The translations under genes were made by a program, and so were the position numbers. Below the pieces are notes generated by a model. It was not told the DNA's origin. It saw only the letters and a list, made by a program, of their open reading frames with translations, and searched no databases. Of a stretch of DNA of 64,000 nucleotides, positions 1 through 64,000 are shown piece by piece. This DNA comes from Natronobacterium gregoryi SP2. GTDB lineage: Archaea; Halobacteriota; Halobacteria; Halobacteriales; Natrialbaceae. The number at the start of each line of letters is the position of its first letter. The first letter of the stretch is position 1. The stretch lies in NCBI RefSeq assembly GCF_000230715.2, contig NC_019792.1:558001-622000 (forward strand). The letters run 5' to 3'.

Positions 1-2
1 TC

Positions 3-566
3 TTTACGCCCCTGTCTCGGATGGGAAGCGAGGTCGCACGCCATCGTGAAGGCAACCGATTCGAAAAACTCGCGACGACGCCGCTGTCGAGGTGCGAGTG
101 GCTGCTCGCTCAGACGATCGTCAACGCCGTTATCATCGGTCTCGCGGGACTGTTGATTCTCGTCCTCGTGCTCGCACTGACCGGAGCCGAGCTCGTCTTC
201 TCCACCCTGCTCGTAGCATACGTCCTCGTTGGCGTGATCTGTTTCTGTGGCATCGGCGCGATGCTCGGCAGCTACACCGACTCGCGGGACGGTGCCGTCG
301 CAGCCAGCAACGCGATCGCACTCCCGCTTTTGTTCCTCTCCGAGACGTTCGTCACGCTCGAACAACTGCCCGGCTGGTTCGAACCGCTCGTCAATCTCTC
401 GCCGCTTACCTACTTCGCTCGCGGCGTCCGAGCAGCGACGTACCCCGACGCGACGACACCCGCCGTCGCGGGAGTCGATCCGACGATTGCCAACCTGGGA
501 ATCCTGGTCGCACTGGCAGTCGTCGCGTTCGCACTCGGCGCGCGATCGATCCCCCGAACCGACTGA
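3..566 (+). CDS. ABC-2 type transporter permease, C-terminal part (5' end outside window)
   Basis: The frame is open to the left edge, so the start lies outside. About 185 residues remain. They contain at least four hydrophobic membrane segments, the stretch SPLTYFARGVR near the C-terminus, and a last helix (LGILVALAVVAFALGAR). This is the usual layout of the ABC-2 family, membrane permeases that pair with a separate ATPase for drug, polysaccharide or lipid export. Only one base separates its stop from the convergent histidine kinase gene. The ATPase partner is probably upstream, outside the window. The family call is fairly safe; the substrate cannot be told. Confidence 0.8.
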   Translation, partial: FTPLSRMGSEVARHREGNRFEKLATTPLSRCEWLLAQTIVNAVIIGLAGLLILVLVLALTGAELVFSTLLVAYVLVGVICFCGIGAMLGSYTDSRDGAVAASNAIALPLLFLSETFVTLEQLPGWFEPLVNLSPLTYFARGVRAATYPDATTPAVAGVDPTIANLGILVALAVVAFALGARSIPRTD

Positions 567-567
567 C

Positions 568-3500
568 CTACTCGGTCGCTGCCGGCAAGGTAACGAAAAA
601 CGTCGACCCCCCACCCGGTTCTGACTCGAGCCAGATCTCGCCGCCGTGCCGCTCGACGATCCGCTCACAGAGCGCAAGGCCGATACCACTGCCGGACTGT
701 CCGACCGCGTGGAGTCGTTCGAACAGCTCGAAGATCCGATCGGCGTCGTCGGGCTCGATGCCGATCCCGTCGTCTTCGACCGAGATCACCCACTCGCCGT
801 CGTCCCGAACGGCTGAGATTTCGACCCGCGGCGGCTCGTCGCCGCTGTATTCGATCGCGTTCGACAGCAGGTTCTGGAAGAGTTGCCGGAGCTGGTTACC
901 GTCGCCCTCGACGCGCGGCAGTGACTCCGCGAGGATCTCGGCGTCGTGCTCTTCGATGGGAACCTCGAGGTCCCTGCGGACATCTGCGAGTACGTCGTCC
1001 AGCCCGACCGGTTCGAGCGGTTCGCCAGCGGTGTCGACCCGCGAGTACGCAAGCAGACCGTCGATCATCTCCCGCATCCGGTCGGCACCGTCGACAGCGT
1101 ACTCGATGAACTCCATCGCGTCGTCGTCTAACTGGTCAGCGTACCTGGTCTCGAGCAACTGGAGGTAACTCGAGACCATCCGAAGGGGCTCTTGCAGGTC
1201 GTGTGACGCAGCATAGGCGAACTGCTCGAGGCGTTCGTTGGACTCCTCGAGTCTGCGCTGGTATTCTCTGCGTTCGGTGATGTCGGTCAGGACGACGACG
1301 GCACGGGTTACGTTCCCGCACTCGTCTCTGATCGGCGTCCCGTGTTCCGTGATGATCCGCTGACTGCCGTCGGCCGTCTCGATCTCGTAGACGTTGGGAT
1401 CGACGACGGCCTCTCCCTCGAGAACCTGCACCATCGTCCACGCTTCGGGCTCGACGGGCGCACCCGAGTCAGCCCAGACTGCGTCGGCATTCTCGTACTC
1501 CACAACGGTTTCGGCATCGAAGACGTCTCTCCCCCAGATCTCTCTGGCCGTGTCGTTTGCCCGCAGCAGGGAGCCGTCGCCGTCCGCGACGACGACGCCG
1601 ACCGGCAACACGTCGAACAGCGTCTCGAGTTGCGTTCGCTGTTGCTCGGCCTCGAGTTCGGCCTGCTTACGCTCGGTGATGTCGGTCAACGCGCCGGAGA
1701 ACGTCTGTGGGTTCCCCCCTTCGTCGCACTCGACGTGACCGCGGGCGATCACCCACCTGATTTCGTCGTCGTCCCGAATGCGGTACTCGGCCTCGTACTC
1801 GCTACAACAGTCGAGAGCGTCTTCGATCTCGGCTCTTACGCGCTCGCGATCGGCTTCGTGGACTGACGCGAGCAACCGCTCGATCGAGACGCCGTCCCGT
1901 GCTGCTGCCGGATCGACCCCGAACGCCTTCGCAAACGCGGAACCGGTGACGAACTCGTCGGCAGGCACGTCCCACTCCCAGGTGCCGACCGCTCCAGCCT
2001 CGGTTGCCGCCTCGAGTCGTGTTTTGGTCTCTCGCAGCAGTTGCTCACGTTCCCTGCGCTCGGTAACGTCACGGAAGTACACCGATAGGCCGGTCTCGGA
2101 CGGGTAGGCGTTGACCTCGAGCCAGGCGTCTGCGACCTCCGAGTACGCCACGAATCGAACCGTCTCCTGGGACTCCATCGCCTCCCGGTACTCGCGTTCG
2201 AACCGGGAGCCGACGGCGGTCGGAAACACCTCCCAGACGTTCTTCCCGACCAGTTCCCGATCCACAGCACCGAGTAGTTCCTTCGCACGCTCGTTTACGT
2301 ACGTGTAGCGCCAGTCCGTATCGATCGCGTGGAACGCGTCGCTGACGCGCTCGAGTGTCCGCTCGAGTTCGCTCTCGAGGCGCTTGCGTTCGGTGACGTC
2401 CCGCAGCGCGTACACTGCGCCGTCGAACTCGCCGTCGACGTCGAAAAGCGGCGCACAGTGGGCGGAGAGCCACACTCGAGTCCCGTCGGGCTGGTCGATC
2501 CCGAGTACCTCGTCGTAAACCGGAGCGCCGGTCCCCCTAACGGTACTGAACGGTAGCTCGTCACCCGACAACGGATCGCCGTCCTCGTCGACGAGATTCC
2601 AGCGCTCGTCGTCGTGGACGTAGCTTCGTAGTTCCTCGAGCGGGCGGTCGAACAGCTCTTCGGCACGGTCGTTGGCGAACACGTTCCGTCCATCGGCGTC
2701 GAGCAGCGTGATGCCGACAGGGCTCGTCTGGAGAATTTCGTCTTTCAGGTCGCGTTCGGCACGCAGTTGTTCCTCGAGTCGGTTGCGCTCGGTGACGTCG
2801 CGGACGACCCCGACACGTTTCTCGCTGCCGTCTTCGCCAACTAGAAGGGTAAACCGGTTCTCGACAGTGCAGGTCTTGCTTGCACCGACAGTGATCGTCT
2901 CTTCGAACGTCGGACTCCTGCTGTCGTCGACAGCCGTCCGCCACTCGGCGTCGATCGTGTCGACAGCGTCTACGTTCTCCCCGAACACGCTGGTCGCGTC
3001 TCTCCCCCGAAGCTCCTCGCGGGAGAACGCCGTCAACGCGGCAAACGAGTCGTTGACCAGCTCGAATCGGCGATCCTCGTCGAGCACGTACATTCCGTCG
3101 TGGGCCGTCTCAACCGCCGTCTCGTATCGCTCGAGTTTGCGCTCCCGGCGGAACCGGTCGGTGACGTTCTCGATCGCGAAGACGACACCGTCTAACTCGT
3201 CGTTGGCGTCGTAGACCGGCGCACCGTTGACCGAGACCCAGACCCGCTCCCCGCTCGGTCGCAACACGCCACTGACCTGGCCATACAGTGGCTCCTCGGC
3301 GTCGACGATCCGCGGGAACGGGAGTTCCTCGCGCTCGAGTGGCTCGCCGTCGACGCCAATTTCGTCCCACTCCGGGTCGTCGAACCTGAGTTCGTCGACC
3401 CGCTCTTTGCTCCGGCCAAATATTTCCTCGGCGCGTTCGTTCGCGAACCGCATCTCGCCGTCGACCCCGACGATCGTGATTCCGATCGGGCTCGCTTCGA

Positions 3501-4080
3501 CGATTCCCTCCTTGAGCGTCTGTTCGACGTCCCGCCGTCGCTCCGCTCGATCGCGCTCGATCGCCGACGCGAGGACGACTGCCACGTTCCTGAGAAAGGC
3601 CAGGTCTGCCTCCGTGAACGCACCGACGACCGTCGCGCTGGCGCTCAGAACCCCCCAGGGCTCTGACGGTGGCCCGATCGGGACGCTGATCCCACTTTCA
3701 GGAGCGTGTTCGTAACCTACTCCCTGCCTCTCGAACCGATCTTCCGCCTGGAAATCGTCGACGAGCACCGGCTCGTTTTCCGCTACCGTGTATCCGGCCT
3801 GCGAATCCCGACCAGCTGAAACCGTTGCCGCTTCCACCTCGTCTGTCTCTCGGCCGATTCCCGCTCGAAGGTGGAGTCGGCTTCCGTCAGACGAACGTTC
3901 GAGGACGGTACACGAACACGATTCCACGCCCAGCGTCTCTGCGACTGTCCGCGTCGCGTCGCGACAGACATCGTCGAAACCCCGATCCTCGAGTGCGCGA
4001 TCTCCGAAATCGGCGACTGCGCGTTGCCGGTAAACGCGGTCGTCCGGCGCTGACTCGGTACCGGATGGAGACGGGTCCAT
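568..4080 (-). CDS. Multi-PAS sensor histidine kinase
   Basis: 1170 aa, no membrane segment, so probably a cytosolic sensor. Order: an N-terminal GAF-like domain (about 20-185), then six PAS/PAC units, each ending in a VTER- or ITER-type linker, then a HisKA domain with phospho-acceptor His in AYAASHDLQEP (about residue 950), then HATPase with N box (NLLSNAIEYSG), G1 (DDGIGIEP) and G2 (GSGIGLALC). This is the common haloarchaeal form of hybrid-less kinase; its response regulator is not adjacent. The PAS ligands (redox, light or small molecules) cannot be read from sequence. ATG at 4080 has a TATA-like CTTTACA about 30 nt upstream on the minus strand. Confidence 0.9.
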   Translation of the reverse strand: MDPSPSGTESAPDDRVYRQRAVADFGDRALEDRGFDDVCRDATRTVAETLGVESCSCTVLERSSDGSRLHLRAGIGRETDEVEAATVSAGRDSQAGYTVAENEPVLVDDFQAEDRFERQGVGYEHAPESGISVPIGPPSEPWGVLSASATVVGAFTEADLAFLRNVAVVLASAIERDRAERRRDVEQTLKEGIVEASPIGITIVGVDGEMRFANERAEEIFGRSKERVDELRFDDPEWDEIGVDGEPLEREELPFPRIVDAEEPLYGQVSGVLRPSGERVWVSVNGAPVYDANDELDGVVFAIENVTDRFRRERKLERYETAVETAHDGMYVLDEDRRFELVNDSFAALTAFSREELRGRDATSVFGENVDAVDTIDAEWRTAVDDSRSPTFEETITVGASKTCTVENRFTLLVGEDGSEKRVGVVRDVTERNRLEEQLRAERDLKDEILQTSPVGITLLDADGRNVFANDRAEELFDRPLEELRSYVHDDERWNLVDEDGDPLSGDELPFSTVRGTGAPVYDEVLGIDQPDGTRVWLSAHCAPLFDVDGEFDGAVYALRDVTERKRLESELERTLERVSDAFHAIDTDWRYTYVNERAKELLGAVDRELVGKNVWEVFPTAVGSRFEREYREAMESQETVRFVAYSEVADAWLEVNAYPSETGLSVYFRDVTERREREQLLRETKTRLEAATEAGAVGTWEWDVPADEFVTGSAFAKAFGVDPAAARDGVSIERLLASVHEADRERVRAEIEDALDCCSEYEAEYRIRDDDEIRWVIARGHVECDEGGNPQTFSGALTDITERKQAELEAEQQRTQLETLFDVLPVGVVVADGDGSLLRANDTAREIWGRDVFDAETVVEYENADAVWADSGAPVEPEAWTMVQVLEGEAVVDPNVYEIETADGSQRIITEHGTPIRDECGNVTRAVVVLTDITERREYQRRLEESNERLEQFAYAASHDLQEPLRMVSSYLQLLETRYADQLDDDAMEFIEYAVDGADRMREMIDGLLAYSRVDTAGEPLEPVGLDDVLADVRRDLEVPIEEHDAEILAESLPRVEGDGNQLRQLFQNLLSNAIEYSGDEPPRVEISAVRDDGEWVISVEDDGIGIEPDDADRIFELFERLHAVGQSGSGIGLALCERIVERHGGEIWLESEPGGGSTFFVTLPAATE

Positions 4081-4146
4081 TTCGATACCGATAGGCCCTG
4101 GGCGACTGTAAAGGCTCTCGTCGTCTCACCCACGAACGCCGGCGAA

Positions 4147-4246
4147 GTCGCCCCCAACAGTTCGTCCCGTCCGGCGCGATCTCACCGAGCAGCAACCCCG
4201 ACCCGACGCGGACGCGCCGAGATATCGGTACAGCAGTCCGTATGAG
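4147..4246. repeat. Degenerate copy of the dispersed palindrome family
   Basis: The 314-bp gap between the kinase and the Gfo/Idh gene holds no convincing gene. It carries a right arm GGTACAGCAGTCCGTATGAG (4228-4247), identical in form to the arms of the long palindromes elsewhere in this window, and a weakly matching left arm (TTCGTCCCGTCCGGCGCG near 4161). The copy lies downstream of the Gfo/Idh gene, which runs leftwards. Confidence 0.5.
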
Positions 4247-4394
4247 TCGAGTCGTCGACGCCGTCTGGCAGGCGAGCCTGATCGAAATCTCTTGGCGCTC
4301 AAAGACTGTGGCGACTGCTTCTCGAACGGGAACCGTGAACGGCATTCAGATCCAACGGTGGCGAGTGCCACAACGCCAGGGTCACTGCCAACGC

Positions 4395-5426
4395 TCACTC
4401 GAGTGCGTCGTCGATAAGCGACTGTACGTCGACCTCCCGTCCCTCTTCGTCCGCCAGGTAGGTGGCCTCGGTCAACGCCGTCACCTGAAGTCCCACGTCA
4501 CCGGGAACTGCCGGCTCGGCCTCTCCAGTGATCGACTCGAGGAAGTTCGTCAACTTCGCCGTCGTCAGCGTCGAGAAATCCGTCGGCGCGTCGATCTGGC
4601 TCTCGTAGACCATCCCGTTGCGTTCCTCGAGTCGAATCACCTCGCCGTCGAACGCGATCCGTCCGTCGCTGCCCCAGATCGCGTACCCCTCCGACGGTGA
4701 GCGGTTGACGCCGTCGCCACTGACCGTGACGCTCGCCAAGACGGATCGGTCGTCGGCGTCGCGCTCGAGACGCAAGGAGAGTGCGCTGTTGACGTCGACT
4801 TTCGGGGACGCGTAGCTCACGTGGGCCGAGACACTGATCGGCTTCGCACCGGTGAGCCACAGCACGGCATCGAGCAGGTGCGAACCGGTATCGTACAGTT
4901 GCCCGCCACCGGAAAGCGACGGTTCGACGCGCCAGGAACCCTCGTGGAGGTCGATCCAGTTCTGCCCGAGGTAGGCGTCCGCCGTGTGGAGGTCACCGAT
5001 TCGGCCGGTTTCGACCAGCCGCTTGATCTCGAGAAACCCCGGATGGAAGTGTCGCTGATAGCCGACCTGGAGTTCGCAGTCGTTTCGGTCGGCTACCTCG
5101 AGCAACTCGACTGCGTCGTCGACGTCGGTCACCATCGGCTTCTCGAGGTAGACGTGGACGCCCGACTCGAGACACGCCAGTGCCTGCTCGTGGTGGAGGG
5201 TGTGTGGCGTCACGATCAACGCGAGGTCGATCTCCCCACTGTGGTCCGCGAGCAACGTCTCGTACTCCGCGTACGCGGGCGCATCGAACGTCCGCTCGAA
5301 GACTGCTCGTGCCTCGGCGGAGACGTCGGCTCCTGCAATCATCTCGACGTCTTCGAGAGTTGCGAGCACCTCGAGCGACAGTTGTCCGAGGCCACCGAGC
5401 CCGATCGCGGCTGCGCCGAACTGCAT
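4395..5426 (-). CDS. Gfo/Idh/MocA family NAD(P)-dependent oxidoreductase
   Basis: 343 aa. The N-terminal Rossmann fold has GLGGLGQLSLEVL, followed by the family's EKP motif (VYLEKPMVTDVDDAV, about 92-107) with the catalytic-site Lys. The C-terminal alpha/beta substrate domain has GGGQLYDTGSHLLDAVLWLTG, the usual family motif with the conserved His/Asp pair. Such enzymes oxidise or reduce sugars, inositols or biliverdin-type substrates with a bound nicotinamide cofactor. The gene stands alone, so no substrate can be inferred. ATG at 5426 places the Rossmann motif at the right distance from the N-terminus. Confidence 0.9.
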   Translation of the reverse strand: MQFGAAAIGLGGLGQLSLEVLATLEDVEMIAGADVSAEARAVFERTFDAPAYAEYETLLADHSGEIDLALIVTPHTLHHEQALACLESGVHVYLEKPMVTDVDDAVELLEVADRNDCELQVGYQRHFHPGFLEIKRLVETGRIGDLHTADAYLGQNWIDLHEGSWRVEPSLSGGGQLYDTGSHLLDAVLWLTGAKPISVSAHVSYASPKVDVNSALSLRLERDADDRSVLASVTVSGDGVNRSPSEGYAIWGSDGRIAFDGEVIRLEERNGMVYESQIDAPTDFSTLTTAKLTNFLESITGEAEPAVPGDVGLQVTALTEATYLADEEGREVDVQSLIDDALE

Positions 5427-5573
5427 ACGCTAGTCGCCATGCCGGGACCGAAAAGCGCTTTCCCGACGTTCGGGCGCGGTGACGGTCACTACGGTACGAC
5501 GGTCTTTCTTTCCGGACGACGATCGGTGGCCGCCACCGGAAGTTACTCTCCCCTGGCTAGCGTCCGTCCGTTC

Positions 5574-5726
5574 ATGCCAACCTGTCCCGGCTGCAGACAG
5601 CAGCTATCCCACGAGAACTGCCTCGAGCACTTACGCTACTGCAAGTGGGTCTGGAGCGATCGGCCAGAACGAGAGTCACGCTGGAGCGAACAACTCATCG
5701 ATCAGATGCGTGGCCGAGGCCGTTGA
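5574..5726 (+). CDS. Small Cys/His-rich zinc-finger-like protein (50 aa)
   Basis: ATG at 5574 opens a 50-residue frame with a compact metal-ligand pattern: CPGC near the start, then HENCLEH and LRYC, giving four Cys and two His within 23 residues. The rest is charged and basic, ending RGRGR. Very small zinc-ribbon or zinc-finger proteins of this size are common in haloarchaea and are often missed by gene callers. It sits between the 5' end of the oxidoreductase gene and the HTH gene. No function is known to me; zinc binding is inferred from the ligand spacing only. Confidence 0.55.
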   Translation: MPTCPGCRQQLSHENCLEHLRYCKWVWSDRPERESRWSEQLIDQMRGRGR

Positions 5727-5911
5727 CCGGATCGGGTGATCGGGGTGGAAAATGTGTTACGCCGCCACTGCCCACGAGGACGACCCTCACGGGCACGACG
5801 ATTACGGCTTCTCTCCAGGAAAACAGCTCTGGAGGAGGCAGCCGCGTCGACAAAACAGTTGGCCCGGCGATCACTCGCTGCCCGGAGGATAACTAGCAAG
5901 AATAAGAAAGA

Positions 5912-5944
5912 AGAGTAAATATTATTACTCTGTATTCGATACAG
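5912..5944. promoter_or_regulatory. Two adjacent inverted repeats over the promoter of the small HTH gene
   Basis: AGAGTAA-6-TTACTCT (5912-5931) is followed directly by CTGTAT-TCG-ATACAG (5930-5944). Both have perfect arms. The AT-rich centre (AAATATTATT) is also the likely TATA box, about 28-30 nt before the ATG at 5952. A regulator bound here would block TBP or the start site, so autoregulation by the downstream winged-helix protein is a reasonable guess. Confidence 0.5.
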
Positions 5945-5951
5945 TGACGTG

Positions 5952-6230
5952 ATGAGTGCATCAGAGCCTGTCCGCCACGGAACCGACGACGCGGACGACC
6001 GCGGTACGTGGGAGGACGTCCGTGATCTCCCGCCGAGCGCCAAACTGGTCGCGAAAGTCCTCGAGTACAACGAGACGATGACCCAGCAACAGATCGCCGA
6101 AGAGACACTGTTGCCCTCGCGTACCGTCCGGTACGCACTGAACCGACTCGACGAGGAGAACGTCGTCGACTCCCGATTCTCCTTTTCGGACGCCCGCAAA
6201 CGCCTCTACACGCTCGATATCGACTGCTGA
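5952..6230 (+). CDS. Small winged-helix transcriptional regulator
   Basis: 92 aa from ATG 5952 (a GTG directly before it is possible). The centre reads as a MarR/ArsR-like helix-turn-helix: LVAKVLEYNETMTQQQIAEETLLPSRTVRYALNRLDEENVV, where the second helix (PSRTVRYALNRL) would be the recognition helix, followed by a short wing (FSDARKRLYTL). Proteins of this form are abundant single-domain regulators in haloarchaea. A promoter with two inverted repeats lies just upstream. The target genes are unknown; mre11 starts 80 bp downstream but has its own TATA-like CTTTAGG at 6279-6286. Confidence 0.8.
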   Translation: MSASEPVRHGTDDADDRGTWEDVRDLPPSAKLVAKVLEYNETMTQQQIAEETLLPSRTVRYALNRLDEENVVDSRFSFSDARKRLYTLDIDC

Positions 6231-6309
6231 TTCTCTCGAGCGTTCGGTTGGCTGTACTTTCACTCCGGTCGCGGAACTCCTTTAGGGACTGCCGCCGAAC
6301 GACCGATAG

Positions 6310-7635
6310 ATGACGCGGGTGATACACACGGGCGACACCCACATCGGGTACCAGCAGTACAACGCGCCCGAGCGACGGCGGGACTTCCTCGCGGCGTTTC
6401 GCGACGTGATCGAGGACGCGATAGAAGACGACGTCGACGCCGTGGTCCACGCCGGCGACCTCTTTCACGATCGCCGGCCGACGCTGGTCGACCTGCAGGG
6501 AACGATCGACGTCCTTCGGGACCTTCGAGAGGCCGACGTTCCGTTCCTCGCGGTCGTCGGCAACCACGAGGGGAAACGCGACGCCCAGTGGCTCGACCTC
6601 TTTGCCGACCTGGGACTCGCGACCCGACTGGGGGCCGACCCCGAGATCGTCGACGGCGTCGCCTTCTACGGCCTGGATTTCGTCCCTCGATCGCGACGCG
6701 ACGCCCTCGAGTACGACTTTCCCTCCCCGCCTGAGGAGGCAAATCACGCCGCGATCGTGAGCCACGGGCTGTTCGACCCATTCTCCCACGCCGACTGGGA
6801 TACCGAACGACTCCTCGACGAGGCGACCGTCGAGTTCGACGCCGTCCTGCTCGGTGACAACCACGAGCCAGGCACGGCCGAAATGAACGACACCTGGATC
6901 ACCTACTGTGGCTCGACCGAGCGGGCAAGCGCGAGCGAACGCGAGGATCGGGGCTACAACCTCGTCGAGTTCGACGAAGAGGTGACGATCAGCCGCCGTG
7001 GTCTGACCGACACCCGCGAGTTCGTCTTCGTCGACGTCTCCCTCGAGGACGACGAGGGGATCGACCACGTTCAGGAACGTGTTCGACAACACGACGTAGA
7101 AGATGCCGTCGTCATCGTCACGATCGAGGGCGAGGGGAAACCGATCACGCCCGCCGCGATCGAAGAACTCGCGCTCGATCGCGGTGCGCTGATCGCCCGG
7201 GTCAACGACCGGCGCGAACTGCCCGACGAGGACGAGGGCGTCTCGGTCAGTTTCGCCGACCCGGACGAAGCCGTCCGCGAACGGGTCCGCGACCTCGGAC
7301 TCAGCGACGCCGCCCTCGAAATCGACGACACCGTCCGCGACGGGAAACTCGCCGACGCCAACGTTCGCGAGTCAGTCGAACGACGCGTCCGCGAGTTGCT
7401 CGAGGACGACGAAGCGGCGTTCGAGCCCGCGCCCGAGCAGGAACCGGACGGCGAGGACGTGACGACCCTCGCGGACCAGCTGCCGGATTCGGACTCGAAC
7501 CCGGATTCGGACTCGAACCCGGACTCGGACTCGGACCCAGCGAACGAAGAGAACGACAGTGCAGAGAGCAAAGCAGCAAGCGAGAAGCCGGCGGACGAAC
7601 CCGCAGAACCAGCTTCGCTGGGTGATTTCGAATGA
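6310..7635 (+). CDS. mre11: DNA double-strand break repair nuclease Mre11
   Basis: 441 aa. All phosphodiesterase motifs of the Mre11 calcineurin-like core are present: DTHIGYQQ (I), GDLFHDRRP (II), VGNHEGKRD (III, catalytic His), VSHGLFDP, and LGDNHEPG. The manganese nuclease works with Rad50 to process DNA ends in homologous recombination. The C-terminal third is acidic and ends in tandem PDSDSN-type repeats (DNA about 7484-7537), typical of halophile linkers. The last codons overlap the rad50 start in an ATGA (7632-7635), so the pair is translationally coupled. Confidence 0.97.
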   Translation: MTRVIHTGDTHIGYQQYNAPERRRDFLAAFRDVIEDAIEDDVDAVVHAGDLFHDRRPTLVDLQGTIDVLRDLREADVPFLAVVGNHEGKRDAQWLDLFADLGLATRLGADPEIVDGVAFYGLDFVPRSRRDALEYDFPSPPEEANHAAIVSHGLFDPFSHADWDTERLLDEATVEFDAVLLGDNHEPGTAEMNDTWITYCGSTERASASEREDRGYNLVEFDEEVTISRRGLTDTREFVFVDVSLEDDEGIDHVQERVRQHDVEDAVVIVTIEGEGKPITPAAIEELALDRGALIARVNDRRELPDEDEGVSVSFADPDEAVRERVRDLGLSDAALEIDDTVRDGKLADANVRESVERRVRELLEDDEAAFEPAPEQEPDGEDVTTLADQLPDSDSNPDSDSNPDSDSDPANEENDSAESKAASEKPADEPAEPASLGDFE

Positions 7636-10313
7636 GAGTCGACCGCGTTCGTCTGCTGAACTTCAAGTGCTACGGCGACGCCGATCTTACCCTCGAACGC
7701 GGCGTCACCGTCGTTCACGGCGTCAACGGCAGCGGGAAGTCGACGCTGCTCGAGGCCGTCTTCTTCGCCCTCTACGGTTCGAAGGCGCTGGACAGCCGCA
7801 CCCTCGACGACGTGATCACTACCGGAGAGAAAGAGGCCGAAGTCGAACTGTGGTTCACCCACGACGACCGCAAGTACCACGTCGAACGCCAACTCAAGCT
7901 CCGGGGCGACCGTGCGACCACGACGAAGTGCGTCCTCGAGACGCCGACCGAGTCGATAGAGGGCGCACGCGATGTCCGCCGGGAGGTGACGGAACTGCTG
8001 CGGATGGACGCCGAGGCGTTCGTCAACTGTGCGTACGTCCGACAGGGCGAGGTCAACAAACTCATTCACGCCTCACCGAGCGACCGACAGGACATGATCG
8101 ACGACCTCCTCCAGTTGGGTGCACTCGAGGAGTACCGCGAACGGGCAAGCGATGCACGACTCGGGGTCAAGTCCGTGCTCGACGGCCAGCGGGAAGTCCT
8201 CGAGGACGTCCGCAAGCAGGTCGAAAAGAAAGAGGAGGCGAATCTTCACGAACGGCTCAACGACCTCGAGTCCAGACGGGCCGAGATCACCGAGAACATC
8301 GACCACTTCGAGTCCCAACGCGAGGAGGCACAGGAGACGCTGGAAACCGCCGAAGACGTCCTCGAACGCCACGCGGAGACCCGCGAGGAGATCGACGACC
8401 TCGAAGCGGAGGTCGAAGCGATTCGCTCGAAAGTCGAGGAGACCGAGCGCAAACGCGAGGACGCGAAAGAGCGGATTCGCGAACTCGAGGCCGAACGCGA
8501 GGAACTCGCCGAGGAACGCGCGGAACTGCTCGAGGAGGCCGCCGTCGACGTCGAAGACGACCGGCCCGAGACGGTCGAGAGCGCGATAGAGGGCCTCGAG
8601 AGCCGGGACGAACAACTCCGGGACGACCTCGAGGAGGTCAAGATCGCAATCCAGACGAAAACCGACGAGCGCGAACGACTCCAGAAAGCAGCCGACGACC
8701 TCGAGAAACAGGCCGAGGCGGCCCGCGAGCGGGCCGACGAACTGACCGAGAGACTCGAGGAAGACGAGGAAGCGATCGAGGACCGCGAGGCGAAACTCGA
8801 GGAACTCGAAGACGACATCGAGTCCGCCCGCGCGCAGTTCGAAGACGCCTCGGTCGGGTTCGGCGAAGCCGTCTCGTATCTCGAGGAACTCGAGGCCGAA
8901 CGCGACGAGCTAACCGACGAAATCGGCGACCTCACTGCCGACCGCAAAGCTCTCGAGAACGCCATCGAGGAGGGAAAACGGTTGCTCGAGGAGGGAAAGT
9001 GCCCCGAGTGTGGCCAGTCCGTCGAGGACTCGCCCCACGTCGAACTCGAGGGCGAACGCGAGGAACTCGACGAAATCGAGTCGAAACTCGAGGAACTCGA
9101 GGCCGAACGCGACGACCTCGATGAACGGATCGAACGCGCGGAGACCCTCCGCGAGGCCGAACGCCGCGCCGATCGACTCGAGGACAACCGCGACAACGTC
9201 GAACAGTTGCTCGCGGAGAAACGCGAGACGATCGTCGACCGTCGCGACCAGCGCGACGAGTTGCGAGCGGACGCCGAGGAGTACGAGAACGAGGCCGCCG
9301 AGAAACGCGAGGACGCCGACGCGCTCGAGAACGAGATCGACGAGAAGCGAGCCGAACTCGGGGATATCAACTCCGAGCGGACCGAGATCACGGAGACTCT
9401 CGAGACGCTCCGGCGTGTCCTCGAGATCACGGACGAACGCGAGGAACTTGCCGGCGAAATCGAGAATCGCCATGAACGCCGCACAGACTGGCAGGAGATC
9501 AACGACGAACGTCGCGACCGGCTCTCGGACAAACGAGAGCGCAAGCGCGACCTCGAGGAGGAGTTCGACGAGGACCGCATCGAGACGGCCCGAGAAGACA
9601 GGAAAAACGCCGAACAGTACATCGAGAAAGTCGACGCGCGACTCGAGGAACTCGAGGGTAACCGCGACGAGATCCAGGGGACGATCGGCGGCGTCGAGGA
9701 GAGACTCGAGGAACTAGAGCGACTCCGTGATCGACTCGAGGAACTCGAGGAGCGGTGTGAGAGACTCGAGTCGTTGTACGACGAGGCCGAGACGCTCCAG
9801 ACGACCTACGGCGAGTTGCGTTCGGAACTGCGACAGCGTAACGTCGAGACCTTAGAACGACTGCTCAACGAGACGTTCGACCTGGTCTACCAGAACGATT
9901 CCTATGCCGCGATCGAACTCGACGGCGACTATCGGCTGACGGTTTACCAGAAGGACGGCGAAAGCTTAGAGCCCGAACAGCTCTCCGGCGGCGAGCGGGC
10001 GCTTTTCAACCTTAGCCTGCGGTGTGCGATCTACCGCCTGCTCGCGGAAGGCGTCGAGGGGACGGCACCGATGCCGCCCCTCATTCTGGACGAACCGACC
10101 GTCTTCCTCGATTCGGGCCACGTCACGCAACTCGTCTCTCTCGTCGAGTCGATGCGGGAACTCGGCGTCGAACAGATCGTCGTCGTCAGCCACGACGAGG
10201 AACTCGTCGGTGCGGCCGACTCGCTCGTGCGGGTCGAGAAAGACGCGACATCGAACCGGTCGCGCCTCGAACGGGGCGAACCACCCGAGATGGAGTTGCT
10301 TGCGTCGGACTGA
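7632..10313 (+). CDS. rad50: DNA double-strand break repair ATPase Rad50
   Basis: 893 aa SMC-like ATPase, partner of Mre11. Walker A is GVNGSGKST (about 30-38); a very long Glu/Arg-rich coiled coil follows, interrupted at about 456 by the zinc hook CPECGQ, which joins two Rad50 arms. The second coil leads into the ABC signature LSGGERALFNLSLR (about 782) and Walker B LILDEPTVFLD (about 815), then the D-loop and VVSHDEEL switch. Length and layout are those of full archaeal Rad50. Codon use in the coil is strongly GAG/GAC/CGC. Confidence 0.97.
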   Translation: MRVDRVRLLNFKCYGDADLTLERGVTVVHGVNGSGKSTLLEAVFFALYGSKALDSRTLDDVITTGEKEAEVELWFTHDDRKYHVERQLKLRGDRATTTKCVLETPTESIEGARDVRREVTELLRMDAEAFVNCAYVRQGEVNKLIHASPSDRQDMIDDLLQLGALEEYRERASDARLGVKSVLDGQREVLEDVRKQVEKKEEANLHERLNDLESRRAEITENIDHFESQREEAQETLETAEDVLERHAETREEIDDLEAEVEAIRSKVEETERKREDAKERIRELEAEREELAEERAELLEEAAVDVEDDRPETVESAIEGLESRDEQLRDDLEEVKIAIQTKTDERERLQKAADDLEKQAEAARERADELTERLEEDEEAIEDREAKLEELEDDIESARAQFEDASVGFGEAVSYLEELEAERDELTDEIGDLTADRKALENAIEEGKRLLEEGKCPECGQSVEDSPHVELEGEREELDEIESKLEELEAERDDLDERIERAETLREAERRADRLEDNRDNVEQLLAEKRETIVDRRDQRDELRADAEEYENEAAEKREDADALENEIDEKRAELGDINSERTEITETLETLRRVLEITDEREELAGEIENRHERRTDWQEINDERRDRLSDKRERKRDLEEEFDEDRIETAREDRKNAEQYIEKVDARLEELEGNRDEIQGTIGGVEERLEELERLRDRLEELEERCERLESLYDEAETLQTTYGELRSELRQRNVETLERLLNETFDLVYQNDSYAAIELDGDYRLTVYQKDGESLEPEQLSGGERALFNLSLRCAIYRLLAEGVEGTAPMPPLILDEPTVFLDSGHVTQLVSLVESMRELGVEQIVVVSHDEELVGAADSLVRVEKDATSNRSRLERGEPPEMELLASD

Positions 10314-10324
10314 CGTCGACGTCG

Positions 10325-10789
10325 CTACTCGAGTGGCGGCTCTTCGTTCTCGTCGTTTTCGGCAGTCTCGTCGGTTCGAATTGCCTCGAGTGCCAACTCA
10401 CACGTTTCGGTGAGTCGATAGCCACGTTCGCCGGCGACGTCGATTTCCGCGAGCAGGCCGGCCGACGAGAGGACAGTCAGCCGTCCGTGGAGGTCACTCT
10501 CACAGAGGTTGTAGGCGTCGAGTAACGTGCGAACGCCAAGTGCCCCGCGGTTCTCGAGTTCGACCAGCAGGCCGAGCGTCTTCTCGTCGTGGACGTTCGT
10601 CAGGAGGGTCCGAACCGGGTCGTCGATCGTCGCGGCTGCCGTCTCGAGTCCGGATTCGGCGACGAACTCGAGGCGGTCGTTCTGGACGTAACACTCGTCT
10701 CCGGTCTCGGGGTCGCGGACGAGACTCGCTCGTTCGGAGCGTTTCAAGAGCAGGTACCGGTTTCCGTGGTCGTCTCGAACAGGTTTCAT
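10325..10789 (-). CDS. Haloarchaeal conserved protein with winged-helix-like C-terminal domain
   Basis: 154 aa. The N-terminus (YLLLKRSERASLVRDPETGDECYV) looks like a small beta domain. The middle and C-terminal part (about 60-135) reads as a winged helix: LLVELENRGALGVRTLLDAYNLCESDLHGRLTVLSSAGLL, then a wing (GYRLTETCELALEAI). The tail is acidic. It resembles the haloarchaeal DUF7346-type proteins encoded next to rad50. It is convergent with rad50 (12-bp gap), and its start overlaps the stop of the upstream membrane gene in ATGA, so the two form an operon. A regulatory or DNA-binding role is inference. Confidence 0.7.
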   Translation of the reverse strand: MKPVRDDHGNRYLLLKRSERASLVRDPETGDECYVQNDRLEFVAESGLETAAATIDDPVRTLLTNVHDEKTLGLLVELENRGALGVRTLLDAYNLCESDLHGRLTVLSSAGLLAEIDVAGERGYRLTETCELALEAIRTDETAENDENEEPPLE

Positions 10790-11253
10790 GGGTCGGTATC
10801 GTCGGTTTCGTTCTCGGTCGGAGCGGATTCCGTGGTGGTGGTCTCCGCGGCTGTCGGTTTCGAACTGCTCGAGGTGTCGGCATCGAAGGCCCGATACCGA
10901 CGGATAGCGAGACCAAACAAGACGAGTCCGCCGCTGATCAACCAGACGCTGTACGTCGTGTTCCCTTCGAAGACAAAGAGCATGATGCCGAGCGAGAGAA
11001 CGAAGACGGCCGCGTTGATCACGAGTACGAGTGCCCAGAACATCTTCACGAGATCGGCTGGAGCGCCCGTCCCGGCAGTGGACATCTCCGGAATCGACAC
11101 GTTCGGGGGCTCCGGTGGCTCCGGGGGCTCCGGCCCCGATTTCGGGTCGACGGCCGGAATCGTCAGCGAGTCGCTGTCCGGGTCCCCGAATTCAGCCTCC
11201 GGATCGTACTCCTCGGGCGCGTCCGGCTCGTGGTCGCTCCGGTCGAGTGCCAC
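10786..11253 (-). CDS. Haloarchaeal membrane protein with acidic N-terminus
   Basis: 155 aa from GTG at 11253, chosen because a TATA-like CCTTTTCTTT lies about 28 nt upstream and because longer starts (up to 11376) would run through repeat-like DNA. It has an acidic, Pro-rich N-terminus (EPPEPPEPP), two hydrophobic helices (about MFWALVLVINAAVFVLSLGI and YSVWLISGGLVLFGLA) and a Ser/Thr/Glu-rich tail. It is probably an inner-membrane protein, similar to the DUF7322-type proteins of haloarchaea. Operon with the following winged-helix gene. Function unknown. Confidence 0.65.
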   Translation of the reverse strand: MALDRSDHEPDAPEEYDPEAEFGDPDSDSLTIPAVDPKSGPEPPEPPEPPNVSIPEMSTAGTGAPADLVKMFWALVLVINAAVFVLSLGIMLFVFEGNTTYSVWLISGGLVLFGLAIRRYRAFDADTSSSSKPTAAETTTTESAPTENETDDTDP

Positions 11254-11297
11254 GGACGAGTGGAGGACCACCGGAAAGAAAAGGATTCGTGTTCGAA

Positions 11298-11335
11298 CTC
11301 GAACGGTCTGCTGTCGCCAATTACCGGCGATAACC
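11298..11335. repeat. Partial arm of the dispersed palindrome family
   Basis: ACGGTCTGCTGTCGCCAATT and the following ACCGGCGATAA match the left arm of the full palindrome at 20529-20615 (CGGTTTGCTGTATTCAATTA then CCGCCAAT). I find no matching second arm, so this is probably a decayed copy. Confidence 0.4.
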
Positions 11336-11460
11336 GGACCTGAATCGTCAACTGGTGGTGGCGAGTACCGGCTCAACCGTCGGATGCCGGGTTGATTCGG
11401 CCGACACGGCCGGGTTCGACGCCCAGTGAAGGGTTAGCCGCCACTTTGGGAACAAAACAG

Positions 11461-11547
11461 TCCCAGGCGGTTTGCTGTGCGTTGTTTCCGGTGTACTGTG
11501 TCCCGAAGCGCGTGCACTGGGAGATCGGTACAGCAGTCTCGCTCAGG
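11461..11547. repeat. Dispersed long palindrome, copy downstream of the DUF7331-like gene
   Basis: Left arm AGGCGGTTTGCTGTGCGTTG, right arm CGGTACAGCAGTCTCGCTCA, with further complementary bases towards the centre (TGTACTG/CAGTGCA). The right arm runs into the stop codon of the leftward gene at 11543, so in RNA it would form a 3'-end hairpin. Confidence 0.6.
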
Positions 11548-11731
11548 CGAGTTCCTCGAGGACGAGCGTTCGGGACGTTTCCATCCACGCGAGGGGGTTC
11601 TCGGCGTCGTAGAAGACGACGCCGTCGTCGGTTTCGTAGGATTCGATCGTCGCCGTTCCCTCGGGAGCGCTACTCGGCTCGCGTCGATCCATCGTTTCGT
11701 CGTCGTTTGCGGGGGAAGACACGTCGATCAC
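11543..11731 (-). CDS. Small conserved haloarchaeal protein, DUF7331-like
   Basis: 62 aa. The C-terminal half IESYETDDGVVFYDAENPLAWMETSRTL matches what I remember of a short haloarchaeal family (DUF7331) with a conserved VFYDAENPLAW core. The N-terminus is polar and probably disordered. It lies divergent to polB and about 130 bp from its start, as in other haloarchaea. Function is unknown. A long palindrome sits at its 3' end. Confidence 0.75.
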   Translation of the reverse strand: MIDVSSPANDDETMDRREPSSAPEGTATIESYETDDGVVFYDAENPLAWMETSRTLVLEELA

Positions 11732-11830
11732 CTCGAGTGGTGTTATGTGTTACCACAGTATAGGTCTTGTTGCCCGTGCAGTGTCACGATCCGCAGACGG
11801 CAGGTCGATCGTCCCGATGGATTGCGGGGG

Positions 11831-11861
11831 TTTTTATTTGGGGACTCCAAACTGCGATACC
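11831..11861 (+). promoter_or_regulatory. polB promoter, leaderless
   Basis: TTTTTATTT at 11831-11839 is a clear archaeal TATA element in otherwise GC-rich DNA. Its distance to the ATG at 11862 (about 27 nt from centre) predicts transcription starting at or within a few bases of the start codon. Confidence 0.7.
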
Positions 11862-14591
11862 ATGACTGAGGCGGGCCAGGCCGGACTCACGGAGTTTTCG
11901 TCGTCACCGGAGTCCGACGGTGAGAAGAGACCCGACGAAGAGGCAGTCGCCGTCGCAGGCGCGACCAACGGGAGCGGCGTCGAGGTCGTCGACGTCGTCG
12001 AGGAGACGCTTCCGGACGCCGACGGCGACCTCGAACTCGCCGTGATGCAGGTCGACTACACGGTCACTGGCTACGGGGACGAAGAACAACCGATCATACA
12101 CGTCTTCGGGCGGACGCCGGACGGAACGCTCGAGCACGTCCAGGTAGTCGACTTCGAGCCGTACTTCTACGCGCCGACGGAGACGCTCGAGCGGCCGCCC
12201 GAAGAGGAGTACGACCGACTGACTGGGAGCCGTGAGTACGATCGAAACGGCGAGCGCTACGAGAGTATCCGTGGCGAGAAACTGACCAAGATTTTCGGTC
12301 AGACGCCACGCGACGTCGGACAGGTCCGTGACGACTTCGAGCACTACGAGGCGGACATTCTCTTTCCGAATCGGTTCCTGATCGACAAGGACGTCCGTAG
12401 TGGCATTCGTATCCCCGAACGCAGGGCCGACGACGACTCGCTGGTGATCCATCACGAGGAGGTCGAGCCAGTTGACGTCGACGCCGAGCCGCGCGTGTTG
12501 ACGTTCGACATCGAGGTCGACGACCGCTCCGGCTTCCCCGAGGACGGCGAGGAACCGATCGTCTGTCTCACGAGCCACGATTCGTACGAAGACGAGTACA
12601 TCATGTGGCTCTACGAGGCCCCGATCGGCGACGGCGAGATTCCAGCAGAGATCGCCGAGTACGACCCGATCGAGGGCGAGATCGATCACGAGGTCCGGGC
12701 CTTCGAGGAGGAAGAAGCCATGCTCGAGGCCTTTATGGAGTACGTCGAAGAAACCGACGGAGACGTGCTTACGGGGTGGAACTTCGAGGATTTCGACGCG
12801 CCGTACTTCCTCGATCGACTCGAGGAACTTCAGGGCGGCCACGACTACGACCTCTCGATCGATCGCCTCTCTCGCGTCGACGAGGTCTGGCGGAGCAACT
12901 GGGGTGGCCCGGACATCAAGGGCCGGGTCGTCTTCGACCTGCTGTATGGCTACCAGCGGATGGTTTTCTCGGAGCTGGACTCCTATCGACTGGACGCCGT
13001 CGGCGAGGAAGAACTGGGCGTCGGGAAAGAGCGGTACGCTGGCGATATCGGCGACCTCTGGGAAGACAATCCCACCCAGTTGCTCGAGTACAACCTCCGG
13101 GACGTCGAACTCTGTGTCGAACTCGACCGCCAGCAGGCGATCGTCGCTTTCTGGGACGAGGTGCGGTCGTTCGTCGGCTGTAAACTCGAGGACGCGCCGA
13201 CGCCCGGTGACGCGGTCGACATGTACGTCCTCCATCAGGCTCACGGCCGATTCGCACTCCCTTCCAAGGGCCAGCAAGAAGCCGGCGAAGAGTACGAGGG
13301 AGGTGCCGTCTTCGAGCCGATCACGGGCGTCAAAGAGAACGTCACCGTGCTCGACCTGAAATCGCTGTACCCGATGTGTATGGTGACCGTGAACGCGTCG
13401 CCGGAGACGAAGGTCGATCCCGAGACCTACGACGGCGAGACCTACGAGGCGCCGACGGGGACCCACTTCCGGAAGGAACCGGACGGCGTCAACCGAACGA
13501 TGATCGAGGAACTGCTCGCCGAGCGCGAGGAGAAGAAAGAGCTCCGGAACCAGCACGAGCCTGGCACGCCCGAGTACGAGCAGTACGACCGCCAGCAGGG
13601 AGCAGTGAAGGTCATTATGAACTCGCTCTACGGAGTGTCAGGATGGGAACAATTTCGGCTCTACGACAAAGAGGCAGCGGCTGCAATCACCGCCACTGGG
13701 CGTGAAGTAATCGAATTTACGGAGACAGCAGCGAACGAACTCGATTATCAGGTCGCGTATGGTGACACCGACTCGGTCATGCTCGAACTCGGCGACGGCA
13801 TCCCGAAGGAGAAAGCCCTCGAGACGTCTTTCGAGATCGAGGAGCACATCAACGACCGGTACGACGACTTCGCTCGAGAGGACCTGAACGCCGACCAGCA
13901 CCGTTTCCAGATCGAGTTCGAGAAGCTCTATCGACGATTCTTCCAGGCGGGCAAGAAAAAACGGTACGCCGGCCACATCACCTGGAAGGAGGGGAAAGAC
14001 GTCGACACGATCGACATCGTCGGCTTCGAGTACCAGCGGTCGGACATCGCGCCGATCACCAAGGAGGTCCAGCATCGCGTCATCGAGATGATCGTCAAGG
14101 AAGGCGACGTCGAGGGTGCCAAGGAGTACGTCAACGGGGTCATCGAGGACGTCCTCGACGGGAACGTCTCGGACGAAGAGATCGCCATCCCAGGTGGTAT
14201 CGGCAAGCGACTGGACAACTACGACACGGACACAGCCCAGGTTCGGGGTGCGAAGTATGCCAACCTCCTGCTTGATACCAACTTTCAGCGGGGCAGCAAA
14301 CCCAAGCGACTCTACCTCGACCGCGTCGATCCCGCGTTCTTCCGCCGGATGGAAGACGAATGTGGGTTCGATCCCCAGCGCGATCCGCTCTACGGTGCGT
14401 TCAAGCGCGATCCCGACGTGATCTGTTTCGAGTACGACGACCAGATCCCCGAGGCGTTCGAGGTCGACTACGACAAGATGCTCGAGAAGACTTTGAAGGG
14501 ACCAATCGAACGCATCCTCGAGGCACTCGACGTCTCCTGGGAGGAAGTCAAAAGTGGCCAAGAGCAGACCGGTCTAGACAGTTTCATGTGA
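11862..14591 (+). CDS. polB: DNA polymerase B (replicative family B polymerase, intein-free)
   Basis: 909 aa from ATG 11862, chosen for the TATA box upstream; an in-frame ATG at 11745 would put the promoter inside the gene. Exonuclease motifs: FDIEVDD (ExoI, about 215), GWNFEDFDAPYF (ExoII, about 304), YNLRDVEL (ExoIII, about 409). Polymerase motifs: DLKSLYPM (A, about 496), KVIMNSLYG (B, about 582), YGDTDS (C, about 632). Many haloarchaeal polB genes carry inteins in motifs A, B or C; none is present here. Codons between motifs B and C are unusually A/T-ending (see findings). Confidence 0.97.
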   Translation: MTEAGQAGLTEFSSSPESDGEKRPDEEAVAVAGATNGSGVEVVDVVEETLPDADGDLELAVMQVDYTVTGYGDEEQPIIHVFGRTPDGTLEHVQVVDFEPYFYAPTETLERPPEEEYDRLTGSREYDRNGERYESIRGEKLTKIFGQTPRDVGQVRDDFEHYEADILFPNRFLIDKDVRSGIRIPERRADDDSLVIHHEEVEPVDVDAEPRVLTFDIEVDDRSGFPEDGEEPIVCLTSHDSYEDEYIMWLYEAPIGDGEIPAEIAEYDPIEGEIDHEVRAFEEEEAMLEAFMEYVEETDGDVLTGWNFEDFDAPYFLDRLEELQGGHDYDLSIDRLSRVDEVWRSNWGGPDIKGRVVFDLLYGYQRMVFSELDSYRLDAVGEEELGVGKERYAGDIGDLWEDNPTQLLEYNLRDVELCVELDRQQAIVAFWDEVRSFVGCKLEDAPTPGDAVDMYVLHQAHGRFALPSKGQQEAGEEYEGGAVFEPITGVKENVTVLDLKSLYPMCMVTVNASPETKVDPETYDGETYEAPTGTHFRKEPDGVNRTMIEELLAEREEKKELRNQHEPGTPEYEQYDRQQGAVKVIMNSLYGVSGWEQFRLYDKEAAAAITATGREVIEFTETAANELDYQVAYGDTDSVMLELGDGIPKEKALETSFEIEEHINDRYDDFAREDLNADQHRFQIEFEKLYRRFFQAGKKKRYAGHITWKEGKDVDTIDIVGFEYQRSDIAPITKEVQHRVIEMIVKEGDVEGAKEYVNGVIEDVLDGNVSDEEIAIPGGIGKRLDNYDTDTAQVRGAKYANLLLDTNFQRGSKPKRLYLDRVDPAFFRRMEDECGFDPQRDPLYGAFKRDPDVICFEYDDQIPEAFEVDYDKMLEKTLKGPIERILEALDVSWEEVKSGQEQTGLDSFM

Positions 14592-14607
14592 GCTACTGGG
14601 CCGTCGC

Positions 14608-14688
14608 AGTGGCCCTCTACTCGTCGACCGATGGATCGAACCCGATCGTGTGGGGCCGGTTCGATCCATCGGTTCGAGCCTGGCCACT
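14608..14688. terminator. Large hairpin downstream of polB
   Basis: Perfect 16-bp inverted repeat ACCGATGGATCGAACC (14627-14642) / GGTTCGATCCATCGGT (14658-14673), flanked by a second pair AGTGGCC (14608-14614) / GGCCACT (14682-14688). It starts 17 bp after the polB stop and is a likely 3'-end structure. There is no U-run, so the terminator role is inferred. The rest of the 14.7-15.0 kb gap holds no gene I can support. Confidence 0.55.
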
Positions 14689-15035
14689 CCACTTCTACTG
14701 TAGTAGCCACTGCACGTCGGTGTGCACCCGCCTACGCTGAGTGTCGCGCGGTTCGGGACGAAATGAGCCCGCGATCGGTGTGGGCGGTGTGCAACCAGTT
14801 TCAGTTGTTACGATAAGCCCTCGAAATCGGGGCGATTCGGCGACACACCGATTGATAGCGGACGCTGGTCGCTGTAAACGAACTCCACAGGTAGTGACTT
14901 ACCTCACGTAAGCCAGCCCGCCGAAAGACGGTAGTATAAGGCCTTTCGGAGGATAATTGGGGCTTTTCCACTTGCAAGCAGTGGAGAGGGAATACTAGTT
15001 CTCTCTTCAAAAAATTATTTTGGTGATAGAATACC

Positions 15036-15066
15036 GTATCCAAATGGATACGAAACCGTTATTAGT
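15036..15066 (+). promoter_or_regulatory. suf operon promoter with inverted repeat
   Basis: GTATCC-AAAT-GGATAC (15036-15051) has perfect 6-bp arms. It lies next to the TATA-like GTTATTAGT (15058-15066), about 33-40 nt before the sufC ATG. This placement over the BRE/TATA region suits a regulator that blocks or recruits TFB. Metal-dependent control by the DtxR-type protein at 19541 is a guess. Confidence 0.45.
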
Positions 15067-15098
15067 CATACGACCCACCATTCAAACGACAGAGTACT

Positions 15099-16013
15099 AT
15101 GGCACGTCTCGAACTGAGCAACCTGCACGCGGAAGTGGCAGAAGGCGGCGAGAAGATCCTCGAGGGCGTCGATCTCGAGGTCGAGCCGGGCGAGATCCAC
15201 GCCCTGATGGGACCGAACGGTTCCGGGAAGTCGACGACCGCGAAGGTCGTCGCCGGCCACCCAGCCTACGAGGTTACCGAGGGGGCAGTCCTGCTTCACC
15301 TCGACGAAGACGAGTTCGGCGACGAAGTCGAGATCGACGAGGACCAGCGCACCTGGGATCTGCTGGACCTCGAGCCGAACGAGCGTGCCGCGCTCGGTGT
15401 CTTCCTCGGCTTCCAGTATCCGGCCGAGATCGAGGGCGTCACGATGACGAACTTCCTCCGAACGGCACTGAACGCCAAACTCGAGGAGCGTGAAGAGCTG
15501 TTCGAGGAAGAGGAAGGCGACGAAGACGAAGACGAGGACGAAGACGAGGGCTTCGAAACGTCGCCGATGGAAGGTCCCGCCGACGAGGGCGAGATCGGCG
15601 TCGCCGAGTTCCAAGAGATCCTCGCCGAGAAGATGGAGCAACTGGACATGGACGAGAAGTTCGCCCAGCGCTATCTCAACGCTGGCTTCTCTGGCGGTGA
15701 GAAAAAGCAAAACGAAGTGTTGCAGGCTGCAATCCTCGAGCCGTCGGTTGCCGTTCTCGACGAGATCGACTCCGGTCTCGACATCGACCGGCTCCAAGAT
15801 GTCTCGAACGGTATCAACGCCCTACGAGACGAGCAGGGAACCGGCATCCTCCAGATTACTCACTACCAGCGCATCCTCGACTACGTCGAGCCCGACCACG
15901 TCCACGTGATGCTCGACGGCCAGATCGCAAAGAGTGGCGGTCCGGAACTCGCCAAAAAACTCGAGGACAAGGGCTACGACTGGGTCCGTGAGGAAGTCTA
16001 CGGCACTGCGTAA
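15099..16013 (+). CDS. sufC: Fe-S cluster assembly ATPase SufC
   Basis: 304 aa ABC-type ATPase of the SUF machinery. Walker A GPNGSGKST (about 32-40), Q-loop in GFQYPAEIEG, signature FSGGEKKQNEVLQ (about 198), Walker B AVLDEIDSGLDID, and H-switch ITHYQR. Compared with the usual ~250 aa it has an acidic insert (about 130-168, runs of Glu/Asp) between the Q-loop and the signature. It drives conformational change of the SufB-SufD scaffold in cluster synthesis. First gene of sufC-sufB-sufD. Confidence 0.97.
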   Translation: MARLELSNLHAEVAEGGEKILEGVDLEVEPGEIHALMGPNGSGKSTTAKVVAGHPAYEVTEGAVLLHLDEDEFGDEVEIDEDQRTWDLLDLEPNERAALGVFLGFQYPAEIEGVTMTNFLRTALNAKLEEREELFEEEEGDEDEDEDEDEGFETSPMEGPADEGEIGVAEFQEILAEKMEQLDMDEKFAQRYLNAGFSGGEKKQNEVLQAAILEPSVAVLDEIDSGLDIDRLQDVSNGINALRDEQGTGILQITHYQRILDYVEPDHVHVMLDGQIAKSGGPELAKKLEDKGYDWVREEVYGTA

Positions 16014-16074
16014 CCGGATTCAGCTAGAAGAATGGTAACAACCCTGTCGCCGTAATCACGACCACAATCAAATC

Positions 16075-17505
16075 ATGAGTTCCGAACAAGATCATCTCAA
16101 AGAGACTGACACCGAAGCGCGGTTCGAGTTCAAGAAAGAACACGAGGCCGCGGTAACGTCCGAGAAGGGACTGACCGAGGAGGTCATTCGTATGATCTCC
16201 GACGACAAAGACGAGCCCGACTGGATGCTCGAGCGCCGACTGCGCGCCCTCGAGCAGTACCAGAACATGCCGATGCCGACGGACTGGCCCGGCCAGCCCG
16301 ACCTCTCGGGTCTAGACATCGAGGAGATCATCCCGTATATCCGCCCTGACGTCGACGAACGTGAAGGCGTCGACGACTGGACGGAGCTCCCGGACGAGAT
16401 CAAAGACACCTTCGACAAGCTGGGGATTCCGGAAGCCGAGAAGAACGCCCTCTCGGGCGTTGGAGCCCAGTACGAGTCGGAGGTCGTCTATCAGAACATG
16501 CAAGAACAGTGGGAGGAGAAGGGTGTCGTCTTCATGAACATGGACAAGGCCGTCCAGGAGCACCCCGAACTCGTCAAAGAGCACTTCATGACGACCTGCG
16601 TGCCGCCCAGCGACAACAAGTTCGCGGCACTGCACGGGGCCGTCTGGTCGGGCGGCTCGTTCGTCTACGTTCCCGAAGACGTCACCGTCGAGATGCCCGT
16701 CCAGGCCTACTTCCGGATGAATTCGGAAGGAATGGGCCAGTTCGAGCACACGCTGATCATCGCCGAGGAAGGCTCCGAGGTCCACTACATCGAGGGCTGT
16801 TCCGCGCCGAAGTACGGTGCCCACAACCTCCACTCGGGTGGCGTCGAAGTCTTCGTCAAAGAGGACGCTCACGTCCAGTACTCGACCGTGCAAAACTGGT
16901 CGAAGAACACCTACAACCTCAACACGAAACGCGCCATCGTCGAAGAGAACGGTACGATGGAGTGGATCTCGGGCTCGATGGGGTCGAAGGCCACGATGCT
17001 CTACCCGTGTTCGATCCTCAAGGGACGGGGCGCGACCGACACCCACATCACCATCGCCTTCGCCGGCGAGGACCAGGACATCGACACTGGCGCGAAAGTC
17101 TACCACAACGCGCCCGACACGAGCTCGACCATCGAATCCAAGTCGATCTCCAAGGACGGCGGCCGCACGAACTACCGCGGGCTCGTCCACATCGCCGACG
17201 GAGCCGAAAACTCGAGTACTGCCGTCGAGTGTGACGCGTTGATGTTCGACAACGAGTCGACCAGCGACACCATGCCGTACATGGAGATCGAAGAGTCGAA
17301 AGTCGACGTCGCCCACGAGGCCACAGTCGGTAAGATCGGCGACGAAGACATCTTCTACCTCCAGAGTCGCGGCCTCGACGACGACGACGCGAAAAAGATG
17401 ATCGTCGCCGGCTTCATCGAACCGATCACCGAAGAACTCCCCATCGAGTACGCCGTCGAACTCAACCGACTCATCGAACTCGAGATGGAGGGAAGCCTCG
17501 GATAA
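16075..17505 (+). CDS. sufB: Fe-S cluster assembly protein SufB
   Basis: 476 aa, the normal SufB length. The beta-helix core includes GAVWSGGSFVYVPEDV and VHYIEGCSAPKYGAHNLHSG; the C-terminal part has CDALMFDNESTSDTMPYMEI followed by HEATVGKIGDEDIFYLQSRG, the SufB/SufD C-terminal signature. The Cys in IEGCSAP and the Cys/His residues of the C-terminal half correspond to residues used for cluster assembly in the SufBCD scaffold. Separated from sufC by 61 bp and from sufD by one base. Confidence 0.97.
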   Translation: MSSEQDHLKETDTEARFEFKKEHEAAVTSEKGLTEEVIRMISDDKDEPDWMLERRLRALEQYQNMPMPTDWPGQPDLSGLDIEEIIPYIRPDVDEREGVDDWTELPDEIKDTFDKLGIPEAEKNALSGVGAQYESEVVYQNMQEQWEEKGVVFMNMDKAVQEHPELVKEHFMTTCVPPSDNKFAALHGAVWSGGSFVYVPEDVTVEMPVQAYFRMNSEGMGQFEHTLIIAEEGSEVHYIEGCSAPKYGAHNLHSGGVEVFVKEDAHVQYSTVQNWSKNTYNLNTKRAIVEENGTMEWISGSMGSKATMLYPCSILKGRGATDTHITIAFAGEDQDIDTGAKVYHNAPDTSSTIESKSISKDGGRTNYRGLVHIADGAENSSTAVECDALMFDNESTSDTMPYMEIEESKVDVAHEATVGKIGDEDIFYLQSRGLDDDDAKKMIVAGFIEPITEELPIEYAVELNRLIELEMEGSLG

Positions 17506-17506
17506 T

Positions 17507-18724
17507 ATGAGCATGACGCAGGTACACGCCAATCTGACGGAAGAACAGGTCCGCGAAATCAGCGGTGGGTTCGACGAACCCGACTGGCTGCTCGAGACTC
17601 GTCTCGAGGCCCTCGAGGCACTCGAAACACTCGAGATGCCCGACGTCATCCGGACGCCGGGCCGTGACTGGACGAACCTCCACGATCTCGACTACGAGTC
17701 GCTCGTTGACCCGCTGAACGCTGCCGAGGAGAAAGACCAAGTCGGCCCCGACGAGGTCGAGGTCCTCCCGTGGGCCGAGGCAGTCCAGGAACACGAGGAC
17801 CTCATCGAAGAGCAGTTCGGTTCCGTCGTCGACCCCCATGAGAACTATTTGACGGCGCTTTCCACGGCGCTGTTTAGCACCGGGACCGTCGTCTACGTCC
17901 CCGAGGGCGTCGACGCCGAGGATGTCACCATCCGGACCAAGCAGAACTCCCGGTCGCTGTTTAACTACACGCTTGTCGTCACCGAAGAGTCGTCTTCGGT
18001 CACGATCCTCGAGCGCCAGTCGACCGGCGAGGGGCAAGAAGAACAGTACTACAGCGGGATCGTCGAGGTCGCTGCTGGCGAGAACAGTCGCGTCCAGTAC
18101 GGTAGCCTCCAGAACCTCTCTGAGGAAGCCTACAACTTTACCGTAAAGCGCGGCGACGCCGACACCTACGCGACGATCGATTGGATCGAGGTCAACCTCG
18201 GAACCCAACTCACCAAGACAGAGGTCTCGACGGAACTCAGCGGCGACTCCTCCGAGACCCAGATCGTCGGCGCCTTCTACGGCCACAACGACCAGCACTT
18301 CGACCTCGACGCGAAGGTCTGGCACCGCGCCGAACACACGACGGCCGATCTCGTCACCCGCGGCGTCACCGACGACATCGCTCGCTCGGTCTACGAAGGA
18401 GTTCAAGATGTCGGCCAGGATGCGTGGGACACCAGCTCCTACCAGCGCGAGAATACCCTCATGCTCTCCGACGAGAGTGAAGCCGACGCCTCGCCGAAGC
18501 TGATCATCAACAACCACGACACCGAGGCCAGCCACTCGGCGACGGTCGGCCAGATCGATCAGGAGGATCTGCTGTACATGACTTCCCGTGGAATCGACCC
18601 ACGCTCTGCGCGAAACATGCTCGTCGAGGGCTTCTTCGTGCCCGTCTTAGAAGAGATCGCCGTCGACGAACTCCGCGAAGACCTCGAAGAGTTGATCGAA
18701 GCCCGACTCCGTCAGCGCGACTAG
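17507..18724 (+). CDS. sufD: Fe-S cluster assembly protein SufD
   Basis: 405 aa, paralogous to SufB. Core: TALFSTGTVVYVPEGVDAEDV; C-terminal signature NNHDTEASHSATVGQIDQEDLLYMTSRGID with the conserved His of SufD. The N-terminus (PDWLLETRLEALEAL) repeats the SufB N-terminal pattern. The start is ATG at 17507, with a second in-frame ATG at 17513; the gene follows the sufB stop by one base, so the two are co-translated. It forms the SufBC2D scaffold with the two upstream products. Confidence 0.96.
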   Translation: MSMTQVHANLTEEQVREISGGFDEPDWLLETRLEALEALETLEMPDVIRTPGRDWTNLHDLDYESLVDPLNAAEEKDQVGPDEVEVLPWAEAVQEHEDLIEEQFGSVVDPHENYLTALSTALFSTGTVVYVPEGVDAEDVTIRTKQNSRSLFNYTLVVTEESSSVTILERQSTGEGQEEQYYSGIVEVAAGENSRVQYGSLQNLSEEAYNFTVKRGDADTYATIDWIEVNLGTQLTKTEVSTELSGDSSETQIVGAFYGHNDQHFDLDAKVWHRAEHTTADLVTRGVTDDIARSVYEGVQDVGQDAWDTSSYQRENTLMLSDESEADASPKLIINNHDTEASHSATVGQIDQEDLLYMTSRGIDPRSARNMLVEGFFVPVLEEIAVDELREDLEELIEARLRQRD

Positions 18725-18828
18725 CTCCACTCTCCGTTCCCGATTTCCTCGACTGCGAGCGAGAGACTGCGGCCGAGTCACCAACGTGCTCCGGGACGAC
18801 TAAGTGACGGCGGCCCTCTTGTAGAATC

Positions 18829-19323
18829 ATGAGTCTGGGACAGCGCGTCTCGAGCGACCACCAGCTCACCCGACTCCTCCAGATCGGGGTCGTGCTGGAA
18901 GAAGTCGTCGAGTCACGCGCCGCTCACCACCTCGAGTCACTCCCGCCCGACGAACGGACCGAGGTCGACGAGGAGGTCCGGGAACTGCTCGCCGAGGCGA
19001 GCGAAGAGTCGGCAGAGCACCGCGAGCGTCTGGAGGCACTGATCGACGATCTCGAGGCCGAGACAGTCGCCTATGAAGAGATCAACGCTCTCGTCGACGC
19101 CCAGTACGGGCCACCGGAAGACACTGACGGTGTCCTTTACGATCAACTGGCAAACGAAGAGACTGCTTACAAGTTCTACGACGATCTCATCGAGGCGATC
19201 GAGACTGCCGACGCGGAGTTTGCCATCGATCGAGGTCGTCTCCTCGAGACGCTGTACGAGATCCGTGAGGAGGAGAAAGAAGGTGTCGAAGAAGTGACTG
19301 ATATAATGGAGCAGATAGCATGA
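18829..19323 (+). CDS. Ferritin-like domain protein
   Basis: 164 aa, all-helical by appearance. Four Glu/His-rich helices have the spacing of ferritin-like di-iron proteins: VLEEVVESRAAHH (about 23-35), EESAEHRERL (about 59-68), NEETAYKFYDDL (about 110) and ETLYEIREEEKEG (about 140). An iron-storage or di-iron oxidase role is inferred; the position right after sufCBD and before a DtxR-type regulator supports an iron link. Family assignment (rubrerythrin-like versus other ferritin-like) is uncertain. Confidence 0.75.
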   Translation: MSLGQRVSSDHQLTRLLQIGVVLEEVVESRAAHHLESLPPDERTEVDEEVRELLAEASEESAEHRERLEALIDDLEAETVAYEEINALVDAQYGPPEDTDGVLYDQLANEETAYKFYDDLIEAIETADAEFAIDRGRLLETLYEIREEEKEGVEEVTDIMEQIA

Positions 19324-19379
19324 CCGGGGACGGCGCGACGGTCGCGACGGGATTTGCCGTCCCCGAGATCGACTGCCAA

Positions 19380-19467
19380 CTAGTACCGTCCCAACCGTCG
19401 ACTGACCGGTCGAATCGAGCCACACCGCCAGATTCGACCCATCAGTGCAGGCTTGGCCCGCCACTAG
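19380..19467. mobile_element. CTAG-tipped MITE, copy C (88 bp)
   Basis: Starts CTAGTACCGTCCCAACCG and ends GGCTTGGCCCGCCACTAG, so both tips are CTAG with imperfect inverted repeats. The core has a perfect hairpin GGTCGAATC / GATTCGACC. Same length (88 bp) as copies at 38788 and 55924. No coding capacity. It lies between the ferritin-like gene and the DtxR-type gene. Confidence 0.6.
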
Positions 19468-19540
19468 CGCGTCCCGCGTCCCGGAGTCGTCTCTACCGGC
19501 GCACCTGTCCGACCAATAGTTTCACCAACGGAGGGCTGCG

Positions 19541-19975
19541 ATGAATACTGCAGACCAGTATCTCAAGGCAATCTATCTCGCTCAACGAATCGAAGAGGGT
19601 CCCGCCTCGACCGGCACGCTCGCGGACTTGCTCGAGGTAAGTCCAGCAAGTGTAAACGAGATGATCGGAAAACTCGAGGACCGCGAACTCGTCGAACACG
19701 AGAAATACAAGGGTGCGAGCCTAACGGACGAAGGGCTCGAGCGCGCTCACGACGCTCTCCAAACCTACTGTATCATCGAACGGTTCCTCGCGAACGTCCT
19801 CGAGGTCGAAGAGTTTCGAGCGGAGGCCCGTGCCCTCGAGAGCGTGATCGACGATACGGTCGCCGAACGGTTGGATACGATCATCGATCGCCCCCAGAAG
19901 TGCCCAGAGTGTTTCGATCCCGAACGCGACTGCTGTGAGCGACTCGAGACAGAGATCAGTGGGCGTGCGGACTGA
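19541..19975 (+). CDS. DtxR/SirR-family metal-dependent regulator
   Basis: 144 aa. The N-terminal winged helix reads DQYLKAIYLAQRIEEGPASTGTLADLLEVSPASVNEMIGKLEDRELV, the typical DtxR/MntR opening. The dimerisation domain includes the usual HDALQTYCIIERFLANVL with Cys and Glu metal-ligand positions, and the C-terminus has CPECFDPERDCC as in haloarchaeal SirR/TroR proteins. There is no SH3-like FeoA domain, so it is the short MntR-like form. It probably represses metal uptake or storage genes when Fe or Mn is bound. A TATA-like CAATAGTTTC lies about 25 nt upstream. Adjacent to Suf and ferritin-like genes. Confidence 0.88.
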   Translation: MNTADQYLKAIYLAQRIEEGPASTGTLADLLEVSPASVNEMIGKLEDRELVEHEKYKGASLTDEGLERAHDALQTYCIIERFLANVLEVEEFRAEARALESVIDDTVAERLDTIIDRPQKCPECFDPERDCCERLETEISGRAD

Positions 19976-20103
19976 TCCACCGATACGTCTCTCTCGAGAA
20001 CTACGTTTTCGTCTGTTCGATGTACTGACAGCCGGTCGAGACACGTCGGTGTCGGCCGAGTCGATCCAAAATCGTTATTGAACGTATCGACGAGATCACA
20101 TTC

Positions 20104-20481
20104 GTGACGTTCGATCAGTTGTCTGGTCGACAGAGACGGTGGTCGAAGAGAGAGTTCGTACTCGTTATCAGCGGATGGCTGATCGTCTCCAGTCTCCTTA
20201 CTGGTCGCCTGATCGATCTCGAGCGAATTCTCGACGTGGGGGTCATCATTCTCTTTGCACTGCCGTTTTTCTCGTGGCCGCTTCTCTCTCGGTACAACAA
20301 AGTCGTTGGCTGTACGATCCTCTCTGTCGGACTCGGCGTTATCTGGATCAGTATCGACGGAATCGAAGCACGGCCCAGTCGAAATCTGGGTTTCGGATAC
20401 CTCTTCGCTATGTACGGTGCCGTTCTGTTCGCCCGGCCAGCACTGCTCTGTCCGTCCGACGACCACGAGGACGAGAACTAA
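20104..20481 (+). CDS. Small membrane protein of unknown function
   Basis: 125 aa from GTG at 20104. Four hydrophobic segments are visible: LVISGWLIVSSLLTG, VGVIILFALPFFSWPLL, VVGCTILSVGLGVIWISI and LGFGYLFAMYGAVLFA, with a short acidic C-terminal tail. I do not recognise the family. It is convergent with the PLD-like gene, with a long palindrome between the two stops. Codon use is less GC-biased than its neighbours. Confidence 0.55.
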   Translation: MTFDQLSGRQRRWSKREFVLVISGWLIVSSLLTGRLIDLERILDVGVIILFALPFFSWPLLSRYNKVVGCTILSVGLGVIWISIDGIEARPSRNLGFGYLFAMYGAVLFARPALLCPSDDHEDEN

Positions 20482-20528
20482 CCAGAACTGTCGACGCCAA
20501 CAAACGATGTCTCCGAACCCTGGCGTGT

Positions 20529-20615
20529 CTCATACGGTTTGCTGTATTCAATTACCGCCAATCGCCGGCCCCGCTCTGGCGATCAGCGGTAACTAGTTAC
20601 AGCAATCTGTATCAG
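20529..20615. repeat. Dispersed long palindrome, best-preserved copy, between convergent genes
   Basis: 87 bp. Left arm CTCATACGGTTTGCTGTATT followed by CAATTACCGCCAATCGCC pairs with the right arm GGCGATCAGCGGTAACTAG followed by TTACAGCAATCTGTATCAG along almost its whole length. The outer right end overlaps the stop codon of the leftward PLD-like gene (20612-20614). It could act as a bidirectional 3'-end hairpin. Confidence 0.75.
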
Positions 20616-22408
20616 TACCCGTCGCCGAACTGGACGTACCGAGACCCGACGACCGCCGCCACCGCGAGCGCAGCGACGACGGTCGCCGACAACTCGAGCG
20701 GGAGCGTCCAGCCGTCTCCGTTCCAGTCGTCCTCGAAGACGTCCGCGTAGAACGCGGCGGCCTCCTCGCCGTGTGCTGCGATCAACACCTCGCGGTTGTT
20801 CTCGAAAGCGTTGTCGTTCCAGTTGGCGCTGCCAACGACGGCGGTCTCGCGGTCGATCACGACGCCCTTGGCGTGGATCTTCTCGAACCGATCGGTGTCC
20901 TCGAGGAGGCGCACTTCGAGCGGGAGCGTCTCGTCTGCAGCCGTCTGCCCGAGATCGTCCGCGAGTGCGGCGTTGTCGTCTTCGTGGTACCACGTCGAGT
21001 CGAGCAGGATTCGAACGTCGACGCCTCGGCGGGCCGCGTCGACAGTCTCTTCGAGTAGTTGGGTGTCGCCGGCGATGCTGGCCTGCTTGACCAGCAACTC
21101 CTCGTCAGCGTTCCGGACGAGTTCGAGCAGGCGTCGCTCGGCGTTGTCGGGTGCGACCAGCAACTCGGCCGACTCGAGTTCGACTTGCGCCGGCGAGTGT
21201 TCGCTGGGGAACGAACGCGGCGGTGATGTCTCGTCGTCGACGAACGACGTGTCTCGCCGGAACTCGGCTCCCGGTCGAGTGTCCCATCCCTCGAAATCCG
21301 CACGAAAGACGGCCGCGAGGTCAGCGGCGAGTCGGTCGTCTGCGAGTCGAATCCCCCAGCCACGGCTCGACTCACCGCCCGTGCCAGACGGTTTCCAGTT
21401 TTCGGTCGTGACGAGAATACGGTCGTCGGCGACGGCGTATTTGGGATGATGGTAGCGATAGCGGGCACCTTCGCCACCGATTGCACGGACGGTGACGCCA
21501 CCGTCCTCGAGCGTCTCGAGGACTGGTTCGGTCGCTGCCGGCGTCCCGCCGACGGGACCGGACTCGAAGAGAACTGCCACGTCGACGCCGCGGTCGGCTG
21601 CCGCGATCAGTTCCTCCGCGACTGTCTCGGACGTGATGGTGTAGCCGGCAAGCAGAAGCCGATCGTCGGCGCTTCGGATGGTCGCTTTCGGGACTGTTGG
21701 TGCATCGGGGAAGACGAACGCGGTCGCTTCGTCGGCGTCGCTCGCGGAGACGGAGAGACAGGTCGCGTCGCGGGGCCACCAGCGTCCGCTGATAGATTCG
21801 GTCGCGCTCGCTTCGCTCGCGGCCGCCGAATCGTCACGATACCACTGCTGTGCGACCGGCGCGTCGTCGTAACCGACCCGGTCGAGCGTCTCACCGCGTC
21901 GCCGGAGTTCGAGAGTGTCACCGTCGACCGCGAGGCGGACCGTCCCCTCGAGTTCGAGCACCGATTCGTCAGTCAGCGACCGCGTGGCGCTTGCGTTCGT
22001 ACTGACCGCGACTCGTCCGGAGACGGTTTCGTCTGGGAGCGCCGCAGTCGTGTGACCGTCGGTGAGCGTCCAGTTCTCGAGTCGCGTCTCCGCGGGCGTC
22101 TCGAGGACGACGTATTCGCCGATGTTGCGGTGGGTCGTCGGGTTCGGGTACAGTTCGACGATCCGTGGCGTACCGGAGTGGTCGGCCGTTTTGGTCGCTC
22201 TTTCACTCGAGTTCGACGGTGGACCGTTCACAGATGTCGTGGGGTCGTCGACTGCCTCGGGTGGACAGTCGAGTTCTACTGCGGGTGAGACCGACGGTGG
22301 CAGTGGTTCGCTGCCGGTGTCGTTCGACGTGCCGGCAGCCACGACCGTTCCGGTGGTAACTGCTGTGGTGGCGAGGACGACGAACAGCACGGCGACAACG
22401 CGATCCAT
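20612..22408 (-). CDS. Exported phospholipase D-like protein with lamin-tail-like domain
   Basis: 598 aa. N-terminal signal sequence (VVAVLFVVLATTAVTTGTVVAAG), then a lamin-tail-type beta domain (about 75-185: IVELYPNPTTHRNIGEYVVLET, NWTLTDGHTTAALPD), then two PLD catalytic HxKxxxxD motifs: HPKYAVADD (about 319) and HAKGVVID (about 510), each followed by the usual N (TTENW, GSANWN). The C-terminus has one membrane helix and ends QFGDGY. This is the known haloarchaeal architecture of a surface-anchored phosphodiesterase; whether it cuts phospholipid or nucleic acid is unclear. Divergent from the citE-like gene. Confidence 0.85.
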   Translation of the reverse strand: MDRVVAVLFVVLATTAVTTGTVVAAGTSNDTGSEPLPPSVSPAVELDCPPEAVDDPTTSVNGPPSNSSERATKTADHSGTPRIVELYPNPTTHRNIGEYVVLETPAETRLENWTLTDGHTTAALPDETVSGRVAVSTNASATRSLTDESVLELEGTVRLAVDGDTLELRRRGETLDRVGYDDAPVAQQWYRDDSAAASEASATESISGRWWPRDATCLSVSASDADEATAFVFPDAPTVPKATIRSADDRLLLAGYTITSETVAEELIAAADRGVDVAVLFESGPVGGTPAATEPVLETLEDGGVTVRAIGGEGARYRYHHPKYAVADDRILVTTENWKPSGTGGESSRGWGIRLADDRLAADLAAVFRADFEGWDTRPGAEFRRDTSFVDDETSPPRSFPSEHSPAQVELESAELLVAPDNAERRLLELVRNADEELLVKQASIAGDTQLLEETVDAARRGVDVRILLDSTWYHEDDNAALADDLGQTAADETLPLEVRLLEDTDRFEKIHAKGVVIDRETAVVGSANWNDNAFENNREVLIAAHGEEAAAFYADVFEDDWNGDGWTLPLELSATVVAALAVAAVVGSRYVQFGDGY

Positions 22409-22500
22409 CGACTGCTCTGGCCGTCCCTTCGTACATAAACTCTCTGCGTGGCCGTCGCCGGTGACGTGTCTTTCTTGACGGTCGCCGTTCCAGTCGGCAT

Positions 22501-23355
22501 ATGGTTCGCAGAAGCGTCCTGTTCACGCCAGGCGATCGTCCCGAGATGCTGCAGAAGGCCCCCCGTTCGGGAGCCGACGTGGTCGTCTTCGACCTCGAAG
22601 ATGCCGTCTCACCGGCCCGGAAAGACGAGGCACGGGAGGCCGTCCGCGAGGTTCTCGCTGCCGACGACTTCGATCCTGACTGTGAGGTCTGCGTCAGGAT
22701 CAACGCCACCAGTGATCGGATCGAGGACGATCTCGAGGGGCTGTTCGCTGGCCGGACGTCTCTCCGTCTCGATAGCCTGATGCTCCCGAAAGCCAGCGGG
22801 GCGGCCGACGTCCACGATCTTGTCTCGGCACTCGAATCGAACGGCGTCTTCCTGCCGGTGATCCCACTGGTGGAGAGCGCCGCCGGCGTCCTCGCAGCGC
22901 CGGAGATAGCCGCCGTTCCTGCAACCGACGCGCTGGCGTTCGGTGCCGAGGACCTCTCGGCCGACGTCGGCGCGACAGTCTCCAAAGACGGCTCCGAACT
23001 CGAGTACGCACGCCAGCGAGTCGTTCTTGCCGCGGCGGCACACGACTGTCCGGCGATCGATACGCTCGTCACGGCGTTCGAAGACGAAAAGCGACTCCGC
23101 GAAGATGTCCGCCGCTCCGTCCGCCTCGGTTACGATGGCAAACTCGCCATCCATCCTGCACAGATCGACCCGATAAACGAGGCGTTCACGCCCGACGACG
23201 AGGAACTCGAGTGGGCACGGCGAGTGCTCGAGGCAAAACGCGAGGCCGACGCCGAGGGCCGTGGCGTCTTCGAGGTCGACGGCGAGATGATCGATGCACC
23301 GCTTGTCGCTCAGGCCGAACGGCTTCTCGAGCGGGCGGAAGCCACCGACCGTTGA
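22501..23355 (+). CDS. HpcH/HpaI aldolase / CitE-like acyl-CoA lyase
   Basis: 284 aa TIM-barrel of the CitE family. It starts [19 protein letters not shown], with the usual [19 protein letters not shown] metal-site motif, [15 protein letters not shown], and the [15 protein letters not shown] motif with conserved Glu/Asp. The C-terminal [18 protein letters not shown] is the standard end of the barrel. Family members cleave malyl-CoA, citramalyl-CoA or beta-methylmalyl-CoA, or act as malyl-CoA thioesterases. No citD or citF is nearby, so citrate lyase itself is unlikely. Confidence 0.88.
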
Positions 23356-23470
23356 CCCTCGAAGTGGATTTACACGAAATATATACAGCAACAAATTCCT
23401 AATATTGTATCTTATTTACTATGGGTGGGTTTCGTCATACTTATTCCGTTATCTTCGGAACCTACGATCA

Positions 23471-24727
23471 ATGTCCGAACAAGCGAACCCGTTCGAAACA
23501 CTACAGTCGCAGATCGACGATGCCGCGGGACATCTCGACGTCGGCGACGACGTGATCGAACGGCTCAAACACCCGGAACGGGTTCTCGAGACGAATCTCA
23601 CGATCGAACTCGACGATGGGGGCCTCGAGCGTTTCGAGGCGTTCCGGTCGCAGTTCAACGGCGACCGCGGCCCTTACAAAGGCGGCATTCGCTACCACCC
23701 GAGCGTCACTCGCGACGAGGTCAAGGCACTGTCGGGTTGGATGGTCTATAAGTGCGCGATCGTCGATGTCCCCTACGGTGGCGGGAAAGGCGGCATCGTC
23801 GTCGATCCGACAGACTACTCCGAGAGTGAGATCGAACGGCTCACTCGTGCGTTTGCGACCGAACTTCGCCCGCTAATCGGCGAAGATCGGGACATTCCTG
23901 CGCCGGACGTGAACACGGGCCAGCGGGAGATGAACTGGATCAAGGATACCTACGAAACCCTCGAAAACACCACCGAGCCGGGTGTCGTCACCGGCAAAAA
24001 CATCGCCAGTGGCGGCAGCGAAGGCCGCGTCGAGGCGACTGGTCGGTCGACAGTAATCGCCGCCCGCGAAGCCTTCGACTATCTCGGGAAAGACATAGCG
24101 GGTGCGACCGTCGCCGTCCAGGGTTACGGCAACGCCGGCTGGATCGCCGCGAAACTAATCGACGAGATGGGCGCAACCGTCGTCGCCGCCAGTGACTCGA
24201 GCGGTGGCATCTCCAACCCGGACGGTTTCGATCCCGTCGCAGCAAAAAACCACAAGACAGAGACAGGCAGTATCGTCGGTTATGCGGAGTCCGAAGAGGA
24301 CATCACGAACGAGGAACTGCTCACGATGGACGTCGATCTCCTCATCCCGGCCGCACTGGAGAATGCGATCGACGGCGACCTCGCCACCGACGTACAGGCC
24401 AGCGTCATCTCCGAGGCTGCAAACGGCCCGCTGACGCCGGAGGCCGACGCCGTCCTCGAGGATACAGACACCTTCGTCGTTCCCGACATCCTGGCCAACG
24501 CCGGCGGCGTCACCGTCTCCTACTTCGAGTGGGTCCAGAACCGCCAGCGGTTCTACTGGACCGAGGAGAAAGTCAACCGGGAACTCGAGGCGCTCATCGT
24601 AGAGGCGTTCGACGCACTCGTCGACACGCTCGAGGCCCGCGATCTCGACGATCCACGGACCGCAGCCTACGTGGTGGCGACCCAGCGCGTTGCCGATGCG
24701 TTCGAGGAATCGGGCACGTTTCCCTGA
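23471..24727 (+). CDS. gdhB: Glutamate dehydrogenase (Glu/Leu/Phe/Val dehydrogenase family)
   Basis: 418 aa from ATG 23471. The substrate domain has [13 protein letters not shown], then [16 protein letters not shown] with the catalytic Lys, and PAPDVNTG. The Rossmann domain has [11 protein letters not shown], and the C-terminal active-site part is [16 protein letters not shown]. It interconverts glutamate and 2-oxoglutarate plus ammonium; NAD versus NADP use cannot be told. The in-frame sequence upstream of ATG 23471 is AT-rich promoter DNA with TATA-like ACTTATTCC, so the longer frame is not translated. Confidence 0.93.
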
Positions 24728-24787
24728 TCGGAGAGTCCGAGACGATATTTTCTTTTGGTCTCCGACGAGTATGGGTGATTGGCCCGA

Positions 24788-25285
24788 ATGCTGCGTGACC
24801 GACTCGAGGTGTACCGCGATCGAGTCCGCCGAAAACTGCTGGCGGCGTTCCGAGAAGAACGGACGCCACACCAGGTCGCCGCCAGTTTCGCACTCGGTAT
24901 CTTCTTGACGGCCTTGCCGACGGGCGGACTTGGGGTCGGCTTGTTCTTCGTATTCACCTCTCTGTGGTCGTGGATCAGCACGCCCGCGATATTCGCGTCG
25001 GTTGCCGTCCTCAACCCGTTTGTCAAACCTGTCGTCTACGTCGCGAGCTTTCAACTCGGGGGTGTGGTGCTCGGCACGCCGCCGCTTTACGCGAGTGACT
25101 TCTCCGCGGAGACGGCACAAACGGCGATCCACCAGTTGATCGTCGGGAACATCCTCGTCGCAGTCGTGCTGTCCGGCGCGGCGTATCTCCTCCTGTTGTA
25201 CCTGGCCCGGAACTACCGCTGGCGAACCTGTCAGCTCTCGACTGTCTCGTTCGGCTCGAAAATTCGGCGTCTGTTCGGCCGTTGA
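24788..25285 (+). CDS. DUF2062 membrane protein
   Basis: 165 aa from ATG 24788 (a TTG nine bases upstream is less likely). After a basic N-terminus (RDRVRRKLLAAFREERTPHQVAASFALGIF) come three to four membrane helices including LPTGGLGVGLFFVFTSLWSW, FASVAVLNPFVKPVVYVASFQLG and NILVAVVLSGAAYLLLLYLA. The opening TPHQVAASFALGIFLTALP is characteristic of DUF2062. Function is not known; some relatives are fused to glycosyltransferases. TATA-like ATATTTTCTT is about 35 nt upstream. Confidence 0.82.
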   Translation: MLRDRLEVYRDRVRRKLLAAFREERTPHQVAASFALGIFLTALPTGGLGVGLFFVFTSLWSWISTPAIFASVAVLNPFVKPVVYVASFQLGGVVLGTPPLYASDFSAETAQTAIHQLIVGNILVAVVLSGAAYLLLLYLARNYRWRTCQLSTVSFGSKIRRLFGR

Positions 25286-25573
25286 CACCGATGAGAGAAC
25301 TCCCTCCCCGTACGTGACGAGTGCAACGCCGGCGAGGGCGATCACGACGCCCGTCCCCTTCGTCGTGGCCACGCGGTCGCTCTCCTCGACTCGAACACTC
25401 TCGAGTGGCGGCAGTCCTCGCCGTCGCTGGGCGTCCACGATTACCGGTGCATAGTCTCGAGGAGTGAGAGCCGTCCGATTCGCCGTCGGCACGGAGACGT
25501 CGGCTAGCGGAACGACCCAGATCAGCCTGTCTGGTTCGACACGTGATGCCGCCACGGTTCCGGTCGACACCAA
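25286..25573 (-). other. Unassigned reading frame in a 406-bp gap
   Basis: The gap between the DUF2062 and DHH genes is open on the minus strand and looks protein-like: GC-ending codons, a segment RLIWVVPLADVSVPTAN and a hydrophobic stretch GVVIALAGVALVTYG. No stop codon closes it before it runs antisense to the DUF2062 and gdhB genes, so as it stands it is not a normal gene. It could be the fragment of a membrane protein that lost its end. I do not assign a family. The right part (25574-25691) is the DHH promoter region with TATA-like TCTTTATGA at 25666. Confidence 0.25.
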
Positions 25574-25691
25574 CGGCGATTCCTGGCAGTTGTAGCCTGT
25601 CGAGAATATTTCAAAGACAGTAAAGAGAAATATTTGGGTTAGTGGTGAAAATCAGCGGAAAATTCTTTATGATCGAATTTGAGTGTCCGAT

Positions 25692-26891
25692 ATGAGCTAT
25701 CACGACGCCTCGATTACTGCGTTCGTCGAGGCGGACGTGCTTGCCGTCGACGCGCTGATCGACTCGCTGCAAGCACTCGATCCGTTGGTGCTCTCGTTGC
25801 TGATACTCGTCGTCGTCGGACTGCTCCTCGGTGGCTGGTGGGCCGTTCGCTGGTTCCGCCGGCCGGCAGGCATTCGTCTCCAGCACGTACTCGACGACTA
25901 CGACGAAGTCACAGTGCTGATGCACCCCAATCCGGACCCCGACGCGATGGCGTGTGCGATGAGTGTCGCAGCGATTGCCGCGTTCGTCGACACCGACGCG
26001 ACACTGCAGTACCCCGGCGAAATCCGTCACCAGGAAAATCGCGCGTTTCGAACCGTACTCGATCTCGATCTCGAGAACGTCGAGTCGAGTTCGGATCTGG
26101 CGGCGGACGCGGTCGTCCTGGTCGATCACAACACTCCACGCGGATTCACTGGCGCACAGAACGTCGAACCCGTCGCGGTGGTCGACCACCACCCAGGTAA
26201 CGGAACCGGGACGCGGTTTACCGACGTTCGAACGGACTACGGCGCGGCCTCGACGATTTTCGTGGAGTACTTCAGGGAGATGGGGGCAGTGGCTCTCGAA
26301 GACGACGAAGAACTCGAAGAGAACGAACTCGAGTTCACGCCGGAGCTTGCGACTGGTCTTCTCTATGGCATCCAGTCGGACACGAACCATCTGACGAACG
26401 GCTGTTCACGAGCAGAGTTCGACGCCTGTGCCTACCTTTTCGACAAGATCGACGAAGATCAGCTCGACCGGATCGCCAACCCGCAGGTCAGCGACGACGT
26501 GTTACAGATCAAAGCCACCGCAATCACCGAGAAACGCATCGACGGCCCGTTCGCGGTCTGTGACGTCGGCGAGATTTCGAACGTCGACGCCATCCCGCAG
26601 GCAGCCGACGAACTCATGCACCTCGAAGGGGTGACGGCGGTCGTCGTCTACGGCGAGAACGACGGCACGCTCCACCTCTCGGGTCGGTCTCGAGACGATC
26701 GTGTTCACATGGGAGAGACGCTTCGACACGCCGTCAGCGACATCCCGATGGCGAACGCGGGCGGACACGCCCGAATGGGCGGCGGACAGATATCGGTCGA
26801 TCACATGGAGGGACTCGGTCCGTCCGACGGGATCTGCAAAGAGGAGTTCGAGGAACGGCTCTTTTCGTCGATGGCTGGCGAGCGGTCGTAA
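25692..26891 (+). CDS. Membrane-anchored DHH family phosphoesterase
   Basis: 399 aa from ATG 25692, about 25 nt after the TATA box TCTTTATGA (a GTG at 25683 is in frame). One N-terminal membrane helix (PLVLSLLILVVVGLLLGGWWAV) is followed by the DHH domain: HPNPDPDAMACAM (motif I), VDHNTP, VDHHPGNG (DHH motif III), and DYGAASTIFVEYF. The C-terminal DHHA1 part ends GGHARMGGGQIS. Relatives hydrolyse small phosphate diesters (oligoribonucleotides, pAp or cyclic dinucleotides). The membrane anchor is typical of the haloarchaeal version; the substrate is not known. Confidence 0.88.
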   Translation: MSYHDASITAFVEADVLAVDALIDSLQALDPLVLSLLILVVVGLLLGGWWAVRWFRRPAGIRLQHVLDDYDEVTVLMHPNPDPDAMACAMSVAAIAAFVDTDATLQYPGEIRHQENRAFRTVLDLDLENVESSSDLAADAVVLVDHNTPRGFTGAQNVEPVAVVDHHPGNGTGTRFTDVRTDYGAASTIFVEYFREMGAVALEDDEELEENELEFTPELATGLLYGIQSDTNHLTNGCSRAEFDACAYLFDKIDEDQLDRIANPQVSDDVLQIKATAITEKRIDGPFAVCDVGEISNVDAIPQAADELMHLEGVTAVVVYGENDGTLHLSGRSRDDRVHMGETLRHAVSDIPMANAGGHARMGGGQISVDHMEGLGPSDGICKEEFEERLFSSMAGERS

Positions 26892-26929
26892 ACCGCCTCG
26901 GGGTTACGTGACTCGAGAGATGTCGTCTC

Positions 26930-27100
26930 TCATCTGATCTCTTTCCACTCCTGTTTGCAGTCCGGGCAGATCCGGACCGTCTTGATCGAGTCCGGGTCGT
27001 TCTCGGTCTGTAAGGGCTTGTCACACTCGGCACAGACGAGGCGGTCGTAGGTGTCTTTATCGAGTTCGTCGTTACGGAGTGCCTGCCGGACTGATTTCAT
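26930..27100 (-). CDS. HVO_0758-type mini zinc-finger protein (56 aa)
   Basis: ATG at 27100 reads MKSVRQALRNDELDKDTYDR, then LVCAEC, PLQTENDPDSIKTVR, ICPDCKQEWKEIR and a stop. The two CxxC pairs (VCAEC, ICPDC) separated by about 22 residues form a zinc ribbon. Sequence and length match the small haloarchaeal HVO_0758 family as I remember it. It sits between the DHH gene (38 bp) and the divergent glycosyltransferase. These mini-proteins are often unannotated; their partners are unknown. Confidence 0.85.
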   Translation of the reverse strand: MKSVRQALRNDELDKDTYDRLVCAECDKPLQTENDPDSIKTVRICPDCKQEWKEIR

Positions 27101-27285
27101 AGTCGAACGTTACGAAGCTAGAGAAGAAAAAGACCGGGGCTTGACCAGGACACGTCGACGGCGATCGTGATCGAGTGCCGACAACAACGGGCGAATGGCG
27201 GATCGATCTGTCTCGCCACCGCCGCCGATCCGTCGGTCTCGCCGGAGCCGTGGCCGTTTTATCGATTCGGCCGAACACACGACTG

Positions 27286-28449
27286 ATGGAATACGTACAG
27301 GAGCGAATCGCGACGCTCCACGATTTCGCTGCCGTCGCCGACGCTGACGACGAAAGCGGATACCGGACGGGAACTGCCGACTCCGATCTCGTCCCCGACA
27401 CCGCGATCGTCGTCCCCATGACCGAACGCGAACTCGGCAATCCCGCGGCCGAGCGAGTTCTCGACGAACTCGAACGGCTCGAGCCCGCTCCCGCGGCTGT
27501 CTTCGTTCCTCTCCGCTGTGGCCGGGACGGGATCGAACCGTTTCGCGAGTGGCTCGCGTCGTTTTCGCTCCCGACGCAACTCCTTTGGTGTAACGCGCCC
27601 GCCGCCGATCGCGCCCTCGAGCGAGCAGGAATTGGGGACGAGTTCGGCAAGGGACGTGACGTCTGGCTCGCACTCGGGCCCGCAGCCGAGGCCGGAGACT
27701 ACGTTCTCGTTCACGACGCCGACGCGCGAAGCTACGAGGCCGAACACGTCCATCGGTTGCTCACACCACTCGAACTGGAGTTTTCCTTCTCCAAAGGATA
27801 CTACGCTCGGATAGAAGAGAATCGGCTCTACGGCCGCCTGTTCCGGCTGTTCTACCGGCCACTCGTCCGCGCTCTCGCGGACGAACACGACGCACCCATC
27901 CTCAACTACCTCGCGGCATTTCGGTACGCACTGGCCGGCGAGTTCGCGACGACGTCCACGCTCGCCCGACGACTCCGAACGCCGCCCGCGTGGGGCCTCG
28001 AGGTCGGTACGCTCGGGGATGCCTACGACTACGCCGGCTTCGAGGGAACTGCACAGGTCGACCTCGGCCGCCACGTCCACGACCACCGCGCGGTCGCCGG
28101 CGAGAGCGGCCTCGAGAAGATGAGCCGTGAGGTCGGCGCGGAACTGTTGCGCGTACTCGAAGCGGGCGGCGTCGAACCGGAGTACGAGACGCTTCCCGAC
28201 CGCTATCGAGCGGCCGGCCGTCGACTACTCGACCAGTACCGGGCCGACGCGCAGTTCAACAGACTCGAATACGACCTCGAAAGCGAACGCGCACAGCTAG
28301 ATCGTTATGCCGAATCGATCGCGCCACCGGGCTCCGACCGGCGGCTACCACGCTGGACGGACACAACGATCGATCCCGAGACCGTTCTCGAGACGACCCA
28401 ACCGTGGGTCGAAGCCCGCCCTGGAACCAGCGCCAGCGCACAAGACTAA
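27286..28449 (+). CDS. GpgS-like glycosyltransferase (glucosyl-3-phosphoglycerate synthase family)
   Basis: 387 aa from ATG 27286, with TATA-like GTTTTATCG 22-30 nt upstream (leaderless). A GT-A fold is indicated by TAIVVPMTERE near the start, the DxD-type metal site VLVHDADARSYEAE, and GYYARIEENRLYGRLFRLFYRPLVRAL followed by EFATTSTLARRLRTPPAWGLEVGTL, the pattern of mannosyl/glucosyl-3-phosphoglycerate synthases that make compatible-solute precursors. No matching phosphatase is adjacent, so in haloarchaea the true acceptor may differ. Confidence 0.75.
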   Translation: MEYVQERIATLHDFAAVADADDESGYRTGTADSDLVPDTAIVVPMTERELGNPAAERVLDELERLEPAPAAVFVPLRCGRDGIEPFREWLASFSLPTQLLWCNAPAADRALERAGIGDEFGKGRDVWLALGPAAEAGDYVLVHDADARSYEAEHVHRLLTPLELEFSFSKGYYARIEENRLYGRLFRLFYRPLVRALADEHDAPILNYLAAFRYALAGEFATTSTLARRLRTPPAWGLEVGTLGDAYDYAGFEGTAQVDLGRHVHDHRAVAGESGLEKMSREVGAELLRVLEAGGVEPEYETLPDRYRAAGRRLLDQYRADAQFNRLEYDLESERAQLDRYAESIAPPGSDRRLPRWTDTTIDPETVLETTQPWVEARPGTSASAQD

Positions 28450-28475
28450 TCCGATAACCACCCGTGTAGCCGCGT

Positions 28476-28949
28476 ATGGAGGCGACCGCCGACGAACTTG
28501 CTGGCGTGGTCGACCTGTTCGGTGGATTGACCCGAGCGGAACTCGATCGTGCGCTCTCGGAAGCCGCCTTCCGGGCGGACGGAGGGTCGGTCGACGGAGC
28601 GGCCGTGGAGACGACGATCGACGACGCACTCGCGTCGTTTGCACTCGTCGAGTACGACGACTGGCACGGGGCGGACCCGCTGCTCGTTGCCGGACCGACG
28701 GCGTTCCCGGCCGTTCCCGATGACGCCGAAGACATCCCCTACATCCTCGAGATCGAACGCCGCCGGCTCGACCGGGAAACGTTAGGCGAGTCGGTCCGCG
28801 ATTGCTTTGCCGACGACGTCGCCGACGCGATCGAAGCGGTCGACGACGGCCGAATCCGGGAACTGATCGACGTCAGCTACGACGTCGAGTCCTGGGCACC
28901 GGTCGATCTTGCGGACGAGCGAAGTCGACTGGAAGCGGCGCTCGAGTAA
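28476..28949 (+). CDS. Haloarchaeal conserved protein, DUF7109-like
   Basis: 157 aa, acidic, no membrane segment or metal motif. The opening ADELAGVVDLFGGLTRAELDRALSEAAFR and LVEYDDWHGADPLLVAGPTAFP are patterns I associate with the haloarchaeal DUF7109 family, which is usually encoded directly before a Nudix hydrolase, as here (3-bp gap). The repeated short helices (LTRAELDRAL, DRETLGESVRD) suggest a helical protein. Function is unknown; a role linked to the Nudix enzyme is inference from the operon. Confidence 0.7.
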   Translation: MEATADELAGVVDLFGGLTRAELDRALSEAAFRADGGSVDGAAVETTIDDALASFALVEYDDWHGADPLLVAGPTAFPAVPDDAEDIPYILEIERRRLDRETLGESVRDCFADDVADAIEAVDDGRIRELIDVSYDVESWAPVDLADERSRLEAALE

Positions 28950-28952
28950 GTT

Positions 28953-29540
28953 ATGCCAGAGACGACGCTGAACCTCGATCCGATCGCGACACACGAGCCA
29001 CGCGAGATCGACGACCAGGAACACGACGCAGCCATCCTCGCGCCAGTCGTCGAGCGCGACGGCGAACAGCATCTGCTGTTTACCAGGCGGGCCGACCATC
29101 TCGGTGAACACCCCGGCCAGATGAGCTTTCCCGGCGGCGGGGCCGAACCGATCGACGACTCGATCCTCGAGACGGCACTTCGGGAAGCAAACGAAGAGAT
29201 CGGGCTCGAGTCGGACGAAGCCGAGGTCGTCGGCCAACTCGACGACATTCGGACGGTCTCGGAGTACGCTGTGACTCCTTTCGTCGCCCGGGTTCCCGAC
29301 TGTGAGTACGACCGAGACGACGACGAGGTCGCCGAGATCGTTTTCCTGCCGCTGTCGGGACTGCTCGATCCCACGAATTACGAGTACGAACGGCGCGACC
29401 ACCCCTACTACGGCGACATCGTCATCCACTACTTCCACGTCGACGGCTACACCGTCTGGGGCGCGACCGGCCGGATTTTAGTCCAGTTGCTCGAGCTCTC
29501 GACGGGGTTCGAACCGCCGGAGCGCGTCGATCGAGTCTAG
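28953..29540 (+). CDS. Nudix hydrolase, probable CoA pyrophosphatase
   Basis: 195 aa. The UPF0035/CoA-pyrophosphatase signature LLFTRRADHLGEHPGQMSFPGG is followed by the Nudix box GGAEPIDDSILETALREANEEIGL, with the catalytic REANEE helix. Such enzymes cleave CoA or acyl-CoA into 3',5'-ADP and 4'-phosphopantetheine. The domain covers most of the protein. Translated from an ATG 3 bp after the DUF7109-like stop, so one operon. Confidence 0.88.
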   Translation: MPETTLNLDPIATHEPREIDDQEHDAAILAPVVERDGEQHLLFTRRADHLGEHPGQMSFPGGGAEPIDDSILETALREANEEIGLESDEAEVVGQLDDIRTVSEYAVTPFVARVPDCEYDRDDDEVAEIVFLPLSGLLDPTNYEYERRDHPYYGDIVIHYFHVDGYTVWGATGRILVQLLELSTGFEPPERVDRV

Positions 29541-29665
29541 CGCCTCCAGCCTTCTTGATATGATATCGAACCCGATAGGATAACTCATGATACCGTATCA
29601 CGCATCCACTTTCCGGCCATCAGATATTTTATCTATCCCCCAATATCGTCGTAAAGCCGGTATAT

Positions 29666-30022
<357 letters not shown>

Positions 30023-30189
30023 GGCACTCACACATCTGCTGTATCAAAGCCAGGTGAGCTAGCCGGCCAGTCGTCTACCGGAACTAGTTACTGACCCCTG
30101 GTTTCGGGCTGCTGACCTGGCCGACGACGACCGATTTCTTCAATCCGACCGTCCGAGAGTATAAGTCACTCCGCTCTCCAGAAAGAGGC

Positions 30190-30960
30190 ATGACGCTGCT
30201 TGCCGAGCAGACGACGAGTGAAGCCGCCGACGCACTCGAGTCGGCCGAAGTTGCGGTGCTACCGACGGGGAGTACCGAACAGCACGGCCCCGCACTGGCG
30301 CTGGGAATGGACCACCTGGCCGCCGAGGCGTTCGCCCGGACGGCGGTCGACCGCGAGGACGGCGATGCGGTCGTGCTCCCGACGATCCCGGTCGGTGTGA
30401 GCGAACACCACCGCCAGTTCGACGGGACGCTGTACGTCTCCGACCGCACCTTCGAACGCTACGTCACAGAGACCCTCTCGAGTGTCGCCGAACACGGTGT
30501 CCGTAAAGCCGTCGTCGTCAACGGCCACGGCGGCAACAGCGCTGCGCTCGGACGGACCGCACGGACCTTGCGGAACGAACGGACGGCGTTTGCCCCGCCG
30601 TGGAACTGGTGGGACGCCGTCGACGACCTCGCCGACGACCTGTTCGACGAGGAAGGCGGCCACGCCGACGCAATGGAGTCGAGCCTGCTGTGGCACCTCC
30701 ACGAGGAACTCGTCGATCCTGGCGAACTCGAGGCCGCCGAGAACGGTGCCAGCGAGAGCTGGGGGAAGTCCGTCGACGGAGCGAACGTCGGGTTCGATAC
30801 GCTCGACTTCTCGGAGAGCGGTGCGGTCGGACGACCGACCCAGGCTGACCCCGATGCGGGCAGAGAACTGTTCGTAACTGGCCGTGACCGACTTTCTGCC
30901 CTGATCGACTGGCTCGTCGAACGTCCACTGGAGGACTGCTGGCCGCGTGGTCACAAATGA
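30190..30960 (+). CDS. Creatininase family amidohydrolase
   Basis: 256 aa. Metal-site motifs of the family: LPTGSTEQHGPALALGMDH (Glu and His ligands), VSEHHRQFDGTLYV, VVNGHGGN, and GGHADAMESSLLWHL, where the usual GHAGxxETS is GHADAMESS. Members hydrolyse cyclic or linear amides (creatinine, formamidopyrimidines, mycofactocin precursors). TATA-like GTATAAGTC is about 25 nt before the ATG. Its stop overlaps the ATG of the FAD oxidoreductase (30957-30960), so substrate and product are probably shared between the two. Creatinine itself is only one possibility. Confidence 0.85.
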   Translation: MTLLAEQTTSEAADALESAEVAVLPTGSTEQHGPALALGMDHLAAEAFARTAVDREDGDAVVLPTIPVGVSEHHRQFDGTLYVSDRTFERYVTETLSSVAEHGVRKAVVVNGHGGNSAALGRTARTLRNERTAFAPPWNWWDAVDDLADDLFDEEGGHADAMESSLLWHLHEELVDPGELEAAENGASESWGKSVDGANVGFDTLDFSESGAVGRPTQADPDAGRELFVTGRDRLSALIDWLVERPLEDCWPRGHK

Positions 30961-32144
30961 ACGGCGACTCGGACCCCGACCTCGCCGTCGGTGCCGACGC
31001 CTTCACCGACGAGTCCGTCGAGCGCGAGGTCGCCGTCGTTGGTGGCGGTGCAGTCGGCGCGACTGCAGCCTACGACCTGGCTCGCGCAGGCGCGGACGTG
31101 ACGCTGTACGACCGCGACGGAATCGCCAGCGGCGCGAGCGGCCGGGCCGCAGGCGTCTGCTACGATGCCTACGCCGATCCACTGGACGCCGAAATCGCCA
31201 GCGACGCGATCGAGCGGTTCCGGACCCTCTCGGGCGACGATACGTTCCCGTTTGTCGAGTGTCCGTACGTCTGGCTCGCCCAGGACGGTGACGAACGCGC
31301 AGATGCCATCCGCGATCAGGTCACGAGAATGCAAGAACACGGCGTCGTCGCCCTCGAGATGGACGCCGACGCGCTGGCAGACCGGTTCGACTCGATCCGG
31401 ACCGACGACGTCGAGGCCGCCGGAATCGCAGGCGCTGCGGGATACACCGACCCGGCCAGGTACACCGCCGCACTCGCCGCCGGGGCAAACGGTGCTGGAG
31501 CCGAACTCGAGGCAGAGACTCCCGTCGCGATCCGGACCGACCCACCGCGCGTCGTTCCCGAGGGTGGCGACGAACGAGAGGTCGATGCCGTGCTCGTCAC
31601 AGCCGGTGCACACACGAAACAAGTGCTCGCGGATGCTGGCGTCGAAATCCCGATGAAGCCTTACCGCGTCCAGGCGCTGGTCGCCGACTGCGACCTCGAG
31701 GAGCCGACTTGCTTCGACGCGACCGCGGGTTTCTACGTTCGTCCCCACCCGGACGGAATTCTGGCCGGTGACGGCACCGAACTCCGGGAAGTCGATCCCG
31801 ACAGGTACGACCGCAAGGCAAACGACGAGTTCGCCGAGGACCTCCTCGAGCGCGTCCAACATCGCCTTCCGGACGTAGACCCGGAACTCGAGCGGGCGTG
31901 GGCAGGTCTCTGTACGTCGACGCCGGATGGCGACCCGCTGGTCGGCGAAATCGAGGATGGTGTGTACGTCGCAACCGGATTCCAGGGCCACGGGTTCATG
32001 CGTGCGCCGGCAGTCGGCGAGCGGATTGCGATGGAAGTCCTCGGTGGAGACGGGATCGACGCCTTCGATCCGACGCGGTTCGACGGCGGCGAGACGTTCG
32101 AGGTGACGGAAGGAATGCAGTTAGGTGACGAGCGAGAGCGATAG
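30957..32144 (+). CDS. FAD-dependent D-amino-acid/sarcosine oxidase-like oxidoreductase
   Basis: 395 aa of the DAO family. The N-terminal dinucleotide fold EVAVVGGGAVGATAAYDLARAG is followed by GIASGASGRAAGVCYDAYADP. The middle has VLVTAGAHTKQVLADAGVEIP and PYRVQALVADC. The C-terminal FAD part is ERAWAGLCTSTPDGDPLVGEI then YVATGFQGHGFMRAPAVGE. Such enzymes oxidise glycine, sarcosine, D-amino acids or related amines with FAD. Translationally coupled to the creatininase-family gene. The electron acceptor is unknown. Confidence 0.88.
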   Translation: MNGDSDPDLAVGADAFTDESVEREVAVVGGGAVGATAAYDLARAGADVTLYDRDGIASGASGRAAGVCYDAYADPLDAEIASDAIERFRTLSGDDTFPFVECPYVWLAQDGDERADAIRDQVTRMQEHGVVALEMDADALADRFDSIRTDDVEAAGIAGAAGYTDPARYTAALAAGANGAGAELEAETPVAIRTDPPRVVPEGGDEREVDAVLVTAGAHTKQVLADAGVEIPMKPYRVQALVADCDLEEPTCFDATAGFYVRPHPDGILAGDGTELREVDPDRYDRKANDEFAEDLLERVQHRLPDVDPELERAWAGLCTSTPDGDPLVGEIEDGVYVATGFQGHGFMRAPAVGERIAMEVLGGDGIDAFDPTRFDGGETFEVTEGMQLGDERER

Positions 32145-32166
32145 AACGGATCGCATCCACACCAGA

Positions 32167-32252
32167 CTCATATGGGTTCTCGTCGGTCAGTGCCGGCACA
32201 CCCGCGATCCAGGCGGTTGCACCGGGACGTCGGTACGGCACTCCGTCTTAGC
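32167..32252. repeat. Dispersed long palindrome between convergent genes
   Basis: Left arm CTCATATGGGTTCTCGTCGG followed by TCAGTGCCGGCACACCCGC; right arm GGCGGTTGCACCGGGACGTC followed by GGTACGGCACTCCGTCTTAG. The arms pair imperfectly. The right end overlaps the stop codon of the leftward hsp20 gene (32248-32250); the other side is the 3' end of the FAD oxidoreductase gene. Confidence 0.65.
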
Positions 32253-32697
32253 CGTCGCTAGCTGGAACGTCCGTCTGTGGTTTTTCTTCGGTCGCGTCGG
32301 ACGAACCGGTGGCGTCTGGAGACCTGTCTTTCGGGATCTCGACGTTTAGCGTGCCCGTCTCGGTGATCGTCGCCGTACCCGCATCGGGGTCGACGATCGC
32401 GTCCGACGGCAACTCGGCTTCCCCACCCAGCGTCATTCCGCGACCGGGAAACCGCATCTCGTAGCGATCGCGAAACTGCCGAAAGCGTTCGATCCGAATC
32501 CTGACGTTGCCCTCGAGGTATCGTACCTGAACGTCGTCGGGCTCTGCACCGGGAGCGTCGAAGACGACGAGATACGACGTCTCGTCCTCGAGTATGTCGA
32601 CGGGAAGAGATCGATGGCTCTGTATTCGGCCGTTCGCGCGCCCGATGCCACGATATAACGTTTTACCAATCGAGTTACGGACATCTTTCAGGCTCAT
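32248..32697 (-). CDS. Hsp20/alpha-crystallin family small heat-shock protein
   Basis: 149 aa. The alpha-crystallin domain covers about 30-120: PVDILEDETSYLVVFDAPGAEPDDVQVRYLEGNVRIRIERF, then GRGMTLGGEAELPSDAIVDPDAGTATITETGTLNVEIPKD, the last part being the typical A-x-x-x-n-G-v-L-x-V-x-x-P strand region. The C-terminal tail is polar. It would prevent protein aggregation as an ATP-independent oligomeric chaperone. Single gene; the 200 bp upstream hold no other gene I can support. Confidence 0.88.
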   Translation of the reverse strand: MSLKDVRNSIGKTLYRGIGRANGRIQSHRSLPVDILEDETSYLVVFDAPGAEPDDVQVRYLEGNVRIRIERFRQFRDRYEMRFPGRGMTLGGEAELPSDAIVDPDAGTATITETGTLNVEIPKDRSPDATGSSDATEEKPQTDVPASDG

Positions 32698-32908
32698 GGT
32701 TCGTCACCCGCCAGGAACGGCGTCGTCAGGGTCGCCGTGGAGACAGAGATCGAAGACGACCGCGTGGAGGCGACTGGATCGGTGGCGAGGTCGATAGTGA
32801 AACGCTGGCAGTACACGCTGGACATACCGGATAAAAACGTACGAGGGCCACGTTGTTATCGATTGTGATCCATCGCACGAAAATATGTCGCTGCTACAAT
32901 AAAAGGAG

Positions 32909-33070
32909 CTACGAGAGGTCGATTCGCTCCAGACACTCTGTGTCACCACAGACGGGACAAGAGAGGTCCGAAACGTCGAACTCGCCGGGAGCGTCGTACG
33001 TGTAGTGGTTCTCGAACATGTCGAGAAAACAGTCCTGTGCGGTACACGTGATCTCTGCTGTCGGTGGCAT
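32909..33070 (-). CDS. Mini zinc-finger protein, DUF7559-like (53 aa)
   Basis: ATG at 33070 gives MPPTAEITCTAQDCFLDMFE, NHYTYDAPGEFDVSD, LSCPVCGDTECLERIDLS and a stop. Ligand candidates are TCTAQDC and CPVCGDTEC, a four- to five-Cys zinc ribbon. The conserved middle DMFENHYTYD recalls the haloarchaeal DUF7559 family. It is transcribed divergently from the radical SAM gene, sharing a 110-bp intergenic region. No function is known. Confidence 0.82.
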   Translation of the reverse strand: MPPTAEITCTAQDCFLDMFENHYTYDAPGEFDVSDLSCPVCGDTECLERIDLS

Positions 33071-33179
33071 ACGGTTTCAAACACCGACCGCCCCGCTAAT
33101 CAACATTTGGCTCGCGTCTCGCCGCGTTCGAGTACCGCGTGTAGTCACCGTTTTACGGCTCGAAACGCTATCGATCGGT

Positions 33180-34922
33180 ATGACTGACCCCGAACAGCTG
33201 TCGGTAACTATCGTCGACGGCTACGTCGACGAACCCGCACACTTCGGGGTGCCGCCGTACGTCTCGACGTACCCACGGTACACCGCCGGGGCGTTGATCG
33301 ACGCGGGCGTTCCCCGCGAACGACTCACCTACCACACGATCGACGGCCTGCGCGACGACCCCGACCGCTGGCGCGACGTCGACGAAGCCGACCTCATGAT
33401 CTACCTGGGCGGGATGACCGTTCCCGGGAAGTACGTCGGCGGCACGCCGGCAGAACCCGACGAGGTCCGAAAACTCGCCTGGACGGCAAGCGGAACGAGC
33501 CTGATGGGTGGGCCCGTCAAGTTCGGCGTTGGCGACGAGAACGCAGGCGCTACAGAGACGGAACGCCAGGACCTCGACTTCGACTTCGTCGCCAAAGGCG
33601 ATGTCGAAGCCGCCGTCTTCGACCTCGTCGAGAACGGCCTCGAGGGATTCAACAATCGAATGCGCGACATCGACGAGGTTTCGCGGTGGGCCCAGGACGG
33701 CGCATTCATCGTCGAACAACATCCCAATCACCCCGACTACCTCATCGCCGAACTCGAGACTTCCAGAGGTTGTGCCTACCGGTGTTCGTTCTGTACGGAG
33801 CCGCTCTATGGCAACCCCGACTTCCGGCCGCCGCCGACAGTCGTCGGCGAAGTCGACGCCCTCTCGGACTACGGCGTCAAACACTTCCGACTCGGCCGCC
33901 AGGCCGACATTCTCGCCTACGGCGGCGACGGCGAGGCCCCCAATCCCGACGCACTGAAGCAACTCTACAGTGGGATTCGCACAGTCGCATCCGACCTCGA
34001 GACACTCCACCTCGACAACATGAACCCGATCACCATCGTCGAGTGGCCGGAGAAGTCCCGCGAGGGAATCCGGATCATCGCCGAGCACAACACGCCCGGT
34101 GACACGGCCGCGTTCGGACTCGAGTCAGCAGACCCGGTCGTCCAGGAGGAGAACAACCTCAACGTCACGACCGAGGAGTGTTTCGAGGCAGTCCGGATCG
34201 TCAACGAGGAGGCGGGATGGCGTCCCGGTGAAACGCCAGGAGACGGTCCCTCGTTTGGCGACGACGCTCCGCGCCGACTCCCGAAGCTCCTGCCGGGGAT
34301 CAACCTCCTCCATGGTCTCAAAGGCGAACGCGAAGAGACCTTCGACCGAAACCGCCAGTTCCTGCAACGCGTCTCCGACGAGGGGTACATGCTCCGGCGA
34401 GTCAACATCCGTCAGGTGATGTCGTTTTCGGGCACCGATATGTCCGACACCGGTGCCGAAATCGCCCGCGACCACAAAAAACTGTTCAAACGCTACAAAC
34501 GAGAGATCCGCGAGGAAATCGACAACCCGATGCTCGGGCGCGTCGCACCGCCGGGTACCGTACTCCCGGACGTCCACCTCGAGTACCACCAGGATGGGAA
34601 GACGTTCGGTCGGCAACTGGGCACGTATCCACTGCTCGTCGGCATCCCGGGCGAGCGTGAACTCGAGCGAACGGTCGACGTCGCGGTCGTCGACCACGGT
34701 TTCCGCTCGGTCACTGGCGTCCCATATCCCCTGGACGTCAACCGGGCGTCGATGGACGAACTCACTGCAATTCCGGGCATCGGTGACCGGACGGCGGGCG
34801 ACATCGTCGTCAACCGCCCGTACGATTCGGTGGCAGACGCCAGCACAGTCGAGTCCGAAACGGGTATCGACCTTTCACGGCTCGCGACGGCCGAGACCGT
34901 CGAACTGGCTGACGACGATTGA
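33180..34922 (+). CDS. Radical SAM protein with C-terminal helix-hairpin-helix
   Basis: 580 aa from ATG 33180, about 25 nt after TATA-like GTTTTACGG. An N-terminal B12-binding-like region (about 1-170) includes DLMIYLGGMTVPGKYVGG. The radical SAM core has CAYRCSFC (CxxxCxxC, about 200), a GFESAD-type segment (FGLESADPVVQEENNLNVT) and LPGINLLHGLKGE. After a TRAM-free linker the C-terminus is a HhH motif, VNRASMDELTAIPGIGDRTAGDIV, suggesting nucleic-acid contact. Long known as a haloarchaeal/methanogen family without assigned reaction. I cannot name a substrate; methylthiolation or tRNA/DNA-linked chemistry are possibilities. Confidence 0.85.
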   Translation: MTDPEQLSVTIVDGYVDEPAHFGVPPYVSTYPRYTAGALIDAGVPRERLTYHTIDGLRDDPDRWRDVDEADLMIYLGGMTVPGKYVGGTPAEPDEVRKLAWTASGTSLMGGPVKFGVGDENAGATETERQDLDFDFVAKGDVEAAVFDLVENGLEGFNNRMRDIDEVSRWAQDGAFIVEQHPNHPDYLIAELETSRGCAYRCSFCTEPLYGNPDFRPPPTVVGEVDALSDYGVKHFRLGRQADILAYGGDGEAPNPDALKQLYSGIRTVASDLETLHLDNMNPITIVEWPEKSREGIRIIAEHNTPGDTAAFGLESADPVVQEENNLNVTTEECFEAVRIVNEEAGWRPGETPGDGPSFGDDAPRRLPKLLPGINLLHGLKGEREETFDRNRQFLQRVSDEGYMLRRVNIRQVMSFSGTDMSDTGAEIARDHKKLFKRYKREIREEIDNPMLGRVAPPGTVLPDVHLEYHQDGKTFGRQLGTYPLLVGIPGERELERTVDVAVVDHGFRSVTGVPYPLDVNRASMDELTAIPGIGDRTAGDIVVNRPYDSVADASTVESETGIDLSRLATAETVELADDD

Positions 34923-35003
34923 TGCGGTTTCCCGTCAGTCGTCTCCGCCACACACGACCCGAAGTGGTTGCACCGGGACGTCGGTTACCACAATCCGTAC
35001 GCT
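34920..35003. repeat. Dispersed long palindrome at the 3' end of the radical SAM gene
   Basis: Left arm TGATGCGGTTTCCCGTCAGT begins in the stop codon of the radical SAM gene (34920-34922). Right arm GGTTGCACCGGGACGTCGGT followed by TACCACAATCCGTACGCT matches the copy at 32167. Arms pair imperfectly. Confidence 0.6.
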
Positions 35004-35143
35004 AACACGACCGCTCGAGTGGTTATAACCGTCAGTTTCGGCCGCACTCGAGCGGTGGTCGGCGACGTTCAGCCGAACTATGCGGTGCTCGGTCGGTAGT
35101 TCTATTATGCAGGCGGCGTAGAGAGAGTGATGAGGGTCTACCT

Positions 35144-35554
35144 GTGGAAATATCTGAAAAACTCCTGTGTCTGTTCAGTACGGAAGTTTCGGCAGAGGAG
35201 GATCGGTACGTTATCGAAGTACCACGGCAGGAAGTGGAGACCGGCGACATCGATCCAGAGGAAGTGTACCGGGTCGCACTCATCTCGCGTGACGAGGCAA
35301 CCGACGGTAGCGGAGAGACCGCCTCGACACAGCCACAGAGTGCACCATCCGAGCCGCAACCTCCGGTCGACGTCGGCGAAACGCGCTACGTCGAGATCGA
35401 AGACATCGGCAAGCAAGGCGACGGAATCGCCCGCGTCGAACGTGGCTACGTCATCATCGTTCCGGGTGCCGATGTCGGCGACCGGGTCAAGATCGAAGTC
35501 ACCGAAGTCAAGTCGAACTTCGCAGTCGGCGAAATCATCGAGGAAACGTTCTAG
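35144..35554 (+). CDS. TRAM domain protein
   Basis: 136 aa from GTG at 35144. A short N-terminal part (LLCLFSTEVSAEEDRYVIEVPRQEVETGDIDPEEVYRVAL) and a Ser/Pro/Gln linker precede a complete TRAM fold (about 78-136): GETRYVEIEDIGKQGDGIARVERGYVIIVPGADVGDRVKIEVTEV. TRAM domains bind RNA; stand-alone TRAM proteins in archaea act as RNA chaperones. A TATA-like CTATTATG is about 40 nt upstream, so a short leader is likely. Confidence 0.85.
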   Translation: MEISEKLLCLFSTEVSAEEDRYVIEVPRQEVETGDIDPEEVYRVALISRDEATDGSGETASTQPQSAPSEPQPPVDVGETRYVEIEDIGKQGDGIARVERGYVIIVPGADVGDRVKIEVTEVKSNFAVGEIIEETF

Positions 35555-35616
35555 ATACGCGTTCGGCCGTACGATACGGTCGAGTACGCGGGACGATCCT
35601 CGGTGATCCTTTCGTT

Positions 35617-35728
35617 CTAGTACCGTCCCAACCGTCGACTCTGACTAGTGCGCTCTACTCCTGATCGAGAATCGTGATCGGTTTGGGCCAACTCTCAACT
35701 AGTCGGTCCACGCTTGGGACGGTACTAG
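35617..35728. mobile_element. CTAG-tipped MITE, copy A1 (112 bp)
   Basis: Starts CTAGTACCGTCCCAACCG and ends CGCTTGGGACGGTACTAG, giving near-perfect terminal inverted repeats of about 16-18 bp. The interior (TGATCGAGAATCGTGATCGG) recurs in opposite orientation at 41409-41491. Located downstream of the TRAM gene, before the convergent GGGP synthase gene. No coding capacity. Confidence 0.7.
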
Positions 35729-35780
35729 CGAACGGCTGGGAACTGACTATCGCCGTCCCAGCGGTTCGACTCCCCGGTCG

Positions 35781-36545
35781 TCAGGCTGGAATCGTCTCTC
35801 TGAACCGCTCGGGGTCCTCGTGGAAACAGTCACCGACGACGATCGCGTCCGCTCCGGCCTCGAGGATTTCTGTCGCTTTCTCGGCGCTGTCGATACCGCC
35901 GCCGTACAGCAGCGTCGTCTCCGAGAGATACGTCGACGCAGCCTCGACGTCCGCCGGTCCACCGTAGGTTCCCGAGTACTCGACGTAGAAGACGGGAAAG
36001 CCATAGAACGACTCGGTTGCGAGTGCAGCACCGGCGACCTGCTCCGGCGTATACTTGCTGTCGACGCCGGCGACGTTTGCAGCCTCGGACTCGAGATGCT
36101 GGACCACGTAGCCCTCGCCGACCACTTTCTCGGTAAGCGTCGAGACGACAGACGCACCTTTCGACGCGACGAAGTTGCCGACGACCGGCAGACTCGACCC
36201 GAACAGTTCTTCCGGCTTCTGCCCGACTTCGGTGAAGAGTTCGACGTGCTTGCCGACGAAGTGTTTCCGGTTGCCGTTGTAGACCGCCGGAACGGAGACG
36301 TGGTCGACTGCTTCGATCGTGTCGGTCGAGACGTGATCGGCGCTGTACGGTTCCTGCCAGACGGGGCGGTCGGGATATGCGTCACCGACCGCTTCGACCG
36401 TTTCGAGCGTATTCTCGGCCGTGACGCCGTCCGAGCCACCGACGATGATCAAGTCGGTTCCCTCGAGTACCTCGAGGTCGTCTGGAAGTGATTTGGCGGG
36501 ATCGACCTTCGTAATGTGGCTAATCCGACTCCAGTCGACGTTCAT
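35781..36545 (-). CDS. Geranylgeranylglyceryl phosphate synthase
   Basis: 254 aa TIM barrel. Opening VDWSRISHITKVDPAK and DLIIVGGSDGVT, middle GYVVQHLESEAANVAG, the YxEYSG motif (VFYVEYSGTYG), then LLYGGGIDSAEKATEILEAGADAIVVGD forming the phosphate site. It makes the first ether bond of archaeal lipids by joining sn-glycerol-1-phosphate to geranylgeranyl diphosphate. Sequence fits the group I, haloarchaeal type enzyme. Single gene, ATG at 36545. Confidence 0.93.
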   Translation of the reverse strand: MNVDWSRISHITKVDPAKSLPDDLEVLEGTDLIIVGGSDGVTAENTLETVEAVGDAYPDRPVWQEPYSADHVSTDTIEAVDHVSVPAVYNGNRKHFVGKHVELFTEVGQKPEELFGSSLPVVGNFVASKGASVVSTLTEKVVGEGYVVQHLESEAANVAGVDSKYTPEQVAGAALATESFYGFPVFYVEYSGTYGGPADVEAASTYLSETTLLYGGGIDSAEKATEILEAGADAIVVGDCFHEDPERFRETIPA

Positions 36546-37022
36546 GGCGGTCGTTTGTCCCCCGTTATGAATTTCTTATCGGTTTCGCGAGACAGCCGAC
36601 GCTTCGAGGGGCGGCCAACGGTCGGACAGTCTGTTGTACCGCTGTACCGGCGAACGGCTGTCCGTCCGGACTGGTTCCCCGTCACCGTCTCCCAGTGGTC
36701 GGCGTCAGCGCTCCGCAGTGTTTCTCCCGAAGACGCTCTGATTTCGTTTTTCCAGTAGTGTGGAGAATGCAAGAGGATCGAGCCTACATGACGCGAGAAA
36801 CGCGGTTCGATTGGGTGTGTTTTTGACCAGTAGACGAATCGTAATAGAATAGGTTAGCGACGGTTATGAAATTTCTAAGAGTGTTTGGGGCCGTTTCGCG
36901 AATTCGTAAAAAGGGGTAAAACGTCGTTCGAAATCTGTTATTCGTGAAAACAGGTGAATCACGGCTAGCGATATATCCTTTATATGGGGTCGGCGGACAG
37001 AGGTAGAAGCGAGAGAAGAACT
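36546..37022. other. 477-bp intergenic region with palindrome fragment and AT-rich block
   Basis: No gene is convincing here. Near 36624-36664 an arm CGGACAGTCTGTTGTACCGC with CTGTCCG opposite looks like a decayed copy of the dispersed palindromes. From about 36766 to 36990 the base composition changes to clearly AT-rich (GAATCGTAATAGAATAGG, AAATTTCTAAGAG, AAAAAGGGGTAAAACG), unlike the rest of the window. A TATA-like GATATATCC/TTTATATGG pair at 36969-36986 probably drives the small genes downstream. Confidence 0.5.
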
Positions 37023-37268
37023 ATGTTGCCGATCTCAGACGTGGACACTCACACCGGACCGGTCGTGCGACGCATCGCGTCTGTCGTGAGCGAGTCTATC
37101 GTTCTACCGGTTCGAGCGATCGCCTTCTGGCTGACGGTTCTGCTTCCGGTCGTCGGACTCGTGTTGCTCGCGGCGGGCGTTGCGTCGATGACGCTCTCGA
37201 CGACGATCGGTTTCTTCGCGGCGTACAGTGCGTGTGCAATCACCGGTCACAACCACACTCCCAAGTAA
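37023..37268 (+). CDS. Small membrane protein of unknown function (81 aa)
   Basis: ATG 37023 is preferred; an ATG at 36984 overlaps the TATA-like TTTATATGG. After a polar N-terminus (LPISDVDTHTGPVVRRIASVV) come two hydrophobic segments: AIAFWLTVLLPVVGLVLLAAGV and TTIGFFAAYSACAI, ending GHNHTPK. Probably a two-helix membrane protein. I do not recognise the family. Followed after 2 bp by the DUF7123-like gene, suggesting one transcript. Confidence 0.5.
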   Translation: MLPISDVDTHTGPVVRRIASVVSESIVLPVRAIAFWLTVLLPVVGLVLLAAGVASMTLSTTIGFFAAYSACAITGHNHTPK

Positions 37269-37270
37269 TC

Positions 37271-37528
37271 ATGAGCACAAGCGCAACTCCGTCCACCCAG
37301 CACCAGTCAACGAAGGCACAGCGACTCGTTGAGTACTTCAAAGACGAACTCGAGCGCCAGTCGGGAGACCTCTACGTCAAAGGCAAGTTCATCGCCGACG
37401 ACGTAGACCTCTCCCCCAAGGAGATCGGTGCGTTGATGGTACAGCTCCAAGACTCCGTCGAGGAGTTAGAAATTGAGAAGTGGTCGTACACGTCTGCAAC
37501 CACCTGGCGCGTCTCCAAACCGAACTGA
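37271..37528 (+). CDS. Small haloarchaeal protein, DUF7123-like
   Basis: 85 aa. After a Ser/Thr/Gln-rich start it reads AQRLVEYFKDELERQSGDLYVKGKFIADDVDLSPKEIGALMVQLQD and IEKWSYTSATTWRVSKPN. This is a winged-helix-like layout: LSPKEIGALMVQL as recognition helix and the WSYTSATTWRV strand pair as wing. It matches my memory of the DUF7123 family of haloarchaea. A DNA-binding role is possible but not shown. Confidence 0.75.
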   Translation: MSTSATPSTQHQSTKAQRLVEYFKDELERQSGDLYVKGKFIADDVDLSPKEIGALMVQLQDSVEELEIEKWSYTSATTWRVSKPN

Positions 37529-37530
37529 GT

Positions 37531-37653
37531 ATGCCCACGACGCTCACCCCTTCAGAGCGATCTCGAGTCGCAGATCGAGCAGCCAGACAGGTCGCGACGA
37601 CGCTCGAGTCACAATCGAGCGGCGAAGATGGAGACGACGACAGTAGCAACTGA
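37531..37653 (+). CDS. Possible 40-aa protein after the DUF7123-like gene
   Basis: ATG two bases after the previous stop opens a 40-codon frame, MPTTLTPSERSRVADRAARQ, then VATTLESQSSGEDGDDDSSN. A short amphipathic helix followed by an acidic tail is plausible for a halophile, and spacing suggests translational coupling, but the length is too small for certainty. Confidence 0.35.
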   Translation: MPTTLTPSERSRVADRAARQVATTLESQSSGEDGDDDSSN

Positions 37654-37658
37654 CACTG

Positions 37659-37746
37659 TGTGAGACGGACTGCTGTCCCGATGTACCGACGCGACCACAG
37701 GAACGCGCGGTCGCGCCGGAACGGACTGACAGCAAACCGTATGAAA
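37659..37746. repeat. Dispersed long palindrome between convergent genes
   Basis: Left arm GTGAGACGGACTGCTGTCCC followed by GATGTACCGACGCGACC; right arm GGTCGCGCCGGAACGGACTG followed by ACAGCAAACCGTATGAAA. The arms pair along most of their length. It is close in sequence to the copy at 59485-59572 in reverse orientation. It lies between the 3' ends of the small-gene cluster and the SDR gene. Confidence 0.7.
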
Positions 37747-37813
37747 CCCCGACCCCGATCCCGACGCCGCTGTCCTGTGGTCAGATCACACTGGCTGTTA
37801 GTGGCGACGCCGA

Positions 37814-38554
37814 CTACACCGATTCGGGCAGCCAGCCGCCGTCGACCTCGACGTTCTCGCCGCTGACGTATCCGGTCTCTGGATCGAGGAAGAAGTACAG
37901 CGGCTGAATCAGGTCCTCGTACTGTGCAGGTCGTCCCCGTGGCAGTTGGTCGGGGAATTCGTCGGAGTTTTCGACCACGTACGGGGAGATAGCGTTGACA
38001 GTGATACCGTCGTCCTGCGTGTCGGCCGCGAGCATCCGCGTGAACATCAGGACACCCGCTTTCGCGGCGAAATAAGGGAAATTCTTCGGGCTCACCAGTC
38101 CCTTCTCCGCAGAGGCGTAGCCGACGTTGACGATCCGGCCGTAGCCGTTCTCGCGCATCGCCGAGAGGGCTCGCCTCGAGCAGAGGTAGGTTCCGTCGAG
38201 ATTAGTCTCGAAGACACGCCTCCAGTCTTCGAACGTGAGTTCCTCCCAGTGTGTCGGCGCGAAGTCGCCAACGTTGTTGACGAGAACGTCGACGGTACCG
38301 AGCTCCGACTCGACTGCGGCAAACAACTCATCGACACTCTCGGGTTCGGTTACGTCGCCCTGAACGGTCATCACGTCCTCGGCTCCGCGCTCGTCCGCCT
38401 CGTCGGCGACCTCGTGGGCGGCATCGGCGCTCGTGTGGTAGTGAACGGCCGTCTTCGCTCCACAGTCGGCCGCTGCGAGGAGGAGTTCGCGACCGAGACC
38501 TTTCGCACTCCCGGTCACGAGCGCCGTCTGTCTCGAGAGATCGGGTTCGTCCAT
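37814..38554 (-). CDS. SDR family oxidoreductase
   Basis: 246 aa from ATG 38554, the usual classical-SDR length. Cofactor motif ALVTGSAKGLGRELLLAA (TGxxxGxG), VLVNNVGDF (NNxG), active site YASAEKGLVSPKNFPYFAAKAGVLMFT with Tyr and Lys as YxxxK, and the end GYVSGENVEVDGGWLPESV. Ser of the catalytic triad is probably the Ser in the YASAEKG region, an unusual VGYASA rather than ISS. NAD(P)-dependent oxidation or reduction; FabG-like but not necessarily in lipid synthesis. Confidence 0.88.
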   Translation of the reverse strand: MDEPDLSRQTALVTGSAKGLGRELLLAAADCGAKTAVHYHTSADAAHEVADEADERGAEDVMTVQGDVTEPESVDELFAAVESELGTVDVLVNNVGDFAPTHWEELTFEDWRRVFETNLDGTYLCSRRALSAMRENGYGRIVNVGYASAEKGLVSPKNFPYFAAKAGVLMFTRMLAADTQDDGITVNAISPYVVENSDEFPDQLPRGRPAQYEDLIQPLYFFLDPETGYVSGENVEVDGGWLPESV

Positions 38555-38787
38555 GTTCGGTAGTCGACGACGGACTGGAAAAAGAGCGGGATTTTCTCCG
38601 CCGCCAACTCGGTTACGACTGGATCGCCCGCTTTGGGACCCACGGTGCCCGGTGTAGCGGCGAACGCGCCCCGCTGGGTACAGGCCATCTCCGGTCTTGG
38701 AAACCGATCGCAGCGGTTGTCCCGTGAGCGTCGATTGCGTCCACGAGTTGGTGGTCGTCAGACCCGCGCGTGTCGCCACGTCGACGA

Positions 38788-38875
38788 CTAGTGCTTTGGC
38801 AAGCCTGAACAGATGAGTGAAACCGAATGCGGTCATCTGAGTTCACTCATCAGTCGACACTTGGCGGAGTACTAG
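38788..38875. mobile_element. CTAG-tipped MITE, copy B1 (88 bp), in a 448-bp gap
   Basis: Starts CTAGTGCTTTGGCAAGCCTG and ends GACACTTGGCGGAGTACTAG. Core hairpin GATGAGTGAA / TTCACTCATC is perfect. Nearly identical to 55924-56011 and, reversed, to 41488-41575. The remaining gap (38555-38787 and 38876-38970) contains no supported gene; the right part leads into the usp promoter. Confidence 0.75.
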
Positions 38876-38970
38876 AAGAATTTACGGTGGTGACAAATCG
38901 AACTGTCAACGTTACCGCCGTCAACATCGACTATCTTTCGATCAGTCTCGACGAATCGCCGACTCGAGAG

Positions 38971-39002
38971 TATATAAGACTCCTCTCCTTAGATACGGCT
39001 CA
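38971..39002 (+). promoter_or_regulatory. Strong leaderless promoter of the universal stress gene
   Basis: TATATAAG at 38971-38978 is a near-consensus archaeal TATA box. It lies about 28 nt before the ATG at 39003, predicting transcription from the start codon itself. Confidence 0.7.
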
Positions 39003-39617
39003 ATGTACGACGACGTCCTCATCCCGACCGATGGGAGCGACGATACGCGTCGCTCGATCGAACACGGACTGGCACTTGCAGCACAGTTCGACGCGACGGT
39101 GCATACGGTGGCGGTCGTTCCAGAGGGGCCGCTCGGTACTCTCGAGGACGAGTCGGCGGTCTCGGCAGCACAGCGGGCGGCCGAATACGTCGCGTTCGAA
39201 GCCAAAAAGCGAGACGTCGACGTCGTGACGGCGGTCGAACAAGGCGTTCCACACGAGATCATCCTCAAGTACACCGACGAACAGGGGATCGACGCAATCG
39301 TAATGGGGACCCAGGGCCGGACCGGCCTCGACCGGGTTCTCGTTGGGAGCGTGACGGAACGGGTCGTTCGGATGGCCGAGACGCCCGTCGTGACGGTGCG
39401 ACTGACCGACGAGATCCGTATCGACGACGAGGCCGAGGCAGAACGCCTCGCTCGCGAAGCGCTCGCCGACCGTGGCGACGACGGGGAGACTCCGGTCGCC
39501 GACGACCTCCACCAGATCAGTGGTACCTGGCTCGTTCCGTTCGAGACCGACACCGGGACGCTCCGTGCTCGCGTAGACGGCGTCACGGGAGCCGTGGCGC
39601 TCGAGTCCGTCGAATAA
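39003..39617 (+). CDS. Universal stress protein with extra C-terminal domain
   Basis: 204 aa. The UspA fold spans about 1-138: MYDDVLIPTDGSDDTRRSIEHGLALA, then the ATP-binding motif VMGTQGRTGLDRVLVGSVTERVVRMAETPVVTV (G-2x-G-9x-G-S/T). About 65 residues follow that are not part of a Usp domain: acidic DDEAEAERLAREALADRGD, then HQISGTWLVPFETDTGTLRARVDGVTGAVALESVE, which resembles a small beta domain of PepSY type. ATP binding is expected. The last codons lie in a 32-bp duplication. Confidence 0.87.
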   Translation: MYDDVLIPTDGSDDTRRSIEHGLALAAQFDATVHTVAVVPEGPLGTLEDESAVSAAQRAAEYVAFEAKKRDVDVVTAVEQGVPHEIILKYTDEQGIDAIVMGTQGRTGLDRVLVGSVTERVVRMAETPVVTVRLTDEIRIDDEAEAERLAREALADRGDDGETPVADDLHQISGTWLVPFETDTGTLRARVDGVTGAVALESVE

Positions 39618-39672
39618 TCGCCAGCGGCGGCGTCGTGTTCGTCGAATAATCGCCAGCGGCGGCGTCGTGTTC
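39609..39672 (+). repeat. Perfect 32-bp tandem duplication at the usp stop codon
   Basis: Two identical 32-bp units (39609-39640, 39641-39672), each starting CGTCGAATAATCGCCAGCGG. The first unit contains the usp stop codon TAA, so the duplication leaves the protein unchanged. The rest of the gap up to 40118 holds no supported gene; CCTTAAATAG at 39769-39778 is TATA-like but no gene follows it. Confidence 0.85.
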
Positions 39673-40118
39673 GTCGGCCACACTGGCGAGGTTTCTTCCT
39701 CGAGTCAGCCAGCACCGTCCTCGGTCAGTCGGCGGCCGCCGTCTGTGACACCTTGGAACTAGTCAACCCTTAAATAGCCGAGACCGACTCGAGGGAAAAC
39801 TGCGGTTTCTGCCCGTACCGACACGTCTGTGGCGGTAGCCGATCGTGTGGCTTTGCTACTACTGGGTGGTTCGTTCGCGGCCGCCCCGTCCTGTCTGCCA
39901 GTTTTCGAGGCGAACGACGGACGACTCTCCTGGGACGACGAATCGGAACAGGCTTCTTGCAAGCGTCGTTCGGGAGTGGCGACTCTGTTGAAATCCTTAC
40001 CGGATGACAGATGATACGTGCTGGGGGCAGAGAACGCATGTAACATACGTTTTGATCCAATCTCAACTGTGATGATCGTTCAGAGCAACTGAAGCCGGTA
40101 ATGGGGCGCCAATCAATT

Positions 40119-40275
40119 CTACTGGTAGCTGTCATGAAGTTGTTCTAAATGAAATTTGTGAATCTCATCCACAGACATATTGGTCAAATTGGCTCTGGTG
40201 AATCGCATGACTGCATAGACTTCGACCGTCAGAACTAGGGAGTTGAAGCGGGAAACGGCGGATGCTCTATGTCCA
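40119..40275 (-). pseudogene. Possible 3' remnant of a coding sequence cut by the IS element
   Basis: Reading away from the IS on the minus strand, the frame gives SRFNSLVLTVEVYAVMRFTR, ANLTNMSVDEIHKFHLEQ and LHDSYQ before a stop. It looks protein-like but has no start, since the IS end is at 40276. The composition is more AT-rich than the flanking genes, as in mobile or acquired DNA. I do not recognise the family. Confidence 0.3.
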
Positions 40276-41278
40276 ACGCTCTTGTGTAGCACTTTGTTGA
40301 TCTCATAGCGTCGCTTTGATAGCGTGTTTGAGCGCTTCTCTCCCTGGTTTCCGCAGTAGCTTTCGTCGAAGTTGGAACGCTCGGAGATACTGTGTGAGCT
40401 TGTCTTTTGAGATGCCTCGATGAGGCGAGAGCCACGGTCGCAGCAGCGATCCGTGGCTCTCGCAGGTGTTGACGTGTACGTTTTCGTTGGCGTATTCGCC
40501 GTCGCCGTGGACGACGTATTCGCGGTCGAATGCGTCGTCCTCGGCCAGTGGATCGTAGGCACGAAATCCGTCAGTGTAGACGGTCAGTGGCTCCTTCTGA
40601 CGGTTTTCGAGAAGGAGCCGAATCGTCGATTCGTCGGCTGATTTCGCTGGGATCACGTATCGGTCGCCGGTGCCACGATCGACGATCGTGAACACCGGCG
40701 GTTTGTCCTGCTCGTACGTTCCTCGCCCACGCGTGGACAGGCCACGCGAGCGCGACTCTTGGTCGCGCTCGCGGCCTTTCAGCCCTGCAGAAACGTAGAC
40801 TTCATCGATTTCGACCGGTCCGACAAGGTCAAGCGAAGGTGCATCAAGCGCCTTCGTGAAGCGCTCGACGCGCTGATATATCGTTTTGTACTGGACGTCG
40901 ATCTCTATCTGAAGTTGACGAAGACTCGTGTTAAACCGGAGAAACGCGTAAATCGAGAACAGCCACTTTCTGAGTGCGACTTTCGAATGGGCGAAGATTG
41001 TGCCGGTCTTGTCGTTGAACGTGCGGTCGCAATTCTTACAGAGATAGCGCTGAAAGTGCCCATAGCTGCCGTTCTTGACCGTCAGGTCAGAACGGCAGCG
41101 AGGGCAAGTAACACCGTTACGCCAGCGAACCTGCTCTAACAGGTCCGTTGCGACCGATTCCGACCCAAACACATCTAGCGGGATCATGCCTAACGGACAC
41201 CGCTGACGCGGTGTCCTTGCTCTCTTCGATTCTACAGCGACAGCTGAGCAGTATCAACAATCTCCTACAGAAGAGCGT
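40276..41278 (-). mobile_element. Complete IS element, IS1595 family (ISH4-like), about 1003 bp
   Basis: Terminal inverted repeats of 26 bp are visible: left ACGCTCTTGTGTAGCACTTT (from 40276), right end reading inward ACGCTCTTCTGTAGGAGATT (to 41278), with 22 of 26 positions identical and both continuing GTTGAT. Length and transposase match ISH4-type elements. Inside, GGACACCGC-TGAC-GCGGTGTCC (41195-41216) forms a hairpin before the transposase start. I see no flanking 8-bp target duplication (TATGTCCA versus ATTCGGAA), so a flank may have been rearranged. Confidence 0.8.
40303..41187 (-). CDS. IS1595-family transposase (ISH4-like)
   Basis: 294 aa, full length. An N-terminal zinc ribbon (CPRCRSDLTVKNG, then YLCKNCDRTFNDKTGTIFAHSK) is followed by the DDE-type core: DEVYVSAGLKG (first Asp, in EIDEVY), VYTDGFRAYDPL (second Asp), and HVNTCESHGSLLRPWLSPHRGISKDKLTQYLRAFQLR, matching the IS1595 N/E...K end. 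No frameshift or stop, so it is probably active. Codon use is somewhat less GC-biased than host genes. Confidence 0.92.
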   Translation of the reverse strand: MIPLDVFGSESVATDLLEQVRWRNGVTCPRCRSDLTVKNGSYGHFQRYLCKNCDRTFNDKTGTIFAHSKVALRKWLFSIYAFLRFNTSLRQLQIEIDVQYKTIYQRVERFTKALDAPSLDLVGPVEIDEVYVSAGLKGRERDQESRSRGLSTRGRGTYEQDKPPVFTIVDRGTGDRYVIPAKSADESTIRLLLENRQKEPLTVYTDGFRAYDPLAEDDAFDREYVVHGDGEYANENVHVNTCESHGSLLRPWLSPHRGISKDKLTQYLRAFQLRRKLLRKPGREALKHAIKATL

Positions 41279-41408
41279 ATTCGGAAACGAAAAGGTACTC
41301 TCTAAACGTCTTTTATCGCCGTGCACCGAGTGCACGAATCTCTAAGGCAGTATTCTTCTATAATGATCGGAAAGAGACCATAGTGTGGGAATCGTTCTAT
41401 GACACGCT

Positions 41409-41491
41409 CAGTTGAGGGTTGGCCCAAACCGATCACGATTCTCGATCAGGAGTAGAGCGCACTAGTCAGAGTAGACTTGGGACGCTACTAG
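41409..41491. mobile_element. CTAG-tipped MITE, copy A2 (one end missing)
   Basis: Reverse-orientation copy of A1: AGTTGAGGGTTGGCCCAAAC, then GATCACGATTCTCGATCAGG, ending ACTTGGGACGCTACTAG at 41491. The outer arm expected before 41409 is missing. The rest of 41279-41408 holds no gene I can support. Confidence 0.6.
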
Positions 41492-41575
41492 TACTCTGCC
41501 AAGCGTCGACTGCTGAGTGAACCCAGACGACTGTATTCGGTTTCACTCATCCGTTCAGGCTTGCCAAAGCACTAA
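41488..41575. mobile_element. CTAG-tipped MITE, copy B2, fused to A2 through a shared CTAG
   Basis: Reverse-orientation copy of B1: starts CTAGTACTCTGCCAAGCGTC, includes GGTTTCACTCATCCGTTCAG and ends TTGCCAAAGCACTAA, where the last tip is CTAA rather than CTAG. It shares the CTAG at 41488-41491 with A2. Confidence 0.65.
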
Positions 41576-41599
41576 TGCCGCCCCAAGCGTGGACCGCCG
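41572..41599. mobile_element. Solo terminal repeat of an A-type MITE
   Basis: CTAATGCCGCCCCAAGCGTG followed by GACCGCC matches one terminal arm of A1 (CTAGTACCGTCCCAAGCGTG, GACCGAC). No interior follows, so only the end of a third copy remains. The stretch to the pccA stop (41600-41769) shows nothing else. Confidence 0.5.
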
Positions 41600-41769
41600 G
41601 TAGCGATTGGTCGAGGGGGATAGCTGCCGATGCCGATGGCGCGACTATCGGACGTTGCAGGCGGGAACGGCGTGTTTGACGCCCGTGCCTTTTACACACG
41701 TCCGCGTGCGATTCCGCGTTGGGTCTGCTCCAGTGTCGGCTCCATGGCGAATATGTTCGGTGAGAAGCG

Positions 41770-43602
41770 CTACTCGAGGACGACGAGTACGTCGCCCATG
41801 TCGACGCTTTGATCCTCCTCGACGGCTATCTCGGTGACGGTGCCGCCTCTCGAGGCGACGATGTCGTTTTCCATCTTCATCGCCTCGAGAACGACCAGTA
41901 CGTCGCCGGACGCAACTTCGTCTCCTTCTTCGACTTCGACGTCGAGGATGGTTCCCTGCATCTCTGCGTCTACAGTTTCGCCGTCACCGGCGACGTCGGC
42001 ACCGCTGGTGCTGTCGCCGCCAGCTGGCTGTGGTGGACCAGCCTGGCCGCCACCGCTGGCGTCGATGTCACCGGCCGGAATCGCCGGGGCTCCGTGTTCC
42101 TCGAGTTCGACCTCGAACCGTTTGCCGTTTACTTCGACGGTAAACTCGCGTTCGACTGTGTCTTCGTTGTCACTTTCGCTCGTGGTATCACTGCCCCACT
42201 GCTGTTGGGCGTTCTCGATGCGACTGTGATCCATCTCTTCGTCGAGATACTTCGTCGTGTGCGTGCTCGCGACGAACTCCTCATCGGTCAACATCAGTCG
42301 GTGGAACGGGATGATCGTCGGGATTCCCTCGATTTCGTACTCCCGCAGCGCACGCAGCGATCGCTCGAGACACTCGTTGCGGTCTTCGCCCCAGACGATC
42401 AGTTTCGCGATCATCGAGTCGTAGTCGGTGACGAGTTCGTCACCCTGCCGGAGTGCGTCGGCGAGTCGGACGCCGATCCCACCAGGCGGGTCGTAGGTCT
42501 CCAGTGTCCCGCCGGTCGCGGGTGCGAAGTCGTTGGCTGCGTTTTCGGCGTTGATCCGGAACTCGATCGCGTGCCCGTCGAACTCGACGTCGGCTTGGTC
42601 GAAGTCGATCTCCTCGCCCGCCGCAATCCGAATCTGGCGCTTGACGATATCGTAGCCCGTGATCTCCTCGGTAACGGTGTGTTCGACCTGGATGCGGGTG
42701 TTGACCTCGAGGAAGTAGAAGTTCGTGTCCGGACCGAGCGGGCCGTCTCGACCGGGTGATTCCTCGACGAGGAACTCGACGGTGCCGGCGTTGGTGTAGT
42801 CTGCTGTGGCGACGCCCCGACGGGCGGCCTCACCGATCTCCTCGCGGAGTTCGTCCGTGAGTGCAGCGGAGGGGCCTTCCTCGATTACCTTCTGGTGGCG
42901 ACGCTGCAGCGAGCAGTCACGCTCGCCGAGGTGGCGGACGTTGCCGTGTTCGTCCGCGAGGATCTGGACCTCGATGTGTCGTGGGTTCTCGAGGTACCGT
43001 TCGAGGTAGACCGAGTCGTTGTCGAAGTAGGCCTCGCCCTCTCGTTTGGCGCTCTCGAGTTGATCCTCGACTTCGTCTTCCGACCGGACGACTTTCATGC
43101 CACGGCCGCCACCGCCGCCTTCGGCCTTGATCGCGATCGGATAACCGTATTTCTCGCCGAACTCTTCGACCGCTTCGGGGTCGGTGACGGGATCGGTCGT
43201 GCCGGGAACGATCGGCACGTCGGCCTCGTCCATGATCGTGCGGGCCTTGGTCTTCTCACCGAGTGCTTCCATGGCGTCGCTCGAGGGGCCGATCCAGGTG
43301 ATCCCCTCGGCTCCTTCGACCTTGCTCGCGAACTCGGCGTTCTCCGCGAGGAAGCCATAGCCGGGGTGAATCGCGTCGACGTCGGCCTTTCGTGCGGCCT
43401 CGAGAACTGCCTCGTGGTCGAGATACGAGTCCGCCGCGCGAGCGGGTCCGACGTTGTACGCCTCGTCGGCGTACCGGACGTGGCCCGAATTCTTGTCCGC
43501 CTCGGAGTAGATTGCGACGGTACTGATGTTTAGCTCCTCACACGCTCGCATCACTCTGACGGCGATCTCTCCGCGATTCGCCACCAAGACCTTCCGAAAC
43601 AT
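41770..43602 (-). CDS. pccA: Acetyl/propionyl-CoA carboxylase, biotin carboxylase plus BCCP subunit
   Basis: 610 aa. The biotin carboxylase half (about 1-450) has [23 protein letters not shown], the Gly-rich ATP loop [12 protein letters not shown] and [21 protein letters not shown] Gly/Ala/Pro linker leads to the C-terminal biotinyl domain with [14 protein letters not shown]; the Lys in MKM carries biotin. It carboxylates biotin with bicarbonate and ATP and hands CO2 to the PccB subunit. Haloarchaea use this enzyme for methylmalonyl-CoA in propionate use and PHBV supply. Last gene of pccB-pccX-pccA. Confidence 0.95.
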
Positions 43603-43723
43603 TTCTGCGAAGACTGTCGTCGGGCCACTACCTTACTTTTTCGCAACCGGCCGGTATTCACGGGGGTGGGGGTGGCACCGATCTGTTACGGCTCGAGTCG
43701 CACGTTCCGACACAAAAACGCTC

Positions 43724-45656
<1,933 letters not shown>

Positions 45657-45813
45657 CGTCACGGTGGGACCACCCCAGTCGATTGCATACGCCGTTGTGT
45701 GACGACCATTATGAAAAGGATTCCGTAACCGCATAGGAATTACTAACTGTCGTATTGGCAGATACTATTCGGTACGAAAGCTATATATGAGGGTGTTTTG
45801 ATAGTGGTTAGGT

Positions 45814-47178
45814 ATGGCACAACGTGAGTCATGGGCAACGAGAACAGGGTTCATACTGGCTGCCGTCGGCAGCGCAGTCGGACTGGGGAATATCTGGCGC
45901 TTCCCGTTCGCAACGGCCGATGGAGGCGGTGCAGCGTTTCTGGTCATGTATCTGGCGTTCATCGCACTCATCGGTTTCCCGGCGATCCTGGCAGAGTTCG
46001 TTATCGGCCGAAAAGCCGAGCGGAATCCGGTTGGTGCACTGGTCGCGTACGGAGGTAACGCCTGGAAGTACGTCGGTGGCATCTTCGTCCTCATCGGCGT
46101 CGTGCTCCTGTCGTACTACAGTGTCATCGCCGGCTGGTTCATCCGCTACTTCCTCGAAGGATTCCGCGGAAGCTACGCGTCCCACCTCACCAGCTACAAC
46201 GGTGACGCCCAGGCCATGTTCTTCGACATCTCGTTCGGGATGGAGTCGGTGATACTCCACACGGTCTTCATGGCGTTGACCATCGGAATCGTCGCGCTCG
46301 GCATCCGGCAGGGGATCGAACTCGCCGTGAAGGTCATGGTGCCAGCTCTCATCGTCCTCCTCGTGGGCCTTGCAGTCTGGGCGTTCACACTCGAGGGTGC
46401 AGGCGCTGGCTACTCGTACTACCTTTCCCCGGAGGTCGGCGCGATCACCGCCAACTGGACCGAACTGCTTCCGGCCGCTGCTGGACAAGCGTTCTTCACG
46501 CTCTCGCTCGGGATGGGTGTGATGATCACCTACGCCTCGTATCTCAGAGAAGACCGCAACCTGGCTAAAGACGGCGTGACGATCATCGGCTTCGACACCG
46601 GGATCGCGTTCCTCGCCGGACTCGTCGTCTTCCCCGTCTTCTTCGCTGGAGACATCCAGCCCGACGAGGGCGGACCGCTCACGATCTTCGTCGGAATGAC
46701 CGAAGCGTTCGCCAACATCACCGGCGGGCAAATCCTCGGTCTCGTCTTCTTCGGCACCGTGGTCATCGGCGCACTCTCGAGTGCCATCTCGCTGCTCGAG
46801 GTCGTCACGTCCTACGCGATCGACGAGAAAGGCATCGAACGGTGGAAAGCCGCGACCGGCGTAGGCGTGTTGATCTACCTGATCGGGCTGCCAGTGACGT
46901 ACGACATCATCTTCCTCGAGGTGTACGACGGCTTCATCGACGCCGTCCTGCTGGTCTTCGGTGCGCTGATGGTGATGGTCCTCGTCGGCTGGGTCGCGCC
47001 GAAAGCAGCCGTCGACGAACTCGAGAAAGGGATCGGGGACCTCGGAACGACCGCCCAGGCATGGGTGTGGGCGATCCGCGTGCCGATCATCATCGTGCTG
47101 GTCGTCTCGCTGTACCTCGGAATCGTCGAGTACCTCGACGTTCTCGAGGCCTTCTCGGAGTGGCTGAGTGGAAACTGA
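45814..47178 (+). CDS. Sodium-dependent transporter of the NSS/SNF family
   Basis: 454 aa, about 11-12 membrane helices. The first helix has the NSS signature ESWATRTGFILAAVGSAVGLGNIWRFPFATADGGGAAFLVMY, with the Na-site residues of the unwound TM1 region. Later helices include AFFTLSLGMGVMITYASYL and GALSSAISLLEVVTSYAIDE. Family members import amino acids or osmolytes with sodium; the substrate is unknown. TATA-like GCTATATATG (45779-45788) is about 28 nt before the ATG, so leaderless. Divergent from pccB. Confidence 0.9.
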   Translation: MAQRESWATRTGFILAAVGSAVGLGNIWRFPFATADGGGAAFLVMYLAFIALIGFPAILAEFVIGRKAERNPVGALVAYGGNAWKYVGGIFVLIGVVLLSYYSVIAGWFIRYFLEGFRGSYASHLTSYNGDAQAMFFDISFGMESVILHTVFMALTIGIVALGIRQGIELAVKVMVPALIVLLVGLAVWAFTLEGAGAGYSYYLSPEVGAITANWTELLPAAAGQAFFTLSLGMGVMITYASYLREDRNLAKDGVTIIGFDTGIAFLAGLVVFPVFFAGDIQPDEGGPLTIFVGMTEAFANITGGQILGLVFFGTVVIGALSSAISLLEVVTSYAIDEKGIERWKAATGVGVLIYLIGLPVTYDIIFLEVYDGFIDAVLLVFGALMVMVLVGWVAPKAAVDELEKGIGDLGTTAQAWVWAIRVPIIIVLVVSLYLGIVEYLDVLEAFSEWLSGN

Positions 47179-47543
47179 TAGCGTCTTCGCCACTCGCCTT
47201 CGAGATGACGTTTCGGGGTCACTCGGTTCCACAGCGGGGGCTGTAGCGGTCAACGCTGGACTCGTCCGGCCGCTGTAGTCAGTTTTCGTCGATCACGGTC
47301 TGACGACGAGGTGATTAGTAACGGCGACCCCGTGTCGATAGCAAACTCCCCGCGAGTCGAACGGTTCACCCTCGCGGTCGTCCGAACGTGGGGCGACTCT
47401 ACGATCAGGCCGTCGTCACCGGACACGGTCACATGGACGCTGCCGGGTGCGACCTCGTCCCTCGAAACAGCATCCTGTGACGCGTCCGACTCGGCGCCAG
47501 AACAAAACGACAGGTCGGCTTGCCGGGACCGGTGACGAAGCGA
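47179..47543. other. 365-bp gap with a weak minus-strand reading frame
   Basis: On the minus strand about 47250-47432 (possible GTG at 47432) gives VSGDDGLIVESPHV and RTTARVNRSTRGEFAIDTGS, which is protein-like but has no good start, promoter or family. A small direct complementarity CCGCTGTAG/CTGTAGCGG near 47240-47278 is visible. I do not call a gene. Confidence 0.3.
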
Positions 47544-48071
47544 TCACGTCGGCTCTACTTCCGCCGTGTCTTCGCTTTCATCGTCTGTCCCCTCCATCTC
47601 GAGCAACCGCTCGTAGGATTCGGGATCTTCCCCGGGGTCGAGTTTCTTTCCCTCGATAGAAGCGACGTTCTTGACCGTTCGCGGACCGAGGACGTCTGGT
47701 GCGACGAACCGCGACGTATACCCTGCTGCCTCCGGTAGCGGCTGTCCGTTCCGTCCGAACGCGAGCAGTGCGTCGAACGTATCCTCGATGGCGATACAGC
47801 CGCGTTGGCCGTCTTCCGATTCGACCAGGAAATGGGTCGTTTCGGGCGGGAACGAGGCTGTCGTCGCCGCTTCGGTCTCGAGCAGTTCGAAGAACGGAAC
47901 ACCTTTCCAGCGATCGGTGTAGCGGTCGCCGGTAGAGCAGACGACCTCGATCGTTCGCTCTTCGACGGGGAGTTCGTCGAGCGTTTCGCCGTCTAGCGTT
48001 GCAGACTTCTCTCCGACCAACTGGATGGGAGCGACGAGCGACGGTCGCGAGTCGGCGTCGTGGTGTGTCAT
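47544..48071 (-). CDS. Molybdopterin-binding (sulfite-oxidase-fold) domain protein
   Basis: 175 aa. It begins PIQLVGEKSATLDGETLDELPVEERTIEVVCSTGDRYTDRWKGVPFFELLE, the pattern of the SUOX/YedY-type Moco domain: a conserved Cys then a W-x-G-V segment. The later part FLVESEDGQRGCIAIEDTFDALLAFGRNGQPLPEAAG and RFVAPDVLGPRTVKNVASIE continues the fold. It is much shorter than sulfite oxidase and lacks the dimer domain. No signal peptide, so cytosolic. Whether it binds molybdopterin is not certain. Confidence 0.75.
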   Translation of the reverse strand: MTHHDADSRPSLVAPIQLVGEKSATLDGETLDELPVEERTIEVVCSTGDRYTDRWKGVPFFELLETEAATTASFPPETTHFLVESEDGQRGCIAIEDTFDALLAFGRNGQPLPEAAGYTSRFVAPDVLGPRTVKNVASIEGKKLDPGEDPESYERLLEMEGTDDESEDTAEVEPT

Positions 48072-48179
48072 CGGCCGTCGGTGAACCGTTCGACTCCGGC
48101 AGCCCTAACGCCCCGTTTTGGCTCCCACGCGATGAGAATCTGGCGACACACCTATGATTTATTCCGATCTCTCGAGCGT

Positions 48180-49016
48180 TCAGATCGCGTCGTACGGCCC
48201 GAGTCGCGTTCCGTCGAGCAGGTAGGCCTCACCGTCTGCGAGCGCGCCAGGGAGAAACGGTGCGAGAAACGACTGATCGGAGAGGTTCACCCACGTCCCG
48301 CCGACGAGATCGTTGAACGCCGGCAGCACGACCAGTCGAGGCTGCGAACGGGCGTCGTCTTCGAGCCACAGCGGCACGACGCCATCGCCGTACCGGTCGT
48401 GATCGCGAAACGCTACCGGATCGGCCCGTCCGCGAAGCCACGCTCGCTCGACGCGGCTCCCGCCGACCTCGTCTTCGAGGCGAACGCAGGGGTGTTCGTG
48501 ACCGAGACAGACTACGTCACTCTCGAGTACCTCGCGGGCGGGCCAGGTGTGGCCGTGGCAGACGCCGAGGCCGTCGATAGCGATCCCGTCGCCTGGAACG
48601 ACAGTCACCTCTCCAGGGCCGTCGCCGTGCTCGCTCCCGTCAACCAGCCACGTCTCGATCTCGCCATCGTGGTTACCCTTGACGACCGTCACCGACAGCG
48701 TCGAGGGAAACGACTCGAACAACACCTCGAGTTCGCCCCGTTCGGCACTACCCGGGTCGCCGATCGAGTGCATGAGATCGCCGAGGACGACCAACCGGTC
48801 GGGATTTGTGCGCTCGAGCAACGCGAGCAATCGCTCACGACGGTCCGGGGCGCGACTCGGGACGTCGACGCCGCGTCCGGATCGGAGCCCAGCCTCGTAG
48901 CCGGCGTGATAGTCGGCGACGAGCAGGAGCCGGTCACCACCGGCCGCCGCAGTCGCGGCGGGTTCGCCGGGAACGGGTTCGACTCGAACCGCGCTGTCGC
49001 TCGTGTCGTCGGTCAT
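48180..49016 (-). CDS. rpe: RPA-associated metallophosphoesterase (Rpe)
   Basis: 278 aa calcineurin-like phosphoesterase. Motifs: LLLVADYHAGYEAG (D-x-H), LVVLGDLMHSIGDPG (GD), VVKGNHDGEIE (GNH[D]), VCHGHTWP (H), and CLGHEHPCVRL (GHxH). It resembles the MJ0037/PdeM-type enzymes linked to DNA metabolism. In Haloferax the rpa1 operon is rpa1-rpap1-rpe and this arrangement is seen here, with 9 bp to the upstream gene. The substrate is unknown, perhaps a DNA end or cyclic phosphodiester. Confidence 0.88.
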   Translation of the reverse strand: MTDDTSDSAVRVEPVPGEPAATAAAGGDRLLLVADYHAGYEAGLRSGRGVDVPSRAPDRRERLLALLERTNPDRLVVLGDLMHSIGDPGSAERGELEVLFESFPSTLSVTVVKGNHDGEIETWLVDGSEHGDGPGEVTVVPGDGIAIDGLGVCHGHTWPAREVLESDVVCLGHEHPCVRLEDEVGGSRVERAWLRGRADPVAFRDHDRYGDGVVPLWLEDDARSQPRLVVLPAFNDLVGGTWVNLSDQSFLAPFLPGALADGEAYLLDGTRLGPYDAI

Positions 49017-49025
49017 CGAGACGGC

Positions 49026-50579
49026 TCAGATCGGCTTCAGGGTTTCTTCGTTTGGTTCGTAACACTGCCCACCCATCAGTGCGCCCTGGATTGCATCCTC
49101 GACCTCGCTCTCGTCGACGTCGAGGTCGTCGGCGACGGCGGCGACGAGTTCGCTCCTGTCGGCACCGTCACCGTCGTCGAGTGCTGTCATCGTCTCGACG
49201 ACGTACTCCTCGAGGTCGACGTCTTCGTCGCTCCCGTCGTCGGTCTCTGTGTTCGGTTTCTCGTCTTCGTCTCCGTCTCCGTCTCCGTCTCCGGCAGCCG
49301 ATTCGTCTTCCGGGTCTTCGAGTCCCGACGACGGCGCAGCGCCGATGTCGTCGTCGCCGTCTGTCTCGGCTTCGGCTTCCGGTTCCGACTTCGGAACGTC
49401 GATGTCTGCTTCACCGGGACTCTCGACCTCTGCACCCGTCGAGAACTCGGCACCGAACTCTTGCTCGATCTGCTGGCGTTCCTCGTCGTCCATCTCGTAC
49501 ATCCCAGTGTCCATAGATTCCGCGTCGACGCCGGCAGGTTCGTCGTCGCCGTCTCCGGATTCCGTGTCCAGGTCGTCCACTCGCTCCTCGAGTTCGTCGT
49601 CGCCGTCGTCTGCACTCTCCCCGTCGGCCGTCCCCACCGCCTCGTCGACTGTCTCGAGTTCGGCCGGCTCGTCGCCGTCGTTGCGCTGACTCGAGTCACG
49701 GCTTGCCGCCGTTCCGGCCGCGGAACCGCTTGCGATCGATCCTGTCGTTTCGGTTCCTCCCTGGTCTGGGTCCGTCGTAGCGGCGACCGGTTCGCTCGAC
49801 TGTTCGGCGTCGTCGTCCGCGCCTACCGGCGTGAGTTCGAGGTCACCGAGTGCCGCGAGAGACTGGCAGCTCACGCCGTCGGCACGCGACTCGTCGGGTG
49901 TCACCTCGAGCGGTTCGACCTGGTCGCGCTCGCCGGCAACACCCTCGATGGCCTCTATCGCACGGTCTCGCAGGGCCGCGAGGTAGGTGGCGGTCGTCCC
50001 GTAGTGGTCGCGTGCGAGCGGAATGCCGGCGGCCAGTCCGTTTTCGACGCCGGCCTCGCGGAGCGTCTCGGCGAGTTCGTCGCCGCTTCCTTCTAGCTCC
50101 GCGGCGGCAGCGTAGGTGCCGATCCGGTCGAGCGTCTCTTCTGCCGCGCTGACGACCCAGCGATCCCGGGTGTCGGCGTCGACGGGCGCGATGCTCTCGG
50201 GGCGGATCGAGGTGTAGACCTGGTCTGAGTCGTCGGGCTGGAAGGTCCGTGCCTTGCCAGTGACCGCGACGAACGCCGGCGGCTCGAGGTTCTCGAGGGT
50301 CGCGAGTTCGTCTGGCTGGTACTGGCCGGCGTAGACGACGAACGCGCCCGTGGGGTCGACCACTCGCGCACGAACCATCTCGTCGTTGACAGCCGTCACT
50401 TCGGTGAGCGTCCCGACGACGAACAGACGGTTGAGCCGGCTGCCAGTCGGCGAGATCACGTAGTTTGGCGCGCGTTCCTCGTCGCTCTCGGCGTAGGACA
50501 GCGAGGCATCGTCGTACTCCGTTGCGAACAGCCGGTAGGCGATCTCCCGTTCGGGGATCTCCTCGTCGTTGGCGCTCAT
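49026..50579 (-). CDS. RPA-associated protein (Rpap)
   Basis: 517 aa from ATG 50579, which overlaps the rpa stop (ATGA). The N-terminal part (1-120) is an OB-fold-like domain: EIPEREIAYRLFATEYDDASLSYAESDEERAPNYVISPTG, GTLTEVTAVNDEMVRARVVDPTGAFVVYAGQYQPDE. A helical domain follows, then a very long Asp/Glu/Ser-rich linker (about 260-440), then a small helical C-terminus SELVAAVADDLDVDESEVEDAIQGALMGGQCYEP. It is the partner of the single-strand-binding RPA. The acidic linker is longer than in most described Rpap proteins. Confidence 0.88.
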   Translation of the reverse strand: MSANDEEIPEREIAYRLFATEYDDASLSYAESDEERAPNYVISPTGSRLNRLFVVGTLTEVTAVNDEMVRARVVDPTGAFVVYAGQYQPDELATLENLEPPAFVAVTGKARTFQPDDSDQVYTSIRPESIAPVDADTRDRWVVSAAEETLDRIGTYAAAAELEGSGDELAETLREAGVENGLAAGIPLARDHYGTTATYLAALRDRAIEAIEGVAGERDQVEPLEVTPDESRADGVSCQSLAALGDLELTPVGADDDAEQSSEPVAATTDPDQGGTETTGSIASGSAAGTAASRDSSQRNDGDEPAELETVDEAVGTADGESADDGDDELEERVDDLDTESGDGDDEPAGVDAESMDTGMYEMDDEERQQIEQEFGAEFSTGAEVESPGEADIDVPKSEPEAEAETDGDDDIGAAPSSGLEDPEDESAAGDGDGDGDEDEKPNTETDDGSDEDVDLEEYVVETMTALDDGDGADRSELVAAVADDLDVDESEVEDAIQGALMGGQCYEPNEETLKPI

Positions 50580-51886
50580 GCGTCCACCTCCGTCTTTTCG
50601 CGTTCGGTCGGATCGACGTCGACTGTCTCGAGGAACTCCTGCGCTCGCGCTTCGGGATCGTCGTCGCTCTCCTCGAACGTCTCCGCATCGAGGTTCGCGC
50701 CGTACTCGTCGACCGAGAGGTGGCCGCGGACGCAGTACTCGCGGCCGACGATCCGCTCGCGGATTCGGTCGGCGACGACCTCCTGGTCCATCGCCTCGCG
50801 GGCCTGTTCGAGGGCGTCCTCGAGCGTGCCGCCGTAGACCTGCTCGGTGAGTTCGTCGTCGAGGACGGCAGTCAGCGTCCCGGTGCCGTCGTCGACGATG
50901 GCTTTCACGCGGAGGTCGTCGATCCCATCGACATCGCCGTGGGTCCGGCACTGTCCCTTCTGGATGACGCGATAGCACTCGGGGCAGCGCTGGATGAGTC
51001 CCGAACCGTCGCGGACAGCGATCACGTTGCCGACGACGCAGACGTCGTAGATGCCGCCGGTCCGGACGGCCTCACCGACGTCCATCGTCGACGTATCAGC
51101 ACCGACGTCTATCTCGCGCTCGAGATCAGTCACGGTCGAGAACTCCGAGACGTTGACCTCGGGAACGCCGCGGAACTCCTGGACGTAGGCGTTCTCGATG
51201 CGGACTGTGTTTCTTTCCTCGATCTCCGGAGCGGGCTCCCAGTTCGTAAACGGCAGGCGACCGCTCTCGTCGCCGAAGACGCCACTCAAGATCTCGGTCT
51301 CGCCGTCGCGACCGTCGATGGTCCGACGCTCGCACTCGAGGACGGCGACCTCGATGTCGGCCGCCCGGTCGCCGGTCTGGAGGTCGGCGAGGTCGGCCTT
51401 GCCGCCGATTCCGTAGGGAACCTCGAGCGACTCCTCCTCGACGGAGAGCGAGGTGCTCTCGCCTAGGTTCAGTTCGGGTTCGCCGTCCCACTCGCGGACG
51501 GAGGCGTTGCCCGCGGTGATTGTATCGCCCGGCGAGAGCCCGAAGTCCTCCCAGGACGTGTAGTCGATGACGCCGGTCTCGTCGGCGAGTCGCCCTTCGA
51601 CGATGACGTGGTCGTCGCCCTGATACCGGATCGATCGTTTGCCCGCGGTGAGGACGACGCCGGTCACTGTGACGTTGCCGTCTTCGGGCGCGACGTCGGC
51701 GACGTCTTTGGACGACGGAGCGTCGCCACCGCCGGTGGAGCCGTCGCCGTACTTCCGTCGGAGACTCCGTTTGGCCTCGTCGATCGGAACGCTGTACTCT
51801 ACCAGATTTTGCAGGTCGGACGTGACCTCCTCTTTGTCGACGCCGAGGTCGGAGGCGAGTTCCTCGGCATGATCTTCGAGTTGCAT
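50576..51886 (-). CDS. Replication protein A, large type (Rpa1)
   Basis: 436 aa. A short helical N-terminus (LEDHAEELASDLGVDKEEVTSDLQNLV) precedes three OB folds: around 65-165 (GNVTVTGVVLTAGKRSIRYQGDDHVIVEGRLADETG), 170-270 and 280-400. A zinc finger in the last domain reads QRCPECYRVIQKGQCRTHGDVDG (CxxC-8-C-x-H). It coats single-stranded DNA in replication and repair. Zinc-finger position and operon identify it as the RPA1 type rather than the shorter RPA3. TATA-like CTTTTCAATT is about 28 nt upstream. Confidence 0.93.
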   Translation of the reverse strand: MQLEDHAEELASDLGVDKEEVTSDLQNLVEYSVPIDEAKRSLRRKYGDGSTGGGDAPSSKDVADVAPEDGNVTVTGVVLTAGKRSIRYQGDDHVIVEGRLADETGVIDYTSWEDFGLSPGDTITAGNASVREWDGEPELNLGESTSLSVEEESLEVPYGIGGKADLADLQTGDRAADIEVAVLECERRTIDGRDGETEILSGVFGDESGRLPFTNWEPAPEIEERNTVRIENAYVQEFRGVPEVNVSEFSTVTDLEREIDVGADTSTMDVGEAVRTGGIYDVCVVGNVIAVRDGSGLIQRCPECYRVIQKGQCRTHGDVDGIDDLRVKAIVDDGTGTLTAVLDDELTEQVYGGTLEDALEQAREAMDQEVVADRIRERIVGREYCVRGHLSVDEYGANLDAETFEESDDDPEARAQEFLETVDVDPTEREKTEVDA

Positions 51887-52034
51887 TCGTTTTTCTGTTC
51901 ACGTGGCGAATTGAAAAGCGTTCCCGCAGTTCGTCGTGAGTGAACCGTCAATTGCACGGTCGACAACCGTCACGTACGGACCGCTTTAGCCGAAAACGGT
52001 GTAGGGCACCAGGAACGCGGTGACAGCGACCGCA

Positions 52035-52493
52035 TCACTCGATTTCGATAGCCGTGGGCGGCTCGACGCCACGACGTGCCGGCTCGAGGCCGCGCTGTAA
52101 CGGCGACAGCCACCACAGCGCGTAGATGACGAGAACCGTTCCGCCAGCGACGAGACAGGGCAGCAGCATCGATGGCCTGCGGAGGACGTACTCGCCGAGT
52201 CCCGCGAATCCACTACCGAACAGTAGAATCGGTGTCAACCAGGAGTAGTCGGTCGAAACGAACCGCAAGACGTACTCGCGGAGGTGGATCGCATAGACGT
52301 ATCCGCCGAAGAGACCGAGCGCGGCGACGGTCCACTGGGCAGTTCCCTGTGGCCACCCGAGGTCGAACCGAAACCATGCATACACGACGACGGCAGGGAG
52401 GAAGACGACGAGAGCGACGAGTTCGCCTTCCCGACCGTCGGGACTGGTCCAGTCGCCGTCCTCGCGGAACCACTCGCGGAACTGGAGGGTCAT
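52035..52493 (-). CDS. Haloarchaeal membrane protein of unknown function
   Basis: 152 aa from ATG 52493 (TTG at 52508 possible). Four hydrophobic segments: LVALVVFLPAVVVYAWFRF, GTAQWTVAALGLFGGYVYAI, WLTPILLFGSGFAGLGEYVL, and LLPCLVAGGTVLVIYALWW, with a short charged tail. I do not recognise the family. It is downstream of queC (33 bp between its 5' part and the queC stop), on the same strand, so it may be co-transcribed with the que genes. Confidence 0.6.
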   Translation of the reverse strand: MTLQFREWFREDGDWTSPDGREGELVALVVFLPAVVVYAWFRFDLGWPQGTAQWTVAALGLFGGYVYAIHLREYVLRFVSTDYSWLTPILLFGSGFAGLGEYVLRRPSMLLPCLVAGGTVLVIYALWWLSPLQRGLEPARRGVEPPTAIEIE

Positions 52494-52540
52494 CGGTTCC
52501 GGGTGCAACGTGTTGCCTGTTCAATATTACTACCGATAGC

Positions 52541-53293
52541 TTACACGCCCCCGGTTTCCTCGGCGTAGGTCGGCCGCTCGGCGTACTCGATCGGGTCACG
52601 GACGCCAATCCGCTGAAACGCCTGTAGCCGGAACGCACAGGCGTCACAGGTGCCACAGGCCGGTTCGTTCTCGCGGTAACAGCTCCAGGTGTGTTCGTAG
52701 GGGACCTCGAGTTCCACCCCGCGCTGGGCGATGTCAGTCTTGGACCACTCGACGAACGGTGCCTCGATTGCGATCTCGGTCTCGGGTTTCGTCCCGACGT
52801 CGACGACCCGCTCGAAGGTCTCGAAGAACTCGGGACGACAGTCCGGGTACCCCGAGAAGTCCTCGCTGTGAGCGCCGATGAAGACCGCTTTACAGTCGTT
52901 TGCCTCCGCGTAGGAGACGGCCATCGAGAGCAGGTTGGCGTTTCGGAAGGGAACGTAAGAGGTCGGGATCTCGTCGCTCTCCGGGTCCGCATCCGCGACT
53001 GCCAGTTCGTCGTCGGTGAGACTCGAGGCTCCGATCGCCGCGAGGTGGCCCGTCTCGACCTGCAGGAAGTCGGCGGCACCGACTGCTTTTGCGACGCGGC
53101 GGGCACACTCGAGTTCGCGGTCGGCGGTCTGCTGGCCGTACGTGGTGTGTAGGGCGTAGATCTCGTCGGCGCGGTTGCGGGCCTCGTAGGCGGCGGTGGC
53201 GCTGTCCATCCCGCCCGATAGCAGGACGACGGCGCGGTTTTCGTCGCTCGATTCGGCTTCGTCGGTCGTGACGGCGGTAGTATCGTCGGTCAT
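52541..53293 (-). CDS. queC: 7-cyano-7-deazaguanine (preQ0) synthase QueC
   Basis: 250 aa. P-loop of the N-type ATP pyrophosphatase: AVVLLSGGMDSATAAYEA. Middle motifs YVPFRNANLLSMAVSYAE and GYPDCRPEFFETFERVVD are typical of QueC, and the four zinc Cys lie at the end: WSCYRENEPACGTCDAC. It converts 7-carboxy-7-deazaguanine plus ammonia and ATP into preQ0. In archaea preQ0 is inserted at tRNA position 15 and turned into archaeosine. Third gene of queD-queE-queC. Confidence 0.96.
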   Translation of the reverse strand: MTDDTTAVTTDEAESSDENRAVVLLSGGMDSATAAYEARNRADEIYALHTTYGQQTADRELECARRVAKAVGAADFLQVETGHLAAIGASSLTDDELAVADADPESDEIPTSYVPFRNANLLSMAVSYAEANDCKAVFIGAHSEDFSGYPDCRPEFFETFERVVDVGTKPETEIAIEAPFVEWSKTDIAQRGVELEVPYEHTWSCYRENEPACGTCDACAFRLQAFQRIGVRDPIEYAERPTYAEETGGV

Positions 53294-53305
53294 CGGTAGC
53301 TCGGT

Positions 53306-54142
53306 CTACGTCTCGGGGGCGTCGTTCCAGAGGTCGACGTGCAGCCGCGGCGTGTACCGGAACCCGTACTCTATGGCGAGGTCGGCGACCCGTTCGCGGG
53401 TCTCGGCGAGACCCTCGCGCGTCGCGCCTTCGGGCATCAACAGGACGTCCTCGTCGCGGACGGGAACGTCGGCGACCTCGCGGAGGTCGGCGAGCAACCC
53501 GAGGAGTTCGGACATATCCTCGTTGTCGGTGACGACGAACTTCAACTGGAACTCGTAGTCCTCGATGAAGGTGGCGAGTGCTTCCATGTCGATCCGCTCG
53601 CGGTCGTGTTTCTCGGCCCACTCCCCGTCTCCCGGACTCACGGGTCCCGGGGGTTGCCGTCCATCGGTCCGGGATTCAGTCGGAACCGCGCCCGTCAGGT
53701 TACGATCGGACGTGGGCGTACTACTCGCCAGTTTCGGGCTGATCGAGGCGAGGTCGATCGGCACGTCGCGGTGGATCGTCCCGTTGGTCTCGACGGTGGT
53801 GTGGTACCCACACGCGTCGAGTTCCTCGAGCAGTTCGCCGCTCTCCTCGTGGAGCAGGGGTTCGCCGCCGGTGAGGACGACGTGATCGGCGTCGTGGCTC
53901 TCGACTTCGGCGACGATCTCCTCTATGTCCAGCCACGCGTGAGTCGGCTCCCAGGAGGTGTGATAGGAGTCACAGAACCAGCACCGGAGGTTGCAGCCGC
54001 TCGTCCGCACGAAGACGGAGGGGACACCGGCGAGAGTTCCCTCGCCCTGGAGAGAGTAGAACAGCTCGTTGATCGGGAGCGCGGACCCGTCGCTCGCGTC
54101 GGCCGGCGATTCGCGGTCGACGACCGAGTCGGAGACGGGCAT
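53306..54142 (-). CDS. queE: 7-carboxy-7-deazaguanine synthase QueE (radical SAM)
   Basis: 278 aa. FYSLQGEGTLAGVPSVFVRTSGCNLRCWFCDSYHTSW contains the Cx3Cx2C cluster motif, here C-N-L-R-C-W-F-C (about 49-56). Next come VVLTGGEPLLHEESGELLEEL and VETNGTIHRDVPIDLASISPK. It rearranges 6-carboxytetrahydropterin to 7-carboxy-7-deazaguanine using SAM and magnesium. An insert of about 35 residues, rich in Gly/Pro/Thr (about 140-175), separates the SISPK segment from the C-terminal domain. The ATG overlaps the queD stop by one base. Confidence 0.94.
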   Translation of the reverse strand: MPVSDSVVDRESPADASDGSALPINELFYSLQGEGTLAGVPSVFVRTSGCNLRCWFCDSYHTSWEPTHAWLDIEEIVAEVESHDADHVVLTGGEPLLHEESGELLEELDACGYHTTVETNGTIHRDVPIDLASISPKLASSTPTSDRNLTGAVPTESRTDGRQPPGPVSPGDGEWAEKHDRERIDMEALATFIEDYEFQLKFVVTDNEDMSELLGLLADLREVADVPVRDEDVLLMPEGATREGLAETRERVADLAIEYGFRYTPRLHVDLWNDAPET

Positions 54143-54609
54143 CAGAAACGCCCTCCACAGAGCTCGCTGGTCTCGTCGACGCGAACGGCGATGTCGGTGA
54201 CCATCTCGGGAAGGGCGTCAAAGAGTTTCTTCTCGAGAAGGACACTCATCACCTCGGCCGTTGGCGGCTGCTCGAGGACGACGAGTGCGTCGTCGTCGCC
54301 CGCCGCTTCGAAGGCCTCGATGAGCGGATCGCCGTCCTCCACGAGAAACATGTGATCCCACTCTTGGACGACACCGGTGACGTCTCCTTTGTCGGCGACC
54401 CAGCCCTCCTCGGTGAGTGCACCGTCGATCGTGACGGTGATTTCGTAGTTGTGTCCGTGTGGGCGAGAGCACTTGCCGTCGTGGTGCAAGAGCCGATGGC
54501 CAGCACTGATCCTGATTGGCCGGTCGTGGCCGACCGTGAGGGTTCGGCGTGTACCGACGACGCCGTCGTCCGTCGGTGCCTCCTCGAGAGATCCTGTTCT
54601 TTCGGGCAT
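54142..54609 (-). CDS. queD: 6-carboxytetrahydropterin synthase QueD
   Basis: 155 aa. The zinc-site histidines are in RISAGHRLLHHDGKCSRPHGHNYEI (HGHNY motif), followed by WVADKGDVTGVVQEWDHMFLVEDGDPLI and VLEQPPTAEVMSVLLEKKL, the usual PPTAE Glu. It turns dihydroneopterin triphosphate into 6-carboxytetrahydropterin, the first committed step. About 25 N-terminal residues precede the core, more than in bacteria. ATG 54609 is set by the TATA box 27 nt upstream and by the palindrome operator. Confidence 0.95.
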   Translation of the reverse strand: MPERTGSLEEAPTDDGVVGTRRTLTVGHDRPIRISAGHRLLHHDGKCSRPHGHNYEITVTIDGALTEEGWVADKGDVTGVVQEWDHMFLVEDGDPLIEAFEAAGDDDALVVLEQPPTAEVMSVLLEKKLFDALPEMVTDIAVRVDETSELCGGRF

Positions 54610-54614
54610 ACTGC

Positions 54615-54634
54615 AGTATTCTCGAGAGAATACT
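54615..54634. promoter_or_regulatory. Perfect 20-bp palindrome at the queD promoter
   Basis: AGTATTCTCGAGAGAATACT (54615-54634) is identical to its reverse complement. It lies 6-25 nt upstream of the queD ATG, next to the minus-strand TATA-like TTAAGTATTC (about 54642-54631). It therefore covers the likely start site. Best read as an operator for a dimeric repressor of queDEC. Confidence 0.6.
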
Positions 54635-54755
54635 TAAGGATGATCGTCTGGTCGCGCGTTGGTCAGGACGGACGAGCACCTCGAGCAGTATCGGCGGCGA
54701 GAAGGCAGACGACGGCCGAGAGAGCGGGGGCTGGAAACCCCTGATCGAAACGACG

Positions 54756-55112
54756 TCAGTTGCTGAGTTGTTCCTGTAACCGGTTTTTCGCCTCTGTTCG
54801 CCGCTTTTGCGAGAAGTCGGGGGTTTCGTCCGAGAAGTCGACCTCGATCTCGTCTAGCGTGCGCCGATAGATGTTGGTTCGGCGGCCGTTGTCCGAAAGC
54901 CGTCGGCCCTCACAGGTCAACAACCCGGCATCGACGAGCTCTTCGATTCGCCGGTAACACGTGGCGATCGGAATCTCGACATCTTCGCTCAACGCCTGGG
55001 CCGACTTCGGCGTATCCGCAGCACAGAGAATCTCGGCGCTGTACTTGTTCCCAAGCGCCGCAAGAACCGCTGCGGAGTCGACGTCGTTTCGTTTCGTCCG
55101 ACTACGTGACAT
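54756..55112 (-). CDS. Winged-helix transcriptional regulator
   Basis: 118 aa, basic. The core AAVLAALGNKYSAEILCAADTPKSAQALSEDVEIPIATCYRRIEELVDAGLLTCEG is an ArsR/IclR-like helix-turn-helix, with IATCYRRIEELVDAGLL as recognition helix, then a wing (DNGRRTNIYRRTL). The C-terminal KRRTEAKNRLQEQLSN is a charged helix that may dimerise. An inverted repeat is 12 nt upstream of its ATG. It is divergent from the CinA-like gene. It may also control queDEC next door, which is only an inference from position. Confidence 0.8.
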   Translation of the reverse strand: MSRSRTKRNDVDSAAVLAALGNKYSAEILCAADTPKSAQALSEDVEIPIATCYRRIEELVDAGLLTCEGRRLSDNGRRTNIYRRTLDEIEVDFSDETPDFSQKRRTEAKNRLQEQLSN

Positions 55113-55123
55113 TGTCTATTCGT

Positions 55124-55144
55124 ATTCAATTACCAAAATTGAAT
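55124..55144. promoter_or_regulatory. Inverted repeat between the regulator and the CinA-like gene
   Basis: ATTCAATT-ACCAA-AATTGAAT has perfect 8-bp arms. It is 12 nt upstream of the regulator's ATG and about 100 bp upstream of the divergent gene. The AT-rich arms overlap the regulator's likely TATA region, which fits autoregulation. Confidence 0.5.
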
Positions 55145-55243
55145 CTTGTGGTACGTGATATAATCCTGTCATTGGCTTCCTCGAGAGCTCGAACGCGCCC
55201 ATCGGACGAGACGCATTTGGGGGTTCGGACCGAAACGACGCGC

Positions 55244-55927
55244 ATGAACGTCGCGGTCGTCACCGTCGGAGACGAACTGCTTGCCGGGCAGACGACGAAC
55301 ACGAACGCTACCTGGCTCTGTGAACACCTCGTCGAGCGCGGCGTCGACGTCGAACGCGTCACGACGGTCCCGGACCGAACCCAAGACATCGCCCGTGTCG
55401 TCAACGAGTACCGTGCCGAGTACGACGCCGTAATCGTCACGGGCGGCGTTGGCCCGACACACGACGACGTCACCATGGACGGCGTCGCCGCCGCACTGGG
55501 GCGCGAACTCGAGGAACACGAGACTGCGCTGGCCTGGCTCGAAGCGGACGGCTACTCGCGGTCGGACCTGACAGACGGGACAGCAGACCTGCCTGCGGGA
55601 GCACGCCCACTGCACAACGAAGTCGGGGTCGCGCCCGGCGCGGTCATCGAGGACGTCTACGTCCTTCCGGGCGTCCCAGCCGAGATGCGTGGAATGTTCG
55701 CGTCGATCGAACCGGCGTTTTCGGGCACGGCGACCTACCGCGAGACGGTCACCACTCCCGAACCCGAGAGTGCATTGCTCGAGCGGCTCGAGCAACTGCG
55801 CGAACGATTCGACGTTTCCGTCGGGAGCTACCCGGGCGAGTCGGTCCGTATCACTGTCGAGAGCACCGACGAAGAGACAGTCGCCGAGGCCGCCGACTGG
55901 CTTCGAACGCGAGTCGAGACGGTCTAG
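55244..55927 (+). CDS. CinA/MoaB-like molybdopterin-binding domain protein
   Basis: 227 aa from ATG 55244. VAVVTVGDELLAGQTTNTNATWLCEHLVERGVDVERVTTVPD, then VIVTGGVGPTHDDVTMDGVAAALG and LPGVPAEMRGMFASIEP are the standard CinA N-terminal/MoaB-type motifs. The nicotinamide-amidase half of bacterial CinA is missing, as in most archaea. Relatives have pyrophosphatase activity on ADP-ribose or FAD. The stop codon TAG lies in the CTAG tip of the adjoining MITE. Confidence 0.88.
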   Translation: MNVAVVTVGDELLAGQTTNTNATWLCEHLVERGVDVERVTTVPDRTQDIARVVNEYRAEYDAVIVTGGVGPTHDDVTMDGVAAALGRELEEHETALAWLEADGYSRSDLTDGTADLPAGARPLHNEVGVAPGAVIEDVYVLPGVPAEMRGMFASIEPAFSGTATYRETVTTPEPESALLERLEQLRERFDVSVGSYPGESVRITVESTDEETVAEAADWLRTRVETV

Positions 55928-56011
55928 TGCTTTGGCAAGCCTGAACAGATGAGTGAAACCGAATGCGGTCGTCTGAGTTCACTCATCAGTCGACGGTTGG
56001 GACGGTACTAG
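55924..56011. mobile_element. CTAG-tipped MITE, copy B3 (88 bp), at the stop of the CinA-like gene
   Basis: Starts CTAGTGCTTTGGCAAGCCTG, has the perfect core hairpin GATGAGTGAA / TTCACTCATC, and ends CGGTTGGGACGGTACTAG. The left part equals B1; the right tip equals the A/C type, so it is chimeric. The tip at 55924 supplies the TAG stop of the upstream gene. Confidence 0.75.
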
Positions 56012-56084
56012 TGGCGGAGCAACCCTGCGTGTCGGGTCGGCCGTCGGATTGGCCTATCGATCCAGCAGCCGACGGCTGGAGCGA

Positions 56085-57413
56085 TCAGTGCCGCTGTTTG
56101 TCGACGATCCGATCGGCTCGAGCCCGTAACTCCTCGAGGACCCGCGGCGGTCCGCGACACTCGATCGTCACCCCACTGTCGTAGTCGACGGTTTCGACGG
56201 TCGTCCGATCGTACGCCCGGGAGACGAGCGTCATCGCTTCGTCACAGTTGGGAACCCGGAGTTCGGCTGTATCGGTCGGCAGCCGTTTCAGGACGGTCTC
56301 CCGAAGACGTTCGAGGTTCGTCTCCTCGAGCACGCTCACGGAAATCGGATCTGCAGCCGCCGACGGCAACCGCTTCTCGGCGACCGCCAGTCGATGCGCT
56401 CGAGCGTCCGCGGAGAGACAGTCGACCTTGTTCAGTACCGGGACGATCCGCTCGTCCTCGACGCCCTGGGGGTCGAGCACCTCGAGCGAGACGTCGAGGC
56501 GCTCGCGAAACCGCGACTCGGGATCGCTTGTGTCGACCACGAGCACGACGACGTCTGCTGCACCTGCCTCCGACAGCGTCGCGCTGAAGGATTCGACGAG
56601 GTCGTGTGGCAGGTCGTCGACGAACCCGACCGTGTCCGTCACGAGCAGCGGTCGGCCATCGATCGTCGCGCGGCGCGTCGTCGTCTCGAGGGTCTCGAAT
56701 AACCGATCCCTGACGGCTGCGGTAGCGTTCTTTTCGGTACTGGCGTCGCCCGTTTCCCGACTCGAGTTGGCCTCGGAGAGCGCCATCTCGTCCGCAAGTC
56801 GATGCAACAGCGTCGACTTCCCCGCGTTCGTGTAGCCCGCGAGCGTGACGAGATCGAATCCTTCCTCGCGGCGACGTTCGCGGCACTGTTCTGCCGGTTC
56901 GGGGAGGGAAGCGAGTTTCCGCTCGAGTCGGTCGATCCGGTCGCAGACGTCGTAGACGGGCGACCCCCTCTCGGTCATCTCGTTGAGCATCCCCTCGTCG
57001 GCCGACTCGATCAGGCGTGGCAGATCGTACCGGAGCCCTGCGAGTTCGACCTGTAGCTTCGCGCGTCTCGAGCCCGCCCCCGCCTCGAATATCTCGAGGA
57101 CGAGCCGGTGGCGGTCGAAAACCGCCGTATCGTCGGGCATCGCCGACTCGAGGGTGTGGTACTGGCCCGGCGTGAGTTCGTCGTCGACGACGACGCGGCG
57201 GGCGTCGGTTTCGGCGACGGTGTCTGTGAGTTCCTCGACCTTCCCGCGGCCGAAGTAGCTGCCCGCATCCTCGTGGCCGGCCTGCGTTACGGCGGCGACG
57301 ACCTCGTCGCCTGCCGCACGCACGAGTGTTTCTATCTCGTCGGTCTCGACGGGAGTGGTCTCCGACCTCTTCGCGACGACTGTTCGTTTCGGTGCGTTAT
57401 CTGTTCGTGACAT
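56085..57413 (-). CDS. hflX: GTPase HflX
   Basis: 442 aa. The N-terminal HflX domain has AAGDEVVAAVTQAGHEDAGSYFGRGKVEEL and VDDELTPGQYHTLES. A helical region with KLQVELAGLRYDLPRL leads to the G domain: G1 GYTNAGKSTL, G3 DTVGFVDDLPHDLVESFSATL, G4 NKVD, G5 SVLEETN. Length, motifs and order are those of HflX, a ribosome-binding GTPase that splits or rescues stalled ribosomes. A Ser/Thr/Glu segment sits inside the G domain between G1 and G3 (SSRETGDASTEKN), common in haloarchaeal copies. Confidence 0.95.
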   Translation of the reverse strand: MSRTDNAPKRTVVAKRSETTPVETDEIETLVRAAGDEVVAAVTQAGHEDAGSYFGRGKVEELTDTVAETDARRVVVDDELTPGQYHTLESAMPDDTAVFDRHRLVLEIFEAGAGSRRAKLQVELAGLRYDLPRLIESADEGMLNEMTERGSPVYDVCDRIDRLERKLASLPEPAEQCRERRREEGFDLVTLAGYTNAGKSTLLHRLADEMALSEANSSRETGDASTEKNATAAVRDRLFETLETTTRRATIDGRPLLVTDTVGFVDDLPHDLVESFSATLSEAGAADVVVLVVDTSDPESRFRERLDVSLEVLDPQGVEDERIVPVLNKVDCLSADARAHRLAVAEKRLPSAAADPISVSVLEETNLERLRETVLKRLPTDTAELRVPNCDEAMTLVSRAYDRTTVETVDYDSGVTIECRGPPRVLEELRARADRIVDKQRH

Positions 57414-57662
57414 TGGCTGTCTGGTGGCATCATGGCTGTCTGGTAGCAGTGCTAGTCCGGCGGCTATCGCCGGAGAAATCGTGGCTCTCCCGTCCGTTCA
57501 CGTCGCTCCTCACGACCGAACGCGACGGAGCGGGAGCACCGAACTACTGAGAAACGGTCTCCATAGTCCTCGAGTAGCGATTCGCGGAACAGATACTTGC
57601 CAGTTGTGGACCATATCGAACTGCAAAACGGAGACGATGGCGTCGACGGCGGACGAAACCGC

Positions 57663-57929
57663 TTACTCCCCGAACAGTTCGTCGACCGCCTCTCGTGCCG
57701 CGATTGCGGCGTCGTCAGCGACCCGATCCGGGTCGGGGCCGTCTTCCTCGTCGGGCGCGTTGAGGTAGACGTCGACCTCGAGGACGCCGTCCTCGAAGAT
57801 GGCGGTGACATCGTAGTCGCGGACGATAGACTGTTTGTACCGCGAGAATATTAATTCTTCAGCGGCTTCCGAAGCCGTCTGGACGACCGCTTCGTCGGAC
57901 GGCTCGTCGCGGTCGGCGTCAGTCGCCAT
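57663..57929 (-). CDS. DUF3194 family protein
   Basis: 88 aa. The layout EAAEELIFSRYKQSIVRDYDVTAIFEDGVLEVDVYLNAP followed by an acidic linker and VADDAAIAAREAVDELFGE is that of DUF3194, a small archaeal family encoded next to prefoldin beta. It follows the pfdB stop by 2 bp. Biochemical role is not known; the constant pairing with prefoldin suggests a link to protein folding. Confidence 0.88.
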   Translation of the reverse strand: MATDADRDEPSDEAVVQTASEAAEELIFSRYKQSIVRDYDVTAIFEDGVLEVDVYLNAPDEEDGPDPDRVADDAAIAAREAVDELFGE

Positions 57930-57931
57930 GT

Positions 57932-58330
57932 TTACGCGCCGCCAGCGCCCGGCCCGCCCGGACCTGCGGGACCGCCCATGCCGCCTGCGCCGCCGAGCAG
58001 TTCTTCGAGTTCTTCCTGCAGATCCTCGAACTGATCCTGAACGCGTTCTTCTTGTTTCTCCAGCGTCTCGAGGCGGACCTCGAGCGAGTCGACCTTGTCT
58101 TCGAGGTCTTGTTCGGCCTCGTCGTAGCCGGTCTCGACGAGCAACTCGCCGACCTGTCGGTACATCGTGGTGGCGTCGTCGACGTTGTCGAGTTCCTCAA
58201 GTGCGTTCTCGGCCTCGGTGAGGTTCGATTCGGTTTCCTGTTTCTGGACGGCTACTTCCTGGGCCGTCTCCTGAAGGTCTTGCAGTTGTTCGATTTTCTC
58301 CTGTGCCTCCGGCGGCAGGTTTCCTTGCAT
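57932..58330 (-). CDS. pfdB: Prefoldin subunit beta
   Basis: 132 aa from ATG 58330. Two coiled-coil arms (about 4-50 and 75-115) flank the beta hairpin: [44 protein letters not shown], then [43 protein letters not shown]. The C-terminus is a Gly/Pro/Ala tail ([20 protein letters not shown]). It forms the hexameric prefoldin chaperone with two alpha subunits and transfers nascent proteins to the thermosome. First gene of a pair with DUF3194. Confidence 0.95.
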
Positions 58331-58456
58331 ACCTCGACCGAAGCCCTCCGGACTGATAAAGCCAAGCTTTGTCTTCGGCGTCCCAGTACCTCCTCGAGAC
58401 GAACGAGAACCCGGGACATGGCAATCCTTTTCCCCGGCGGTCAAGAAGCCGATGGT

Positions 58457-58831
58457 ATGACGGACGAAAACGGCTCCGACGAAGGCAGAGAGCAAAGCGG
58501 AGAGGAAAACGAGGAGAAATCTTTCCGGGAACGAGTCGAGGAAATCCGCGAGAAACGCGCCGAAGAAGGCGAAGAAGGCGAAGAAGGTGGGGCACCCGAG
58601 AGCCCGTTCGGCGGCGGTGGCGGTGGCGGTCCTGGCGGTATGGGCGGTGGCAACCCGTTCGCTCAGATGATGGGTGGGATGATGGGCGGCGGCCCGGGCG
58701 GTCCCGGCGGTCGACCCGGTGGCGACGAAAGCAACGAAGAACTGGTCCGTGAGGTCCGCCAACTCCGCGACGAGATGCGAGACCAGACCCGCGCTCTCAA
58801 GCGCATTGCCGACGCACTCGAGGACGACTAA
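58457..58831 (+). CDS. Haloarchaeal protein with Gly-rich centre and C-terminal coil
   Basis: 124 aa from ATG 58457, with TATA-like AATCCTTTTCC about 28 nt upstream; an in-frame ATG at 58418 would include that TATA. An acidic N-terminus with [21 protein letters not shown] is followed by a Gly/Met-rich middle ([27 protein letters not shown]) and a helical C-terminus [30 protein letters not shown]. It resembles an adaptor with a disordered middle. Family unknown to me; divergent from prefoldin beta. Confidence 0.65.
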
Positions 58832-58897
58832 CTGCCAGTTTTCCGATTTCGTTTCTCGTCGATCTTTGCCGTCGGTGACGATTCCCGACAGTGCAGT

Positions 58898-59281
58898 TTA
58901 GGCAACTTCCGACTGAACGAGCCAGGGCCTGATCGCCTGTAACACGGCGACAACGAGCTTCGACTCGGCTGCCCGAAGCCGCTGTGAGACGGCCGACTTC
59001 GAGATGTCGAGCTCCGCCGAGAGCTCCTCGAGTCCGGTTTCGCGGGGCTGTTCGTAATATCCTCGCGTATACGCCAGCTCGAGTGCCCGGAGCTGTTTCG
59101 TCGTGAGCGATCCGACGTCGACCTCGGCGACGTGGTCGTCGCTAGGATCGACGACCGCCATGCCCTGTGGATCGACCGTCGCCTCGAGTTCCGCCAGGTG
59201 GGTGAGAACCTCCTGGACCGAATCGATATCCGACACCTCGGTCGTGATTCGCAATCGATCTGCGTTCTCGAGTCCGGTCAT
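58898..59281 (-). CDS. HTH-10 (Bat-type) DNA-binding protein, short form
   Basis: 127 aa if ATG 59281 is used (ATG 59365 would give 155 aa). The C-terminus is the bacterio-opsin-activator-type HTH: LTTKQLRALELAYTRGYYEQPRETGLEELSAELDISKSAVSQRLRAAESKLV, with DISKSAVSQRLRAAE as recognition helix. The N-terminal part (RLRITTEVSDIDSVQEVLTHLAELEATVDPQG) is a small sensor domain shorter than in full Bat. Short forms regulate unknown targets. A TATA-like GATACAAAC lies about 24 nt before ATG 59281. Confidence 0.82.
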   Translation of the reverse strand: MTGLENADRLRITTEVSDIDSVQEVLTHLAELEATVDPQGMAVVDPSDDHVAEVDVGSLTTKQLRALELAYTRGYYEQPRETGLEELSAELDISKSAVSQRLRAAESKLVVAVLQAIRPWLVQSEVA

Positions 59282-59484
59282 TCGTGTGCACGACGGGTTT
59301 GTATCGCGTCGATCGATCGTAGTTGCGCTCGTGCTCTCACTCTCGAGCGATCTATCCGACCCCATTGCCGCGTTGCGTGACGTCGACGGGCCTGAATCAC
59401 CTGTGCGGCCATACTCGTACGGTCAGACTCCGTCACGCTCAGTGTCTCTCTTCATAATACAGCCAGGGGCCTGTCAACGGTGTA

Positions 59485-59572
59485 TCATACGGTTTGCTGT
59501 CAGTCAGTGCCGGCGCGTCCGCGCGCCCTTCTGCGGTCGCGCCGGGACAGCGGGACAGCAGTCCGTCTCAGG
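59485..59572. repeat. Dispersed long palindrome at the 3' end of a PAP2 gene
   Basis: Left arm ATCATACGGTTTGCTGTCAG followed by TCAGTGCCGGCGCGTCCGC; right arm CGGTCGCGCCGGGACAGCGG followed by GACAGCAGTCCGTCTCAG. Pairs along nearly the whole length, and is the mirror of the 37659 copy. It lies downstream of the leftward PAP2 gene. Confidence 0.7.
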
Positions 59573-59586
59573 CTCGAGTGACACCC

Positions 59587-60492
59587 TCACTCGTCCTCGC
59601 TCGAGACCGTCGATTCGGTCGTTCGCTCGGGAGCGTCTCTGGGTCTGTCAGTGGTTCCGATGCGGTCGCTCGAGGGAACGTGGTTCTCGAGCCACGCCGA
59701 GATCGAGAAGCGGCCGACGAGGTGGCCGGAGAGAGCTACGCTGACGGCGGCCAGTCCGACCCCTGCGAGCACGTCGATCACCCAGTGGATGCCGAGGTAC
59801 ATCGTCGAAATCCCGATCGAGAGGGCGAAGATAGTTGCCAGGACTGCCCACGTCGGGTATATCCGACGGGTTCGGTAGGCCAGGAACGCGACGGTCGCCG
59901 ACAGCGAAGTGTGTAGCGAGGGGAAGACGTTCGTGTTGCGGTTGACCTGTCGGGTGAGATGCTGGTACTGCGGATACGTGTCGTACAGCAACGGCTGGAC
60001 GAGATCCGGCATGATGTTTCGCGGGCCGTAGGCGACGACGAGGGCGTAACAGCACAGTCCCAGCACGTAGTTGAGCGTGTAGGCGGTCAGCAGCTCCCGG
60101 AGCGGTCGCGTGTTCGACAGTGCGAAGTACGCGACGAGAGGGAACACGAGCAAGAAGACGTAACCGTAGATATAGATAAACGAGAAGTACGCCGTCAGTT
60201 CCGGCGTCGCCTGTGACTGCAGCCAGAGGATGACGTACTGCTCTACGTCGTAAATCAGCTCGGTGACGTGCCAGCCGATCATCAACGAGACGTCCGGAAC
60301 CCAGTCCCTGGCGACGCCGTTGAACAGCAAGACGAGTGCGAGAACGATCGTGATCGGGGCGGTCGCACGCACCCGGTCTCGCCACTCGAGTCGAGTGTCT
60401 CGGAGTCGGTACCGGCCGATGAGAACTACCGTCGAAACGGCAAGCATGAGTGTGACGACGGCGGTCAACTGGACGAGCACCTGGAGTAACAT
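59587..60492 (-). CDS. PAP2/AUR1-like membrane phosphatase or transferase, copy 1
   Basis: 301 aa, about six to seven membrane helices. Active-site motifs of the PAP2 superfamily: NTNVFPSLHTSLSATVAF (PSLHT, His) and STMYLGIHWVIDVLAG (H-W-x-x-D). The first motif K-x6-RP is not seen; instead the segment YGPRNIMPDL precedes, as in AUR1/inositol-phosphoceramide-synthase-like proteins (PAP2_3 type). It may hydrolyse or transfer a phosphate head group on lipids at the outer membrane face. The ATG overlaps the stop of the upstream substrate-binding protein gene in TGATG. Acidic C-terminal tail. Confidence 0.85.
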   Translation of the reverse strand: MLLQVLVQLTAVVTLMLAVSTVVLIGRYRLRDTRLEWRDRVRATAPITIVLALVLLFNGVARDWVPDVSLMIGWHVTELIYDVEQYVILWLQSQATPELTAYFSFIYIYGYVFLLVFPLVAYFALSNTRPLRELLTAYTLNYVLGLCCYALVVAYGPRNIMPDLVQPLLYDTYPQYQHLTRQVNRNTNVFPSLHTSLSATVAFLAYRTRRIYPTWAVLATIFALSIGISTMYLGIHWVIDVLAGVGLAAVSVALSGHLVGRFSISAWLENHVPSSDRIGTTDRPRDAPERTTESTVSSEDE

Positions 60493-62351
60493 CAGCGTCT
60501 CACCCGGAGTCGGCCGTCCGCGTCGTAGCTGAAGCCAGCCGACTCGAACGCGTCGCGTGCAGCGACGTCGTCGATTTCGCCGTCACTGCCGAGAAACGGC
60601 GCGGCAGGATCGTCACCGTCCCACGCGAGGGCGTCGGGAGTCCACTCCTCGGTGACCGGCACCGTGAGCGGCCTGGCATGGCCGTCGAAGACATCGTCGA
60701 CGAGCCAGGCCTCGTCGAGCAATCGGGCGACGATCCGCCGGAAGTGAGGATTACCAAACGGCGCTTTCCGGAAGTTGAACCCGACGTGGTAGAACGTCCG
60801 TGCCGGCGACTCGAGCAATTCCACGCCCTCGGTCTCGGCGGCGAGAGCGACCGTCTCGTCGACGACGTAGCTCTCGAGAGGGTCGGTCGTGACGTCCGCG
60901 TCGCCGTTCGAGACGATTTCGATGGCTGACGTGCTCCGGGGGTCGATCCGGACGCGGAACTCCTCGACGGTCGGTCCGGGGAGGTCGACGTCGTTCCGGA
61001 GCGTGAAGTGGTCGTCGTACCGTTGGAAGGTGACGTACTCGCGTTCGTTTCGGTCGACGAACTCGAAGGGTCCTGATCCGATCGCGGGAACGTTGTCCAG
61101 AACGACGGCGTCGGTCGTCCCATCGGCGACCTGTACTCCTGTGACGTCTGTCGACGCCGACCGTTCTCGCCAGACGTGTTCCGGGAGGATTGGAACCGCA
61201 AGCGCGCGTTCGGCGGCCGGTTCGCCGCCCGCGATCGGGAGTTCGATACGGGCCCCGTCGGCGTCGATTTCGTCGACGACGACTGGAGCGACGTGCCCTC
61301 GGTGACGCGGCGACGGTGTCGACACGCCGTCACCTCCCAGAGTCGTATCCACGAGAAACCGGTAGGTAAACTCGACGTCGGCCGGCGTGACCGGCTCTCC
61401 ATCGTGGAACCGACAGTCGTCTCGGAGTTCGACGGTCAGCGTTCCGCCGTCCTCGTTTTCCGCCCACTCCCAGGACTCGGCGAGCCACGGGTGATAGCGA
61501 GCGTCCGCTTTGCCGCCGTCAGCCAGTGGCGGGTCCCCCTCATCGTCGACCGTCCCTGCGGCCGGTGTGACTGCCAGCGGGTCGTAGAGCAGGCCAGTAA
61601 ACAGCCCGCGGTTGCGGTACTCGACAGACAGCGGGTTGAGGTTCCAGGACGGTCGCGGGTCCGTATGGACTGCCCGGAGTCGTTCGATCTCGCCACCTCC
61701 AGCTCCGAGATCGAGATAGCCCAGCGGCGTTCCGGGGTGGAACCTTCTCCAATCGTTGGCTCGATCGCTTCTGACGAGACGGTACTCCTCGGGCGCACAG
61801 ATCGGAACGAAAGGCTGGTGGGTCACGAACGCCTCGAGCGTCTCCGCGACTGCGTCCCGACGCTCGTCGCCGTCGGTCCGGCGCTGCATCTCGAGGAGGT
61901 CGTCGAACGCGAGGTCGGTAAATCCGAACGGATTCTGCCAGCCGGGTTCGTCCGCGTACGTGGAGTGTAGCGCCTCGTAGAGAAACGCCGGCTCGGTCGC
62001 CTCGGGATACCAGCCGACATAGAGGTCGAAGTCGTGGTTGACAAGCACCGCCCGGAGGAACTCGTCGCTGGCGAGTAACTCGATCGAGGCGTCGATCCCG
62101 ACGGCTTCGAGAGCGTCTCGAACTCTGCGAGTGAGTCGGATGCTCTCTCGATCGCCGTCTGACGGAAGCGTGGTGATCGTCACGGAGAGTGGCTCGAGTC
62201 CATCCCGGTTGACGGCACTGCGAACGTGGCGGAGACAGCCGCTGGTTGCGACGGCCAACCCGGTCGTGGCGAGCATCGTCCGACGGCTCGTTTCGCTTTC
62301 CAGGCTATCGACGGAGCCATCGGACGGTTCGGTGGAGGGAGGGCCTGACAT
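60492..62351 (-). CDS. Tat lipoprotein, family 5 (peptide/nickel) ABC substrate-binding protein, copy 1
   Basis: 619 aa. Signal: SRRTMLATTGLAVATSGC, a twin-arginine signal with lipobox Cys at about 39. The body is a family 5 solute-binding protein: LYVGWYPEATEPAFLYEALH, PLAVTPAAGTVDDEGDPPLADGG, WLAESWEWAENEDGGTLTVELRDDCRFHDGEPVTPADVEFTYRFL, and FYHVGFNFRKAPFGNPHFRRIVARLLDEAW near the end. Normally it would feed an ABC permease, but the next gene is PAP2 with a TGATG overlap and no permease or ATPase is present. 98 bp separate it from the upstream PAP2 copy. Confidence 0.88.
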   Translation of the reverse strand: MSGPPSTEPSDGSVDSLESETSRRTMLATTGLAVATSGCLRHVRSAVNRDGLEPLSVTITTLPSDGDRESIRLTRRVRDALEAVGIDASIELLASDEFLRAVLVNHDFDLYVGWYPEATEPAFLYEALHSTYADEPGWQNPFGFTDLAFDDLLEMQRRTDGDERRDAVAETLEAFVTHQPFVPICAPEEYRLVRSDRANDWRRFHPGTPLGYLDLGAGGGEIERLRAVHTDPRPSWNLNPLSVEYRNRGLFTGLLYDPLAVTPAAGTVDDEGDPPLADGGKADARYHPWLAESWEWAENEDGGTLTVELRDDCRFHDGEPVTPADVEFTYRFLVDTTLGGDGVSTPSPRHRGHVAPVVVDEIDADGARIELPIAGGEPAAERALAVPILPEHVWRERSASTDVTGVQVADGTTDAVVLDNVPAIGSGPFEFVDRNEREYVTFQRYDDHFTLRNDVDLPGPTVEEFRVRIDPRSTSAIEIVSNGDADVTTDPLESYVVDETVALAAETEGVELLESPARTFYHVGFNFRKAPFGNPHFRRIVARLLDEAWLVDDVFDGHARPLTVPVTEEWTPDALAWDGDDPAAPFLGSDGEIDDVAARDAFESAGFSYDADGRLRVRR

Positions 62352-62449
62352 TTCGGGTTCGTTCGTTTCTCAGTTCGCCGGTGGTGGTATAACAGTATTG
62401 TGCTGGCTCACACGTAGCGAGGATCTGTTCCAGCCGTGACGGTCACGGG

Positions 62450-63250
62450 TTACCCAGCGTTTCGACTGTCGACGAGGGCCATCGAGAGAGCGACACACCC
62501 GGCTGCCAGGGCGATGCCGGCGACGACATCGATCACCCAGTGGAATCCGAGGTACATCGTCGAGATGACGACTGAGAGTGCGATAACGACGGCGACGGGA
62601 GTCCAGCGGGGATACTGCTCCCGAGTCCGGTAAGCGAAGATGGCGACAGTCACCGACAGTGACGTGTGTAGCGAGGGAAAGACGTTCGTACTGCTATTGA
62701 GTTGGCGGGTGAAGTGGTGATACTCCGGGCTGGCGTCGTATACCATCGTGCCCGCGAGTAGGTCGGGCATCACGTTTCGGGGTCCGAGGGCGATGACGAC
62801 CAGATAGAAGACGAGCCCGATCGTATAGTTCAACGAGTACGCCGCCAGAAGCTGTCGAAAATAGATGGTGTTCGACAACGCGAAGTAGGCGATTCCAGGG
62901 AAAATAAGCAGGAAAGCGTAACCGTAGACGTAGATCGCCGAGAAATACGCCGTCAGCTCCGGGCTCGCGACCGACTGGAAGACGAGGACGAACTCCCCCT
63001 CGAGCTCGTAGAACAGCCAGGTGAGCTGAATCCCGATCGCATCGGAAATCGTCGGTCCCTCCTGGCGCATGACGCGGTTGATTCCGAGCACAACCAGGAG
63101 AACGACGAGCAACGGTCCGCTTTCCCGGAACCGCGATCGCCACTCCATCTGTAGCGTTGCGAGTCGACGACGACCGACGAACGTCGCCACCGCGACCGGG
63201 AGCAGGATACCGACCACGGCGACGACGCGAATCAGGACATCGGTCAACAT
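62450..63250 (-). CDS. PAP2/AUR1-like membrane protein, copy 2
   Basis: 266 aa, clearly paralogous to the copy at 59587 along its length: SPELTAYFSAIYVYGYAFLLIFPGIAYFALSN, GPRNVMPDL, NVFPSLHTSLSVTVAIFAYRTREQYP, and STMYLGFHWVIDVVAGIALAA. Both His and Asp active-site positions are kept. It lacks the acidic C-terminal tail of copy 1. It begins 3 bp after the stop of the upstream substrate-binding protein, so it is co-translated. About half of aligned residues appear identical by eye. Confidence 0.85.
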   Translation of the reverse strand: MLTDVLIRVVAVVGILLPVAVATFVGRRRLATLQMEWRSRFRESGPLLVVLLVVLGINRVMRQEGPTISDAIGIQLTWLFYELEGEFVLVFQSVASPELTAYFSAIYVYGYAFLLIFPGIAYFALSNTIYFRQLLAAYSLNYTIGLVFYLVVIALGPRNVMPDLLAGTMVYDASPEYHHFTRQLNSSTNVFPSLHTSLSVTVAIFAYRTREQYPRWTPVAVVIALSVVISTMYLGFHWVIDVVAGIALAAGCVALSMALVDSRNAG

Positions 63251-63253
63251 CGT

Positions 63254-64000
63254 CTAGTACTCCCATACCAGCCGCCCGTCTTCGTCGGAGCGCAGTCCCG
63301 CCCGCTCGAACGCCGATCGTGCCGTCTCGAGGTCGAGGTCACCGTCGTTGCCGGCAAAGTCGTCATCGCCGTCCCACGCGAGTGCCGCGGGAGTCCACGC
63401 GTCGGGAACCGGCGTCGAGATTGGAACTGCGTCACCGTCGAAGCCGTTCTCGGCGAGCGTAGACTTGTCCAGCAACCGGGTGATCGCACGGCGCAACTCG
63501 ACGCCGTCCTCGTCACAGGGAGTCCGACGGGTGTTGAACCCGAGGTAGTAGAACGTCCTCGAAGGTTGAGCGGCGTGTTCGACGACGTCGTCTGCCGGAA
63601 CACGATTCACCGCGTACGCCTGGATCGGCGAAGCCGTTACGTCGGCGTCGCCGTCTGCGATCCGTTCGACCATGGAGGCGCTGTTGGGATCGACTTCGAA
63701 GTGGAGTTCGACGGCCGGTGGAGTGGCGGCTGCTGCCGACTCCTCGCCGTCTCCGCCCCGGACAGCGAAGTGCTCCTCGTGGCGCTCGAGAGTGAGCGAG
63801 TCACGTTTCGACCGATTCGCGAGCCGATAGACCCCACTTCCGACGGGGTCGACGTCGCCGGTGACGGGCTCCCGGTGGCCCTGCGGGGGAGACGACCGAT
63901 GCCCGCGTTCCGACGCGAGCCGCTCCTGCCAGACGTGTTCGGCCAAGATCGGAACAGTCAGTGCACGGCCAGCAACAGCCTCGGCCGCCTCGAGCGAAAT
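63254..64000 (-). CDS. ABC substrate-binding protein, copy 2 (N-terminal part outside window)
   Basis: At least 248 residues are in the window; the frame is open to the right edge. It aligns with the C-terminal part of copy 1: ILAEHVWQERLASERG, DADVTASPIQAYAV, SRTFYYLGFNTRRTP, RRAITRLLDKSTLAENGFDGDAVPI and DAWTPAALAWDGDDDF. Sequence is diverged, so the duplication is old. Followed after 3 bp by its own PAP2 gene. Confidence 0.85.
   Translation of the reverse strand: MSLEAAEAVAGRALTVPILAEHVWQERLASERGHRSSPPQGHREPVTGDVDPVGSGVYRLANRSKRDSLTLERHEEHFAVRGGDGEESAAAATPPAVELHFEVDPNSASMVERIADGDADVTASPIQAYAVNRVPADDVVEHAAQPSRTFYYLGFNTRRTPCDEDGVELRRAITRLLDKSTLAENGFDGDAVPISTPVPDAWTPAALAWDGDDDFAGNDGDLDLETARSAFERAGLRSDEDGRLVWEY

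Follow-up and report, generated by a model that had tools for sequence, protein, structure and literature searches.

The end of the window, by which we mean the whole 64,000-nt stretch analyzed here, carries two tandem gene pairs on the minus strand of the Natronobacterium gregoryi SP2 genome, which is a single contig of 3.79 Mb (coordinates marked C1 are genomic, all others refer to the window). Each pair consists of a gene for a substrate-binding protein (SBP) followed by one for a PAP2-type membrane enzyme, in the order SBP2, 3 bp, PAP2 (the second enzyme gene), 98 bp, SBP1, a 1-bp TGATG overlap and PAP1 (Table 1). The reading frames and couplings described in the earlier note were confirmed. 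The SBP2 gene is complete past position 64000, and the next gene beyond it runs in the opposite direction and, judged by sequence, encodes an MscS-like channel. A third SBP-PAP2 pair was found far off (C1:8956-10758 and C1:10878-11753). SBP1 and SBP2 share 44% identity and PAP1 and PAP2 55%, while the third pair is equidistant from the other two (34% for the SBP, 44% for the enzyme), the identity pattern being the same in both partners. No permease or ATPase gene lies beside any of the three N. gregoryi pairs, as the earlier note had claimed for this stretch, and none is annotated beside the pair in three plasmid loci viewed. As this holds also for the region just past position 64000, an ordinary transporter operon was ruled out.

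Table 1. Features of the two tandem SBP-PAP2 pairs in window coordinates.
Feature	Position	Strand	Basis
PAP1: PAP2_3/Aur1-like multi-spanning membrane enzyme, 301 aa	59587..60492	-	ORF, Pfam, AlphaFold2 model
PAP1 H236 to D240 codons (HWxxD, second catalytic His and Asp)	59773..59787	-	H236 and D240, 48/48
PAP1 H194 codon (PSLH motif, first catalytic His)	59911..59913	-	48/48 conserved; coordinate computed from ORF
SBP1: Tat lipoprotein, circularly permuted SBP_bac_5, 619 aa	60492..62351	-	ORF, Pfam, model
SBP1 C-terminal part, residues 216-619 (canonical SBP N-terminal part)	60495..61706	-	profile and model
SBP1 N-terminal part, residues ~53-215 (canonical SBP C-terminal part)	61707..62195	-	profile matches
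SBP1 lipobox Cys39 codon, after RR at 23-24	62235..62237	-	Cys invariant in family alignment
Promoter element ACAATACTGTTATA before SBP1	62388..62401	-	palindrome-like CAATAYTG and TATA-like TTATA
PAP2 (second gene copy): PAP2_3/Aur1-like enzyme, 266 aa	62450..63250	-	ORF, Pfam
SBP2: circularly permuted Tat lipoprotein, 593 aa	63254..64000 in window, continuing to window-equivalent 65035	-	

Both SBPs of the window belong to the Pfam family SBP_bac_5 (PF00496; E 1.6e-39 for SBP1 and 5.8e-46 for SBP2), and the three N. gregoryi proteins score 136.6, 157.7 and 130.4 bits against a gathering cut-off of 32.4. An N-terminal RR and a lipobox are present in 112 of 114 homologues. The profile matches each SBP in two stretches whose order is swapped, positions 278-364 lying N-terminal and 2-284 C-terminal, so that none of these proteins has the canonical order of halves; in SBP1, profile positions 287-363 fall on residues 53-130 and positions 2-284 on residues 286-613. 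The same exchange emerged from comparison of the SBP family profile with AppA, the N-terminal part (profile 39-186) corresponding to AppA 351-495 and the C-terminal part to AppA 44-316. The AlphaFold2 model of SBP1 (pLDDT 86.7, pTM 0.85) retains the two-lobed fold, and its residues 216-619 align to AppA 18-357 (Z 21.6, 3.0 Å, 331 residues), with the alignment ending at AppA 357 where the model itself reaches its C-terminus. Based on the swapped profile order and the high-confidence model, we concluded that the SBP derives from the peptide/nickel-type SBPs by natural circular permutation. Judged by eye only, the α-amino-binding Asp of DppA seems to be lost in the SBP, an impression to which we give no weight.

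Permuted SBPs also occur outside the PAP2-linked clade, namely in N. gregoryi itself and in other haloarchaea, as part of a complete ABC operon on a Nitratireductor plasmid, and in a single genome (G303) that belongs to the same phylum but not to the order of the window. The remaining listed matches from beyond this order cover only the piece expected for canonical-order SBPs. N. gregoryi carries further SBP_bac_5 genes, among them a permuted one with two permease genes behind it. In the SBP tree, in which one SBP was left unclassified as permuted or canonical, the PAP2-linked clade received a support of 100, whereas its grouping with the permuted importers received only 58, which makes a single origin of the permutation no more than tentative. 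As the permuted relatives serve ordinary importers, the PAP2-linked clade looks recruited away from transport, and we consider its descent from an importer SBP likely, though not proved.

Assignment of the partner as a PAP2/AUR1-like membrane enzyme in the earlier note held up as well. PAP1 and the second copy match PAP2_3 (PF14378) with E-values of 3e-20 and 9e-18, and the three N. gregoryi enzymes score 73.2, 65.1 and 63.1 bits against a cut-off of 27. The AlphaFold2 model of PAP1 (pLDDT 91, pTM 0.86) comes closest to IPC synthase (9vj4, Z 18.3) and Aur1-Kei1 (9ivc, Z 17.1), followed by LpxE (6ebu, Z 16.4), although the ranking is not sharp because neighbors in the list differ by about one Z unit. 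PgpB, a phosphatase, gave the best sequence-profile score, though the fold comparison ranks transferases first, and the IPC synthase/Aur1 equivalog of NCBIfam scored 17.7 bits, far under its cut-off of 480. The His-His-Asp catalytic triad (H194, H236, D240) is invariant in 48/48 sequences. PAP2 phosphatases carry the C3 motif SRX5HX3D; in PAP1 the place of its usual Arg is taken by T230, a Thr in 48/48 sequences, so this element of the PgpB-type phosphatase signature is lacking. Arginine-rich loops at residues 26-40 and 208-215 together with a basic C-terminus place, by the positive-inside rule, the catalytic loops on the predicted outer side, that of the lipoprotein.

Among 145 sampled genomes of the haloarchaeal class, the SBP was found in 93 and the PAP2 subfamily in 94, the genomes being the same except for one (Fisher p ~1e-38, relatedness ignored). 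PAP2 lies directly downstream of 116 of the 134 SBP matches and another 15 occupy the second SBP position in SBP-PAP2-SBP arrays, which places 131 SBPs beside a PAP2 and leaves three unlinked (in genomes G033, G140 and G135). Conversely, when named loci were retrieved by PAP2 similarity alone, an SBP was located directly upstream on the same strand in 76/76. The adjacency that the earlier note had proposed to look for across haloarchaeal genomes is thus widespread rather than confined to a few of them, and the linkage is far beyond chance. As named Natrinema loci also show two SBPs around one PAP2, a strict one-to-one pairing is not required. In several genera presence varies among species, with SBP and PAP2 present or absent jointly. 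The paired PAP2s look like a subfamily of their own, since nearly all of them outscore the PAP2 relatives that occur alone. We found no paper on the SBP-PAP2 pair in the open-access literature.

The congruence of the two trees anticipated in the earlier note was likewise observed: patristic distances of SBP and PAP2 in 150 pairs correlate with r = 0.914, against 0.15 at most in 500 permutations, although shared species history inflates the correlation. The trees have 50 supported splits in common, and for 13 others of the SBP tree the PAP tree supports a conflicting split. The nearest-copy label, which depends much less on that history, agrees between the partners for 146/150 pairs. In each tree the tandem copies fall into clades that match those of the other, so the pair was duplicated as a unit, which together with the three pairs in N. 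gregoryi bears out the proposed old co-duplication.

A private promoter element accompanies the tandem pairs. The pattern RCAATAYTGTTATA precedes both of them and is matched exactly nowhere else in the 3.79 Mb genome, in which one further site carries a mismatch; a second exact copy of ACAATACTGTTATA lies before SBP2, beyond the window (C1:623061-623074). With up to two mismatches, the element was detected upstream of 68 of 150 SBPs, the listed examples belonging to the Natrialbaceae, while control searches inside the genes never came closer than five mismatches. From its palindrome-like and TATA-like portions, each pair probably has its own promoter, perhaps under a pair-dedicated regulator.

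Upstream of the pair, on the same strand and 62-186 bp apart, 16 non-Natrialbaceae loci encode a protein that we termed protein X. Its composition indicates a single hydrophobic segment at the N-terminus, an ectodomain, and membrane segments at the C-terminus, and neither a Pfam family nor a convincing PDB match was obtained for it. Protein X occurs in 87/145 genomes, all 87 of them SBP-positive (Fisher p ~5e-33, uncorrected for relatedness), and in N. gregoryi it is unlinked to the pairs (C1:1175781-1177163). We regard it as probably a third component. Membership in LssY_C (PF14067) was rejected, as the best matches inside X reached 18.6 (G004) and 18.2 bits (G034) against a cut-off of 25, and the likeness may be taken as a hint only. 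A Sinorhizobium tblastn match to X was dropped, no relative of X being present among the reading frames of that locus. Genes for an arylsulfotransferase-like protein and a PMT_2-type glycosyltransferase often adjoin the pair in non-Natrialbaceae; both were discarded as core components (68/145 and 24/145 genomes, respectively), as they occur without the pair and are absent in N. gregoryi. The neighboring HTH_10 gene was dismissed as a conserved regulator, a relative being nearby in only 3/133 loci.

We lean, by a modest degree, towards reading each pair as a two-protein device at the membrane's outer face, in which a lipid phospho-group transferase or phosphatase would work with a repurposed SBP as its accessory. 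The SBP, a Tat-exported lipoprotein with a permuted two-lobed fold, belongs to a clade that appears to have left ABC transport and to assist a membrane enzyme instead. This enzyme belongs to PAP2_3 and, with the fold of IPC synthase/Aur1, LpxE and PgpB, to the type of the lipid phospho-group transferases; its triad is predicted at the outer face, and the reaction would act on an archaeal or polyprenyl lipid, transferring or removing a phospho-head group. Most likely, the SBP would bind a soluble or lipid head group and, through physical interaction, present it to the enzyme or gate the enzyme upon binding; in other words, it may present or sense the head group for the outer-face PAP2_3 enzyme. 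An extension to a three-component lipid-remodeling system, in which X, the permuted SBP as head-group donor or gating subunit, and a PAP2_3 transferase would yield a new archaeal product, is conceivable, yet we put it forward tentatively and with some doubt.

The nearest relatives of the SBP clade include importer SBPs with adjoining permeases, and this, together with the retained two-lobed fold and the other SBP_bac_5 genes of N. gregoryi, at least one followed by permeases, would suit a scavenging route in which PAP2 removes phosphate from an organophosphate or lipid outside the cell and the SBP captures the product and hands it in trans to a Dpp/Opp permease encoded elsewhere. The loci viewed lack a permease beside the pair, however, the association with PAP2 is ancient and near-exclusive, and the co-occurring third gene encodes membrane protein X, no known transporter part, which makes scavenging an unlikely explanation. 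The two genes might also simply be co-transcribed without any functional relation, their linkage having persisted by chance and through recent shared ancestry, and the shared promoter and overlap could then be a matter of operon economy; this is highly improbable, however, in view of the co-occurrence in many families, the joint presence or absence within genera and the three co-duplicated pairs.

PAP2 domains also act in the recycling of glycan carriers (PMC9876793), and the enzyme could be a phosphatase of polyprenyl (dolichyl) pyrophosphates or lipid phosphates that recycles the carriers of surface glycans, with the SBP serving only as sensor or regulator. The PgpB and undecaprenyl-diphosphatase models, which score weakly on the enzyme, and the glycosyltransferase and arylsulfotransferase-like neighbors in non-Natrialbaceae are in line with this reading. 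On the other hand, the phosphate-binding C3 Arg of phosphatases is replaced by Thr throughout and the two neighbors are not core. Furthermore, a third of the sampled haloarchaea lack the module, although surface glycosylation is, to our knowledge, general there. We therefore consider carrier recycling improbable, to about the same extent as scavenging, and retain the two-protein device as the preferred interpretation.

Overall, the interpretation of the earlier note found partial support, delivery of a substrate by the SBP to the enzyme being a hypothesis. Four findings go beyond that note: the SBP is circularly permuted, N. gregoryi has a third pair, protein X co-occurs with the SBP, and the tandem pairs have a promoter element of their own. 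The results suggest that a transporter part was re-used to serve a surface lipid enzyme, and the pair offers a widespread and testable archaeal example of such re-use, present in about two-thirds of the sampled haloarchaea, with a conserved candidate enzyme for unassigned outer-face lipid chemistry in this group and X as a third candidate partner. The results also show that there is a family of circularly permuted cluster C binding proteins, whose members automatic annotation labels plainly as 'ABC transporter substrate-binding protein'.

In comparison with known systems, the enzyme model is closest to IPC synthase/Aur1, with which it shares the PAP2_3 match above cut-off, the nearest folds (9vj4 and 9ivc) and the His-His-Asp triad, whereas identity amounts to only 14-16% and the partner is an SBP instead of Kei1; we know of no ceramide in haloarchaea. 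The SBP resembles cluster C proteins (AppA 1xoc, DppA, NikA) in its two-lobed fold, its Pfam score above cut-off and the 331 residues aligned to AppA, but differs from them in being circularly permuted, devoid of a permease or ATPase and tied to PAP2. Natural circular permutation of a lipid-anchored SBP has a counterpart in TpMglB-2 of Treponema pallidum (PMC4990184), which, unlike the haloarchaeal SBP, is a Type I/cluster B sugar binder of another fold class and probably part of an ABC transporter. Mycobacterial LpqW, LpqZ and FecB are bacterial and partner glycosyltransferases rather than PAP2, and they are not reported to be co-encoded as tight pairs or to be circularly permuted. LpqW is an SBP-like lipoprotein (PMC3229680), and LpqZ and FecB, acting without transporters, bind the envelope glycosyltransferases AftA and AftB, respectively (PMC12802301); these proteins thus set a precedent for what we propose here, a transporter-free SBP-like lipoprotein that assists a membrane enzyme in making envelope lipids or glycans.

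At Natrinema-type loci (L042-L053, L055, L056 and L066, with the exception of L047 and L054), SBP-PAP2-SBP arrays were found, in which the PAP2 gene of one copy seems to have been lost while both SBPs were retained. By eye, the third SBP-PAP2 pair of the N. gregoryi genome has a divergent CetZ/FtsZ-like gene on one side and a photolyase-like gene on the other, and a similar context was seen in several Natrialbaceae. The position of the HTH_10 regulator gene beside PAP1 is not conserved in other genomes. For the promoter element preceding SBP1 and SBP2, the only further site with one mismatch (ACAATATTGATATA) was located at G000:C1:1098744-1098757.

The phylogenetic profile of the uncharacterised membrane protein X is nested within that of the SBP-PAP2 pair. 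At L182, the same gene cluster as in Haloferax gibbonsii was observed, but with a truncated X.

Further circularly permuted SBP_bac_5 proteins are encoded at loci L137-L142. Dpp/Opp-like permease genes follow the permuted gene in L136, L137, L139, L141 and L142, which marks the permutation as a trait of a wider family. The permutation in G303 may represent a separate, independent event.

Coordinates of pair-associated genes and permuted SBPs
Feature	Position	Remark
HTH_10 regulator gene	window 58898-59365	immediately downstream of PAP1
Third SBP-PAP2 pair with its flanking genes	L006 2472-8220	own genome
Protein X	G000:C1:1175781-1177163 = L159 5773-7170	own genome
Arylsulfotransferase-like, glycosyltransferase-like, X, SBP, PAP2 cluster	L181 1958-8409	Haloferax gibbonsii pHG2
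Circularly permuted SBP_bac_5 protein	G000:C1:1124585-1126237 = L136 6520-8241	own genome
Permuted SBP with ABC operon genes	L179 5839-7482	Nitratireductor plasmid (alphaproteobacterium)
Permuted SBP with ABC operon genes	L157 4730-6472	genome G303, outside the window's order
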